From the NCBI GenBank assembly GCA_944389925.1, contig CALXOD010000030.1, positions 1 to 51,155 on the forward strand: a stretch of DNA of 51,155 nt, given 5' to 3'. The position numbers and the translations under genes are program-made. Below the pieces are notes generated by a model. That model ran no database searches. It saw only the letters and a program-made list of their open reading frames with translations, and was not told where the DNA came from. Origin of the DNA: an uncultured Victivallaceae bacterium. GTDB taxonomy: Bacteria; Verrucomicrobiota; Lentisphaeria; Victivallales; Victivallaceae. Within the stretch, counting starts at the first letter, position 1. Each line of letters opens with the position of its first letter. Of this stretch, positions 1 through 51,155 are shown in pieces.

Positions 1-460
1 GAATCTGATTTTTGATCAAGGTAATTAACTGCTGGTCAAATTTGCTCAGGTCAATCGCTCCGCCTTGAACCTGCAGAACCTTCACTTCATTTTCTTTCAG
101 AAGCTGATTGATATGCCCCTCCAGAAAACTCCCGTTGATCGGACGGTACAGTCGGGTCAATTCATTAACCAGCACAAAATCAACCTCAGAAAGTTTTTGC
201 AGAACCTGACATAGCCCCAACCGGAAATCTTTCTTGGAACTTTGGTTGAGAACCCATTTCATATATGCTTTGTCAAGCCGGGCAATTTCCTCCGCACCCA
301 CAGGATAAGTCTCGCCGCTGGTGTTCAGGTCTTTATAAATGCCAATGACCTCAAGTTTTTCTTTTGCCGCCAGTTTCTTGCAGTTGGCAATCTGCGCCTC
401 CACTGACTCCGAAAAATCATCCTTCCCGCTGCTCTGCCGTGCATAAATCAGTGCTTTCAT
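1..460 (-). CDS. Serine recombinase, N-terminal catalytic domain (partial)
   Basis: This reading frame starts at an ATG at 460 and runs off the left edge, so only about 153 residues are visible. The N-terminus has the resolvase/invertase signature: MKALIYARQSSGKDD with the candidate nucleophile serine in the RQSS motif, then SVEAQIANCKK, then a strand ending YKDLNTSGE, and later NELTRLY and GHINQLLKENEVKVL. This order matches the catalytic domain of serine recombinases that start directly with the resolvase fold (large serine integrases or transposon resolvases). It is unlike IS607 TnpA, which has an HTH first. A good ribosome site (GAGGAG) lies about 6 nt upstream of the start. The stretch is visibly more AT-rich than the genes to its right, which fits acquired DNA. 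Only about 65 bp separate the start codon from the junction with a pseudopilin gene, so this is probably the integrase of an inserted element. The DNA-binding part is not visible, so the exact class stays open. Confidence 0.85.
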   Translation of the reverse strand, partial: MKALIYARQSSGKDDFSESVEAQIANCKKLAAKEKLEVIGIYKDLNTSGETYPVGAEEIARLDKAYMKWVLNQSSKKDFRLGLCQVLQKLSEVDFVLVNELTRLYRPINGSFLEGHINQLLKENEVKVLQVQGGAIDLSKFDQQLITLIKNQI

Positions 461-480
461 TGTTTTTGCTCCTCATTCTA

Positions 481-517
481 CTTGTTTTAATATACACTAT
501 ATTGTATATTTAACAAG
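481..517. repeat. Terminal palindrome at recombinase element edge
   Basis: An AT-rich inverted repeat lies between the recombinase start and the pseudopilin fragment. The inner arms AATATACA (489-496) and TGTATATT (503-510) are perfect and flank a 6-nt centre. The outer arms CTTGTT (481-486) and AACAAG (512-517) also pair. It could be a recombinase binding site (half of an att site), an operator for the recombinase promoter, or both. Its position directly at the junction with chromosomal coding sequence favours an attachment-site role. Confidence 0.6.
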
Positions 518-1248
518 TGGTCATAGTCGTGATCGCCATCATCGCCATTCTGGCCGGAATGCTGCTCCCGGCATTGGGGCGGGCGCGGGAAACGGCCAAA
601 TCCGCCAGTTGTCAGAATAACCTCAAACAGCTTGGCACTGCCGTTGTCATGTATGCCAATGACTATGACGACTTTGTTCCTTACGGATACAATGCCACGG
701 ACCTGAAGACTTTGTTCGCCTACCTGCACCCCTATGTGGCGGGAGGAGAGTATCCGGGGGATGAATATCGCAATAAAGACGTGCCCTATCGGAAAAAAGT
801 CTACCAGTGCCCGTCCGCCATGTTCAAAATGAGTTACAAACTCATCGATAATATCGAACTCAGTTATGGTTTCAATGCATCCGCCCGGGACAGCCGGAAC
901 CGGAACCGCTATCTCTTCGGTTATCGGACCGGATCAACCAATCGCCCTCCCCTGAAAATCGCCAATTCGCAGATGCCGTCGGCTGTTTTTGCGATGGGTG
1001 ACGGACGGCTGAATATTTCTGGGGCCTGGAGCAATGCCAACTGGGGATACATCAGCGGCGATGACCCGAATATCGCCCCCGGCGCCGTCAAGGATGAACT
1101 GGTGCAAATGCGTCACGGCGGCACCGTCAATATCGCCTTTCTCGACGGCCATGTGGAAAAACGCAAGGTAATGAATTATTTCCCCATCGCTTATTCCGAT
1201 ACTCCGAACAACCGTTTCTGGTTCGGCATGCGGGATCTTTACCAGTAA
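517..1248 (+). pseudogene. H-X9-DG pseudopilin-like protein, 5' end lost at element junction
   Basis: The frame encodes about 240 residues of a prepilin-like secreted protein and stops at 1248. It begins abruptly inside the hydrophobic N-terminal helix: VVIAIIAIL, then [15 protein letters not shown]. The intact paralogue at 36214 has FTLIELL directly before VVIAIIAIL. Here the upstream codons, the start and the ribosome site are missing. From about 525 leftward the DNA belongs to the recombinase element. Homology to the pseudopilin reading frame resumes at about 526 (GTC GTG ATC GCC). The C-terminal part has the family's H-X9-DG motif, RHGG...FLDGHVE. Such proteins are abundant in Lentisphaerae and Planctomycetes and are thought to be exported through a type II/IV-pilus-like machinery; their role is mostly unknown. 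A GTG at 517 could formally start translation, but no ribosome site precedes it. The gene is probably silent unless the element excises. Confidence 0.8.
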
Positions 1249-1260
1249 AGGAAGAGACTG

Positions 1261-3228
1261 ATGAAACGCTGGACCATGCCTCTGTTTGCCGCTTGCATCA
1301 TTCTATCAACCGCTCTTGTTCCGTTGGCCGTATCAGCTCGGACTGTGGAGTTGGAAAACGGTTTGCGTGACCATGGCGTCTGTGCGCCAGTCAGCATCGC
1401 TCGAGGGGTCTGCGCAGCGCGCGGTCGTCAGGGAGAACCGCTGCTGCTGGCTCAGCTGCTGGATGTACGCGGCGGCTATGGTATGCTGCGAATTGATCTG
1501 GATTCCGGCCGTTGTGATTTTGCGGAACTCCCGGTGCAGCCGAATTCGCTCAATTCGATTTTCAGCGCCATGTTCTCCCGTCGGAATCGTTTTTACGCCC
1601 AGCACTCGGAACACTTCTTCGAGTACAATCCGGAACAGGGGAAATGGACATTCGCCGAACCGATCCGTTCCGGGAAAATGTCCATGAGTATGACCGAAGA
1701 CGACCGCGGTCGCATCTGGAGCATCTCCTATCCCGACTGCGGCATCACCGCGTTTGATCCGGAGACCCAAAAGCTGCAGGATTACGGGGCCCCCTTTGCA
1801 GAAACCTTCCCACAATATGCCCGCAGCGTCGCCACTGATGACCGGGGCTGGGTTTACATCGGATACGGAAATGCCGCCGGTCAGATTGCCGGCTTCCATC
1901 CGGAAAGCGGCAGAACAATGACGGTTCTTGCTGAAAAGGATCGTCCGACACCCGGTGCAGGACTGGTTTTCCGGGCGGAGGATGGAAATGTATACGGCAC
2001 TTTCGGAGCCGCCATTCAGTACCGGAATGTGCGTGAATTCTGGCACAATACCCCCGGTCGGGAGTGGTACCGGCTGCACGATGGCACGTTTGAGAAAATC
2101 CATGCAAAACCGGAAGTCCCTATCGCCGATATCCTGTCCGGAACGCAGGATTTTTATGATCTGCGTTACCCCGACGGACGCACGGTGGAGATCGACATTC
2201 CTGCCCGCCGGCTGACGACAATCGATCGGAACGGGAAGAAACGGGAAATCTCTTTTGATTATCCAAGTCAGGGCGCGCATCAGGTTTCCATCGCCGCTCT
2301 TGAGGACGGCAGGATCAGCGGGGGAACATCTTTTCCCATGAGCAATTTCGTGTACGATCCCGCCAACGACCAGATGATGCACCGCAACGGTGCCGTACAA
2401 TGGAATGTCGTACTTCCGTACCGTAATCATCTGTTCGTTGCCGCCTATCTTGGCGGTTATCTGCTGGACTGGCAAGTGGATCAACCGTATTTCATGCCGC
2501 CCCGTGCTGATGATGCCGATGGCAATCCACGTTTGCTTGCCCCCCCTGCCCGGCCACATATCGGCCGCCCCAATGCCCTGGCTATCACTCCGGATGGTCG
2601 GTACCTGCTGATGGGGGGAACGCCGCATTATGGCCTGACCGGCGGCGGACTGGCAATTTACGACCGGGAAACGAGCGCCATGCGGGTGCTGACAGACCGG
2701 CAACTGATTCCAGATCAGTCGGTTCACGCATTGGCGACATTGCCCGGGGGGCGGATTTTCGGGGGAACCACCATCAACGCCGGAACGGGTGGCAAGGTCA
2801 AAGCGAAAGAGGCGGAATTTTTCGAACTGGATCTTGCCTCCGGAAAAATTCTCCGACACGAAGTTCTTTTCCCGAAAGCCCGAACCTATTTCAGTTTACT
2901 GCCGCTGCCGGATGGCACCCTGCTCGGTGTGGTGGACGGTAAAACGCTTTTCCGTTTTGATCCGGCAGCCTGGGAAATAACCGGGAAACGTTCTCTTGCG
3001 GAGTTTGGCGGTGTTATTTACCAGCAGGGCCCCCGCTTCTTCCTGCCGCACGGGAAATTCGTCTGGCTGCTGACCCGCAAAGGAGTGCTGCGTTTGACCC
3101 CCGAAACGCTGGAAGTTACTCCCGCTCTTGCCTCGCCTGTACCGATCGAAGTCGGCGGCGCGATTGCGGACGGCCGGATTTATTTCGGAAGTCGGGGCAG
3201 ACTCTACAGCCTGCCGTTGCCGGAATAG
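1261..3228 (+). CDS. Secreted beta-propeller-like protein of unknown function
   Basis: The 655-residue product has a clear N-terminal signal peptide: Lys/Arg at positions 2-3, a hydrophobic core to about residue 24 and a likely cleavage site near AVSA-R. The rest consists of repeated strands such as DDRGRIWSI, DDRGWVYIG, EDGNVYGTF, PDGRYLLMG and PDGTLLGVV. These resemble the blades of six- to eight-bladed propellers (NHL, two-component-sensor or PQQ-like repeats). No catalytic signature was recognised. The start has a ribosome site (GGAAGAG) 5 nt upstream and lies 12 nt after the pseudopilin fragment, so the two genes were probably co-transcribed before the element inserted. If so, the insertion may also have removed this gene's promoter. 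In PVC bacteria such proteins often accompany polysaccharide-degrading functions, but the substrate here is unknown. Confidence 0.75.
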   Translation: MKRWTMPLFAACIILSTALVPLAVSARTVELENGLRDHGVCAPVSIARGVCAARGRQGEPLLLAQLLDVRGGYGMLRIDLDSGRCDFAELPVQPNSLNSIFSAMFSRRNRFYAQHSEHFFEYNPEQGKWTFAEPIRSGKMSMSMTEDDRGRIWSISYPDCGITAFDPETQKLQDYGAPFAETFPQYARSVATDDRGWVYIGYGNAAGQIAGFHPESGRTMTVLAEKDRPTPGAGLVFRAEDGNVYGTFGAAIQYRNVREFWHNTPGREWYRLHDGTFEKIHAKPEVPIADILSGTQDFYDLRYPDGRTVEIDIPARRLTTIDRNGKKREISFDYPSQGAHQVSIAALEDGRISGGTSFPMSNFVYDPANDQMMHRNGAVQWNVVLPYRNHLFVAAYLGGYLLDWQVDQPYFMPPRADDADGNPRLLAPPARPHIGRPNALAITPDGRYLLMGGTPHYGLTGGGLAIYDRETSAMRVLTDRQLIPDQSVHALATLPGGRIFGGTTINAGTGGKVKAKEAEFFELDLASGKILRHEVLFPKARTYFSLLPLPDGTLLGVVDGKTLFRFDPAAWEITGKRSLAEFGGVIYQQGPRFFLPHGKFVWLLTRKGVLRLTPETLEVTPALASPVPIEVGGAIADGRIYFGSRGRLYSLPLPE

Positions 3229-3343
3229 GCTTTTCCTGAAAATCGAAGGCGTTCCGGGGGTGAAAAATTTCGTTTCGGTGCTATATTATCCAAATAATTG
3301 TAACCAACGATTTTATTCATATACACGGAGCGCCCGAAGCAGC

Positions 3344-6001
3344 ATGTCAGAAGAACCGACCATGATCAAGGCCTACGAGGCCGCCGAAGTGGAAGCCAAA
3401 TGGTACCCTGTCTGGGAACAACGCCGTTATTTTCACGGCAATCCCCAGGCGGACAAAAAGCCTTATTCCATTGTGATTCCGCCGCCGAACGTAACCGGCA
3501 TTCTCACCCTCGGACATGTCCTGAATAATACCCTTCAGGACATTTTGATCCGTTACAACCGGATGCAGGGAAAAGAAGTATGCTGGTTTCCCGGTACCGA
3601 CCACGCCGGCATCGCCACCGAGGCCCGGGTGGAAAAATACCTGCGCAAGGAAGAAAAAACCGGACGGGACGAACTCGGCCGCGAGGAATTCATCCGCCGT
3701 GTCTGGCAGTGGAAGGAACAGTACGGCGGCACCATCATCCGCCAGCTGCGCAAGCTCGGCTGCTCCTGCGACTGGGAACGCGAGCGCTTCACCATGGACG
3801 AAGGACTCAGTAAGGCGGTGCGCAAAGTCTTCGTAGAACTTTATCACAAAGGCTACATCTATCGCGGACGACGCATGATTAACTGGTGTCCGGTCGCCAA
3901 GAGCGCCCTTTCCGACGAAGAGGTGATCTACAAGGAAGAAAACGGGAAATTTTATCATTTCCGTTATCCATTGACCGATGGATCCGGTTTTCTGGTGGTG
4001 GCAACCACCCGGCCGGAAACCATGTTCGGGGATACCGCCGTCGCCGTGAATCCGGAGGATGAACGTTACCGGCACCTGATCGGCAAAACCGTGCACCTGC
4101 CGCTGACTGACCGGGAAATCCCGATTATTGCCGACGAACACGCCGATCCGACCAAGGGAACCGGTTGTGTCAAAATCACCCCGGCACATGACCCGAATGA
4201 CTTTGAGGTAGGGAAACGTCATAAACTCGAAGTCATCAATATCATGAATCCGGACGCCAGCCTGAACGCCCGCTGCGGCGAGGCGTTTGCCGGACTTGAC
4301 CGCTTTGAAGCACGCAAAAAAGTTGTTGCAGAACTGGAAAAACTCGGTCTCGTCGAAAAAATCGAGGATATTCGACACGCGGTCGGCTATTCCGAACGGG
4401 GCGATGTGCCGATCGAAACGCTGGTCTCCTACCAGTGGTTCTGCAATATGAAGGAATTGGCCAAACCCGCCATCGAAGCCGTCCGCTCCGGTAAAATCAA
4501 ATTTCACCCGGAACGCTGGAGCAAAACCTATTTTCACTGGATGGAAAACATCCAGGACTGGTGCATTTCCCGTCAGATCTGGTGGGGACATCGGATTCCC
4601 GCCTGGTACAACGACGCCACCGGAGAAACCTATGTCGGCATGGAAGCGCCGACTGCGCCCGGCACCTGGCGTCAGGAGGAAGATGTGCTGGATACCTGGT
4701 TTTCCAGCTGGCTGTGGCCGTTCTCGGTAATGGGCTGGCCGGAAAAGACGCCGGAACTGAAATTCTTCTATCCGACCTGCGATCTGGTAACCGGTCCGGA
4801 CATTATTTTCTTCTGGGTGGCCCGCATGATTATGGCGGGATGCGAATTTACCGGAGAAGTGCCGTTCCGCAATGTTTACTTCACCAGCATCATCCGGGAC
4901 GAACAGGGGCGGAAGCTGAGTAAGTCGCTCGGCAATTCGCCTGACCCGCTGGATGTGATCGCCGAATACGGGGCGGATGCGCTGCGTTTTTCGATCACCT
5001 ACATTGCTCCGGTGGGGATGGACATCCGCTACAGCAACGAAAAATGTGAAATCGGTCGTAATTTTGCCAACAAACTGTGGAATGCCTGCCGGTTCCGTCG
5101 GATGCAGGGGCCGACCACTCCGGGCTTCCGGGAACTGTCTTCCACCGTTGCCGCCCGGTTGTCCGCGGATGAAAAATGGATGCTTGCCCGGCTGGATGCC
5201 GCGATCGGTTCGGTAGACACCGCGCTGGCGGAATTTCGATTCCACTCCGCCGTCCATGAGATTTATGAACTGGTGTGGAGTAACTTCTGTGACTGGTTCA
5301 TTGAAGCGGAGAAAGTACCGATGCGCCGGGGCGGCGAAGCCCGGGAAACCGCGCTGGCGGTGCTGGACTATGCGTTGTTCCGGATTCTCCGACTGCTGCA
5401 TCCCTTCATGCCGTTCATTACCGAGGAGCTGGCCCATCAGATGGGATTCCTCGGAGAGGCCGAGTCGATCATGTTCGAAAGCTATCCGAAAAACGACGGT
5501 TTTGCCGGAGATCCCCGGGAAATGGAACTTGTGGATGGCAAATTCGAACTTGTCCGGGCCGGTCGTTTCCTCAAATCAAGCTATAATCTTCCGGACGGGA
5601 AAAAGGTGCGCTTCCATCTGAAGGCCAATGATCAGGCAATCTTTGACTTTCTGAAGAGCCAGGAAGAATCGTTGCGCAGTCTGCTCAATGCCGAGAGCGT
5701 CGAACTGTCACTGGATGACTTCGATATTGCGGCTCATGGTGCGGCACCGGCACAACCGGCGCGGCTGGGAACCATGTTCCTGCCGTTGGCCGGACTGGTG
5801 GATATCGCCGCAGAACGGGCCAAACTGGAAAAACAGCAGAAGGAACTCCAGACGTGGATTACATCCAGCCGGGCGAAACTCTCGAACGAGCGTTTCGTTG
5901 CCAAGGCCCCGGCACAAGTGGTCGCGGATGCCCGGGCGCATCTGGTTGAACTGGAAGAAAAGCTCCAGCGGGTGGAAACACTGCTGGCCAGCTTGAACTG
6001 A
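3344..6001 (+). CDS. valS: Valine--tRNA ligase
   Basis: A class I aminoacyl-tRNA synthetase of 885 residues that charges tRNA-Val in the cytoplasm. The HIGH-type motif is LTLGH (residues about 54-58) within the PPPNVTGILTLGH context typical of ValRS. The KMSKS motif is KLSKS near residue 523. The CP1 editing region (ATTRPETMFGDTAV, GTGCVKITPAHDPNDFEVG) and the WCISRQIWWGHRIP block are present. The last 70 residues are a Leu/Glu/Lys-rich coiled coil (ERAKLEKQQKEL...LEEKLQRVETLL), the C-terminal arm that marks ValRS rather than IleRS or LeuRS. The open frame extends upstream to 3128, inside the preceding gene. The ATG at 3344 is preferred because homology begins there and purine-rich sites (CGGAG, GAAG) precede it. 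A second ATG at 3362 is possible. A TATATT box at 3282-3287 may be the -10 element, with no good -35. A strong terminator follows at 6016. Confidence 0.97.
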   Translation: MSEEPTMIKAYEAAEVEAKWYPVWEQRRYFHGNPQADKKPYSIVIPPPNVTGILTLGHVLNNTLQDILIRYNRMQGKEVCWFPGTDHAGIATEARVEKYLRKEEKTGRDELGREEFIRRVWQWKEQYGGTIIRQLRKLGCSCDWERERFTMDEGLSKAVRKVFVELYHKGYIYRGRRMINWCPVAKSALSDEEVIYKEENGKFYHFRYPLTDGSGFLVVATTRPETMFGDTAVAVNPEDERYRHLIGKTVHLPLTDREIPIIADEHADPTKGTGCVKITPAHDPNDFEVGKRHKLEVINIMNPDASLNARCGEAFAGLDRFEARKKVVAELEKLGLVEKIEDIRHAVGYSERGDVPIETLVSYQWFCNMKELAKPAIEAVRSGKIKFHPERWSKTYFHWMENIQDWCISRQIWWGHRIPAWYNDATGETYVGMEAPTAPGTWRQEEDVLDTWFSSWLWPFSVMGWPEKTPELKFFYPTCDLVTGPDIIFFWVARMIMAGCEFTGEVPFRNVYFTSIIRDEQGRKLSKSLGNSPDPLDVIAEYGADALRFSITYIAPVGMDIRYSNEKCEIGRNFANKLWNACRFRRMQGPTTPGFRELSSTVAARLSADEKWMLARLDAAIGSVDTALAEFRFHSAVHEIYELVWSNFCDWFIEAEKVPMRRGGEARETALAVLDYALFRILRLLHPFMPFITEELAHQMGFLGEAESIMFESYPKNDGFAGDPREMELVDGKFELVRAGRFLKSSYNLPDGKKVRFHLKANDQAIFDFLKSQEESLRSLLNAESVELSLDDFDIAAHGAAPAQPARLGTMFLPLAGLVDIAAERAKLEKQQKELQTWITSSRAKLSNERFVAKAPAQVVADARAHLVELEEKLQRVETLLASLN

Positions 6002-6015
6002 CCAGGCCGTCTTCT

Positions 6016-6051
6016 AAAAAAAACGCGCTCCTGAACGGGCGCGTTTTTTTT
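6016..6051 (+). terminator. Rho-independent terminator after valS
   Basis: The arms ACGCGC (6023-6028) and GCGCGT (6039-6044) form a GC-rich hairpin flanked by an A-run on the left and eight T residues on the right. It lies 15 bp after the valS stop and would also work, more weakly, in the other direction. Confidence 0.9.
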
Positions 6052-6207
6052 ATTGGATTCATTCGTTTTCATGTCGGCAGATACCGGAAAACGATCATTT
6101 TGTCTCTTGATTTTTTATCCATTCCATCTACTGTAAAATAGCAATGGCTCTCCGCCAGCATCAGCGTGGGAACCGTCATTCGCAACCGGAAAAACAGGAG
6201 GGTTTTC

Positions 6208-7218
6208 ATGGATTTTTATGAAACATTCCGGGTCGGCGCCTCCTGGCGCAGGGTCAATCTCCGTAAAATCGCCACTCACGAGCGGGAATATGGCTGGAAA
6301 GAAAATGACGAGTACATGGAGAAACAGCTGGCAGCCAATACCCGGAAACTTTTTGAACTGCAATATCGGCTTTTTGCGGAAAATCGACAGTCGCTGCTGA
6401 TCGTACTTCAGGCACTCGACGCAGGCGGCAAGGACGGCACAATCAACCACGTGATGGCAACAATGAATCCGCAGGGCTGCCGAGTGCAGGCATTCAAAGT
6501 GCCGACGCCGTTGGAAGCCGCTCATGATTTTCTATGGCGCGAGCACTGCGTGGCGCCGCGTCACGGCGAAGTGGTGATTTTCAACCGGTCCCATTATGAA
6601 AATGTGCTGGCCGGACAGGTGCATGGCGAAATAGACGGCAGGGAATTGAAGGAACACTTTCAGGCGATCAATGATTTTGAACGCCTTCTGCACGGCAATC
6701 GAACCACCGTGGTCAAATTCTTCCTGCATATCAGCAAAGAGGAGCAGCTCAAGCGCTTCGGTGAACGGCTGAATGATCCGGAAAAACACTGGAAGATTTC
6801 CGAAAGCGACTATCGGGAACGCGAATTCTGGGATGATTACATGGATGCCTTTAACGATATCTTCCGTTACTGTTCCCCGGAAGAGGCCCCCTGGTTTATC
6901 ATTCCTGCCGACGATAAAAAATTCCGCAATCTCGCTGTTTCCGAAATTCTGATCCGGACTCTCGAACAGATGAATCCGGTCATTCCGCCCGCCACAGTCG
7001 ATCTGGAAAAAATCTATATCACCGGAATCTGCAACAAGCTGCACCAGAATCTGCCCCGCTTCCACCGCAGCCCGCTCCCGATCCCGCGGTACCGGAACCG
7101 GTACCAGAGAAAAACAGGAAAAAAAAGAAAAAAAAGAAAAAACACTCGCATCAATAATCTTCGGCCAAAACCGCCGTCAACAGTCGAATCATCTCCTGCA
7201 GTAAAAATTCACCGCTGA
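6208..7218 (+). CDS. Polyphosphate kinase 2 family phosphotransferase
   Basis: A 336-residue cytoplasmic enzyme of the PPK2 family, which moves phosphate between polyphosphate and nucleotides. The Walker A loop DAGGKDG is at residues 71-77. It is followed by the family blocks NPQGCRVQAFKVPT, LWREHC, FNRSHYENVL, the lid-region KRFGERL, and W...YMDAFNDIF. The GGKDG form and the overall length match class III enzymes (nucleotide phosphotransferases acting on AMP and ADP), but class assignment from motifs is an inference. The start at 6208 is supported by AGGAGGG 6 nt upstream. The frame also extends back to a GTG at 6166 that has no such support. The last 35 residues are a Lys/Arg-rich tail encoded by two A8 runs and one A6 run. 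This tail overlaps the end of the convergent UPF0489 gene by 68 bp. A one-base slip in the A runs would end the protein at 7157. Confidence 0.9.
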   Translation: MDFYETFRVGASWRRVNLRKIATHEREYGWKENDEYMEKQLAANTRKLFELQYRLFAENRQSLLIVLQALDAGGKDGTINHVMATMNPQGCRVQAFKVPTPLEAAHDFLWREHCVAPRHGEVVIFNRSHYENVLAGQVHGEIDGRELKEHFQAINDFERLLHGNRTTVVKFFLHISKEEQLKRFGERLNDPEKHWKISESDYREREFWDDYMDAFNDIFRYCSPEEAPWFIIPADDKKFRNLAVSEILIRTLEQMNPVIPPATVDLEKIYITGICNKLHQNLPRFHRSPLPIPRYRNRYQRKTGKKRKKRKNTRINNLRPKPPSTVESSPAVKIHR

Positions 7219-7858
7219 TGGTTTCTTCCTCCAACCGGAGCAATCGCACCCAGTCACTCTCCAGCGACAGGGTGATCAGCATGCTCCGGCGTGCCAGAGC
7301 TCCGAATACCGAGGGCTCAACCGGTCGGATGGCCTGTGCCGTAGCGAAATAATCCAGGTCGATATCCAGAATCAGCGGCATTTCATCCGAAGCATGCAGC
7401 AGCGTCTCCGGCAGAATCCGGCGTAGAAAATCACTCTCCAGCACCTGGTCGGCAAACGGCCGGTAGACGGAGGAATCGTTCAACATAACCATTTCTTCCG
7501 GCCATTCCGGATCATGGAGCAAATGCATGGCGGGATGGGCGGGAACAGTAAAGTTTTCGTGAGCCAGCACCCAGGATTCTGCCAGAATACCGCTGCGCAG
7601 TGCCCAGTCCAGATGTTCGTCATGGCGGAGCCGCGCAATCGCCGCTGAAACGGACGCTGCATCAACGCGATCAAAATCTCCCGGTCTCGCGCCGCCGCAG
7701 TGGCTGAATGCCTCCAGTACATCGGTATGATGATCCAGTGTCAAGGCCCGTGCCGCCCGCCCCGTTGCACGTCGGAGCTCCGCCCACGGAAAGAGAACTT
7801 CGTGATGTTGTTCGACCGCAACGATTCTATGGTTATGGATTTGCCATTCCTGCATCAT
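7151..7858 (-). CDS. UPF0489 family, arginase-fold protein
   Basis: The product is about 235 residues if it starts at the ATG pair at 7855-7858. Metal-ligand-type motifs are visible: EQHHEVLFPW near residue 16, LDHHTD at about 41-46 and LDIDLDYF around 165-172, then TLSLES. This is the pattern of UPF0489 (eukaryotic C5orf22-like) proteins, which have the arginase/deacetylase fold. Some bacterial members are peptide arginases that convert Arg to ornithine in ribosomal peptides. No precursor peptide or radical-SAM maturase is visible nearby, so the substrate is unknown. The start is unusual: it lies directly behind the T-tract of the terminator of the upstream gene, with no Shine-Dalgarno sequence. 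The frame stays open to 7960, and an alternative ATG at 7888 falls inside the terminator hairpin. The 3' end overlaps the PPK2 gene tail to tail. Confidence 0.75.
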   Translation of the reverse strand: MMQEWQIHNHRIVAVEQHHEVLFPWAELRRATGRAARALTLDHHTDVLEAFSHCGGARPGDFDRVDAASVSAAIARLRHDEHLDWALRSGILAESWVLAHENFTVPAHPAMHLLHDPEWPEEMVMLNDSSVYRPFADQVLESDFLRRILPETLLHASDEMPLILDIDLDYFATAQAIRPVEPSVFGALARRSMLITLSLESDWVRLLRLEEETISGEFLLQEMIRLLTAVLAEDY

Positions 7859-7865
7859 GATGACT

Positions 7866-7900
7866 GAAAAAGACGGTGCCGGAACCATCCGACACCGTCT
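7866..7900 (-). terminator. Rho-independent terminator, leftward
   Basis: The near-perfect arms AGACGGTGCCGG (7871-7882) and CCGACACCGTCT (7889-7900) form a 12-bp hairpin. Read leftward it is followed by a run of five T residues. It ends transcription from the secreted-protein gene at 7923-8753 and sits immediately before the start of the UPF0489 gene. Confidence 0.85.
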
Positions 7901-7922
7901 TGACGTTTTGAAATGGATGCAA

Positions 7923-8753
7923 TTATTCGGCGTCTTCGACTTCGACCGACAGGTCGTCAATCAGCACCGAGGATTGCAGTTTGGGATTGTAATTGACGAC
8001 GACAATCACCCGGAAGGACTCTGCGCCCGGCCAGAATTCCGTATACGGGCCGGAATTTTGACTGCGCCCCGTCACCGTCGCCTGGCATTCCTTCCATTCC
8101 GCCGGAACATTGGCGTTGAGCAGTCCGTAGGAATGTCCCGCCGGCGCTTCATGCAACCGCACCGGAGTATCCACCGGATAGGCCGCGGCAAGCGGTTTGC
8201 TCAGAGTAACGACCTGCACATCTCCTTCCGTCTTGACCGATTTGATCTGCGGAGACAGTCGGCGATTCGGCAGGTCGGAAAAATCTTCTTTGGCATTGAA
8301 TGCGATCATGGTTCCCAGCTTACTGAGTTTTCCGGACCAGTCTGCACCGGTTATGCGCAGTTCGGTATCGCCCTTGGCCGCAGGCGCGGCGAGCTTCGCG
8401 GCAGTCCCGGGAATGGTCTGAACCTGATTCCGGAAAATCGCCCGGTTATTGGCATCGTACTGGGCAATGCCGACATAGCCGTGGCTGACGGTGGCTGGAT
8501 CGATGGTTTTCAGGGCAATTTTGAAGCGATATTTTTTCGCAGGATCAATCGAATGGGCTTTCGGCGAATAGAGCCAGGCCGGACGCAAGTCCGTCTGCAT
8601 GCAGGCACTGCCGCTCTTCGCCATCGTGGTATTCAGCTGCGTGCCCTTCCAGCAACCGCCTTCTCCATCGGTGAATTGCTCAATTACTTCACCACCGCAC
8701 ACGGCAAAAGCCGCACCGGCAGCCAGACATGAAAGCCACATCTTTGTCTTCAT
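7923..8753 (-). CDS. Secreted protein, carbohydrate-binding-like, function unknown
   Basis: A 276-residue exported protein with a signal peptide (MKTKMWLSCLAAGAAFAVCGG, about residues 1-20). The remainder reads as a beta-sandwich. It contains strands such as KYRFKIALKT, GHSYGLLNANVP, WKECQATVTG, SFRVIVVVNY and SSVLIDDLSVEVED. The last resembles the closing strand of CBM4/9-like and related domains, which often end in a D-D-(I/V)-x-V pattern. No catalytic motif was found. The start is supported by AAAGGG 7 nt upstream and a good signal sequence. It follows mcsB after a 133-bp gap in the same direction and has its own terminator, so it may be a separate unit. The function is not recognised; sugar or polymer binding is a guess from fold-like features. 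Confidence 0.7.
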   Translation of the reverse strand: MKTKMWLSCLAAGAAFAVCGGEVIEQFTDGEGGCWKGTQLNTTMAKSGSACMQTDLRPAWLYSPKAHSIDPAKKYRFKIALKTIDPATVSHGYVGIAQYDANNRAIFRNQVQTIPGTAAKLAAPAAKGDTELRITGADWSGKLSKLGTMIAFNAKEDFSDLPNRRLSPQIKSVKTEGDVQVVTLSKPLAAAYPVDTPVRLHEAPAGHSYGLLNANVPAEWKECQATVTGRSQNSGPYTEFWPGAESFRVIVVVNYNPKLQSSVLIDDLSVEVEDAE

Positions 8754-8886
8754 CCGATTGCCCTTTCCTGTTTTTCGGCCTGTTTTCTCTTTCGGCCTTG
8801 TTCCTTCATTTTCATATCAGATATGGAAAAACTTTTTCATCCGATCCAGTTCCGCTCTCGCTGGATAAAGAGGCAGCCATCACCGC

Positions 8887-9960
8887 TCAGGCTTCCGCCA
8901 CCTTCTTCAAGCGTTCCCGAACCAGTGCCGCCCGTTGAATATCTGCTTCCGCATCGGTCAGTGACCGACCGGCGAATTTGCGCAGATGAGCCGGATTGAT
9001 ACAGATGAACAGTTCATTCACAGTCTTGATATCGACGGAATTGAACATCCCCATATCCACTCCGATCCGGATGCCGGACAGGGAGTTGAGAGCCTCGTCA
9101 TAAGTCAATTTGTACGCATGGCGCAGCAACCCGTAGGAACGTCCCACATGATCAAGCAGCGCATACTGTTCCTTTTCCAGCAACATGCGACGGGCATTTT
9201 TTTCGTGAGAAATAAGTTGCCGGATCACCGCGTCGATGCGTTCGATGATCTGCGGCTCACTTTCCCCCAGGGTACTTTGATTGGAAATCTGAAACAGGTT
9301 GCCCCGGTTATCGGTTCCCTCTCCGAAAATGCCGCGGACAGCCAGATTGAGCTTACCGATCCCCTGAATGGCAGCGTTGATCTGCCCCGAGAGCACCAAT
9401 CCCGGCAGATGCAGCATCACCGATGCCCGCATTCCTGTACCGACATTAGTCGGACAGCTTGTGAGGAACCCCAACCGATTGTCAAAGGCATAACTCAGTT
9501 TCGACGCCAGCCGATTATCCAGCCGGTCAATGGTTTCCCAGACATTCATCAGCTGCAGTCCGGGACGGATAGACTGAATCCGCAGGTGATCTTCCTCGTT
9601 CACCATCACACTGCTGGATTCGTCACTCCGGGTCAGCAGGGTTGTTCCTCCGCTGCGATTCAGAAAATCCCGGCTGACCAGACGCCGTTCAAAGAGGATT
9701 TCACACTCCAGCGGAGTCAACTGATCCGGGTCAAAACGAAGAAAATCATCCCCCAATGCGCTGCTCTCCGCCACTGCCGGAGCAACCAGTTCCCGAATGG
9801 CATCCAGCTGTTCCGGAGACGCCGCGGCAGGAAACGGAAAATCCGCCAGATTCCGTGCCAGCCGGATCCGCGAACTGATGGCAATGTCCTCCTCCGGTCC
9901 TGCGTCGGTCAGAAAGCTGACCTTGTTCCGCAACAACCGGTCGATATTGTCATTGGCCAT
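8887..9960 (-). CDS. mcsB: Protein arginine kinase McsB
   Basis: A 357-residue ATP:guanido phosphotransferase. In Firmicutes, McsB phosphorylates arginine residues on proteins, marking them for ClpCP. Typical blocks are IAISSRIRLARNLADFPFP near the N-terminus, VNEEDHLRIQ, GFLTSCPTNVGTGMRASVMLHLPGL and the nucleotide-binding IRGIFGEG-like segment (here VRGIFGEGTDNRGNLFQISN). The ATG at 9960 is chosen because GGAGG lies 7 nt upstream and homology begins at MANDNIDRLL. The first 11 bp overlap the end of mcsA, indicating translational coupling. No clpC or ctsR is in the window. The last residues carry a VRERLKKVAEA helix. The assignment is secure at family level and supported by the adjacent activator gene. 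Confidence 0.93.
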   Translation of the reverse strand: MANDNIDRLLRNKVSFLTDAGPEEDIAISSRIRLARNLADFPFPAAASPEQLDAIRELVAPAVAESSALGDDFLRFDPDQLTPLECEILFERRLVSRDFLNRSGGTTLLTRSDESSSVMVNEEDHLRIQSIRPGLQLMNVWETIDRLDNRLASKLSYAFDNRLGFLTSCPTNVGTGMRASVMLHLPGLVLSGQINAAIQGIGKLNLAVRGIFGEGTDNRGNLFQISNQSTLGESEPQIIERIDAVIRQLISHEKNARRMLLEKEQYALLDHVGRSYGLLRHAYKLTYDEALNSLSGIRIGVDMGMFNSVDIKTVNELFICINPAHLRKFAGRSLTDAEADIQRAALVRERLKKVAEA

Positions 9961-10507
9961 GGTCCGCCTCCTTCTCCGGGGCACTCAACCGGGCTTCGAT
10001 TTCGCGGATCCGGTCACGTACTTTCGCCGCCTGTTCGTAATTTTCACATTTGACCAGTTCCGTCAACTCATAACGGCAGCGCACAAGTTCCGCACGCAAT
10101 TGTGCCGTACCATCCGGGGCCCCGCCATTCAATCGCTTCCCAAGGTGCATCTGACCGCGATGGACATTTTCCAAAGCCTCCCGGATCGGACCGGAAAACG
10201 TTTCATAACACTGGGGACACCCCAGGCGTCCTCCGGATTCCCGGATTTTCTGCAGCGTCCAGCCGCAACCGGGACAGACCGGTGAAGGCTGCGGCGTTGC
10301 CGCAGCTGCGGCCGGTGCGGCAGCCCCGCTGAGTTTTTCCAGATTGAACAGCATTTCCGCCAGATTGAACGAACCGAAATTGATGCCGGCGGTTTTTTCG
10401 TGCTCTGCGGCACAACTGCTGCAGAGATTCAGCGACTTTTTCTCGCCACCGACGATTTCCTTGATATGGATGGTCGCTTCGTTGTGATGACAGATATCGC
10501 ACAACAT
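9950..10507 (-). CDS. mcsA: McsA, zinc-binding activator of McsB
   Basis: A 185-residue protein with four CxxC pairs: CDIC (residues 3-6), CSSC, CPGC and CPQC. These mark two zinc-binding modules, the second after a low-complexity Ala/Pro linker. The C-terminus carries a UvrB/UvrC-type motif (LVKCENYEQAAKVRDRIREIEARL), as in known McsA proteins. McsA binds and activates the arginine kinase McsB. The ATG at 10507 is chosen since the first CxxC begins at residue 3. The frame continues upstream to 10543, across the -35 of the divergent mtnP promoter. It overlaps mcsB by 11 bp. The ribosome site is weak (CGGGG about 9 nt upstream). Confidence 0.9.
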   Translation of the reverse strand: MLCDICHHNEATIHIKEIVGGEKKSLNLCSSCAAEHEKTAGINFGSFNLAEMLFNLEKLSGAAAPAAAAATPQPSPVCPGCGWTLQKIRESGGRLGCPQCYETFSGPIREALENVHRGQMHLGKRLNGGAPDGTAQLRAELVRCRYELTELVKCENYEQAAKVRDRIREIEARLSAPEKEADHGQ

Positions 10508-10531
10508 TTTGATCGAACCCCGTGAAAAAAA

Positions 10532-10560
10532 TTGACAATCCACCGTCTACTTGCTATATT
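10532..10560 (+). promoter_or_regulatory. Sigma-70-type promoter for mtnP
   Basis: TTGACA (10532-10537) and TATATT (10555-10560) are separated by exactly 17 bp. The predicted transcript starts near 10567, about 45 nt before the mtnP ATG. Confidence 0.85.
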
Positions 10561-10611
10561 CCTCAACATTGTTACTGTAAGATCATTCCTGGAAAAAGCA
10601 AGGAAAAAAAC

Positions 10612-11496
10612 ATGAAACTCGGCATTATCGGCGGCAGCGGCCTTGGCGAACTGCCCGGACTGGAAGCAATTCACAGCGAATCCATTGACACTCCGTTCGG
10701 AACGCCTTCCGCTGAACTGCTCACCGGTACCTATCGCGGTCATGAGCTGACCTTCCTGGCCCGCCATGGGAAAGGCCATACGTTGATGCCTTCCGAAATT
10801 AATTCCCGAGCCAACATCTGCGCCATGAAAATGCTCGGCGTGACCCACCTGCTGAGCATCTCCGCCGTCGGCAGTCTCCGGCGCCACATCCGCCCGCGCG
10901 ACGTAGTTGTACCGGATCAATATTTTGACCGAACCCGGCGCCCGGCGGCAGATCACACATTTTTCGGAGGCGGGGTGGTGGCTCATATTGCCTTCGGCAC
11001 GCCGGTCTGTCCGGAATTGAGTGAACTGGCCGTTCGTGCCGCGGAAGAAGAGATCCGCCAGAGCAACGCCCCCGAACGACGGGTCCACCGGGGGGGGACT
11101 TATGTAAACATGGAAGGACCGGCATTTTCCACCCGGGCGGAATCTGATTTTTACCGTTCCATCGGAGCGGCGGTGGTCGGCATGACCAATCTGGCCGAGG
11201 CAAAACTGGCCCGCGAAGCGGAAATTTGTTACGCCACCGTGGCCATGGTCACCGACTTCGACTGCTGGCATCCCGACCATGAGCATGTAACCGTGGAAAT
11301 GGTCGTCGGCCACCTGCAGGCGAATGCTGAGTTGGCTCTGGGGATCGTAGGACGGGTGGCACGCAGCTTCGGAGAGCTGCCGCGCCATTGTCCCTGCCCT
11401 GCCGCACTGGAAAATGCCATTATCACGGCGCCGGCCATGATCGGACCGGAAGCGCGGGAAAGGTTGCGCCCGATTGCAGGCCGCTATTTGGATTGA
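10612..11496 (+). CDS. mtnP: 5'-methylthioadenosine phosphorylase-type enzyme
   Basis: A 294-residue member of the nucleoside phosphorylase family 2 that cleaves 5'-methylthioadenosine (or methylthioinosine) with phosphate, recycling adenine and methionine. The N-terminal GIIGGSGLGELPG loop is followed by TFLARHGKGHTLMPSEINSRANI, then GGTYVNMEGPAFSTRAESDFYR, and MTNLAEAKLAREAEICYATVAMVTDFDCW, where the active-site Asp of the DFDCW segment is typical of MTA enzymes. Where many relatives have PEA, this protein has LAEA. The ATG at 10612 has AAGGA upstream, and an excellent promoter precedes it. The next gene lies 27 bp downstream and encodes an unrelated secreted protein. The specificity (MTA versus S-methyl-thioinosine or inosine) cannot be settled from sequence inspection. 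Confidence 0.9.
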   Translation: MKLGIIGGSGLGELPGLEAIHSESIDTPFGTPSAELLTGTYRGHELTFLARHGKGHTLMPSEINSRANICAMKMLGVTHLLSISAVGSLRRHIRPRDVVVPDQYFDRTRRPAADHTFFGGGVVAHIAFGTPVCPELSELAVRAAEEEIRQSNAPERRVHRGGTYVNMEGPAFSTRAESDFYRSIGAAVVGMTNLAEAKLAREAEICYATVAMVTDFDCWHPDHEHVTVEMVVGHLQANAELALGIVGRVARSFGELPRHCPCPAALENAIITAPAMIGPEARERLRPIAGRYLD

Positions 11497-11523
11497 ACCT
11501 GCTTGAAAACGAAAGGATTTTTT

Positions 11524-12558
11524 ATGAAACCCTGGTGGACGATTCCGATGGTTGCCCTGACATTCACTACGCTGGCAGGGCGGGTGCCGAATGGAAATTT
11601 TGCAGAAAATCTGGACCGCTGGGAACTCCAGCCGGTAAAATCGACGGCGAAGGTGGAAGATGTGGAAAGCCATGGCAAAGTTCTGGCCTTGAGCGCCGTT
11701 GATGCCAATTCCGGCCTAACCTCCGGGCTCATCCCGATTGCTCCGGCGGAACGTTCGGCACAATGGACGCTGCAGTTTGAAATCCAGTCTGAGCCGATTC
11801 CTTCCGGTGTGTTCGCAGCATCCGTATACGCGGTCAATGCAGATGGGAAAATGCTCAAACAAATGGGACTGTATCACCTCTCCGCAAAATCTTCGAACAA
11901 TGGTAGCTGGCAGAAAATCAGCAAAAAATTCGGTCGGGACACCCGCTTTGCCTTGCCGCCGGAAACCACTGCGCTGCGGGTTCGTTTTTCCTTCTGGGAC
12001 GCCAGCGGGAAATGCCGGGGGGCCGTGCGAATCGCCGCTGTCGAGCTAACCAATGATGCGGCAGCTCCCGGGCCATGCCTGACGAATGGAAATTTTGACG
12101 GCGGCATGAACGGCTGGAAACTGCGTCCTGCCGGGTCCACCGTCGCGGTCAAGCCGCTGCCGCCTTACGGGAACGTGCTGGAAATTGTCGCGGATAAAGC
12201 CAATTCCGGTATTGTTTCACAACCAGTAAAAATTCAGGAAGACGAACGGAATCAGCCCTGGCTTCTGACCGTCAGAATGCAGGCCGATCCGGTGGTCAAG
12301 GGGAGCTTCGGCGTGTCGCTGTATGCGTTGAATGCCGACGGCAAGGAGCTTAAACAGATCATGTTCTACTCGCTCAGAGCAGGCAAAGAGCAACCATGGA
12401 AGACCATACGCTTCCGTTTTGGGACCGGCACGAAAAAACCGCTTCCGGAAGGAACCGCAGGATTTTCCGTGCGCTTCTCCTTCTGGGATGCCCAGGGCGA
12501 TCCTTCCGGCACAGCGCGTGTGACCGATATCAGTGTAACGCCGGTCTCGCTGCCGTAA
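11524..12558 (+). CDS. Secreted protein with two tandem carbohydrate-binding-like domains
   Basis: A 344-residue exported protein. Residues 1-20 form a signal peptide (MKPWWTIPMVALTFTTLAG). The mature part is an internal duplication of about 160 residues per copy. Matching pieces are NGNFAENLDRWEL / NGNFDGGMNGWKL, DANSGLTS / KANSGIVS, SVYAVNADGKMLKQ / SLYALNADGKELKQ, and LRVRFSFWDASG / FSVRFSFWDAQG. The opening NGNF...W and the alternating strands are typical of CBM4/9-like beta-sandwiches. No catalytic domain is attached. The start is supported by AAAGGA about 8 nt upstream. The TTG at 11503 is too far from a ribosome site. A strong terminator follows. Binding to a polysaccharide or cell-surface glycan is inferred only. 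Confidence 0.75.
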   Translation: MKPWWTIPMVALTFTTLAGRVPNGNFAENLDRWELQPVKSTAKVEDVESHGKVLALSAVDANSGLTSGLIPIAPAERSAQWTLQFEIQSEPIPSGVFAASVYAVNADGKMLKQMGLYHLSAKSSNNGSWQKISKKFGRDTRFALPPETTALRVRFSFWDASGKCRGAVRIAAVELTNDAAAPGPCLTNGNFDGGMNGWKLRPAGSTVAVKPLPPYGNVLEIVADKANSGIVSQPVKIQEDERNQPWLLTVRMQADPVVKGSFGVSLYALNADGKELKQIMFYSLRAGKEQPWKTIRFRFGTGTKKPLPEGTAGFSVRFSFWDAQGDPSGTARVTDISVTPVSLP

Positions 12559-12578
12559 TTCGCAAATGAATGAAAACC

Positions 12579-12622
12579 GCCGGTCCGGTAGAGATTTGGC
12601 TCTACCTGGACCGGCTTTTTTT
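12579..12622 (+). terminator. Rho-independent terminator
   Basis: The arms GCCGGTCCGGTAGAG (12579-12593) and CTCTACCTGGACCGGC (12600-12615) pair with a single bulged base and are followed by seven T residues. It ends the rightward unit just before the convergent end of carB. Confidence 0.9.
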
Positions 12623-12653
12623 ATGTTTCCCCCTCCTCCTGAAAACAGGTGTT

Positions 12654-15600
12654 TTATCCTTCGTGAACGTGCCGGTGATATTCCTGCAGGCTGCATACGG
12701 CCATGCGGCCGGTTTCCTGGTTGGAGCGCAGGCCCTCCAGAGCCTTCCGCAATCCCGCCAGCGTCGTGGTGATCGGAATCCCCGCCATTACCGCACCGGA
12801 ACGCATCTGGATTTCGTCGACCATTGCCGCCGCCCCTGTTTCCGGGGTATTGATAATCCAGCCGATCCGCTGTTCTCCCAGCAGATCCAGCAGATTCGGA
12901 CGTCCCAGCGAAATCCGGAATACCGCATGACAGCGGACCCCCGCATTGTACAGCATGGTTGCCGTGCCACGGGTGGCATACAGCTCAAAGCCCATTTCCG
13001 CCAGTTCCCGGATCAGCGGCAGCGCCGGTGCTTTGTCCGAATCACGCAACGAGACGAACACTCCACCACCGGCTGGAATCGGATTGCGGGCCGCCATCTG
13101 GGATTTCAAATAGGCGCACCCCGCCTGATAATCCAACCCCATGACCTCGCCGGTGGATTTCATTTCCGGTGACAGCACGATGTCCACACCGGGGAATTTC
13201 ACGAAGGGAAACACCGCTTCCTTGAAGGCGGTATAAGGAATCCGCACCTCCCGGGTGAAATGCTGTTCCTCCAGAGTTTTGCCGACCATGCACAATGCCG
13301 CCTTTTTGGCCAGCGGCACACCGATGGCCTTGCTGACGAACGGCACCGTGCGGGAGGCACGCGGATTGACCTCCAGAATGTACACGTCGTCGCCTTTGAC
13401 CGCGAACTGGATGTTCATCAGCCCCTTGACGTGCAGTTCCCGGGCCAGATCCAATGCGTGTTGCCGGACCCGCTCCAGCATGGATTCGCTCAGCGTCCGC
13501 GGGGGGATCGAACAGGCCGAGTCTCCGGAATGAATCCCCGCCGGCTCCACATGTTCCATAATTGCCCCGACCACCGTATGCGTCCCGTCGGAAACACAAT
13601 CCACATCCAGCTCGGTGGCATCCTCCAGAAAGCGGTCGATCAGAATCGGCTTTCCTTCCGCGACGGCGGCCGCTTCTTCGACAAAACGCCGCAGATATTT
13701 GTCTTTGTAAACGATCACCATCGCCCGTCCACCCAGCACGAAGGAGGGCCGGACCAGTACCGGATACCCGATTTTTTCGGCAATGGCCAAAGCCTCATCC
13801 ACATGATGTGCAATTCCGCTCGGCGGCTGCAGAATGCCGAGACGCGATGCCAGTTTCTGAAAGAAATCCCGATCCTCGGCCGCATCGATGTCATCCGGAC
13901 TGGTACCGATGACATTCGCGCCGGCGGCTTTCAGCGACTGTGCCAGATTGAGCGGAGTTTGACCGCCGAACTGGACGATTACCCCGAAGCAGGATTCCCG
14001 TTCATAAATATTCATGATGTCTTCCAGCGTCAGCGGTTCGAAGTACAGCTTGTCGCTGGTGTCGTAATCGGTGGAAACCGTTTCGGGATTGCTGTTGACC
14101 ATGATGGTTTCGAATCCCGCCTCGCGCAGGGCAAAGGCGGCATGTACGCAGCAGTAGTCAAACTCAATCCCCTGCCCGATCCGGTTGGGACCGCCGCCGA
14201 GAATCATGATCGACCGGCGTCCGCCAGAATCCCGGACCGGTTCGTCGTATTCGCCGTAGGTGGAGTAATAATATGGTGTCGGCGCGGTAAATTCACCGGC
14301 ACAGGTGTCCACCGTTCCGTACACCGGAACGATGCCGCACTCCCGGCGGCGTTGCCGAACCGTCATTTCATCGGTTCCGGTCAGGAATGCGATCTGGCGG
14401 TCGCTGTAACCCAGCTCCTTGGCACGCAGCAGCGTGGCCGGTTCCAGGGTAATTTCCTTTTCAAAGGCCGCCAGTTCCGCCATGTGTCGCAGGAAATAAG
14501 GATCTATGCCGGTCCATTCGTGCAACTCCTCCACACTGCGACCACGCCGGAAGGCTTCATGTATGACGAAGATGCGTTCGGCATTCGGACGGCACAGTTC
14601 GGCGATCATTTCATCATCCGTCAAGGACCGCTGCCGGGCGTCGCGGCCGTCGGCTCCGAACCCGGCCCGGCCGGTTTCCAGAGAACGCAGGGCTTTCTGC
14701 AATGACTGCTTGAAATTGCGCCCGATCGCCATGGCTTCACCGACGGACTTCATCTGGGTCCCGAGAGTGGAATCCGCAGCGGGGAATTTTTCGAAAGTAA
14801 ACCGCGGCACCTTGGTCACTACATAATCCAGCGCCGGCTCAAAACAGGCAGGCGTTTCGCGGGTGATGTCGTTGCGAATCTCGTCGAGGGTATAGCCCAC
14901 CGCCAGCAGCGCGGCGATCTTGGCGATGGGGAAACCGGTCGCCTTGCTCGCCAGGGCACTGGAACGGGAAACACGGGGATTCATTTCGATCACATACTGT
15001 CGTCCATCGCGGGGATTGACCGCCCACTGGACGTTCGAACCGCCGGTTTCCACCCCAATCGCCTGCATGACCGCCAGACTGGCATCCCGCATCTGCTGGT
15101 ATTCCCGGTCGGAAAGCGTCTGAGCAGGGGCTACGGTGATCGAGTCGCCGGTGTGGATGCCCATGGGATCGATGTTTTCGATGGAACAGACGATCACCGC
15201 GTTGTTTTTCCGGTCGCGGATGACTTCGAGTTCATACTCCTTCCACCCCAGGAGCGATTCTTCTATCAAAACTTCACTGTTGCGGCTGGCGGCCAGTCCC
15301 CGGGCGACGATTTCGTCGAATTCCTGTTCATTGTGCGCAATGCCTCCGCCCGTACCGCCCAGTGTGAAACCGGGCCGGACAATCAGCGGCCAGCGGTTGA
15401 TCGTCCCCGCCACCGAGCGCGCCTCCGCCAGCGTATGGGCGGATCCCGAAAGCGGCAGCTCCAGTCCGATGCCGTGCATCGCGGCTTTAAACAGCTGGCG
15501 GTCTTCGGCACGCCGGATCGCTTCGGCATCAGCGCCGATCATCTCCACCTGATAACGCCGCAGAATGCCCTTGTCATGCAGTTCCATGGCCAGATTGAGC

Positions 15601-15884
15601 GCGGTTTGACCACCGAGAGTGGGCAGCAGCGCATCCGGACGTTCACGGCGGATGATCTCATGAAGACTGTCCAGCGTCAATGGTTCGATATAGGTGCGGT
15701 CGGCAAATTCCGGATCGGTCATGACCGTAGCCGGATTGCTGTTGACCAGCACTACTTCAAACCCTTCCTGCTTGAGTACCTTGCAGGCCTGCACGCCGGA
15801 ATAATCGAATTCACAACCCTGACCGATGACGATCGGACCGGATCCGATCAGTAGAATTTTTCTGATATCAGTGCGTTTCGGCAT
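12654..15884 (-). CDS. carB: Carbamoyl-phosphate synthase large subunit
   Basis: The 1,076-residue product matches the usual length of the large subunit, which makes carbamoyl phosphate from bicarbonate, ammonia (channelled from CarA) and two ATP. Both ATP-grasp halves are visible: [21 protein letters not shown] near the N-terminus and its duplicate [21 protein letters not shown] near residue 560. Each is followed by [12 protein letters not shown]-type segments and [18 protein letters not shown] / [18 protein letters not shown]. The C-terminal allosteric MGS-like domain ([33 protein letters not shown]) is present. The ATG at 15884 lies inside the end of pyrG (17-bp overlap), with AAGGAG just upstream. 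It is the last gene of the glutamine-use operon, separated from carA by pyrG, which is an uncommon order. Confidence 0.97.
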
Positions 15885-17493
15885 GATGGGAATGCTCCTT
15901 GTCCTTGTACTGCAGCGCGGCCTCAATCAATCCTGCAAACAGCGGATGCGGCGAGGCCGGCTGCGATTTGAATTCCGGATGAAACTGGCAGCCGATGAAG
16001 AAGGGGTGATCCGCCATCTCCAGAATTTCCACCAGCCGCCCGTCGGGCGAAGTCCCGGCAATGTGCAGCGCCCCGCCGGAAAACTCCTCGCGAAAAAGAT
16101 TGTTGAATTCATAACGGTGTCGATGTCGTTCGGCGATTTCGTCCGCGCCGTACAAAGCTCGAACCCGGCTGTCCGGTGCCAGCATGCAGGGGAAACTCCC
16201 CAGGCGCATTGTACCGCCTTTGGCAGTGATGCCGCGTTGTTCCGGCATCAGATCGATGACGGCATGACGGGTTTCCGGATTCCATTCGGCGCTGTCCGCA
16301 TCCTCCCAGTCGAGCACGTGCCGGGCATATTCAATCGCCATGCACTGCATGCCAAGACAGATACCGAGCAGCGGCACGCGCCGGGTACGGGCATATTCAA
16401 TGGCTTTGATTTTTCCGGGAACGCCGCGCGATCCGAAGCCGCCCGGAACCACGATGCCGTCCAGATCATCCAATGCCACGTCGCCCGCTTCCAGCGCTTC
16501 AGCTTCGACGGAAACGACTTCCACCCGGGCGCGCCGGGCAATCCCCGCGTGAGACAGCGCCTCGAAAACACTTTTGTAGGCATCCCGGCAGGAGGTATAT
16601 TTCCCAACCAGTCCGATCCGGCAGGAACGGCGAGGATGTACCGCAGCTTCAACAATGCGATTCCAGTCCGTCAGGTCCAGTTCACGTTCCGGCAGCTCCA
16701 GCAGCCGCAGTACTTTGACGTCCAGCTGCTGCGCCGCCAGTTCCGGCGGCACTTCGTAAATCGAATGGCGGACATCGCGTTCCTCGATGACCCGATCCCG
16801 GGGAACATTGCAGAAAAGCGCCAGTTTTTTACCGTGTTCCTCGGTCATCGGCACTTCGGTACGGCAGACCAGAATGTCCGGGAAAATTCCGATGTTGCGC
16901 AGAATCCCCACCGACTGCTGTGACGGCTTGGTTTTCAATTCTCCTGCCGCCCGGATGTAGGGCAGCAGCGTCAGATGCAGGAAGACCGCATTGCCCTCCC
17001 CCGCCTCGTGTTTGAACTGCCGTGCAGCCTCCAGAAATGGCAGCGATTCAATATCTCCGGCGGTGCCGCCGATTTCAGTCATGACGATATCCACGTCCGG
17101 CGCGGCGGCGGAACGGATGGCAGCCTTGATTTCATCGGTCACATGGGGAATCACCTGAACCGTACCGCCGAGATAACCGCCCGCCCGCTCCCGGGCGATG
17201 ACGTTGCTGTAAATTCTCCCGGAGGTGTAGTTGCTCGCCCGGGTGCAGGTAATTCCGGCAAACCTTTCATAATGCCCGAGATCCAGATCGGTTTCCGCAC
17301 CGTCATCGGTCACATAGAGTTCACCGTGCTGATACGGTGACATGGTACCGGGATCGACATTGAGATACGGGTCGAGTTTCTGCATGGCAACGCGATAGCC
17401 GCGCCGTTTAAGCAGCATTGCCAGACTGGCGGCGGTGATGCCTTTGCCGAGGCTGGAAACCACACCGCCGGTGATGAAAATAAATTTACTCAT
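15868..17493 (-). CDS. pyrG: CTP synthase
   Basis: A 541-residue enzyme that aminates UTP to CTP using glutamine. The N-terminal synthetase domain starts [17 protein letters not shown], with the P-loop and [21 protein letters not shown]-type sequence (here GELYV). The C-terminal class I glutaminase has its nucleophile in GICLGMQCM (Cys near residue 379) and the His/Glu pair in CQFHPEFKS. The ATG at 17493 begins at the conserved [10 protein letters not shown]. Codons upstream in the open frame have no homology. It follows carA by 25 bp and overlaps carB, so all three should be on one transcript. The C-terminal tail is His-rich (HSHHAETH). Confidence 0.97.
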
Positions 17494-17518
17494 AACCTGT
17501 GCGTCTCCCTGTAATACT

Positions 17519-18604
17519 TCAGCGTTCCAGCATGTCCCGGAACTCCCGGAAAATCGGTGTGGCGTCGTGTGGTCCCGGCGCCGCCTCCGGATGATACTGT
17601 ACCGCGAACATCGGCTCATGACGGTGGCGAATGCCTTCCACCGTCTGATCGTTTAAATTCAGATGCGTCACCTCCAATACACCGGGAATCCGGTCGGCAT
17701 CCAGTGCGAAATTGTGATTCTGACTGGTGATGGCAACTGCTCCGTTCCGCAGGTCCTGCACCGGGTGATTGCAGCCGTGATGACCGAATTTCAGCCGGCC
17801 GCAACTGCCGCCGGCGGCGATCCCGAGAATCTGGTGTCCGAGGCAAATCCCCATAACCGGGACTTTACCAATCAGAGTCCGGGCAGCGTCGATCGCTCCC
17901 TTGACTGCGGCGGGGTCGGCGGGACCGTTGGAGAGGAACACCCCGTCCGGATGCAGCGCCAACACTTCTGCGGCGGAGGTTCCGGCCGGCACCACCGTCA
18001 AACGTAAATTCTGCGCCGCCAGCTGCCGGAGAATGTTGTATTTGACGCCGAAATCGTAGACGACAACCCGCAGGTCCCCGGAATCGTTCCACTCATACGG
18101 TTCGGTCACGCTGACCCGGGTCGCGTAATCCTGGCCGTCCAGCCCACACCATTCGTTGGCACGGCGCACGGCCTCCTCCGGCGTGATATCCGCCTCGGAA
18201 CCGTGCAGAAACGCCTTTTGTGTGCCGTCGGAACGCAGCCGGATCACCAGTCGTCGCGTATCCACCCCGGCAAGTGCCGGAACACCGCCGGCGCTCAGCA
18301 GTTCGGCCAGAGACCCCGTGGACCGGAAGTTCGACGGTTCGTTGAGTTCCTGCACCACCAGTCCGTTCAGAAAAAGGCCCCGGGACTCCATGTCCTCGGG
18401 GTTGCATCCGTAATTGCCGACTTCCGCTGTGGTAAGCGTGACAAATTGTCCGGCGTAGGAGGGATCGGATACGATCTCCTGGTACCCCGTCATGCCGGTA
18501 TTGAACACCACTTCGCCCACCGCATCCACGGCAGCCCCTCGGGAATCGCCATAGAAAATGCTTCCGTCCGCCAATGCCAGAAAATGTTTTTTCAACTTTC
18601 TCAT
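17519..18604 (-). CDS. carA: Carbamoyl-phosphate synthase small (glutaminase) subunit
   Basis: A 361-residue glutamine amidotransferase subunit that releases ammonia for CarB. The N-terminal half contains LADGSIFYGDSRG, GEVVFNTGMTGYQEIVSDPSYAGQ and NYGCNPEDMES. The class I glutaminase domain has GICLGHQILG with the nucleophile Cys near residue 254, and the His/Glu dyad in VQYHPEAAPGPHD. Its ATG directly follows the purF stop codon with no gap. GGAGG inside the last purF codons serves as ribosome site, so the two genes are translationally coupled. Confidence 0.97.
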   Translation of the reverse strand: MRKLKKHFLALADGSIFYGDSRGAAVDAVGEVVFNTGMTGYQEIVSDPSYAGQFVTLTTAEVGNYGCNPEDMESRGLFLNGLVVQELNEPSNFRSTGSLAELLSAGGVPALAGVDTRRLVIRLRSDGTQKAFLHGSEADITPEEAVRRANEWCGLDGQDYATRVSVTEPYEWNDSGDLRVVVYDFGVKYNILRQLAAQNLRLTVVPAGTSAAEVLALHPDGVFLSNGPADPAAVKGAIDAARTLIGKVPVMGICLGHQILGIAAGGSCGRLKFGHHGCNHPVQDLRNGAVAITSQNHNFALDADRIPGVLEVTHLNLNDQTVEGIRHRHEPMFAVQYHPEAAPGPHDATPIFREFRDMLER

Positions 18605-20326
18605 TCAATATGCCCTCCGGTTCACGGCGTCGACGTAATGGATCAACGCCTGATTGACCACCCGGTTGCCACCGGGTGTCGGATAATCTCCGGAAAAATA
18701 CCAGTCGCCAGTGTGATCCGGGCAAGCTCGACGCAAATTTTCCGGCGTCTGAAACACCACTCGCAGTTCCGCCCGTAATCCCTCCGGACGCAGCCGCCGT
18801 CCGATTTCTTCACACAGTTCCCCGAAACCGATCGCGTCGTAAATCGGTTTCACCCGGTTCTGCATCTGATCGTCCGGCAGCAGCAGGTCACTCCGGGCTG
18901 CCGCCACACATTCCTGAAAGAGGCCATCCAGATGTTTGCGGCGAACCAATGCCACTGCGGCTTCGAACGCCACCAGTTCCCCCAGACTGGCCATATCGAT
19001 CCCGTATCCGTCCGGATAGCAGACCGGCGGCGCCGCCGAAGCCACCACGATCCGTTTCGGCCCGAGCCGGTCGAGAATTCGAAGAATGCAATGTCGCATG
19101 GTATTGCCCCGGACAATCGAATCATCCAGTACCACCAGGTTGTCCGCACCCGGACGAACCAGGCCGTAAACCACGTCGTACACATGCATCGACAACTCCT
19201 TACGACATTCCGCATCGGAAATGAAGGTGCGGAATCCCACATCCTTGACCGCGATCTGGCCGAACCGCAGTGTCCGGCCCTGATGTCGGGCGACCAGTTC
19301 CTCCAGCATGCCGAGAAAACAGGTGTACGCTGTATTGGGAATATAGGAGAAAAAACTGTTGTCCCAGTCTCCATCTACCGCGTCGAGCACCGGATCAGTC
19401 AGAAACTTTCCCATTTTCCGCCGTTCCCGCTGAATGTCGGCGTCGTTGCCGCGTGAAAAATAGATACGTTCAAAAACACAGCGCCGCGGCGGCTCCGGCT
19501 CGAGACACTGTTCCAGACGTGTCCTGCCGTCCCGATCGATCAGCAGCAATGCCCCCGGAGGCACTTCCTCCACCTCGGCACTGGCCAGATCAAACGCCGT
19601 CTGAATGGCCGGACGTTCCGAAGCGGTTACCACTACATCGTCGTTAAAATACCAGTAGCCCGGTCGGATTCCCCGCGGGTCGCGCAGCGCGAAACATTCC
19701 CCGTTGCCCAGCATGCCGCACAGGAAATACCCCCCATCCCATTCCGGCGCGGCCTCCCGAAAGAGCCGGACCAGATCGGGCGAACGTTCGCCACCGTCGT
19801 TCGGACCGAGTAGTTTTTCCAGACGGTGTCCGATCATGGCCAGCAGGATATGGCTGTCCAAAGCATCGGAAAGGTGGTGGCCGGAAGCCGTCAATCGGGC
19901 GAATAGTGCGGACGTATTGGTCAAGTTGAAATTGCCCGCCAGCAGAATGGTCCGATTACGGCAGGGGCTTTCCCGAAGGACCGGGTGACATGCAGCCAGC
20001 GAGCGCCGTCCGAATGTACCGTAACGCAGATGGCCCAGCAGTACCTCCCCGTCCCATGATTCATCGTCAATCCGGGAAAGGATATCGGTGAGAGCGGTGG
20101 AACTGTTGGATTTTTCCAGCCGGTAATAGGACTCTCCGGGAACTGCGTCCAGTTTCAAAGCAGCCATGCCGGCACCATCCTGGCCCCGATTATGCTGTTT
20201 TTCCAGCAACAGCGCCAGTTTTCGACTGCCGAAATGGCGCATGCCGTAACGTGCCGCATAATAGTCGGCGTTCCGGCGCAGCCGCAGCAATGTCACGCCG
20301 CATTCGTGTTTGAGTTCATCCGACAT
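18605..20326 (-). CDS. purF: Amidophosphoribosyltransferase (PurF), long variant
   Basis: A 573-residue class II glutamine amidotransferase fused to a phosphoribosyltransferase domain. It makes 5-phosphoribosylamine, the first step of purine synthesis. The N-terminal nucleophile would be Cys9, exposed after removal of an eight-residue propeptide (MSDELKHE), as in Bacillus-type PurF. QHNRGQDGAGMA replaces the common QHRGQESAGI. Further motifs are HLRYGTFGRRS, AGNFNLTN, the C-terminal PRPP loop VVLDDSIVRGNT and the AAPPVCYPDGYGIDM segment. Insertions make it longer than the usual 460-510 residues, resembling the Bacteroidetes-type variant. Several Cys residues occur, but no clear Fe-S ligand set is seen. 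The ATG at 20326 has GGAG 8 nt upstream. It lies 13 bp after glnN and abuts carA. Confidence 0.9.
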   Translation of the reverse strand: MSDELKHECGVTLLRLRRNADYYAARYGMRHFGSRKLALLLEKQHNRGQDGAGMAALKLDAVPGESYYRLEKSNSSTALTDILSRIDDESWDGEVLLGHLRYGTFGRRSLAACHPVLRESPCRNRTILLAGNFNLTNTSALFARLTASGHHLSDALDSHILLAMIGHRLEKLLGPNDGGERSPDLVRLFREAAPEWDGGYFLCGMLGNGECFALRDPRGIRPGYWYFNDDVVVTASERPAIQTAFDLASAEVEEVPPGALLLIDRDGRTRLEQCLEPEPPRRCVFERIYFSRGNDADIQRERRKMGKFLTDPVLDAVDGDWDNSFFSYIPNTAYTCFLGMLEELVARHQGRTLRFGQIAVKDVGFRTFISDAECRKELSMHVYDVVYGLVRPGADNLVVLDDSIVRGNTMRHCILRILDRLGPKRIVVASAAPPVCYPDGYGIDMASLGELVAFEAAVALVRRKHLDGLFQECVAAARSDLLLPDDQMQNRVKPIYDAIGFGELCEEIGRRLRPEGLRAELRVVFQTPENLRRACPDHTGDWYFSGDYPTPGGNRVVNQALIHYVDAVNRRAY

Positions 20327-20339
20327 GCAAAACTCCATT

Positions 20340-22475
20340 TCAATAGACAAACAGCATTTCCCGGTACTTGGGCAGCGGCCAGCACTTGTCATCCAGCTGG
20401 CTTTCAAGTCGGTCGACTACCTGCCGCAAAGCCACGGTCGCTTCCAGGATACATTCATGTTTTTCCGGAAGCATGGCTTCCAGGTGATCGCAGGCGGCGT
20501 ACAGTTGATCAAGCAGATCGCCCAGAAGTTCCGCAGAGCGGCACAGTCCGGAAACGCCGTGTTTTGCACCGACCTTTTCGGCCGTAGCCAGTGCCGTATT
20601 GCGGCGGTGAAATTCATCCACGGCAACCGGAAGAATCATGCTCCGGGCGATTTCCAGCGCAACCTGGCCCTCGATCCGGACCTTGCGATGATATTCCTCC
20701 AGAAAGACCTCGTAACGCGATGCCAGCTCCGGCCGGGAAAAGACGCCATAGCGGATGAATAGTTCCTGATTGGCCGGATCACGCAGCGGCTGCAGCGCTT
20801 CCATGGTCGTGCGCAGGTTGGGCAGGCCGCGCCGGGCGGCCTCGGCACACCAGGCGTCGGTATAATTGTCGCCGTTGAAGATAATCCGCTTATGGCTGGA
20901 AATGATCGTGCGCAGCACCTGCTGCAACCCTTCGTTGAAAGTCTCCTTCGGCAATTTTTCCAGTTTTTCGGAAATTGCATCCATGGCTTCCGCGATGATG
21001 GTATTGAGCACCATGTTGACCCCGGCGCAAGACTGGCTGGAACCGGCGGCACGGAATTCGAATTTGTTACCGGTAAAGGCGAAAGGGCTGGTCCGATTAC
21101 GGTCGGTTGCATCCCGGGGCAGCGGAGGAAGCGTATCCACGCCGATCCGTATGGCCCCCGGAGCATGGCTGGTCTGCGGCGCGCCTTTTTCCAGCTGTTC
21201 GATAATTTCGGTCAGCTGCTCCCCGAGGAAAATAGAAACGATGGCCGGTGGCGCCTCATTGGCACCGAGCCGGTGGTCATTGCCCACCGAGGCGGTGGCG
21301 GAACGCAGCAGGTCGGCGTGCCGGTCTACCGCGCTGATCACAGCACAGAGCACAGTGAGAAAAATAGCATTGCGATGCGGATCGTCACCGGGTTCCAGCA
21401 AATTGTGACGACCATAGGAGACGGACCAGTTATTGTGTTTACCGGAGCCGTTGATGCCGGCAAACGGTTTTTCGTGAAGCAGGCAGACCAGTCCGTGGCG
21501 ATCGGCTACCTGCCGGAGCAGTTCCATAACCAGCATATTGTGGTCTACCGCCAGATTGAGCTCCTCGAAGACCGGAGCAATTTCAAACTGTGCGGGTGCC
21601 ACTTCGTTATGCCGGGTTTTCGCCGGGATCCCCAGGCGCCACAATTCCTCTTCCACATCGGACATGAACGCCAGTATCCGCGGTTTGATCGCCCCGAAGT
21701 AATGGTCTTCCAGCTGCTGATGCCGGGCCGGAGGCGCTCCGAACAGCGTCCGCCCGGTCTGCACCAGATCCGGACGATGCAGATAAAAATTCTTGTCAAT
21801 CAGAAAATATTCCTGTTCCGGCCCCAGTGTCACCCGGGCCCGGGCAGCCGGCTGACCGAAACAGTCCATCAGCCGCCGTACAGACTTCTGCAACGCCTGG
21901 ATGGAACGCAACAGCGGCGTCTTCTTGTCCAGCGCTTCGCCGGTATAGGAGCAGAAGGCCGTCGGAATGCAGAGCGTCGCCCCGTTGGCGTGGCGCTTGA
22001 TGAAGGCTGGACTGGTCGGATCCCAGGCGGTATAGCCCCGCGCCTCAAATGTGCAACGCAGTCCGCCCGAAGGGAAACTGGATGCGTCCGGTTCGCCGAC
22101 GATCAGATTTTTTCCAGAAAACGCCATAATCGCCTGCCCTTCTCCTGCCGGCTCCAGAAAGGCATCATGCTTTTCCGCCGTACCACCGTTCAACGGCTGA
22201 AACCAGTGGGTAAAATGGGTCGCACCACGCTCCATCGCCCAGCTCTTCATGGCGTGGGCGACATCTCCGGCGATGGCGGGATCGAGCGGCTGCCCATCAC
22301 GAATCGTCGCCAGCAGCTTGGCCGCCGTCTCTTTGGGCAGACAACGACACATGGCGGCGGTGTTGAACACGTCGTCTCCATAAAAGTCAAGACTGAACGG
22401 TTTCCCCGAGCATGGAGGTGGTACCGGACGGGAGGCGACGGCATTGACGGCATGAAGGCGATTGCAGTTACTCAT
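20340..22475 (-). CDS. glnN: Glutamine synthetase type III
   Basis: A 711-residue enzyme of the GSIII class (about 700 residues, against about 450 for GSI), which makes glutamine from glutamate, ammonia and ATP. Typical blocks are [31 protein letters not shown] (metal and glutamate site), [36 protein letters not shown] (ATP/active site) and the late [23 protein letters not shown]. The ATG at 22475 has AAGGAG 8 nt upstream. The open frame continues far upstream through the leader RNA without homology. Upstream are a roughly 250-nt structured leader and a sigma-54-type promoter. It heads a co-directional run with purF, carA, pyrG and carB, so synthesis of glutamine and three pathways that consume it are encoded together. 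The divergent gltBD complete the GS-GOGAT cycle. Confidence 0.96.
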
Positions 22476-22727
22476 CTTTCTGGCTCCTTGTTTCCCCGGA
22501 AAGTTGCTTACCCTTCGGCCACGGGCCTCGGGTACCTGATTTGCAGGACCGCTACTTGCCGGGGGGTCCCGCTCTCCGGTGTTCCGTACGGCTCCGCCGG
22601 ACTCACACCTGCGAGCAAAGTTGTTTGTTTTTATTAAATGGTTACACCGTTTAGCAATTTTTCCCGGCCTCGGGTAGCTGCTCTGCAGGACCGCTACAAA
22701 ATACGCTTTGCAGTTCCCGAGTTTCTG
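22476..22727 (-). ncRNA. Structured 5' leader of glnN, candidate cis-regulatory RNA
   Basis: The predicted sigma-54 start (about 22727) gives a leader of about 250 nt. It holds two 32-nt direct copies, A at 22666-22697 and B at 22524-22555, identical at 29 of 32 positions. In RNA sense each is GUAGCGGUCCUGC...UACCCGAGGCC. Copy A folds as GUAG/CUAC plus CUGC/GCAG with a bulge CGGUC. Copy B folds as GUA/UAC plus CCUG/CAGG with the same bulge, so the differing bases keep pairing. Copy A is closed by CUCGGG/CCCGAG (22716-22721 with 22669-22674). Copy B lies inside an outer helix CCGGAGAG/CUUUCCGG (22572-22579 with 22496-22503) ending 7 nt before the ribosome site. Between them, 22581-22608 forms a further hairpin (GGUGU/ACACC, UCCG/CGGA). 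No family was recognised with certainty. The ligand and mechanism are unknown. Confidence 0.6.
22524..22697 (-). repeat. Two-copy 32-nt direct repeat in the glnN leader
   Basis: Copies at 22524-22555 and 22666-22697 differ at only three positions and are 142 bp apart start to start. Two copies and the intervening structured sequence argue for duplicated RNA modules, not for a CRISPR or an insertion-sequence footprint. Confidence 0.8.
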
Positions 22728-22736
22728 ACGAGAGAA

Positions 22737-22755
22737 AAGCATTTCGCGTGCCAAA
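22737..22755 (-). promoter_or_regulatory. Sigma-54-type promoter for glnN operon
   Basis: Read leftward the sequence is TTGGCACGCGAAATGCTTT. The GG (22752-22751) and GC (22740-22739) have the required 10-nt spacing, and TGGCACG matches the -24 consensus exactly. The predicted start is near 22727, directly before the first base-paired element of the leader. Confidence 0.8.
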
Positions 22756-22877
22756 ATTAAAAAAAATGTTTCAAACAGCGTTAAAAATAATCACATAACT
22801 AATTCATTATCAACCAAATTAATAGATTCTTCAGTTTTTCTTATTACCTCCAGCGTTCATGATCAGCCAATCAAATA

Positions 22878-22962
22878 TTTTACATTTTTGTAAAAAACAC
22901 GATACACTTATGGCAATTTTTGTAAAAGGAAAGCATATCCGTATGACTGTTTTACCCGTAAA
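22878..22962. promoter_or_regulatory. Candidate activator sites (TTTAC/GTAAA dyads)
   Basis: TTTTACA-N4-TGTAAAA is a perfect dyad at 22878-22895. A related TTTAC-N2-GTAAA dyad is at 22951-22962, and a half-site ATTTTTGTAAAA at 22916-22927 repeats the first exactly 32 bp on. All lie between the two divergent sigma-54-type promoters, about 55-140 bp upstream of the gltB start. That is where sigma-54 activators usually bind. The identity of the binding protein is inferred only. The rest of the 575-bp intergenic region is AT-rich and shows no gene. Confidence 0.5.
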
Positions 22963-22990
22963 TGTGAGCTCAACACACCGTTTTTAAGAA

Positions 22991-23007
22991 TTGGCACAGA
23001 ATCTGCT
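22991..23007 (+). promoter_or_regulatory. Sigma-54-type promoter for gltBD operon
   Basis: TTGGCACAGAATCTGCT has GG at 22993-22994 and GC at 23005-23006 with 10 nt between them, and a perfect TTGGCAC. The predicted start is near 23018, giving a 33-nt leader before gltB. Confidence 0.8.
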
Positions 23008-23050
23008 TCCTCAAAAAAAACGAACCCATAGACGACAGGAGATAAAATCC

Positions 23051-26000
23051 ATGGAACAGCAACATCAACAGCTGCCCCCGACAGGTTTTCCGACAGAATT
23101 CGGATTGTATCATTCCGAGCAGGAACATGACGCCTGCGGCGTCGGTCTTGTTGCCGACCTGAATCGCCATCCGTCCCGCCGTATCGTGGAAATGGGATTG
23201 AAAATATTGTGCAAACTCATGCATCGCGGCGCTGCCGGCAGCGACCCAGATACCGGAGACGGAGCAGGAGTTCTGTTATCCATCCCCGATACGTTCTTTC
23301 GCGCCCGTGTTCCCTTCACTCTCCCGGAAGCAGGTCGCTATGCCGTAGCCATGCTTTTCGACGGCCGGCAGGAAAGCGCCGCCATAGAGGCGGAAATCCG
23401 TTCCCGCGGTCTGAACTTTCTCGGCTGGCGGGATGTTCCCGTCAATCCCGATGCTGTCGGTGCTGCCGCCAGAAGGACACAACCATTGATTCGTCAATGT
23501 TTTGCCGGTATGGGAGAAACCGCGGACCCGAAAGAATTTGAACGACGTCTTTTGGTGGTACGCCGCGTACTGGAAAAACGTTTTCCGCACATAACGTTCT
23601 GCAGTTTCTCCCGTACCGCAATCGTTTACAAGGGATTGATGCTGGCTACCCAGCTGGAAAAGTTCTATCCGGATCTGGCAGACCCCCTTTTTGCCGCCTC
23701 GCTGGTGTTGGTACATCAGCGATTCAGTACCAATACGTTCCCCTCCTGGCCGCTGGCCCACCCGTTCCGCTACCTCGCCCACAACGGCGAAATCAATACC
23801 ATCAAGGGCAATCTCAATCAGCAACGTTCCCGCGAACCTCTGCTGGACAGTCCGCTTTTCGGGGAGGACCTGGCTGAATGTCTGCCGTTGATCGACGCTC
23901 CCGTCAGCGACTCCGCCGCACTGGATCGGATGCTGGAGCTGCTGGTCCTGTCCGGGCGGAGTCTGCCGCACGCCATGCTGATGCTGATGCCGCAGGCATG
24001 GGGAGCCAAATATCATCTGGGACGGGATGTCCGGGCTTTCTTTGAATACCATTCTGCCCTGATGGAACCCTGGGATGGTCCGGCTGCGGTGGCGTTTTCA
24101 GACGGTGTCAATGCCGGGGCCATGCTGGACCGCAACGGGTTGCGGCCAGCTCGTTATGCGTTGACCGATGATGGTATTTTCGTTTTGGCTTCGGAGAGTG
24201 GCGTATTGGACATCCCGGTGCAGCGGGTTGTCCGCCGCGGCCGTCTCCGTCCCGGAGAAATGATCTGGTGCGATTTGGAACACCACCGGCTGATCTATGA
24301 CCGGGAAATCAAAAACACTCTGGCCCGGCAGGCCCCCTACCGCCGCTGGGTGGAAGAAAACCGTATTTCGGTTCATGGCCTCTTCGATTCGGTGACACCG
24401 CCTCCCCCGATGGAGGATTTGCAACGGCATCTGCGACTCTTCCACTGGAGCCGTGAAGATGTCGAAGTCATCGTCAAACCAATGGCGCAAACCGGTTATG
24501 AACCGATCGGCTCCATGGGAAACGACAGTGCTCTGGCAGTTTTTTCCCGCCATCATCCGCTGCTTTACAATTATTTCAAACAACTGTTCGCCCAGGTAAC
24601 CAATCCGCCGATCGATCCAATCCGCGAAGAGCTGGTTATGAGCCTGCTCACTTATATCGGAAACCACGGAAACATTCTGGAGGAAACGCCTGAACATGCC
24701 CGGCTGATCAAACTCCCCCGTCCCGTTCTGACGGATGAGGATCTGCAGCGATTGACGCATGTGCACGTGGACGGATTCCGCTCAGCCACGCTGACGATGG
24801 GATGGCGTGGAGATTTGCACGATGCCTTGCTTCGGCTAACCCGTCGGGCTTTGGAAGAGGTTCGTGCCGGAAGAAGAATTCTCATTCTTTCGGACCGTGC
24901 TCTGCCACCGGGTGAGGATCCGATCCCGGCCCTGCTGGCGCTGGGAGCGGTTCATCGCGCACTGGTCGAATCCGGACTCCGCCCCCCGGTCGGATTGATC
25001 ATTCAATCCGGAGAAGTTCGGGAGGTGATGCATTACAGTTTGCTGCTGGGGTTCGGCGCAACCGCGGTGCATCCGTATCTGGCGTTGCAGTGCGTCCGTC
25101 AGCTCTGCGCCGATGGGGAATTGCCTCTGGACCCGGCCCGGGCGGCGGAAAATTATATCCACGCGGTGGACAAGGGGCTGTTGAAAATCATGTCCAAAAT
25201 GGGCATTTCCACCCTGCGCAGTTATCGGTCGGCCCAGATGTTTGAAGCACTGGGACTGGATCGAAGCGTCATTGACGCCTATTTTCCGGGAACCGCTTCC
25301 CGTATCGGGGGGCTCCGCCTGGAAGACATCGCTCGGGAAACTGACGAACGCTGTCGGGAGGCCGGCAAAGGGGAACTTCTTGAATCTGGAGGGGAATACG
25401 CCTGGCGACGGGATGGCGAAGAGCATCTGTGGACCCCGCGCTCACTGGCGCTTTTTCGTCAGGCAGTCCAGCAGAATGACCCGGAAGCCTATCGCCGTTA
25501 TGCCGAAGAAATCAATCAGCAGTCGGAGCGGCTCTGTACCCTGCGTGGTCTCTTTCGTTTCCGCAAAACCACTCCGATCAGGCTGAATGAGGTCGAAAGC
25601 GTCTCCGACATAGTGCATCATTTCGTTTCCGGTGCCATGTCGCTCGGTTCACTCAGTCCGGAAGCACATGAGGCGATCGCCGTTGCCATGAACCGCCTCG
25701 GCGGCATGAGCAACTGCGGCGAAGGCGGCGAGGATCCCCTCCGGGCCACGCCCGGACCCGCCGGGGAAAACCGGGCCAGCGCCATCCGGCAGGTTGCCAG
25801 CGGCCGCTTCGGCGTCACAGCGGATTATCTTGCCGGTGCCCGGGAATTGCAGATCAAGATGGCACAGGGCGCCAAGCCCGGTGAAGGCGGTCAGCTCCCC
25901 GGCTACAAGGTGGATGCAGAAATCGCCCGGGTTCGGCATTCAACGCCGGGTGTGACGCTGATTTCGCCGCCGCCGCACCATGATATTTACTCAATCGAGG

Positions 26001-27493
26001 ATCTGGCGCAGCTGATTTCCGACCTGCGCAACGTCAATCCGGAGGCACGGATCTCCGTCAAGCTGGTGTCCGAAGTCGGCGTGGGCACCATCGCCGCCGG
26101 CGTGGCCAAAGCAGATGCCGATGTCATTCTGATCAGCGGTCATGACGGCGGTACCGGCGCTTCACCGCTGACCAGCATCAAACATGCGGGCATGCCCTGG
26201 GAACTGGGACTGGCGGAAGCCCAACAGACGCTGGTACTGAATCGTTTGCGCGGCCGGGTACGACTCCAGGTGGACGGCCAGTTGAAAACCGGCCGTGACG
26301 TGGTTATAGGTGCTCTGCTCGGAGCGGAGGAATTCGGATTCGCCACCACGCTTCTCGTGTGTCTCGGCTGCGTCATGATGCGCCGGTGTCATGCCAATTC
26401 CTGCCCGGTCGGCGTGGCAACGCAGGATCCGGAGTTGCGCCGCTGTTTTCGCGGCAAACCGGAGTATATTGAAAACTTCCTGCTGTTACTCGCCGCCGAA
26501 GTTCGGGAAATCTTGGCTTCGCTGGGATTGCGCTCCCTGAGTGAGGCGGTCGGCCGCAGCGACCTGCTCGAAACCAGCGAAGCAGAAGCCTTCTTCAAAA
26601 CCAGAAATCTTGACTTCAGTCGAATTTTTGAACGAGCAGACCATGATGTCGTCCGCTTTGAAAAAGCCGTGCCGCGCCTCTCCGGATTTGACGCCCGGCT
26701 CCTGATTCCCGCACTGCGGGAGACGCTGAAAAACGGCATGCCCGCCCAGCTGGAACTTCCCATTGCCAATGTCGACCGCAGTTGCGGTGCCGGGCTTTCG
26801 GGAGAAATTGCCCGCCGTTTCGGTGCCCGGGGCCTGCCGGAAGGAACCATACGCATCCGTTTGAATGGCTGCGCCGGTCAGAGTTTCGGAGCGTTCCTCG
26901 CTCCCGGCGTCACCCTGGAACTTGCCGGAGACGCCAACGACTTCGTCGGCAAGGGACTTTCCGGAGGCACCATCATCATTCATCCGCCTGCGGAAGCTGG
27001 ATTCGATCCTGCAGCGAATGTCATTGCCGGCAATGTCGTCGGATATGGCGCGACTTCCGGAAAAATCTTCCTCAACGGTCAGGCCGGAGAGCGCTTCGCC
27101 ATCCGTAACAGCGGTTGTACCATGGTGCTCGAAGGCGGCGGAGATCATGGCTGCGAATACATGACGGGAGGTCGCGTCGCAGTACTCGGCCCGGTAGGAG
27201 TGAATTTCGGAGCAGGCATGTCCGGCGGCATCGCCTATGTTTACGATTGTGACAATGACTTCGATCTCAAATGTAATCTGGATACAGTCGACCTTGAATC
27301 CATTCTTCCCGGCAGCGATGATGAAAAGGAACTGACGGCTCTGATCCGGGCCCATCTCGCCGCGACCGGCAGCCCCCGGGCGGCGCAGATTCTGAAGGAC
27401 TGGAATGCCGAACGCAGTCGCTTCGTCAAGGTGTGTCCTGTTGAATACCGCAAACAGATTGCCGCCCGGACCGCTCTGACTGGTGCCCGTTGA
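23051..27493 (+). CDS. gltB: Glutamate synthase large subunit
   Basis: A 1,480-residue GOGAT large subunit that converts glutamine and 2-oxoglutarate to two glutamates. The N-terminal class II glutaminase has its nucleophile at Cys29 in HDACGVGLVADL, so a 28-residue propeptide is expected. The FMN/2-oxoglutarate synthase domain shows GGMSNCGEGGEDP, GAKPGEGGQLPGYKV and SGHDGGTGASP. The 3Fe-4S ligands are in CLGCVMMRRCHANSCPVG near residues 1103-1120. The C-terminal GXGXG domain has GDHGCEYMTGGRVAVLGPVGVNFGAGMSGG. The ATG at 23051 has AGGAG 9 nt upstream. Earlier in-frame starts lie within the promoter. It is followed 33 bp later by gltD, so the enzyme is probably the NAD(P)H-dependent alpha-beta form. 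Confidence 0.97.
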   Translation: MEQQHQQLPPTGFPTEFGLYHSEQEHDACGVGLVADLNRHPSRRIVEMGLKILCKLMHRGAAGSDPDTGDGAGVLLSIPDTFFRARVPFTLPEAGRYAVAMLFDGRQESAAIEAEIRSRGLNFLGWRDVPVNPDAVGAAARRTQPLIRQCFAGMGETADPKEFERRLLVVRRVLEKRFPHITFCSFSRTAIVYKGLMLATQLEKFYPDLADPLFAASLVLVHQRFSTNTFPSWPLAHPFRYLAHNGEINTIKGNLNQQRSREPLLDSPLFGEDLAECLPLIDAPVSDSAALDRMLELLVLSGRSLPHAMLMLMPQAWGAKYHLGRDVRAFFEYHSALMEPWDGPAAVAFSDGVNAGAMLDRNGLRPARYALTDDGIFVLASESGVLDIPVQRVVRRGRLRPGEMIWCDLEHHRLIYDREIKNTLARQAPYRRWVEENRISVHGLFDSVTPPPPMEDLQRHLRLFHWSREDVEVIVKPMAQTGYEPIGSMGNDSALAVFSRHHPLLYNYFKQLFAQVTNPPIDPIREELVMSLLTYIGNHGNILEETPEHARLIKLPRPVLTDEDLQRLTHVHVDGFRSATLTMGWRGDLHDALLRLTRRALEEVRAGRRILILSDRALPPGEDPIPALLALGAVHRALVESGLRPPVGLIIQSGEVREVMHYSLLLGFGATAVHPYLALQCVRQLCADGELPLDPARAAENYIHAVDKGLLKIMSKMGISTLRSYRSAQMFEALGLDRSVIDAYFPGTASRIGGLRLEDIARETDERCREAGKGELLESGGEYAWRRDGEEHLWTPRSLALFRQAVQQNDPEAYRRYAEEINQQSERLCTLRGLFRFRKTTPIRLNEVESVSDIVHHFVSGAMSLGSLSPEAHEAIAVAMNRLGGMSNCGEGGEDPLRATPGPAGENRASAIRQVASGRFGVTADYLAGARELQIKMAQGAKPGEGGQLPGYKVDAEIARVRHSTPGVTLISPPPHHDIYSIEDLAQLISDLRNVNPEARISVKLVSEVGVGTIAAGVAKADADVILISGHDGGTGASPLTSIKHAGMPWELGLAEAQQTLVLNRLRGRVRLQVDGQLKTGRDVVIGALLGAEEFGFATTLLVCLGCVMMRRCHANSCPVGVATQDPELRRCFRGKPEYIENFLLLLAAEVREILASLGLRSLSEAVGRSDLLETSEAEAFFKTRNLDFSRIFERADHDVVRFEKAVPRLSGFDARLLIPALRETLKNGMPAQLELPIANVDRSCGAGLSGEIARRFGARGLPEGTIRIRLNGCAGQSFGAFLAPGVTLELAGDANDFVGKGLSGGTIIIHPPAEAGFDPAANVIAGNVVGYGATSGKIFLNGQAGERFAIRNSGCTMVLEGGGDHGCEYMTGGRVAVLGPVGVNFGAGMSGGIAYVYDCDNDFDLKCNLDTVDLESILPGSDDEKELTALIRAHLAATGSPRAAQILKDWNAERSRFVKVCPVEYRKQIAARTALTGAR

Positions 27494-27526
27494 AAAACAT
27501 TCGCCTCATCAGGAGAAGGAATCATC

Positions 27527-28837
27527 ATGGACAAAAATTTTCTGCATCTTTCCCGTGTGTCCGATCTATACCGTCCGGTTGCAGAACGGATCACCGATTT
27601 TCGGGAAGTCGAACGTCGTCTCTCCCCCGAAGAAATCGCCCGGCAGGTTTCACGCTGCATGCATTGCGGTATTCCCTTCTGCCATGGCAGTGGCTGTCCG
27701 CTCGGCAATCTCATTCCCGACATTCACGAACAGGTCCGCCGCGGCAACCTGCAAAATGCCTGGAACCTGCTCGCCTCAACCAGTCCGATGCCGGAATTTA
27801 CCGCCCGCGTCTGCCCGGCGCTCTGCGAAGGCAGCTGTACGGCGCAACTGGTCAGCGAATCGGTCATGATCCGGCAGATCGAAAAATATGTCGTCGAATC
27901 CGCCTTTGCCCATCACTGGGTCCAACCGCCCCGACCACGCTGTGAAAACGGCCGTTCCATTGCCATCGTCGGTTCCGGTCCGGCGGGATTGACCGCCGCC
28001 ATCCGGCTGCGGCAGGCCGGCTGCCGGGTAACGGTTTTCGAACAACGCCCGCTACCGGGAGGCTTGTTGCGATACGGAATCCCCGCATTCAAACTGGACC
28101 GTGCAGTTATCGACCGCCGGATCGAACTTCTGAAAGATGCCGGTATCGTTTTCCGCTGTGATACGACGATAGGACGTGATATTTCCCGGGAATTTCTGCT
28201 TCGTACCCACGATGCAGTCCTTCTGGCGACGGGTACCCCTTCCCCCCGTGACCTGGCAGTGGAAAACCGCTCACTTCCCGGCATTGAATTTGCGCTTGAT
28301 TTTCTCAATGGAACTACTTCCGCCGCCGGAAAAAACGTGGTCATCATCGGCGGCGGCGACACCGGAGCTGATTGCGTCGGCATGGCCAATCGCCAGGGAG
28401 CGTCCAACATTACTCAGATTGAAATCATGCCGGAACCACCCCGGGAGCGTTCGTTCTCCACCCCCTGGCCGCAATGGCCTTATTTGCGGCGCACCTCCTC
28501 CAGTCATCAGGAAGGGGCGATCCGTCGCTGGGGTGTGCAGACCGTCCGTTTCCTCGAACGGAACGGGACAGTCGGCGCGGTGGAAATACTGCCGGTGGAC
28601 TGGGAATTCTCCCCGAATGGCCGCCCGTTGCATTTCACCCCGCGTATCGGGGAAAAAGAAATTCTCGCAGCAGATCTGGTACTGCTGGCAATGGGATTTC
28701 TCAAACCTGAATCTATAGAGGCAGTGCCCCCTCTTTTCGTCGTCGGAGATGCTGCCAATGGCCCGTCGCTGGTCGTCCGGGCGATGGCGGACGCGATTCG
28801 AATCAGTCAAAAAGTACAGCAATTTCTGGAGGTTTAA
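27527..28837 (+). CDS. gltD: Glutamate synthase small subunit
   Basis: A 436-residue flavoprotein that passes electrons from NAD(P)H to GltB. The N-terminal Fe-S segment has CMHCGIPFCHGSGCPLGN and RVCPALCEGSC. The FAD-binding loop is VGSGPAGLTAA, with the family motif GGLLRYGIPAFKLD after it. The NAD(P)H-binding loop is IIGGGDTGADCVG, and the C-terminal segment FVVGDAANGPSLVVRAMADA closes the FAD site. It is about 35 residues shorter than the E. coli protein, but all motifs are present. AGGAGAAGGA lies before the ATG. The dapF start follows 3 bp after the stop, with GGAGG inside the gltD end. Confidence 0.96.
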   Translation: MDKNFLHLSRVSDLYRPVAERITDFREVERRLSPEEIARQVSRCMHCGIPFCHGSGCPLGNLIPDIHEQVRRGNLQNAWNLLASTSPMPEFTARVCPALCEGSCTAQLVSESVMIRQIEKYVVESAFAHHWVQPPRPRCENGRSIAIVGSGPAGLTAAIRLRQAGCRVTVFEQRPLPGGLLRYGIPAFKLDRAVIDRRIELLKDAGIVFRCDTTIGRDISREFLLRTHDAVLLATGTPSPRDLAVENRSLPGIEFALDFLNGTTSAAGKNVVIIGGGDTGADCVGMANRQGASNITQIEIMPEPPRERSFSTPWPQWPYLRRTSSSHQEGAIRRWGVQTVRFLERNGTVGAVEILPVDWEFSPNGRPLHFTPRIGEKEILAADLVLLAMGFLKPESIEAVPPLFVVGDAANGPSLVVRAMADAIRISQKVQQFLEV

Positions 28838-28840
28838 GCA

Positions 28841-29614
28841 ATGCGTTTTATCAAATATCACGGATTGGGGAATGATTTCATTTTCGTCAACGCCGACGAA
28901 GAACAGGGAATTGATTTTCGGGGAATCGCCCGGGCCGCCTGCGATCGGCATTTCGGCATCGGCGCGGACGGCGTGGTCACCCTGCGGCATTTCGGCGGCA
29001 ATCGTTTTGAAATGCGAATTTATAACTCCGACGGCACCGAAACAGAAATGTGCGGCAACGCCACCCGGTGTGCCGCCGCCTGCATCGTTGCCGAACAGCT
29101 TGCGCCGGGACCGGAATTCGAATTATCCACCCTTGCCGGTCTCATCCGGCCTGCCGTGCTCCCGGACGGCCGGATCCGGGTTGACATGGGCGAACCTCGA
29201 CCGGGTGACGTGGAAATTACCCTTAATCGCTTCACCGGCACTGACGTCTCCATGGGCAATCCACATTTTGTGGTGTTCGTCCCGGACATCACCGCCATTC
29301 ACCTGGAAAAGGACGGACCGGACCTGGAACATCATCCTCACTTTCCCAATAAAAGCAACATCGAATTCGTACAGATTTTGAACCGGAATCTTGTACGTAT
29401 GCGGGTCTGGGAACGCGGTTGCGGCGTCACCCTCGCCTGCGGAACCGGCAGCAGCGCCATCTGCGTAGCCGGCGTCCTCACCGGACGTACCGACCGGCAC
29501 ATCACGGTCCGGCTGGACGGTGGTGAACTGGACATCGAATGGAACGAAAAAGACAATCATGTTTATATGACCGGACCGGCGACACGGGTTTTCACGGGCG
29601 ACTATCCGGCTTGA
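28841..29614 (+). CDS. dapF: Diaminopimelate epimerase
   Basis: A 257-residue PLP-independent epimerase that converts LL- to meso-diaminopimelate for lysine and peptidoglycan. It begins FIKYHGLGNDFIFV. The two catalytic Cys lie in EMCGNATRC and LACGTGSSAI. The first motif has Ala where most family members have Gly (CGNGxRC), a mild deviation that keeps the Cys. It is translationally coupled to gltD, and dapL follows after 19 bp. DapL makes its substrate. Confidence 0.95.
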   Translation: MRFIKYHGLGNDFIFVNADEEQGIDFRGIARAACDRHFGIGADGVVTLRHFGGNRFEMRIYNSDGTETEMCGNATRCAAACIVAEQLAPGPEFELSTLAGLIRPAVLPDGRIRVDMGEPRPGDVEITLNRFTGTDVSMGNPHFVVFVPDITAIHLEKDGPDLEHHPHFPNKSNIEFVQILNRNLVRMRVWERGCGVTLACGTGSSAICVAGVLTGRTDRHITVRLDGGELDIEWNEKDNHVYMTGPATRVFTGDYPA

Positions 29615-29633
29615 ACCGCAAAGGAGAATTCTT

Positions 29634-30818
29634 ATGTTTACCACCAATCCCTTCTACCAGGAGCTTTCTGAAAATTATCTCTTTGCCGAAATTGCCCGGA
29701 AAGTCGACGCCTGCCGCCGGACCGAACCGGAGGCGAAAATCATCCGTCTCGGTATCGGCGATGTCACTTTGCCGCTGGCTCCCGCCGTCATCGCCGCGCT
29801 GCACCGGGCAGTCGATGAAATGGCGGCGGCGGAAACCTTCCGCGGTTACGGCCCGGAACAGGGCTATGATTTTCTTCTTGAAGCCATCCGCGAACACGAT
29901 TACCTCCGGCGAGGCATCGCCATTGCCGCAGATGAAATCTTCGTCAGCGACGGATCCAAATGCGACGTCGCCAACATTCAGGAACTCTTCGGCAGCAACT
30001 GCCGGATCGCCATCTGCGATCCGGTTTATCCGGTCTACCGGGACAGCAACCTGATGGCCGGCCGCAGTGCACAATTGCAATATCTGCCCTGTGTGGAAGC
30101 CAACGGCTTTCTGCCGGAACCGCCGCGCACGCCGGTGGACGTAATTTACCTGTGTTCGCCGAACAACCCGACCGGCGCAGTGTTTTCGCGGGAACAGCTG
30201 ACCGAATGGGTGGCATACGCCCGACGCGTCCGGGCACTGCTGCTCTTCGATTCCGCCTACGAAGCCTACATCCGCGACCCCGCCCTGCCCCGGAGCATTT
30301 ATGAAATTCCCGGGGCGGAAGAGGTCGCCATCGAATTCCGGTCTTTTTCCAAAACCGCCGGATTTACCGGATTGCGCTGCGCCTATTGTGTGGTGCCGCG
30401 CGCTCTCCCGGGACGGCTGAATGCGCTCTGGAGAAGACGGCAAACCACCAAATTCAACGGAGTATCCTATCCGGTTCAACGTGCGGCAGAGGCGGTCTAC
30501 TCGGAGCCGGGACAACGGCAGATCGCCGCTCAGATCGACTATTACCTGAACAACGCCCGGGAAATCCGTACCGGGCTTCTGGCCGCCGGCATGACGGTTT
30601 TCGGCGGCGAACATTCGCCATATGTATGGTGGAAGTTACCGGTTGCCATGAGTTCAATGGCATTTTTCGACCAGTTGCTTCACGAGTGTCATGTCGTCGG
30701 CACTCCCGGTTCTGGATTCGGGGATTGCGGGGAAGGTTATTTTCGATTGACCGGATTTGGCAGCTGCGATGCAACCCGGGAGGCGGTCAAACGAATCACC
30801 GACCGATATTTGCAATAA
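29634..30818 (+). CDS. dapL: LL-diaminopimelate aminotransferase
   Basis: A 394-residue class I/II PLP aminotransferase that makes LL-diaminopimelate from tetrahydrodipicolinate with glutamate as amino donor. This bypasses the acylated intermediates. The family N-terminus [20 protein letters not shown] is present. Further motifs are [62 protein letters not shown] and the PLP lysine in [17 protein letters not shown]. DapL is typical of PVC bacteria, plants and some archaea. It is in one operon with gltBD, which provide its glutamate. GGAG lies 8 nt before the ATG. Confidence 0.95.
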
Positions 30819-30838
30819 TTCGATTTCACAGCTATATT
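30810..30838 (+). promoter_or_regulatory. Sigma-70-type promoter for the NifA-like regulator
   Basis: TTGCAA (30810-30815) and TATATT (30833-30838) are 17 bp apart and partly overlap the dapL end. The expected start is near 30845, only a few nucleotides before the regulator's ATG at 30848, so the mRNA would be nearly leaderless. Confidence 0.7.
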
Positions 30839-30847
30839 ATTGGAATT

Positions 30848-32389
30848 ATGCCAAGTCAGCTCACAACCGAGATCGCGGTACTCCGGGAGATCAGCACCGC
30901 CGTCGTTCATGAGCGGAACATTTCCGCTCTGCTCGACCAGGTGCTGACCATTCTGCACCGCCAGATGGGCATGTTGCGCGGCACCTTCACTCTGCGCCAG
31001 GGAGACGTCTTCATCATCGAAGCCTCTCACGGACTGGATGAATCCGAAAAACGCCGCGGCCGATATCATCTTGGTGAAGGACTCACCGGCATCGTTGCTG
31101 AGACGGCAAAACCGTTGCTGGTGGAAGACATCGCAAAAGATAAGCGCTTTCTCGACCGAACCGGCGTCCGACGAGAAAAAGGACCGATGGCATTTCTCTG
31201 CGTACCGGTTTTTCATCGCGAACGGGTGGTGGGAACCCTGAGTATTGAACGGAAAGTTGAACCGGGGGTCTGTCTCGAAGAAGACCTGAAACTGCTCGAA
31301 ATTGTCGGAAATCTGACAGCGGAGGCAGTTTCCGCCTGCCGGATGGAACACGAAGAACGCGAACAGCTTCTGGATGAAAACCGCAAATTGCGCGAAGCCC
31401 TCGGCGGTAATGGCAATCCGGGTGAACTCATCGGAAACTGCCGGACCATGCAGCGGATTTACGAACTGATCCGTCAAGTTGCGCCCAGCAGCGCCACCGT
31501 CCTGATCCGCGGCAGTTCCGGAACCGGCAAAGAACTGGTTGCCCAGGCAATCCGCCGTCTCAGCCCGCGTGCGAATAAACCATTCATCGCCCTCAACTGT
31601 GCGGCATTACCGGAAAATCTGGTTGAAAGCGAACTCTTCGGTCATGAAAAAGGCGCATTTACCGGTGCCGTCAGCCGCCGAATCGGTCGGGCAGAGGCCG
31701 CGGACGGCGGTACACTGTTCCTTGATGAAATCGGCGATCTGGCACTGCCGACTCAGGTGAAACTCCTGCGATTCATCCAGGAACGAACCTTCTCCCGGCT
31801 CGGCAGCAATGTGGAGATCAAATCCGATGTCCGGCTGCTGGTTGCTACCAGCCGCAATCTGGAGCAGCTGATGGCGGAAGGAAAATTCCGGGAGGACCTT
31901 TATTACCGGCTCAATATTTTCCCGATCACGCTGCCGGATCTGTGCAAACGCCGTTGCGACATCGTGTTGCTTTCTGAACACTTCATCGCCAAGCACAATC
32001 TGAAATATGGAAAAAACGTAAAGCGTCTATCCACGCCGGCCATCAATATGCTGATGAGCTACCACTGGCCCGGCAATGTGCGGGAGCTCGAAAACTGTAT
32101 CGAACGTGCCGTCCTGACCGCTACCGATGACTGCATTCACAGCTACAATCTGCCCCCTTCCCTTCAAACCGGACAAAGCACCGGAGGACAGTTGCTGCCG
32201 GACGGCAAAGCCTCCTTCAATACGCTGGTCAGTTCCTTTGAGCGGGAGCTGATCGTGGAAGCGCTCAAACGCAACAACGGCAACATGTCCGCAGCCGCCC
32301 GGGAACTGGATCTTTCGCCGCGCGTCATCCATTACAAAATCAACCGCTACGGGATTCGACCGGACTGGTACCGGCATCAGGACGATTAA
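30848..32389 (+). CDS. NifA-like sigma-54-dependent transcriptional activator (GAF-AAA+-Fis HTH)
   Basis: A 513-residue bacterial enhancer-binding protein. An N-terminal GAF domain covers about residues 15-165 ([53 protein letters not shown]). The sigma-54 AAA+ domain has Walker A GSSGTGKE near residue 221, the GAFTGA loop near 270, Walker [13 protein letters not shown] and the [10 protein letters not shown] arginine-finger region. The C-terminus carries a Fis-type HTH ([26 protein letters not shown]). No receiver domain is present, so it responds to a ligand or partner, not to phosphorylation. The layout matches NifA. It follows dapL by 29 bp and also has its own promoter. With sigma-54-type promoters in front of glnN and gltB, it is the obvious candidate regulator. 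The ATG has only a weak ribosome site (TGGA). Confidence 0.9.
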
Positions 32390-32442
32390 TCCGGATAACG
32401 CCCGACTTCCGCATTCCGAGGTACACGCTCCTCCTGCATTCA

Positions 32443-32462
32443 CCGGGCTTGGGAGCCCCCGG
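32443..32462. terminator. Weak hairpin between convergent genes
   Basis: CCGGG (32443-32447) pairs with CCCGG (32458-32462) in the 79-bp gap between the activator gene and the convergent sulfatase gene. There is no T-run, so termination here is uncertain. Confidence 0.3.
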
Positions 32463-32468
32463 GAAAGG

Positions 32469-33944
32469 TTACGTCAATTCTCCGGGATGGCGTCGTTTCA
32501 ACTCCGGCACGGCCCAGGCGCGACCGGTATCCTCCAGCCGCCGGAGATATTGCTTCAGGTGTCCACGGGCATGATAGGGACCGCCTTCGCTGATGATTTC
32601 CCACATCGGATCCCAGAAGTAGCCGTCCGGCTGAGTCGCCATCATTTCGTCGAGCCAGTCCAGATAACGGGCCTTCCCCTCCCGGCAGAGATCGGGGCGT
32701 TCTGTGGCAAGATTGTGCTGTTCGTGCGGATCTTCCTTGACATTAAACAACATCTCCCGGTCGAACAGATGATAGAAATCATGGTAGGTGCGAATGTAAA
32801 TCCAGTCGTCCCAGCGCACTGCCCGCTGGCAGCCATGGCAGCATTGAGACAAAATCAATTCGCTTCTGCCCGAACCGGAACCGTCCAACAGTCCCTGCGC
32901 ATAGCTGCGCCCCTCCCATTTCTGACGGGGTGGCCGCTCCAGCAGCTCCGCCAGAGTCGGCAGCAGGTCGATGTTATAATGCAACCCCTGATTGCGCTGT
33001 CCGGCAGCAAGTTTACCGGGCCAGCGGATGATCATCGGAATCCGGCAGGTAATGTGGTCCGCAGTACCGTGTTCACTCCACATACCGAGTTCGCCGAGAT
33101 TTTCACCATGATCAGAACTGGCGATGATGACAAGATCATCCAGCACACCTTTTCGCTTCAGGGCGTCCAGCAGGCGTCCGATGTGTTCGTCCATATAACG
33201 GACGCCGCAGTCGTACCCGTCGATCACCCGGCGGGCATCATGCAAATTCATTGCCTTGCCGGGCTGACGCGGATACCGCGGGTCTATCCGGTCGTCATAC
33301 ATATCCTGATCCATGATGCCGTGCGGCCCGACGGTTTTGCTCAACTGCCTGGCAATCTCGTCTTCAGTCAGCCAGGCCGGAAGCGGATCGTTTGCAAAAG
33401 GATTGCCGAAATCGGCCGGCGCCCGGTAAGGCGTATGCGGATCCCAGTAATTCACATGCAAATACCAGTTGTCCCGTTCCGCATTCTGCTCAATCCAGCG
33501 CAATGCCGTAGGCGTAACGTCTTCCGCAGATTCCACGCCCCCCAGTCCGGTGTCATAAATCTCTCGAAATCCGGCATAATAGTTAAATGTGGAATGCCGT
33601 TCACCGAAGCCGCCGATGTACACCGGATACAACCCGGCCTCCATTTTCAGCCAGGCCGGCAGATTATCCAGACTCAATGTATTCTGAAAGTCACGCTCCG
33701 GTCCCTCCGAACGGATTTCCGCATTGCTGCCGCCATGATTGATGGCGCCGTTGTGAATTCCGAACGTCCCGGTCATCAGTGCGGAGCGTGACGGCAGACA
33801 GGGAGCGTCCGAGGTATAGTAACGGTCAAATACAACGCCTTCTGCAGCGATCCGGTCCAGGTTCGGCGAGGTGTTACGACAGTAGCCGTAACAGCCGAGA
33901 TGGTCCGGCCGGAGCGTATCCAGATCCAGATATAGAATTCTCAT
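32469..33944 (-). CDS. Sulfatase (formylglycine, Cys type), cytoplasmic
   Basis: A 491-residue sulfatase of the alkaline phosphatase superfamily. The metal-binding start ILYLDLDTLRPDHLGCYGY is followed by the modification motif APCLPSR, with Cys49 the residue converted to formylglycine. The later DDLVIIASSDHGENLGELG carries the second metal-site Asp-His. The family removes sulfate esters from glycans; the substrate cannot be named from sequence. There is no signal peptide, so it acts inside the cell, perhaps on imported oligosaccharides. The activating enzyme is not in the window. The start is supported by AAGGA 9 nt upstream and a good promoter. It diverges from the GH32-PfkB gene. Confidence 0.92.
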   Translation of the reverse strand: MRILYLDLDTLRPDHLGCYGYCRNTSPNLDRIAAEGVVFDRYYTSDAPCLPSRSALMTGTFGIHNGAINHGGSNAEIRSEGPERDFQNTLSLDNLPAWLKMEAGLYPVYIGGFGERHSTFNYYAGFREIYDTGLGGVESAEDVTPTALRWIEQNAERDNWYLHVNYWDPHTPYRAPADFGNPFANDPLPAWLTEDEIARQLSKTVGPHGIMDQDMYDDRIDPRYPRQPGKAMNLHDARRVIDGYDCGVRYMDEHIGRLLDALKRKGVLDDLVIIASSDHGENLGELGMWSEHGTADHITCRIPMIIRWPGKLAAGQRNQGLHYNIDLLPTLAELLERPPRQKWEGRSYAQGLLDGSGSGRSELILSQCCHGCQRAVRWDDWIYIRTYHDFYHLFDREMLFNVKEDPHEQHNLATERPDLCREGKARYLDWLDEMMATQPDGYFWDPMWEIISEGGPYHARGHLKQYLRRLEDTGRAWAVPELKRRHPGELT

Positions 33945-34004
33945 GGCGCACGTCCTTAGATAGTTGCCGAAAATTGTATATAGACTCTTTCCTCAGTGGA
34001 GAGT

Positions 34005-34033
34005 ATCATATCGCATCCCCTTTCCTTCGTCAA
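34005..34033 (-). promoter_or_regulatory. Sigma-70-type promoter for the sulfatase gene
   Basis: Read leftward, TTGACG (34033-34028) and TATGAT (34010-34005) have a 17-bp spacer. The leader is about 55 nt. Confidence 0.7.
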
Positions 34034-34069
34034 CCGGTTTCATCGGATTTTTTCTTCAAAAATTACAGA

Positions 34070-34086
34070 TTGGCACAAAAATCGCA
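34070..34086 (+). promoter_or_regulatory. Sigma-54-type promoter before the GH32-PfkB gene
   Basis: TTGGCACAAAAATCGCA has GG at 34072-34073 and GC at 34084-34085 with 10 nt between. The -24 half is perfect; the -12 half (CGCA) is weaker. The predicted start is near 34097, leaving a leader of about 120 nt with no clear structure. The 273-bp gap around it holds only this and the sulfatase promoter. Confidence 0.6.
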
Positions 34087-34217
34087 CCTTTCGGCAGCAT
34101 TATCGCAGTTTCATTTCCAGAAAAACACCTTTATATTGAAAAAGAAGAACGTTTCCGGCCTATCCGGATGGCACGATCAAACACTACCAGAAAAAGCAGA
34201 AACAAGGAGTGTGGCAT

Positions 34218-36047
34218 ATGGCGACGGCAGATCTTGAACGACCCCGTTATCATTTTACCGCCCGATGCGGCTGGTTAAACGATCCCAATGGCTTGTTTTT
34301 TCGTGACGGGGAGTATCATCTCTATTTTCAGCACAATCCTGCGGCGCCGCATTGGGGCAACCTCCACTGGGGGCACGCGGTCAGTGATGATCTGCTGCAT
34401 TGGCGGGAGCTGCCGACAGCACTTCAACCGCATTCGGCAAAAGATCAATGCTATTCCGGAAGTGCCTGGGTGGATTTGGAAAATCATGCCGGATTTCAGA
34501 CGGGAGATCAACCGGCTATTCTGGTATACTATACCAGTACAGGCCGGGGGGAATGTCTGGCGTACAGCAACGACGGCGGCTTGACTTTCCGGGAATATGA
34601 AAACAATCCGATCATCCGGCACCGCGGCCGGGATCCGAGAATTCTGTACCACCGGGAGTCCGGGTATTATATTCTGGTCGTTTATGAGGAATTCAACTTT
34701 GCTGCATTCTATCGCTCTTCCAATTTAAAGGACTGGGAATTCTGCAGTCGGATTCACGGCTTTTTCGAATGCCCGGAATTGTTCGAACTGAACGGACGCT
34801 GGGTGCTGTTCGGGGCGAACGGACGCTATTCAATCGGGCGTTTTGACGGCAGGGAATTTCACCCGGAATCGCTCCCCGCGCCGCTTTTCGAAGGAGAAGC
34901 CTATGCCGGACAGAGTTTCAGCAACTGCGACCGGCGGATCATGATTTTCTGGCTGCGTGACCGGGAAGGATTCGCAGGGCTGCCGTACAACCAGCAAATG
35001 ACATTGCCGGTGGAACTGACATTGCACGACAATACAGTTCGTGTAAATCCCGCAGTAATTCCGCCGGAAGCATTTGTCGTCCGCCCGGAAGGGAGAAATC
35101 TGCGGCTGCACGGCTGGGAACTCCCTCCGGCAGAGGAGTTGCTGATCGTGGAAGATGTTTTCTCACTGGAAATCTTCGTCAACAGCGGGGAACGCTATAT
35201 CGTACATCCGCTTCATATCCATCGGCCCCGGATTCTCTCTTTCGGAGAAATCCTGATTGACCGGCATCCGAACGGAGACCGTCTCGGCGGGGCTCCGGTC
35301 AATCTGGCCGCCGGTTTGCGCGAACTCAATGCTGAAGTTCAGCTGACGGGTGCAGTCGGTACCGATCCGGAAGGGGACTGGCTGCTGGCGCAACTGGCAG
35401 AGAAAAAACTCTCTCTGGAACACGTACAGCGAAATGATTATCCCACTATGATCGCCCGGGTCGGCCGGGACGCTGATGGTGACAATACCTTTTCTTTTAC
35501 ACCGGAAAGTGCCTCCGATCACATTCACCCGGATGAAAAAACCATTTCTTCTCCGGTAGACGTCATCTGTTTCGGTACCCTGGCCCAGCGCTCTCCGGAA
35601 TCGGCTGCAACCCTGGCCGCTCTGAAAGACAAGCACCCCGATGCCCGTTTTTTCTGTGATTTAAATCTCCGAGCCCCCTTCTATAATGAGCGCACCATCC
35701 GCCACTGCCTGCAACTCGCCCATTGGGTCAAGCTGAGCGCCGGAGAGGCAGCAATCCTGGCCGGCATATTGAATCTACCGACTGCCCCCGAAGCATTCTG
35801 CCAGGAATGCGCCAATCGCTATGGGGTGGAAGTGCTGGTCATCACTCGCGGTCCTGATGGCGGAGACGTCTGGACCAGAGAAGAATTCTTCCACTTTGAG
35901 GCAATTCCGGTACCGGCGGTTACCGGCACTGTCGGAGCGGGAGATGCATTCAGTGCAGGCTTTTTGTACTATCTGGCCTGCGGCGCTTCTCCCCGCATTG
36001 CGGCTGCGGCAGGAAGCGCCCGGGCGGCAATGGTGATTGCCCGCTGA
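34218..36047 (+). CDS. Fusion of GH32 fructosidase and PfkB fructokinase-type kinase
   Basis: A 609-residue two-domain protein. Residues 1 to about 270 are a GH32 five-bladed propeller: the nucleophile Asp22 in GWLNDPNG, the transition-state RDP in GRDPRILY, and the acid/base Glu in FECPELFEL. Then follows a shortened beta-sandwich (SLEIFVNSGERYIV). From about residue 334 a ribokinase/PfkB domain begins: RILSFGEILID, GGAPVNLAAGLRELN, and the catalytic GTVGAGDAFSAG near the C-terminus. GH32 enzymes release fructose from sucrose, sucrose-6-phosphate or fructans, and PfkB fructokinases phosphorylate it. One protein would therefore cleave and then trap the fructose. It has no signal peptide. The ATG at 34218 has AAGGAG 8 nt upstream. 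The stop is clean and both active sites look intact, so this appears to be a working fusion. Confidence 0.92.
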   Translation: MATADLERPRYHFTARCGWLNDPNGLFFRDGEYHLYFQHNPAAPHWGNLHWGHAVSDDLLHWRELPTALQPHSAKDQCYSGSAWVDLENHAGFQTGDQPAILVYYTSTGRGECLAYSNDGGLTFREYENNPIIRHRGRDPRILYHRESGYYILVVYEEFNFAAFYRSSNLKDWEFCSRIHGFFECPELFELNGRWVLFGANGRYSIGRFDGREFHPESLPAPLFEGEAYAGQSFSNCDRRIMIFWLRDREGFAGLPYNQQMTLPVELTLHDNTVRVNPAVIPPEAFVVRPEGRNLRLHGWELPPAEELLIVEDVFSLEIFVNSGERYIVHPLHIHRPRILSFGEILIDRHPNGDRLGGAPVNLAAGLRELNAEVQLTGAVGTDPEGDWLLAQLAEKKLSLEHVQRNDYPTMIARVGRDADGDNTFSFTPESASDHIHPDEKTISSPVDVICFGTLAQRSPESAATLAALKDKHPDARFFCDLNLRAPFYNERTIRHCLQLAHWVKLSAGEAAILAGILNLPTAPEAFCQECANRYGVEVLVITRGPDGGDVWTREEFFHFEAIPVPAVTGTVGAGDAFSAGFLYYLACGASPRIAAAAGSARAAMVIAR

Positions 36048-36115
36048 CTTCGGCGCCATTTTTACCGAAGCAGTTATTTGGTTCCGGAAAATTCGTATTT
36101 TTCTTGAAAAACGGC

Positions 36116-36144
36116 TTGACAATTTTTTTTGTCTTTGATATAAT
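36116..36144 (+). promoter_or_regulatory. Consensus sigma-70-type promoter for the pseudopilin gene
   Basis: TTGACA (36116-36121) and TATAAT (36139-36144) are perfect consensus boxes 17 bp apart. The leader is about 60 nt, and an ACGGAGG ribosome site precedes the ATG at 36214. The gene should be strongly expressed unless repressed. Confidence 0.9.
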
Positions 36145-36213
36145 ATAGCTGTAGTATATATTAATCTGTAATATCAACACGCAAAACCCAAAACGCAACC
36201 AACGGAGGCCGTT

Positions 36214-36948
36214 ATGAAGAAGAGACTGGATTTCACGTTGATCGAACTGCTGGTGGTAATTGCAATCATTGCCATTCTTGCATCGATGCTGCTGCCCTCG
36301 CTGAACAAAGCCCGGGAAAAAGCTCTGGCGATCAAATGCCTCTCCAACCAGCGGCAGGTCGGGTTGTCGGTTGGAATGTACACCAGCGAATTCAACGACA
36401 ACTTCTATTCGCCGAATTCGCTCAGTTCGAGCCAGGTCGCCACGGCCAAGAAAACCTGGGCAGCCAAACTGTATGAAATGGGGTTGGTCAAGAAATCCGA
36501 CGTTCTGCTCTGCCCCGCCTTCAAGGAATACAATCTTGGTAACGACAAGTGGTGGAACCTGACCAAGACGTACGGTGCCGCGTATTCGAATGACGTGCAC
36601 GGCGTAATCTCGTTCAAAGCGCCCGGATACAGCCGGGTCGGCTTCTCCAAAGTGGCCTACATCGGCTGCTCGTATTCGAAAACCACGTCCATGAGCGGCG
36701 GCGTGCCGCTCAAGGGGCCGTTGAGCCGGATGATCCTCATCAACAACGACACCAGCGAGGACTACGACCGTCCGTGGCTGGCCCACAGCGACCGGGTAAA
36801 CCTCCTTTTCATGGACGGCCATGCCGCCGCACATGAGAAAAACGCCCTGACTTCGCTCTACTGCCCGCACCTTAAGACGAACGGCGAACCGGACAAAGTC
36901 GGTGTCGCCGCCTCCCGGGACGGAAGTGTTTACTACAAACTGCGGTGA
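36214..36948 (+). CDS. Pseudopilin-like protein with H-X9-DG motif
   Basis: A 244-residue protein with a complete type IV prepilin N-terminus: a short basic leader (MKKRLD), then [16 protein letters not shown], where the +5 Glu after the processed Phe is conserved. The C-terminal part carries the family's H-X9-DG motif ([14 protein letters not shown]) and several Cys. It is of the same family as the interrupted gene at 517-1248. Prepilin peptidase processing and export by a pilus-like system are expected; the function of these very numerous Lentisphaerae proteins is not known. The gene follows the GH32-PfkB fusion and precedes a large beta-helix protein, so it may act at the surface during glycan use. 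A GC-rich hairpin lies just after the stop (about 36957-36973). Confidence 0.93.
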
Positions 36949-37076
36949 ATTCCACACCGGGGGCGGCCCCGGAAGTATTTTCCGATTCGGAGATGACTTT
37001 GCCGCCGTGCCTGTCCGCGAAAATGCCGCGAAATTTTCCAACTGGTTGTCCAGATTTCAACAGGAAAGGTCCTTGA

Positions 37077-39251
37077 ATGATGTTACGTGCCCTTTTGCTG
37101 AGTACCTGTTTCAGTACTGCCGTTCTGGCTGCGGATTCGGCGGAACTGGCAATTCCTTCGGACGGCGGACGACTGCTGATTGACCGGCCCGTCGTCCTGA
37201 ACCATTCGGTAGAAATTCCGGAAAACGTGACGCTGGAATTTACCGGCAACGGCCGCCTGACTTTGCAGGAAGGCGTCACATTGACGATAAATGGTCCGCT
37301 GCAAGCGGGCGTATCCCAGATTTTCGACGGTCCCGGTCGGGTCACCGGACACTGCAAAGTGGCACAGGTGCCGATTCAATGGTTCGGCGCCGTAGCGGAC
37401 GATGATGGCGACGATTCCGAAGCCATCCGCCGCGCAGCGGAACTTGCCAGATATTCCCTCGCCCGCAAGCTGCTGATCCCTTCGGGCCGTTACCGCTTTT
37501 CCGGTGTGATCGAAATCCGCTGCAATGTCGATTGTTACGGCATTCTGGAAAAAATCTGCCGGGTAGATGAAAAACGTACGGTCGTCTCCACCGGTACCTT
37601 CACCCCCACCTACTATTCACTGGAACCGGCGCGCATCGATATTCTCCCGGATTCCGCCCCGATCAAACTGGATCCAGCCGCCATGGGGCCCATCCAAGCA
37701 GGCGCTCTGGCCATCCCGCATTACACCGGAATCAAAACGCTGGACCCGAAGCAGCCGGTCATTGATCTGGAGGAAGGCGGCACCTTGAACTTCTCCAGCA
37801 CCAATTTCTACTCCAGCCGTAAATGTCTGAAGGGCGATGAATATTATACACCGAACGATTACTGCAAACTGGTTTCGCCGCGCGGCCAGGTCTATCCGGA
37901 ATTCTGCTTCAGCTATGGTGCGGTAGACGGCGCGGATCCATGGAGCGCGGATCGAACCTATCGCCGCGGAGATTTCTGCAAGGTGGGCGAAACGTTGTTC
38001 AAGGCCACCTTCCCCTCCGGCCCCGGCAGCTCCTACACGCATCCCACGTTTGGGAAAGCCGATATCCCCGGTGTCGCCCCCGACCCCGCAACGCTCGAAA
38101 CCCGTTATCACTACACCTATGCCGACGGCACCAAAGATAAAGTAACCCTCTGGGTGAAAGTGACCGATACTGTCGAATATACCCCGCCACAGGAACCGTT
38201 GACCATTAACGGCCTCAATATCGAAATCCGCGGAGAAGACCCGCAGAACCGCACCAAACCATTCTACGACAGCACGCTGCAGGTCACCCGCAGCAATGTC
38301 ACCTTCAATCGGATGAACATCAGCGTCAAGGATCCGCTGTTGCTGGTATCGGTTCTGGCCAGCGTTCACCACTGTGCCTCGCTGGTGTTCAACGAATGCC
38401 ATTTCTCCGGGGCCACACAACACGGGCTGGGGTACAATATCATGCACGGTAACGCGGCGGACATCACTTACAACAACTGCACCTCGATCAACGCACGGGA
38501 CGCCATGGCCGGACGCCACGGCAAAAATATCACCATCAACGGTGGCCATTACGGCTGTATCGATGACCATTACGGGCTCAACTATACGATCCGCAACGCG
38601 AGCATCAACGCCCTGTCCACCTGGGTTCCCGGATACCTCACCCCCAAAGCCGACGTGTCCAAGTGGGAATTTCGTCCGCGCCAGGCAATCATCATCGGCG
38701 GCGGCGGCAACATCACCATTGAAAACTGCCGATTCTATAACGCCCTCGGTATTTTTCTATCCCGCACCGACATCGGCGATCTCGGCGGCAGCGTAGTCAT
38801 CCGCGACTGTTACGTCAAGAGCGACAGCAAGGTGGACATTGCCACCGTCATGACCCACCCTGAAGCCAATTTCGACTACGCCCATCCATTGATCATGCCC
38901 TCCCGGCTGCTGATCGACAACGTCGTGCTCGACGGAAAGGGCAAGCTCGGCGTGCGGATCAATCACAATCAGGGCCCCTCCTTCCCGCTGGTGATGCAGG
39001 GCTGCGACAGGCTGGGTGATATGGAGCTGCGCAATGTGAACGCGACCTTCCGCGACTGCGAATTCGAAGGAGCGAAATTCACCGTCGCCAACCAGCCCCG
39101 CGTCAGTTTCCTCGATTGCGTCTTCAACGGCGACAACCGGGGGATGACGGATGAATTTCTGGGACGCGCCTCCGGTAATCTGCTGGGGCGTGACGGCAAA
39201 ATATCCTGGAGTCTAAACCGAATCAATCCCGAACTCTACCGGGAGAAATAA
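37077..39251 (+). CDS. Secreted right-handed beta-helix (pectate-lyase-like) protein
   Basis: A 724-residue protein with a signal peptide (MMLRALLLSTCFSTAVLAA). After an N-terminal segment it has the Asp-rich start of many beta-helix enzymes (WFGAVADDDGDDSEAIRRA, ...IPSGRYRFSG). Long runs of short strands with NGG, NIT and NCR-type turns follow (DITYNNCTS, NITINGGHYGC, NITIENCRFYN, VVIRDCYVKS), typical of parallel beta-helices such as polysaccharide lyases and GH28-like proteins. No diagnostic catalytic triad could be named. A middle segment (residues about 280-370) with WSADRTYRRGDFCKVG resembles a small carbohydrate-binding insertion of the kind found in chitinases and phage tail proteins. 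Ribosome site AAAGG lies before the ATG. A terminator follows. Polysaccharide cleavage or surface binding is likely but unproven. Confidence 0.8.
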   Translation: MMLRALLLSTCFSTAVLAADSAELAIPSDGGRLLIDRPVVLNHSVEIPENVTLEFTGNGRLTLQEGVTLTINGPLQAGVSQIFDGPGRVTGHCKVAQVPIQWFGAVADDDGDDSEAIRRAAELARYSLARKLLIPSGRYRFSGVIEIRCNVDCYGILEKICRVDEKRTVVSTGTFTPTYYSLEPARIDILPDSAPIKLDPAAMGPIQAGALAIPHYTGIKTLDPKQPVIDLEEGGTLNFSSTNFYSSRKCLKGDEYYTPNDYCKLVSPRGQVYPEFCFSYGAVDGADPWSADRTYRRGDFCKVGETLFKATFPSGPGSSYTHPTFGKADIPGVAPDPATLETRYHYTYADGTKDKVTLWVKVTDTVEYTPPQEPLTINGLNIEIRGEDPQNRTKPFYDSTLQVTRSNVTFNRMNISVKDPLLLVSVLASVHHCASLVFNECHFSGATQHGLGYNIMHGNAADITYNNCTSINARDAMAGRHGKNITINGGHYGCIDDHYGLNYTIRNASINALSTWVPGYLTPKADVSKWEFRPRQAIIIGGGGNITIENCRFYNALGIFLSRTDIGDLGGSVVIRDCYVKSDSKVDIATVMTHPEANFDYAHPLIMPSRLLIDNVVLDGKGKLGVRINHNQGPSFPLVMQGCDRLGDMELRNVNATFRDCEFEGAKFTVANQPRVSFLDCVFNGDNRGMTDEFLGRASGNLLGRDGKISWSLNRINPELYREK

Positions 39252-39286
39252 GTGGAACACAAGAGGAGTCGACAACTGGAAGAGGT

Positions 39287-39320
39287 TGCGCCGGAAGATG
39301 ATCTTCCGGCGCATTTTTTT
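39287..39320 (+). terminator. Rho-independent terminator
   Basis: A perfect 13-bp inverted repeat, TGCGCCGGAAGAT and ATCTTCCGGCGCA (39287-39313), is followed by seven T residues. It ends the beta-helix gene. The left side is not T-rich in the opposite direction, so it is mainly rightward. Confidence 0.92.
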
Positions 39321-39337
39321 CTGAAGGAATTTTTATT

Positions 39338-40207
39338 TCAGACATCTGGCGCATGTGTCCAGCGTTTCCGGTATTCGCCCGGAGACAGCCCGGCGATTCG
39401 GTGAAAGGCATGATAAAAATAGTGTGGATCATGATGTCCCAGACATTCCGCCACTTCGGTTAAGCGCCATTCCGTACGAATCAGCAACTCCGTTGCCCGT
39501 TGCAGGTAACGTTGATCCAGATACTGTTTCAGCGGCACACCGACCTTGCGCAGAAAAATCCGGGACAACGCCGACGGCGTCATTCCCATGGCCTCAGCCA
39601 GTTCCGCCACCCGGACCTGTGCTACCGGAGTATTTTCGAGCACTGTCAACATCGGGGAAAAAGCACGAAACAACTCCTGGCGCAACAGCAATCGCTCCTG
39701 TATCGTCTCCAGAAACTCAAACAGTCCCCCGATCAATGCAGCAGATCTGCTTCCAAACCGTCCCGCAGTCCAGCAACTGTCAAAATAACGATTCAATTCC
39801 ACCTGGTGAATACTTACTAATCCGGGTGATTCTGAAAAAACCGATCGCCGGGCACCGTCAGTCAGCAGAAAATGGGCATAATACAGAGATACGCCCGGAG
39901 AATACACCACTTCAAAAGGATGTTCCGCATTCAAAAGATAGATCCGATCCGGGACAAAGGAGTATTTCCTGCCATCAATCGTCACCATGCCGCCGGAAGT
40001 TTCTCCACGGAACCGGAACAATCGGCAAAATGGCGGTGCCGGATGGCAATACCGTTCCACTTCCGTCCGGAAACTGCAGCCGGTTCGATAAACATCCAGA
40101 TTCAGCAGCAGCGGCCTGTCCGTCCCAATCTCTAACCGTAACCGGTCTCCTGCCGCGCCAAGATCGCGCTGCTCAAATGTTCTCGAAATCAGTTTTACCT
40201 GATTCAT
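39338..40207 (-). CDS. AraC-family transcriptional regulator
   Basis: A 289-residue regulator. The N-terminal part is cupin-like (RPLLLNLDVYRTGCSFR, FCRLFRFRGETSGGMVTIDGRKY, EHPFEVVYSPGVSLYYAHF). The last 100 residues form the double-HTH: VAELAEAMGMTPSALSRIFLRKVGVPLKQYL and ATELLIRTEWRLTEVAECLGHHDPHYFYHAFHRIAGLSPGEYRKRW. Such proteins usually sense a sugar and activate nearby catabolic genes. The start could be ATG 40207 or a GTG at 40228 that overlaps the upstream gene's stop. The ATG is preferred because ACGGA precedes it, and the GTG has no ribosome site. It is co-directional with the GntR/LacI-type regulator. Confidence 0.92.
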   Translation of the reverse strand: MNQVKLISRTFEQRDLGAAGDRLRLEIGTDRPLLLNLDVYRTGCSFRTEVERYCHPAPPFCRLFRFRGETSGGMVTIDGRKYSFVPDRIYLLNAEHPFEVVYSPGVSLYYAHFLLTDGARRSVFSESPGLVSIHQVELNRYFDSCWTAGRFGSRSAALIGGLFEFLETIQERLLLRQELFRAFSPMLTVLENTPVAQVRVAELAEAMGMTPSALSRIFLRKVGVPLKQYLDQRYLQRATELLIRTEWRLTEVAECLGHHDPHYFYHAFHRIAGLSPGEYRKRWTHAPDV

Positions 40208-40221
40208 TCGTCGAAAATCCG

Positions 40222-41337
40222 TCAGCACCGGGCGCTGTCGCGCAGGACCGGCTGCAGCAGAATCCTTTCCACCGGAGCCGGCTCCGACTCCTGCCGGTCC
40301 AGCAGCCGCAACAGCAATTCGGCGCTGCGCCGCCCGATTTCATAGGCCTGAATGTCAATCTCCGGCGGCAACGGGTGCAGCCCATGCAGAAAATAATAAT
40401 TGTTGTCGCAGGAGACCAGCGGCACATCAGTAACCGGTTCCCTGCCGAGACTCCGCAAGATCTGATAAATCGGTGCGGTATAAACGTCCCCGGAAATAAA
40501 AAATCCGACCTTCTGTCCGGCAGCACGAGCCAGTATTTCCCGCACGCGCTCCGTCCCGGCAGCAATGAATTCCGGTACAGTCAACTCGCCCAGATCCAGA
40601 TCCAGGTGTTCCAGCGGCAAATCACCAATTGCTTTCCGAAATGCCGCCATCCGTTCCCGTCCGAGCGCCAGACGCATACTGCCGACATAAACGACTTTTC
40701 CGCATTGTCTGCGGCGCAGATATTCACCGGCAAGAATGCCCGTAAGCGGATTATCGTAAGTCACATGAGAAAAAGAATCCGCTCCGGAACTCTGCCCCAT
40801 TGCCCGCACGAAAACCAGATCGGAAAAGTGGTTCAGGTCCTGATCCGTCACCCCATCTCCGGCATGGAGAATGACGGCGCCGTCCACTTCATTCTTCAGA
40901 TAGTGCACATAGGATTCGTCATCCGGATTAACGGCCTGAATCAGCATGGCAAACTGTCGGGCACCAATCACTGCGCTGATTCCTTCACTGACGATGTTAT
41001 ACAGCGTCGGCAAAACCGGCTGCCAGCGGTCCGGACCATTGGCCGGCAAGACACTTTTCCGGGTCAGAAAGAAGATTCCTATGCGCTTCTTGTATTTCAC
41101 GAAAGTCCCGACTCGGGAACGACGTTCAATCAATCCCTGTTGCTCCAGCGCGTCCAGCGCCTTGCAGACGGTCAGAGGATTGACGGAATACTCCTGAGCC
41201 AGCCGGGTAACCCCGGGCAGTTTGCCGGTCAACAAACCGCTGCGGATCTGCCGTGCCAGTTCTGCGGCAATCCCGTCATGCTTGCAGGCAATCCGGCTGC
41301 GGATCGGAATGACAAAATCCGAAGACTTTTCCACCAT
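40222..41337 (-). CDS. GntR/LacI-type hybrid transcriptional regulator
   Basis: A 371-residue repressor-like protein. Residues 10-80 are a GntR winged helix (IAAELARQIRSGLLTGKLPGVTRLAQEYSVNPLTVCKALDALEQQGLIERRSRVGTFV). The rest is a LacI-type periplasmic-binding-like ligand domain (KRIGIFFLTRKS, EVDGAVILHAGD, VTYDNPLTGILAGEYL, PLVSCDNNYYF). The architecture is that of AraR-like regulators that bind a sugar. A consensus promoter and a GAGGAGAGG ribosome site precede it. Its TATA-rich upstream region contains repeated TATATTATAACTATATTATAA, a possible self-operator. It starts a two-gene regulator unit with the AraC gene. Its targets are likely the adjacent glycan genes. Confidence 0.92.
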   Translation of the reverse strand: MVEKSSDFVIPIRSRIACKHDGIAAELARQIRSGLLTGKLPGVTRLAQEYSVNPLTVCKALDALEQQGLIERRSRVGTFVKYKKRIGIFFLTRKSVLPANGPDRWQPVLPTLYNIVSEGISAVIGARQFAMLIQAVNPDDESYVHYLKNEVDGAVILHAGDGVTDQDLNHFSDLVFVRAMGQSSGADSFSHVTYDNPLTGILAGEYLRRRQCGKVVYVGSMRLALGRERMAAFRKAIGDLPLEHLDLDLGELTVPEFIAAGTERVREILARAAGQKVGFFISGDVYTAPIYQILRSLGREPVTDVPLVSCDNNYYFLHGLHPLPPEIDIQAYEIGRRSAELLLRLLDRQESEPAPVERILLQPVLRDSARC

Positions 41338-41385
41338 ACCCTCTCCTCAATTTCAATAAAGACCAATATTATATATTATAACTAT

Positions 41386-41414
41386 ATTATAACATATAGA
41401 GAAACACTTGTCAA
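41386..41414 (-). promoter_or_regulatory. Consensus sigma-70-type promoter for the GntR/LacI regulator
   Basis: Read leftward, TTGACA (41414-41409) and TATAAT (41391-41386) are both perfect with a 17-bp spacer. Between the start site and the ATG lies a TATATTATA-type repeat that could serve as operator. The gap 41415-41521 shows no other feature except an isolated GGAGAGGAG and ATG at 41467, discussed under rejected items. Confidence 0.9.
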
Positions 41415-41521
41415 GAGTATCAGGGCAAAAAAATCCCCAAAACCTGCCGGAGAGGAGAAAAGATAAATGATAAAGAAGAAGCGTAATCCTCCAGCGGAAG
41501 CCATCGACTGGTGGGCTAAGA

Positions 41522-42745
41522 CTAGATTCTTTCGCGCCAGAGCACCTCATCCAGTCGGCTGGATGCACCAAGCCGGTTCAGCAACGCCAGATGCGCGTAG
41601 AAGTCTCCCACCATGCCGAGTTCATGAGAATCTCCACCGAAACTCAGGCGAACCCCTCGCTCCAGACACATGGAAACAAATTCCGGCGGAGGGGCACCAT
41701 GGTGAAAATTCAGTTCTGCCGCAACTCCATAACGGGCCAGCAACTCCGCCACCGGCTGCCACAAAGTTGCCGTCCACGCTTCCGGTTCCCCGCGCAATAC
41801 CCGGAAAGGGTGTGCCAGAATATCCGGCTTCTGCCGCAGATGCGCCTCCGTCAACCCCAGGAAGGCAAGGCGCTTTTCCTCCATCGTTCCCGCCTGCTCC
41901 GGAAGTGAATGTACCGCCGCCAGACGCAATGCAGAACGCTCCAGGACAGTCTCAGGAACAACCAGTTTTCCCTGCCAGTCAATATCGATTTCCAATCCTG
42001 CGCGGGCGAAGTCGTCCCCCTGCTCCCGGCAGAGTCGGGAATAGGCTTCGGCTAAATTCTGATCTGTCGCCGCGAGTCCCCGGCGCCAGGGTACTTTCTC
42101 CAGACAGGCCGTGCGAGAAAAAAACAAATGCAATGTGTGCTCCGTAAAGGTCATTCCCTCCAGTCCGACCCAGCGCCCCATGGCAACTGCCCGGGGAACC
42201 GTCATATTCTCACAGCAGTACGCATACGGTGTATGATTGTGCAGGTCCCGCAGGTGTAATCCTTCCGGCAGTCGCAGCTGCTCCTGTCGCAATACAACCC
42301 CGCCGGCACCGTCAGTTTCCAGCAGCAGGAAAATAAAAGGGGCTTGCATCAATGGCGGCAAATTTTCTCCTGTCTTCCCCCGGTCTGTCCCCCACCTCCA
42401 GATCCGGTTCCAGCCGGCAGCATTTTGAACCCGGATACCGACAGCATCGACCGTTACGGTTATATCTGCTACCGTCTGTTCCCGGGGCGGCTCTCCGGAC
42501 TTCGGCGCGACCAGAAACGGCAATTGACTATCAGCCAATTCCTTATACAAACACTGTTCCGTTTCCGGCGTATCGGCGACAATTCCCCCTGTTATCACCA
42601 GATCGGGATGGTGAAAACGCTTCGCCCGCCGCAGCAGCCGGTGCAGAAAAGAATCGGCCAACTGTTCCGGATGCGTCGGATATTCCGGCCGCTCTCCCGT
42701 CAACTGTTGCCCCGCAATCATTCCCGTCAAGAGAATTTTCGCCAT
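41522..42745 (-). CDS. PHP-domain phosphoesterase-like protein
   Basis: A 407-residue protein. The C-terminal 245 residues are a PHP domain of the histidinol-phosphatase type: DLHNHTPY (about residue 168), TFTEHTLHL, EIDIDW, AVHSLPE, ILAHPFRVL and SFGGDSHELG. These carry the His, Asp and Glu metal ligands. The N-terminal 150 residues (ILLTGMIAG, PDLVITGGI, QLPFLVAPKSG) have the rhythm of a calcineurin-like phosphoesterase but lack its metal-binding signature (DxH, GNH), so they are probably degenerate. No substrate can be assigned. The ATG at 42745 has GGAG about 10 nt upstream. The open frame extends to 42823, inside moxR. It lies 25 bp after the MoxR gene and is likely co-transcribed. Confidence 0.8.
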   Translation of the reverse strand: MAKILLTGMIAGQQLTGERPEYPTHPEQLADSFLHRLLRRAKRFHHPDLVITGGIVADTPETEQCLYKELADSQLPFLVAPKSGEPPREQTVADITVTVDAVGIRVQNAAGWNRIWRWGTDRGKTGENLPPLMQAPFIFLLLETDGAGGVVLRQEQLRLPEGLHLRDLHNHTPYAYCCENMTVPRAVAMGRWVGLEGMTFTEHTLHLFFSRTACLEKVPWRRGLAATDQNLAEAYSRLCREQGDDFARAGLEIDIDWQGKLVVPETVLERSALRLAAVHSLPEQAGTMEEKRLAFLGLTEAHLRQKPDILAHPFRVLRGEPEAWTATLWQPVAELLARYGVAAELNFHHGAPPPEFVSMCLERGVRLSFGGDSHELGMVGDFYAHLALLNRLGASSRLDEVLWRERI

Positions 42746-42770
42746 AAGCCCCGATCTCCTTCTTCCCGTC

Positions 42771-43703
42771 TCAAACCGGCATGGAAATCCGGTCAAGCAA
42801 TTCCGCCACCAACGCGGAGGCATTCAAACCGGAATACCGGCTCTCATTGGAGAGCCGCAGGCGGTGCGGCAACACTGCCGGCGCCATTTTCCGGACATCA
42901 TCCGGCATGACAAAGTCGCGTCCGTCGAGCAGAGCCGCTGCCCGGGCGCAATCTGCCAGCATCAGCAGTGCCCGCGGACTGCATCCGAGCATAATCCGGG
43001 AATCTTCCCGGGTTGCCCGGATGATTTGAGCCAAATACGTCGCGACCGACCGCTCCAAGGCGATCCGACGGAGCTCGGTACGCAACGCCAGAATATCTGT
43101 TCCGCAGATAACCGGCTTCACTTCGGAAAGCGGATCTTGCCGTTCCCGGTCGGAAAGCATTTCCAGTTCGGCATCCACATCGGGATATCCCAGAGAAAGG
43201 CGCATGGCGAATCGGTCCAGCTGGGCTTCCGGAAGCGGATAAGTACCTTGAAATTCAATCGGATTTTCAGTGGCGATCACAAAAAACACTTCCGCCAGCT
43301 GCCGGCTGGTCCCGTCGCAGGTAACCTGCCGTTCGCACATACATTCAAGCAAGGCCGATTGCGTGCGCGGCGAAGCACGGTTGATTTCATCCGCCAGCAG
43401 CACGTTGGTGAAAACCGGACCGGGACGAAATTCAAAAGAACCATTACGCGGATCGTAAACCGAGGTTCCCACAATATCCGAAGGCAGCAAGTCCGGAGTG
43501 AACTGTACCCGACGAAATTCCAGAGAAAGGGAACGGGCCAGAGCTTTGGCCAGCGTGGTTTTCCCCACGCCCGGGACATCATCCAGCAGTACATGTCCAC
43601 CGGCAACGAAGGCAATCAGCAATCGCTCCACTATTTCTGATTTGCCGCGAATCACCCGATTCAAATTGGCACGCAGCAGCTCCAGTTTCTTCAATTCTTC
43701 CAT
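42771..43703 (-). CDS. MoxR-family AAA+ ATPase
   Basis: A 310-residue MoxR ATPase. It has the pre-Walker IRGKSEIVERLLIAFVAGGHVLLDDVPGVGKTT (Walker A at about residues 45-50), Walker B NVLLADEINRA, sensor 1 VIATENPIEFQGTYPLPEAQLDRF and the lid region CSPRALLMLADCARAAALLDGRDFVMPDDV. MoxR proteins act as chaperones that activate or insert metal centres, usually next to DUF58 and VWA-domain genes. None of these is present here: its neighbours are a U32 protein upstream and a PHP protein downstream. The start at 43703 is followed by the usual KKLELLRANL helix. The ribosome site is modest. Confidence 0.92.
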   Translation of the reverse strand: MEELKKLELLRANLNRVIRGKSEIVERLLIAFVAGGHVLLDDVPGVGKTTLAKALARSLSLEFRRVQFTPDLLPSDIVGTSVYDPRNGSFEFRPGPVFTNVLLADEINRASPRTQSALLECMCERQVTCDGTSRQLAEVFFVIATENPIEFQGTYPLPEAQLDRFAMRLSLGYPDVDAELEMLSDRERQDPLSEVKPVICGTDILALRTELRRIALERSVATYLAQIIRATREDSRIMLGCSPRALLMLADCARAAALLDGRDFVMPDDVRKMAPAVLPHRLRLSNESRYSGLNASALVAELLDRISMPV

Positions 43704-43727
43704 GCTACACTCTTTTCCCGATGTTTT

Positions 43728-45953
43728 TTACAGCAGTCCTGTCTCGAAATTGAAAGTCGCGGTATCCCGCGCGTCCCAGTTGGCATTGGTAATGTCATAA
43801 AAATCCAGCATTCCCGGCAATCGCGGTACCGACACAATCCGCCGCGGATAAATCCGGGTCAACCCGCTCAAACGATCATAGCGAGCCATGTATTCATTGC
43901 CGCGCGCATCCCGGAACAGTCCTTCCACCGGAATTTTCGCCCGGGTGACTAACAGCACCGGGCGGCCGAACCGGTATTGCTCCACCGGCAGCGGCGAATG
44001 AGCCGCCAGAGCCAGCAGGGCATCCTTCTCCAGCTCCACATGTCCCAGCACCTTGGACACACCATGTTCGGCAAGTTCCGCTACCGCCATGGAGTTACAG
44101 ATCGGCAGCGCTCCGCCGGCGGTGATCTCCACATCCCGGTACGGCTTCAGCAGTTCCAGACCGAACAATGCGGGGGTACGGAACCGACGCAATCCCTGTT
44201 CGTAGGCGATCCGGATCACTTTCTTCAGGGAATCCAGTTTCTGTTCCGGACAGAACTCCGGCAGGATCGCCTCTGTAGCGAGTTTGCCGACGTCGTAGAC
44301 GCTGACGGCGCGGATCGCCCGGCGGTTGCCGGGCTGTTCGCCATTGGGTTTCACGGCAACGGTCTCCGGGCAGGATCCGGGTTCCACCCGGACCGGTGTG
44401 ATTGACTGGTACAGTCTTCGAAACCGCTCCAGGCCGACGGCGGCATCGGAAAAGACGGCCTGAGGCTGAAGTTCCGTCTTGATGAAATCCCAGAATGCCC
44501 GGCGGACACGCTTCAACTCCGCTGCCGGGCAAAACCAGCGACCGTGAATCGTGCAGCGAATGTTCCCGGCGCGAAATACCTTTGAATCTGCCGCCCGGAA
44601 AACCTCTGTCAAAGTCGCTTCGTCCAGCGCATGCCGATCCGCCGCCGCCAGACTCCAGACTTGTGACCAGTCGGCGACCGGCGCATTGACGACTCGGACT
44701 TTCAATGCGGATTCGGTGCAGTCAATTTCCAAGTCCAGCGCCTTGCGCGGCGCCGGCAACGCCGCAATGCGCCCGGAATAATCCTCAAAGCTCTCGCCGA
44801 TTTTGAAGACCATCGCCCGCGGCGGCGTTTCCTTGTCGCAACAGATGAAAACCGTCTCCCCGGGATAAGCCTTCGTTTCACTGCGATTACGCACAAACAT
44901 CCGGGTAATGGTAAACGCCGGCCCTTCGTCTCCGCTCGCCGGTTGCAACCGGATCCGGTCGCCGACATGAAGTTTCCGGGCAGTGGTGAACCCAAAACCG
45001 TTATCCCGCACCTCCTCTACCTTGCCGCACAGCAAACCGGCAGCGCCGATGCTGTCGTGGCTGATCAGGGTTCGTGTCGATTCCGCGGAGTAAAAACCGT
45101 GTGACCAGCGGCGGCCGCAAGTCCGGGCCAGCAGATTGCGCGCCTCGCCCAACCGCTCGCGCCGTTCTTCTCCCGGCGCCGCATCCAACATCATCCGGTA
45201 AGCGGACACCACATTACGCACATAGTCGGGTTGGCGCAGTCTGCCTTCTATTTTCAAGGAAGCAACACCGAGCTCCGCAATCTCATCCAGCTGATCGATC
45301 ATACAGAGATCCTGCGGCGAGAAGAAAAACCCGTTCCCGTCCCGGCTGAAAAAGCGACGACGGCACGGCTGTTTGCACCGTCCCCGGTTGCCGCTGGCAC
45401 CTCCATGCCAGGAGGAAAAGAGACATTGGCCGGACAAGGAACAACACAAAGCCCCGTGCACGAACATCTCCAGTTCCATTCCCGGTGCCGCCGCCCGCAT
45501 GGCCCGCAGTTCGTCAAAAGGCACCTGACGCTCCAGAATCACCCGGCGGATCCCCAGTTCCGCGGCGATCTTCAAGCCCGCCGAATTATGAAACCCCATC
45601 TGAGTCGATCCGTGAATCACCAGTTGCGGGAAGCATTGCCGCACCATACGAAGCACACCGAGATCCTGTACGATCAGCGCATCCGGTCCGATTTCCGCAA
45701 GCAGTGCCAAATATTCGGCTACATCCGGTAACTCCGACTCCTTGACTACGGTATTGACCGTCACGTACACCTTGCGGCCGTTGGCATGGGCGTATTCGAC
45801 GATCCGGGCCATGGTGTCGGGCGTAAAATTTTCGCTCCGTTCCCGGGCGTTGAACCGGGCAAGTCCCGCATATACGGCATCGGCTCCGGCGTCAAAAGCG
45901 GCAAGAGCGGCGGCGGCATTTCCGGCCGGGGCGAGCAGTTCCATTTGTTTCAT
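43728..45953 (-). CDS. U32 family (peptidase-like) RNA-modification protein, large form
   Basis: A 741-residue member of the U32 family, of the long type with a C-terminal extension. The N-terminal ELLAPAGNAAAALAAFDAGADAVYAGL, QDLGVLRMVRQCFP and ERQVPFDELR blocks are typical. The Cys cluster HGALCCSLSGQC and GNRGRCKQPCRR follows near residues 165-195. Characterised bacterial members add hydroxyl groups to tRNA wobble uridine (TrhP) or to 23S rRNA (RlhA). The extended length resembles RlhA more than TrhP, but this is an inference. The ATG at 45953 has AAGGA 11 nt upstream and lies 57 bp after the ABC permease. A DUF3656-like middle region (RDNGFGFTTARKLHVGDRIRLQPASG) is present. Confidence 0.85.
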   Translation of the reverse strand: MKQMELLAPAGNAAAALAAFDAGADAVYAGLARFNARERSENFTPDTMARIVEYAHANGRKVYVTVNTVVKESELPDVAEYLALLAEIGPDALIVQDLGVLRMVRQCFPQLVIHGSTQMGFHNSAGLKIAAELGIRRVILERQVPFDELRAMRAAAPGMELEMFVHGALCCSLSGQCLFSSWHGGASGNRGRCKQPCRRRFFSRDGNGFFFSPQDLCMIDQLDEIAELGVASLKIEGRLRQPDYVRNVVSAYRMMLDAAPGEERRERLGEARNLLARTCGRRWSHGFYSAESTRTLISHDSIGAAGLLCGKVEEVRDNGFGFTTARKLHVGDRIRLQPASGDEGPAFTITRMFVRNRSETKAYPGETVFICCDKETPPRAMVFKIGESFEDYSGRIAALPAPRKALDLEIDCTESALKVRVVNAPVADWSQVWSLAAADRHALDEATLTEVFRAADSKVFRAGNIRCTIHGRWFCPAAELKRVRRAFWDFIKTELQPQAVFSDAAVGLERFRRLYQSITPVRVEPGSCPETVAVKPNGEQPGNRRAIRAVSVYDVGKLATEAILPEFCPEQKLDSLKKVIRIAYEQGLRRFRTPALFGLELLKPYRDVEITAGGALPICNSMAVAELAEHGVSKVLGHVELEKDALLALAAHSPLPVEQYRFGRPVLLVTRAKIPVEGLFRDARGNEYMARYDRLSGLTRIYPRRIVSVPRLPGMLDFYDITNANWDARDTATFNFETGLL

Positions 45954-46009
45954 ATCGTTTTCGATTCCTTTTCGAGCTGATGCGTTATTATTTTCGGCGG
46001 CGGCGCCAT

Positions 46010-47281
46010 TCACTCCAACCGGATACGCGGATCGGCCCAGGCATAGGCCAGGTCCGCCAGCAGGTTAAGCGCCACAAACAGCAATGCGCTGACCACCACC
46101 AGCGCCTTGAGCAACTGCAAATCCGAATTGTTCAGAGCATCGATTCCCGCAAACCCCAGACCGGGGATGCCGAAAAACGTCTCCAGCAACAGGCTCCCCG
46201 TAAACAGAAACGGCAGCACTGCCGAAGCCCGGGTAATGATCGGAATGGCCGCGTTGCGCAGCAGATGCCGTCCGTAAACCGTCCACGGCGCACATCCCTT
46301 GGCTGCCGCAGTACGCAGATATTCCCGGCGCAGCTCATCCACAAAGACCGTCCGGTAAAATCGTACACTTCCCCCCAGTCCCGAAACCACCCCCACCAGA
46401 ACCGGCAGTGCCAGATAGCGCCAGTCCCCCCAGCCCCAGACCGGGAACCAGTTGCAGTAATATCCGAGAAACCACTGGGCAAAAATGATCAGGACCAGAT
46501 AACTCACACTCATCCCGGCCACGGAAAAAAGCACCAGCAACCGGTCCGCCAGGCGGTCTTTGAAGGCGGTCGCCAACAGCGCCAGCAATACGCCGAAAAA
46601 CAGTTCTCCGAAAAAGATCGGCAGCATCAGCCCCAGCGACGGCCCCACTCCCCGCCGAAGAATTTTGGAAATCGGTTCCCGGGTTGTCAGAGTCCGCCCG
46701 AAGTCCAGCACCCGGACATAGGGAAACTCCGGTGTAAACCGGCAAATTTCCCCCAGTGCACGAGAAAACTGAGTGTGAAAAGGAGAATCCTGCAGCCGAA
46801 AAAAATGGACGGCAACCGGCTGCTGTACAGCATTCTCACCCGTTATCCGCACGATCACGGGCAGACGGTTGTCCCGGACCAGGCCGTTTTCCGGGTCGAA
46901 ATTATCGATTGCGATCCTCGCATTGCCCAGTCCTGTCACGGTCACGGTCAACGGATCATCGCTTGGAAATTGCGGTTCGAAGATGTACTCCATCCTTTCC
47001 CGGCTCAGTGTCCGCCGGACGACGCCGACAGGCAGTGGAGAGTTTGCAGCGAAAGTGCCGCTTCGAAAAGCCTCAGTCCGACAACGACGTCCGTAAAGCA
47101 ACGGCAGATCCGCTCCGAGTTCCCGGCGCAGGGATTCAACCTCAGCCGGCTCCGGATTTTTGCCGAGCACCGCCGCTGCCGGATCTCCCGCGGCAACGTT
47201 AAAGAGCAGAAACGTCAGCAATACAACGCCCAGAACAATTAATAGCGAATATCCAATCCGCCTCAATGCAAACGCCAGCAT
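46010..47281 (-). CDS. Oligopeptide-type ABC transporter permease with large periplasmic insertion
   Basis: A 423-residue inner-membrane permease of the OppB/DppB class. TM1 (IGYSLLIVLGVVLLTFLLFNV) is followed by the family segment AGDPAAAVLGKNPEPAEVESLRRELG. Five or so further membrane segments follow from about residue 235, with the coupling loop EYLRTAAAKGCAPWTVYGRHLLRNAAIPI. The C-terminal AWADPRIRLE is typical of the family. Between TM1 and TM2, where about 35 residues are usual, about 130 extra residues occur with a beta-rich, soluble look (EPQFPSDDPLTVTVTGLG). The ATG at 47281 has GGGAG 6 nt upstream. No OppC, ATPase or binding-protein gene is adjacent; downstream are U32 and MoxR genes. 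The rest of the transporter must be elsewhere. Confidence 0.9.
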   Translation of the reverse strand: MLAFALRRIGYSLLIVLGVVLLTFLLFNVAAGDPAAAVLGKNPEPAEVESLRRELGADLPLLYGRRCRTEAFRSGTFAANSPLPVGVVRRTLSRERMEYIFEPQFPSDDPLTVTVTGLGNARIAIDNFDPENGLVRDNRLPVIVRITGENAVQQPVAVHFFRLQDSPFHTQFSRALGEICRFTPEFPYVRVLDFGRTLTTREPISKILRRGVGPSLGLMLPIFFGELFFGVLLALLATAFKDRLADRLLVLFSVAGMSVSYLVLIIFAQWFLGYYCNWFPVWGWGDWRYLALPVLVGVVSGLGGSVRFYRTVFVDELRREYLRTAAAKGCAPWTVYGRHLLRNAAIPIITRASAVLPFLFTGSLLLETFFGIPGLGFAGIDALNNSDLQLLKALVVVSALLFVALNLLADLAYAWADPRIRLE

Positions 47282-47406
47282 GATTCTCCCTGCAAAACAC
47301 CTTCCGCGCATTTTGATACAGCGCTCCGTCATAAAATACCGCCGAAACCCCGGCGCGGCAAATGAAATTTGATTGATTTTCATCGGGAACAGCGGTAAAT
47401 TACAAC

Positions 47407-48006
47407 ATGATGAAATCTTCGACGCCGGACATTCTGCTGCACTGCTGCTGTGCCCCCTGCGCCGTCGGCTGTGTGGAACGGCTGCTGGCAGAGGGACGTC
47501 GGGTTACGCTCTTTTTTTCCAACTGCAACATCGCCCCCGTCACAGAATACGAACGACGCCTTGAGGCGGTACGGCAGCTGGCTGCCATTTATCACCTGCC
47601 GCTGATCGAAGACGTTTACGATCATGCCGCCTGGCGCGAAGCTGTCCGGGGGCTGGAGAAGGAACCGGAAAAGGGGGCACGTTGTCCGCTCTGTTTCGGA
47701 TTTTCGCTGGCGCGGGCAGCGGCGGCGGCGGAAGCACATGGCATCGGCGGTTTTACCACCTCGCTCACGATCAGTCCGTATAAAAATTCCCGGGTAATTT
47801 TCTCCGTCGGCCGACGTTTCGCCGGTTTTGAAGAATATGATTTCAAAAAACGCGATGGAACCCGCCGGTCGGCGGAACTGACCCGGCAATACGGTTTTTA
47901 CCGGCAGAACTACTGCGGCTGCGAATTTTCCTTCCGCGCGGAATCATCCACCGCATACGATACGGCCCCCGTTCCTCCGACTCAAATTCAATCCGCAGGA
48001 CGCTGA
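47407..48006 (+). CDS. queH: Epoxyqueuosine reductase QueH
   Basis: A 199-residue member of the DUF208 family. QueH reduces epoxyqueuosine to queuosine in tRNA, replacing QueG. The N-terminal HCCCAPC (residues 12-18) and later CPLCF and CGC motifs supply the Cys ligands of its metal centres. The SNCNIAPVTEYERRLEA segment and YKNSRVIFSVGR, KKRDGTRRS, YRQNYCGC blocks are typical. Start at the ATG ATG pair 47407-47412 with no strong ribosome site. It ends 19 bp inside the convergent membrane-protein gene. No other queuosine gene is nearby. Confidence 0.94.
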   Translation: MMKSSTPDILLHCCCAPCAVGCVERLLAEGRRVTLFFSNCNIAPVTEYERRLEAVRQLAAIYHLPLIEDVYDHAAWREAVRGLEKEPEKGARCPLCFGFSLARAAAAAEAHGIGGFTTSLTISPYKNSRVIFSVGRRFAGFEEYDFKKRDGTRRSAELTRQYGFYRQNYCGCEFSFRAESSTAYDTAPVPPTQIQSAGR

Positions 48007-49691
48007 CTGCGAAGCACCTGCAGATTGTACCGGATCCGCTCATCATTCGGGCGGAGTTTCAAAGCCTCACTCCATTCCCGCAAAGCGCGCTGGTCATCGC
48101 CGGTCAACCGCCCGAGCAATCCCGAGGCAAAATGCAATTCCGCCGGATCACCCCAGCGCTGGCGCAATTGTATCTCCAGCACCCGGCAGGCCCGGTCACG
48201 CGCCCGCAGCCGCAGCAGAGATTCCACCGCCACCGAACAGGAGGCCGGTAAAAAGGTCTCGCCATTATATAAAGAAAAAGGTTCTCCGGACTCCAGCAGC
48301 GGCAACAGGAAACGCAACGCCGTCTCCGAATCGTACCGCAATCCTGCCGCAAGACCGGCAAACAGCAATCCGGTATTGCGGCAGGCCGGATCGGGTGGGC
48401 GCGCCGGATCCAGCATCTTCGCCGCCGCCAGTTCCAGCAGTGCCGGATCCTGCCGGTTCCATCCGGTCAACCCCAGTCCCTCCATGGCTTTCATGTTGGG
48501 CTGCGGAACGGAAACAGCGGCCCGAAACAGTGCCGCAGAATCTCCGAAAAGCGGCGCATACCGGGCAACTTCCACCCAATATCCCGTCGCCAGCGTCGCA
48601 GCAACGATCATCCAGACGCGGGAAATCTCCTTCAGACGATCCCGGCGCATGAAAATTTCCGCCAGTACACCGACAAACAGCCAGAAGACGGCAGCCAGCA
48701 GAAAGCCATACCGGTCCGCATAATCGGTATTGGTGAACCCTCCTCCCGTCGCCAGCGGCAAATACAATCCGCCGTAAGCCAGCACAAAACCGATGACCGT
48801 AAGCCGACGAACCCGCAGTTTCCAAATAACGGCGCCCAGCAGAAACATCAGCAGAACTCCCGCCGTCACCTCCGGCCAGACCGTTGCCCATCCGAAACGG
48901 GGATGAACGGGATTGAGCTGCCACGGCCACAGCGCTGCCGCCAGATACCGGAAGCCATTTCCCACCGCAACCTCCGCCCGGAACGCACCGTTCCCGGAAA
49001 GTTCCTGAAAGGTCATGCCCACGGAAACCGCCGCAGCCAGCCCCCCCGCCAGAACCGGCAGCAAAAGTGTTTTCCAATTGCGCCGCCAGGTCCGCGGACG
49101 GCGACAGAAAGCATAGGTGACCATAACCCCGGGAAGCGGCAGCACCCACGGCTTGCTCCAGATGGCCGGAAACATCAGTCCCGCCGCCCCCATCGCCCGG
49201 CGGCCGTGGCGAAATCCACGTAGAAACAGCCAGAATGCGCCGAAAGCAAACAGGGCACTCAGCACTCCTTTTCGCTCCGCAATCCAGCAGACCGTCTCCA
49301 CCCGGGCCGGATTCCACGCCCAGAGCAGCGTCAGTCCCAGTGCCAGACGCGGCCGAATACGAAATTCCCGGGCAATACCGTACAACAGGGCCGCTGTTAC
49401 TCCATACAGCACCAACTGATGCAGCCGGCACAGCCACGGAATCATTCCCAGTACCGTCCGGTCCACAGTGTGGGACAAAGTGGCAATCGGCGTATACACC
49501 GTCTGTAAATTATGGGTGAACTGCCAGTACAGATCCGGAAGCGACCAGCTCAGGTGTTCATGTTCCAGCAAAAAACCGCCGTCGTCCCATTCCGGCAGAA
49601 AGCCGCCCCCCAAACCGATCAAAAACGGCAGAATCGAGCCCAGCGCAACAGCGCCGTACCAGCCAAGTTTCCGTACCGTTTCCGATTTCAT
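47988..49691 (-). CDS. TMTC-like multi-span membrane protein with TPR end
   Basis: A 567-residue integral membrane protein. The first loop has WDDGGFLLEHEHLS, resembling the acidic motif of GT-C glycosyltransferases. The segment NPARVETVCWIAERKGVLSALF is characteristic of the TMTC/DUF1736-like family. About nine to ten hydrophobic segments follow to residue 375. The last 180 residues are soluble and TPR-like, ending with a clear repeat (DPAELHFASGLLGRLTGDDQRALREWSEALKLRPND). TMTC proteins are O-mannosyltransferases in animals; in bacteria the role is unclear. The start at 49691 is supported by AAGGGGC. A TTGAAA/TATACT pair upstream has only a 15-bp spacer. Its end overlaps queH. Confidence 0.8.
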   Translation of the reverse strand: MKSETVRKLGWYGAVALGSILPFLIGLGGGFLPEWDDGGFLLEHEHLSWSLPDLYWQFTHNLQTVYTPIATLSHTVDRTVLGMIPWLCRLHQLVLYGVTAALLYGIAREFRIRPRLALGLTLLWAWNPARVETVCWIAERKGVLSALFAFGAFWLFLRGFRHGRRAMGAAGLMFPAIWSKPWVLPLPGVMVTYAFCRRPRTWRRNWKTLLLPVLAGGLAAAVSVGMTFQELSGNGAFRAEVAVGNGFRYLAAALWPWQLNPVHPRFGWATVWPEVTAGVLLMFLLGAVIWKLRVRRLTVIGFVLAYGGLYLPLATGGGFTNTDYADRYGFLLAAVFWLFVGVLAEIFMRRDRLKEISRVWMIVAATLATGYWVEVARYAPLFGDSAALFRAAVSVPQPNMKAMEGLGLTGWNRQDPALLELAAAKMLDPARPPDPACRNTGLLFAGLAAGLRYDSETALRFLLPLLESGEPFSLYNGETFLPASCSVAVESLLRLRARDRACRVLEIQLRQRWGDPAELHFASGLLGRLTGDDQRALREWSEALKLRPNDERIRYNLQVLRSQRPAD

Positions 49692-49795
49692 AAACCGCCC
49701 CTTCCGGTCAGAATGATTGTTTTGCAAAGTCATTTACAGTATAACCCATGCCGCGTTTTTTCAATCATCGGCAAAGCAGCCATGGTGGAAAAAAA

Positions 49796-49824
49796 TTGTA
49801 AAATCTCTCAACGTACGGTATAGT
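49796..49824 (+). promoter_or_regulatory. Sigma-70-type promoter for the esterase gene
   Basis: TTGTAA (49796-49801) and TATAGT (49819-49824) have a 17-bp spacer. The leader is about 35 nt. Confidence 0.65.
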
Positions 49825-49865
49825 ATCTTTCACGTTTTCCACTCAAAATATGGAGCTGCTTCATA

Positions 49866-50900
49866 ATGAAAAATTCCGCATTTCTGCTTCTTCTGGGGAT
49901 TACCACCGCAGTCTGGGCCGATATTCAGCCCTGTAACCACGTAGAAGAACCGCATCAGGAAGTTGCCGCCTTTCTGGCTGCATCCGCTCCGGATACCGGA
50001 GCCCGTCAAGCTGCTGCCATCCGCGCCGCGCGGGAAGGCGACAGTACGGATCTTGACGCTATTCGCAAAGGCCGGAACAGCTCTGCCGAAGCGGCCGCAA
50101 CCGATGCATCGCTGACGATTTCCGACGCAGTAGTACCTTCCGCCTCCGGCGGCATTCCCATCCGGCTTTATACGCCCAGTTCCCTTGCCGGCGGCAGCAA
50201 ACCGGCTGCCGTGCTTTATCTCCACGGCGGCGGCTGGACCATCGGCAGCATTCGCAGCTGTGCCCGGTTCTGCCGGGCGCTTGCCACCGCCTCAGGTGCG
50301 ATCGTCGCCGCGATTGATTACCGGCTCGCCCCGGAACACCCGTATCCCGCAGCACTGGAAGACACGCTGATCGCCCGGCAGTGGCTGCAGCAGCAGCTCG
50401 GTACAGAACGAATTTATCTGGCAGGAGACAGCGCCGGCGGCAACCTCGCCATCGCCGCCGCCATGCAGCTGGCGCAGAATCGTTCTCAGGCAACGGTCTC
50501 CGGATTGATTCTCTTTTATCCGGTCACTTACGCAGACGCCGACGGCTCGGATTCCTGGCTGCGCAACGGCAAAGGCTACGCGCTCGATGCGGAACTCATG
50601 GAGGAATTCAACGAAGCCTACGCTCCCGCCGAAGCCCGGCAACGGGACCCGCTCGTTTCCCCCCTGCTCTCTCCGGCGCTGCACCTCCTGCCGCCGATCC
50701 TGCTGATTTCCGCACAATTCGACATCCTGCACGACCAGGGACGGGAATTCGCCCGACAGGCGGAAAAGGCAGGAGTTCCAGTCCGCGCCCGCTGTTACGA
50801 AGGCGCCTCTCACCTGTTCATCACCATGCCGGGAATGGATACTTATTTCCGGCGTGCAGTCCGGGATGCGGCGGCATTCATCCGCGCGGCGCAGCACTGA
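49866..50900 (+). CDS. Secreted alpha/beta hydrolase (HSL-type esterase)
   Basis: A 344-residue exported esterase. A signal peptide spans residues 1-19 ([19 protein letters not shown]). The oxyanion-hole motif is HGGGW. The nucleophile Ser is in GDSAGGNLA near residue 190, the acid lies in the [11 protein letters not shown] segment, and the His in EGASHLFI. This is the hormone-sensitive-lipase (family IV) pattern, acting on short-chain esters. An N-terminal cap (residues 20-80) contains a helix-rich linker. It could deacetylate or de-esterify plant polysaccharides, in line with the glycan genes to the left, but the natural substrate is unknown. The gene ends 23 bp inside the convergent P-type ATPase gene. 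Confidence 0.92.
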
Positions 50901-51155
50901 GACGGCAGCGATACAGCCGCAGCGCATTGCAGATCACCGACACGGACGACAGGCTCATGGCCAGGCTCCCCGCAACCGGACTCAGCAACCAGCCGAAAAG
51001 CGGATAAAACACCCCTGCCGCCAGCGGAATCATCACCACATTGTAACAAAAGGCGAAAAAGAGGTTTTCCCGGATATTGCGATCAATCGCGACGCTCAGA
51101 CGCCGCGCCCGGCAAACTGCAGCAATATCTCCTCCCGGCAGCGTGATGCCGGCAC
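50878..51155 (-). CDS. Copper/heavy-metal P-type ATPase, C-terminal end (partial)
   Basis: This frame enters from the right edge and stops at 50878, giving about 92 residues. The sequence contains [34 protein letters not shown] and [18 protein letters not shown]. This is the last membrane pair of copper-exporting P1B-type ATPases; the N, MSxSS and NALRL pattern is the C-terminal metal-site signature. The main domains lie outside the window, so metal and start cannot be checked. It overlaps the end of the esterase gene. Confidence 0.93.

Follow-up and report, generated by a model that had tools for sequence, protein, structure and literature searches.

Small structured repeats dispersed between genes are already known as a kind of bacterial element, and the described families nearest to the one considered here are ERIC, CIR, Correia/NEMIS, and the REPs. 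ERIC elements are reported to change mRNA stability in Yersinia in an orientation-dependent way (PMC2229807, PMC10969869). The CIR elements of Caulobacter are intergenic and consist of two structured arms and a linker; the mechanism of their mobility is unknown (PMC2229807). The Correia/NEMIS elements of Neisseria are small repeats often found immediately 5′ of genes, and their folded transcripts are cut by RNase III (PMC10969869, PMC2229807).

The locus compared with these families is the leader of glnN in an uncultured Victivallaceae bacterium, analyzed within a window of 51,155 nucleotides (the whole stretch of contig). The leader probably contains a member of an undescribed, Victivallaceae-specific family of non-autonomous mobile repeats of ~130 nt, with a conserved two-domain RNA-type fold, carried by both chromosomes and phages. 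glnN shares a strand with carA-type and pyrG-type glutamine amidotransferase genes (15868-22475, minus strand) and is back to back with gltB/gltD-type genes, dapF, and an aminotransferase gene (22991-30818, plus strand); the two sides make up a nitrogen-assimilation cluster. An open reading frame between glnN and carA is purF-like by eye, with no Pfam match at E ≤ 1e-10, and a second sigma-54-type site, TGGCACAGAATCTGC (22992-23006, plus strand), precedes the divergent gltB-type gene. A second type III glutamine synthetase of this genome (G000:C61:7413-9548) is 62% identical to glnN. The leader has the following features.

20340..22475, minus strand: glnN, type III glutamine synthetase (PF12437 3.8e-75, PF18318, PF00120)
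22475, minus strand: ATG of glnN, from the sequence
22484..22489, minus strand: Shine-Dalgarno sequence AAGGAG, from the sequence; unpaired in the predicted whole-leader fold
22739..22753, minus strand: putative sigma-54-type promoter of glnN, TGGCACGCGAAATGC, from the sequence and the sites of relatives
22697..22666, minus strand: 32-mer copy A, three mismatches to copy B
22555..22524, minus strand: 32-mer copy B, three mismatches to copy A
22721 (start), minus strand: CUCGGG, from the sequence
22579..22572, minus strand: CCGGAGAG, from the sequence
22503..22496, minus strand: CUUUCCGG, from the sequence
22660..22727, minus strand: copy A, the truncated and refolded rest of a second, upstream module; 32-nt core at 22666-22697

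A first-pass annotation of the sequence had described two 32-nt copies with three differences, each folding into its own stem. Both copies are where it had placed them, and no third site with fewer than 10 mismatches to the pair occurs anywhere in the window. The stem holds for copy B; copy A is a truncated, refolded module remnant. The 32-mer itself is not the repeated unit that had been proposed, being instead the 3′ half of a module of ~130 nt. The broader claim of a structured element 3′ of the sigma-54-type promoter is supported, with the tandem now read as one intact and one truncated module. Copy A is not called as a module by the covariance model built from the repeat (R1), and it is also kept in a congener (G002). 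Other loci of the genus repeat this arrangement, with a degenerate copy, an A-rich spacer, and an intact copy in 5′-to-3′ order.

The intact module is made up of two separate domains, laid out as follows.

22493..22622, minus strand: intact module of ~130 nt (copy B and its 5′ half), from the R1 match and the MFE structure
22568..22619, minus strand: Domain 1, from the MFE structure, with two-sided changes in P2 and P3
22619-22613 with 22574-22568, minus strand: helix P1 of Domain 1, from the MFE structure
22609-22605 with 22582-22578, minus strand: helix P2 of Domain 1, with the P3 hairpin nested within it
22494..22564, minus strand: Domain 2, from the MFE structure, with two-sided changes in P4, P6, and P7
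22564-22554 with 22504-22494, minus strand: helix P4 of Domain 2, from the MFE structure
22547-22535, minus strand: variable hairpin P6 of Domain 2, which also holds P5
22534-22509, minus strand: P7 of Domain 2, from the MFE structure

The R1 match to 22493..22622 scores 116.6 bits over the full length of the model (1-135). In a MAFFT alignment of 13 full modules, P1 has the consensus CYUUNCUC/GAGNGGGG, P2 is GGUGY/RCACC, P3 is a hairpin, and P4 is CCCCGAAAAGU/ACUUUUCGGGG, followed by a short P5. A three-way junction then carries the variable hairpin P6 and the conserved P7 (CCC-GA-GGCC CGU GGCC-GAA-GGG); in copies from this genus, GTAG precedes the P6 hairpin. The MFE structure of the window copy is the same as the comparative fold. 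The module (22622..22493) has an MFE of -59.9 kcal/mol and a z-score of -2.54, with 5 of 200 shuffled sequences folding equally well, and the fold of the 260-nt stretch with both copies has a z-score of -1.78.

In the 13-sequence MAFFT alignment, 24 of 46 pairs show two-sided changes, and the covariation score is 0.279 against 0.114 for shuffled alignments, none of 500 reaching the observed value; sliding the partners out of register drops the score to 0.05-0.08. Covariation is likewise very strong in 100 copies, where two-sided changes appear in 42 of 46 pairs, a number taken from a model-fitted alignment and therefore biased toward the structure. An outer helix between CCGGAGAG and CUUUCCGG had also been proposed around copy B. 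It can pair in 94% of cells across the 13 copies and shows zero covariation, while the covarying partner of CUUUCCGGGG is CCCCGGCAAG, in helix P4; the outer helix is a possible alternative state and nothing beyond that. On the strand read here there are more G-U than A-C cells, 275 to 174, or 271 to 61 when two always-mismatched columns are excluded, so this is taken as the folding strand. This one-strand tolerance of G-U pairs fits RNA best and is also compatible with single-stranded DNA of that strand.

The module is absent from Rfam 15, in support of the suggestion of a new element. At gathering scores Rfam gave no match in the window, at E ≤ 10 there was a single chance match elsewhere and nothing on the module, and the other module copies had no match at E ≤ 1. 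A resemblance to the glycine aptamer had been noted near the 3′ end, and no glycine-riboswitch match was found in the Rfam scans. A search of its own genome with the leader recovered two further tandem copies, upstream of a cysK-type gene. Of 78 genomes of this family, to which Victivallis vadensis also belongs, 33 have the module according to R1, at 1-28 copies per genome, with seven in this genome. R1 found none in other families of the order and none elsewhere in the phylum in a sample of 388 genomes. When named genomes were scanned for an exact pattern, the only matches were in V. vadensis DSM 14823, other Victivallis, and metagenome-assembled genomes of Lentisphaeria/Victivallaceae; a few copies are on viral contigs.

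The leader was originally put forward as a cooperative tandem sensor of glutamine or of nitrogen status. In favor of this, two congeneric species have the module 3′ of a sigma-54-type promoter and 5′ of glnN, and both retain copy A. The comparison of glnN leaders speaks against it. Conservation across related glnN leaders, the absence of which had been named in advance as grounds for giving up the sensor, is absent: the module is present at only 2 of 30 fetched glnN loci, those of this species and the congener G002, and at 14 other glnN loci a plain leader without the module follows a sigma-54-type site positioned 58-116 nt upstream of the ATG. The sigma-54-type site is at -278 from the ATG here and in G002, which, against 58-116 nt in the relatives, indicates that ~160-220 nt were gained between promoter and ribosome site. 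Copy A, a truncated remnant, goes unrecognized by R1, and the module also lies at many unrelated genes, in antisense, and beside tRNAs. A sensor specific to glnN is thus extremely unlikely. Selection in place at glnN was considered and set aside: four differences between G000 and G002 are compensatory, and they could reflect gene conversion or re-insertion, since the G002 glnN copy is 99% identical to another copy in G002.

On the 3′ side, 33 of 57 arrays adjoin the start of a gene on the same strand, 17 a converging gene's stop codon, and 6 a tRNA; one array has no neighboring feature there. The stop-facing arrays are mostly within 6 nt of the opposing stop codon, and those beside tRNAs occur in both orientations. 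The adjoining feature is no more than 20 nt away for about 48 of 56 right ends, compared with about 7 of 52 left ends; both counts are approximate, being based on simple codon-usage gene calls, with SD-guided starts for the right ends. The usual spacing on the right is 14-20 nt before an ATG with an intervening SD, 1-6 nt to an opposing stop codon, or 3-9 nt to a tRNA, with the 3′ (GGGGA) end docked against the gene edge. The modules 3-9 nt from a tRNA (L115, L121, L047, L049, L042, and L108) adjoin genes for tRNA-Ala, -Trp, -Arg, and -Thr in sense and tRNA-Gln in antisense. Chromosomal downstream genes encode type III glutamine synthetase, a cysteine-synthase-type PLP enzyme (cysK), alcohol dehydrogenase, GH10 xylanase, inositol phosphatase, ThiC, and IlvD, and those in phages encode terminase, capsid-protease, and baseplate proteins; no functional theme is common to them.

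These neighborhoods also bear on a broader sensor, a riboswitch for a widely used signal that would stand before many genes as the c-di-GMP and SAM aptamers do, with the glnN and cysK copies sensing a metabolite. The elaborate conserved fold, the conserved unpaired bases, the tandem copies, and the 33 arrays upstream of a gene on the same strand would all suit a riboswitch. Against it stand the 17 stop-facing arrays and the 6 that abut tRNAs in both orientations; the module is missing from most glnN leaders and polymorphic in close phages, and the mixed downstream genes and antisense sites do not amount to a conserved place before functionally related genes. An expression platform is also lacking at glnN, as there is no terminator and the SD is free. 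This kind of riboswitch is therefore highly improbable, although a leader effect of a general kind on expression may still apply and is compatible with the data.

Variants of the module extend the picture in some lineages. Four variant modules of V. vadensis (L079 1623-1759 and 2071-2207, L100, and L101) are inside a larger repeat with long common flanks, ~200 nt downstream of different genes. A second module type with a longer insert, GTATCATCCGYCGCGCAAGCGC...GATGACAAGCCCGACTTGTCCTCCGCAGCC, is found in G034 and G026 (L082-L087, L093, and L098), often directly 5′ of a normal module. A conserved small hairpin, GATGGTATGTTAATACCATC, then GAAATATTAACAA, is located about 40 nt 5′ of the module in L082-L097 and L106; because this hairpin precedes many copies, the element may reach further 5′ in Victivallis and G020.

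The reading of the module as a mobile repeat draws on several signs of movement. A pair of G002 copies that stand at different genes share 99% identity. One phage (L169) is filled at a site that is empty in L186 (92-96% identical) and in the related L170, where the flanks are joined directly, and the L169 module with its flanks is identical to sequence in genome G008. At a second phage site, L167 is filled and L168 empty, with AACTCAAA on either side of the module. Phage relatives at the baseplate genes were considered as a further empty site and rejected as too distant (48-54% identity). The module is thus multi-copy, noncoding, and intergenic, with filled and empty sites, as expected of a small non-autonomous dispersed repeat in the broad sense. 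In G072, the module is inside a miniature transposon of ~437 bp that has imperfect inverted repeats of ~24 bp, duplications of 8 bp, and ends resembling those of IS256. The other 20 copies of this transposon examined either have a shorter and different arm in place of the module or have no arm; the family (L064-L072, L242-L261) has 71 end matches in G072, and a minority of its copies carry the module.

Several observations count against the mobile-element reading, namely the missing terminal inverted repeats, the few and unequal direct repeats, and candidate mobilizers that do not track the copies. End-to-end matches within the module are no better than in shuffled sequence. Direct repeats of 8-18 bp around the module are unequal and clear at few sites, with little general excess across 47 arrays, and no general target-site duplication was seen beyond those few sites. 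A RAYT/Y1 transposase as the mobilizer does not agree with copy number, Y1 transposases being absent from G000, G020, G026, G072, G081, and G085. Reverse transcriptase was likewise rejected, with RVT_1 unmatched in G000, G001, G002, G034, G101, G072, G081, and G085. In addition, random insertion does not account for how closely the 3′ end docks to gene edges.

The module might also be a repeat at the DNA level only, REP- or MITE-like, whose hairpins matter in transposition as single-stranded DNA and have no role as RNA. Its occurrence in both orientations relative to genes and its carriage by a transposon in G072 are in keeping with this, but terminal inverted repeats and a GTAG/CGTC tag at the ends are missing, there is no link to Y1 transposases, and only one strand tolerates G-U pairs. 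We consider a purely DNA-level repeat unlikely.

The preferred reading is a mobile-element family with a fold under selection, most likely at the RNA level; the covarying fold, the dispersal, the restriction to one family, and the difference between filled and empty sites are established. At glnN, an ancestor of the genus would have received a module downstream of a sigma-54 promoter already in place and upstream of the ribosome site; a second, truncated module is upstream of the intact one. Judging from the position of the promoter, transcripts would include the module, and the glnN mRNA would begin with a long folded leader, its final helix stopping a few bases short of the unpaired SD. The fold would then alter mRNA stability or translation. 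With no terminator and a free SD, any effect at glnN should be at one of these levels, for which ERIC and Correia elements are precedents (PMC2229807, PMC10969869). Movement would depend on an enzyme acting in trans.

A more specific proposal is a mobile structured RNA that spreads through RNA in a SINE-like manner and also works as a portable translation gate through the opening of P4. The uniform 3′ end, variable 5′ end, unequal flanking duplications, and RNA-selected fold are the features cited for the SINE-like route. For the gate, the 3′ strand of P4 (GGGGA/GGAGG) would coincide with the ribosome site of the next gene in several phage copies, and a conserved competing pairing, CCGGAGAG/CUUUYCGG, could open P4 and thereby control that gene. 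In phage copies L080, L081, and L088, this strand is a few nucleotides before the start codon, where it may itself serve as the SD and is a candidate for SD sequestration. The combined proposal is speculative and probably not correct as a whole.

The family adds a well-resolved RNA-type fold, present in hosts and phages, to the few bacterial dispersed repeats with clearly selected structure. Docking by one end together with many natural insertions offers a ready test of portable folded leaders and of what moves them. The locus also carries a caution: when a single genome shows a folded leader before an attractive metabolic gene, that leader can turn out to be a repeat and not a sensor.

No earlier description of the module in Victivallis or Lentisphaerae was found in Rfam or in the open-access literature searched. 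The glycine riboswitch (RF00504) is alike in the short strings GGAGAG and GCCGAAGG...GCAA and in tandem layout, but its helices differ, and Rfam gives no match. MITEs have terminal inverted repeats, which are absent from the module and present in the IS256-like host element of G072. The GTAG REPs mobilized by RAYT are short palindromic extragenic repeats, and GTAG is also present in the module copies of this genus; it is at the module end in 0 of 90 copies, however, and the distribution of Y1 transposases does not follow that of the module. Correia elements differ in having terminal inverted repeats, where the module has none. CIR shares the intergenic layout of two arms and a linker but comes from an unrelated clade, and the GANTC motif characteristic of CIR is in only 6 of 90 module copies. 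ERIC/IRU of enterobacteria (127 bp) is alike in size, in multi-copy intergenic spread, and in an RNA fold next to genes. ERIC is a single palindrome closed by pairing of its ends, whereas the module has two separate domains with a three-way junction and lacks terminal repeats, and no sequence relation was found. Among these systems, the Victivallaceae module stands out by having a two-domain fold with a three-way junction, by lacking terminal repeats, by occurring in phages, and by docking to gene edges on one side.
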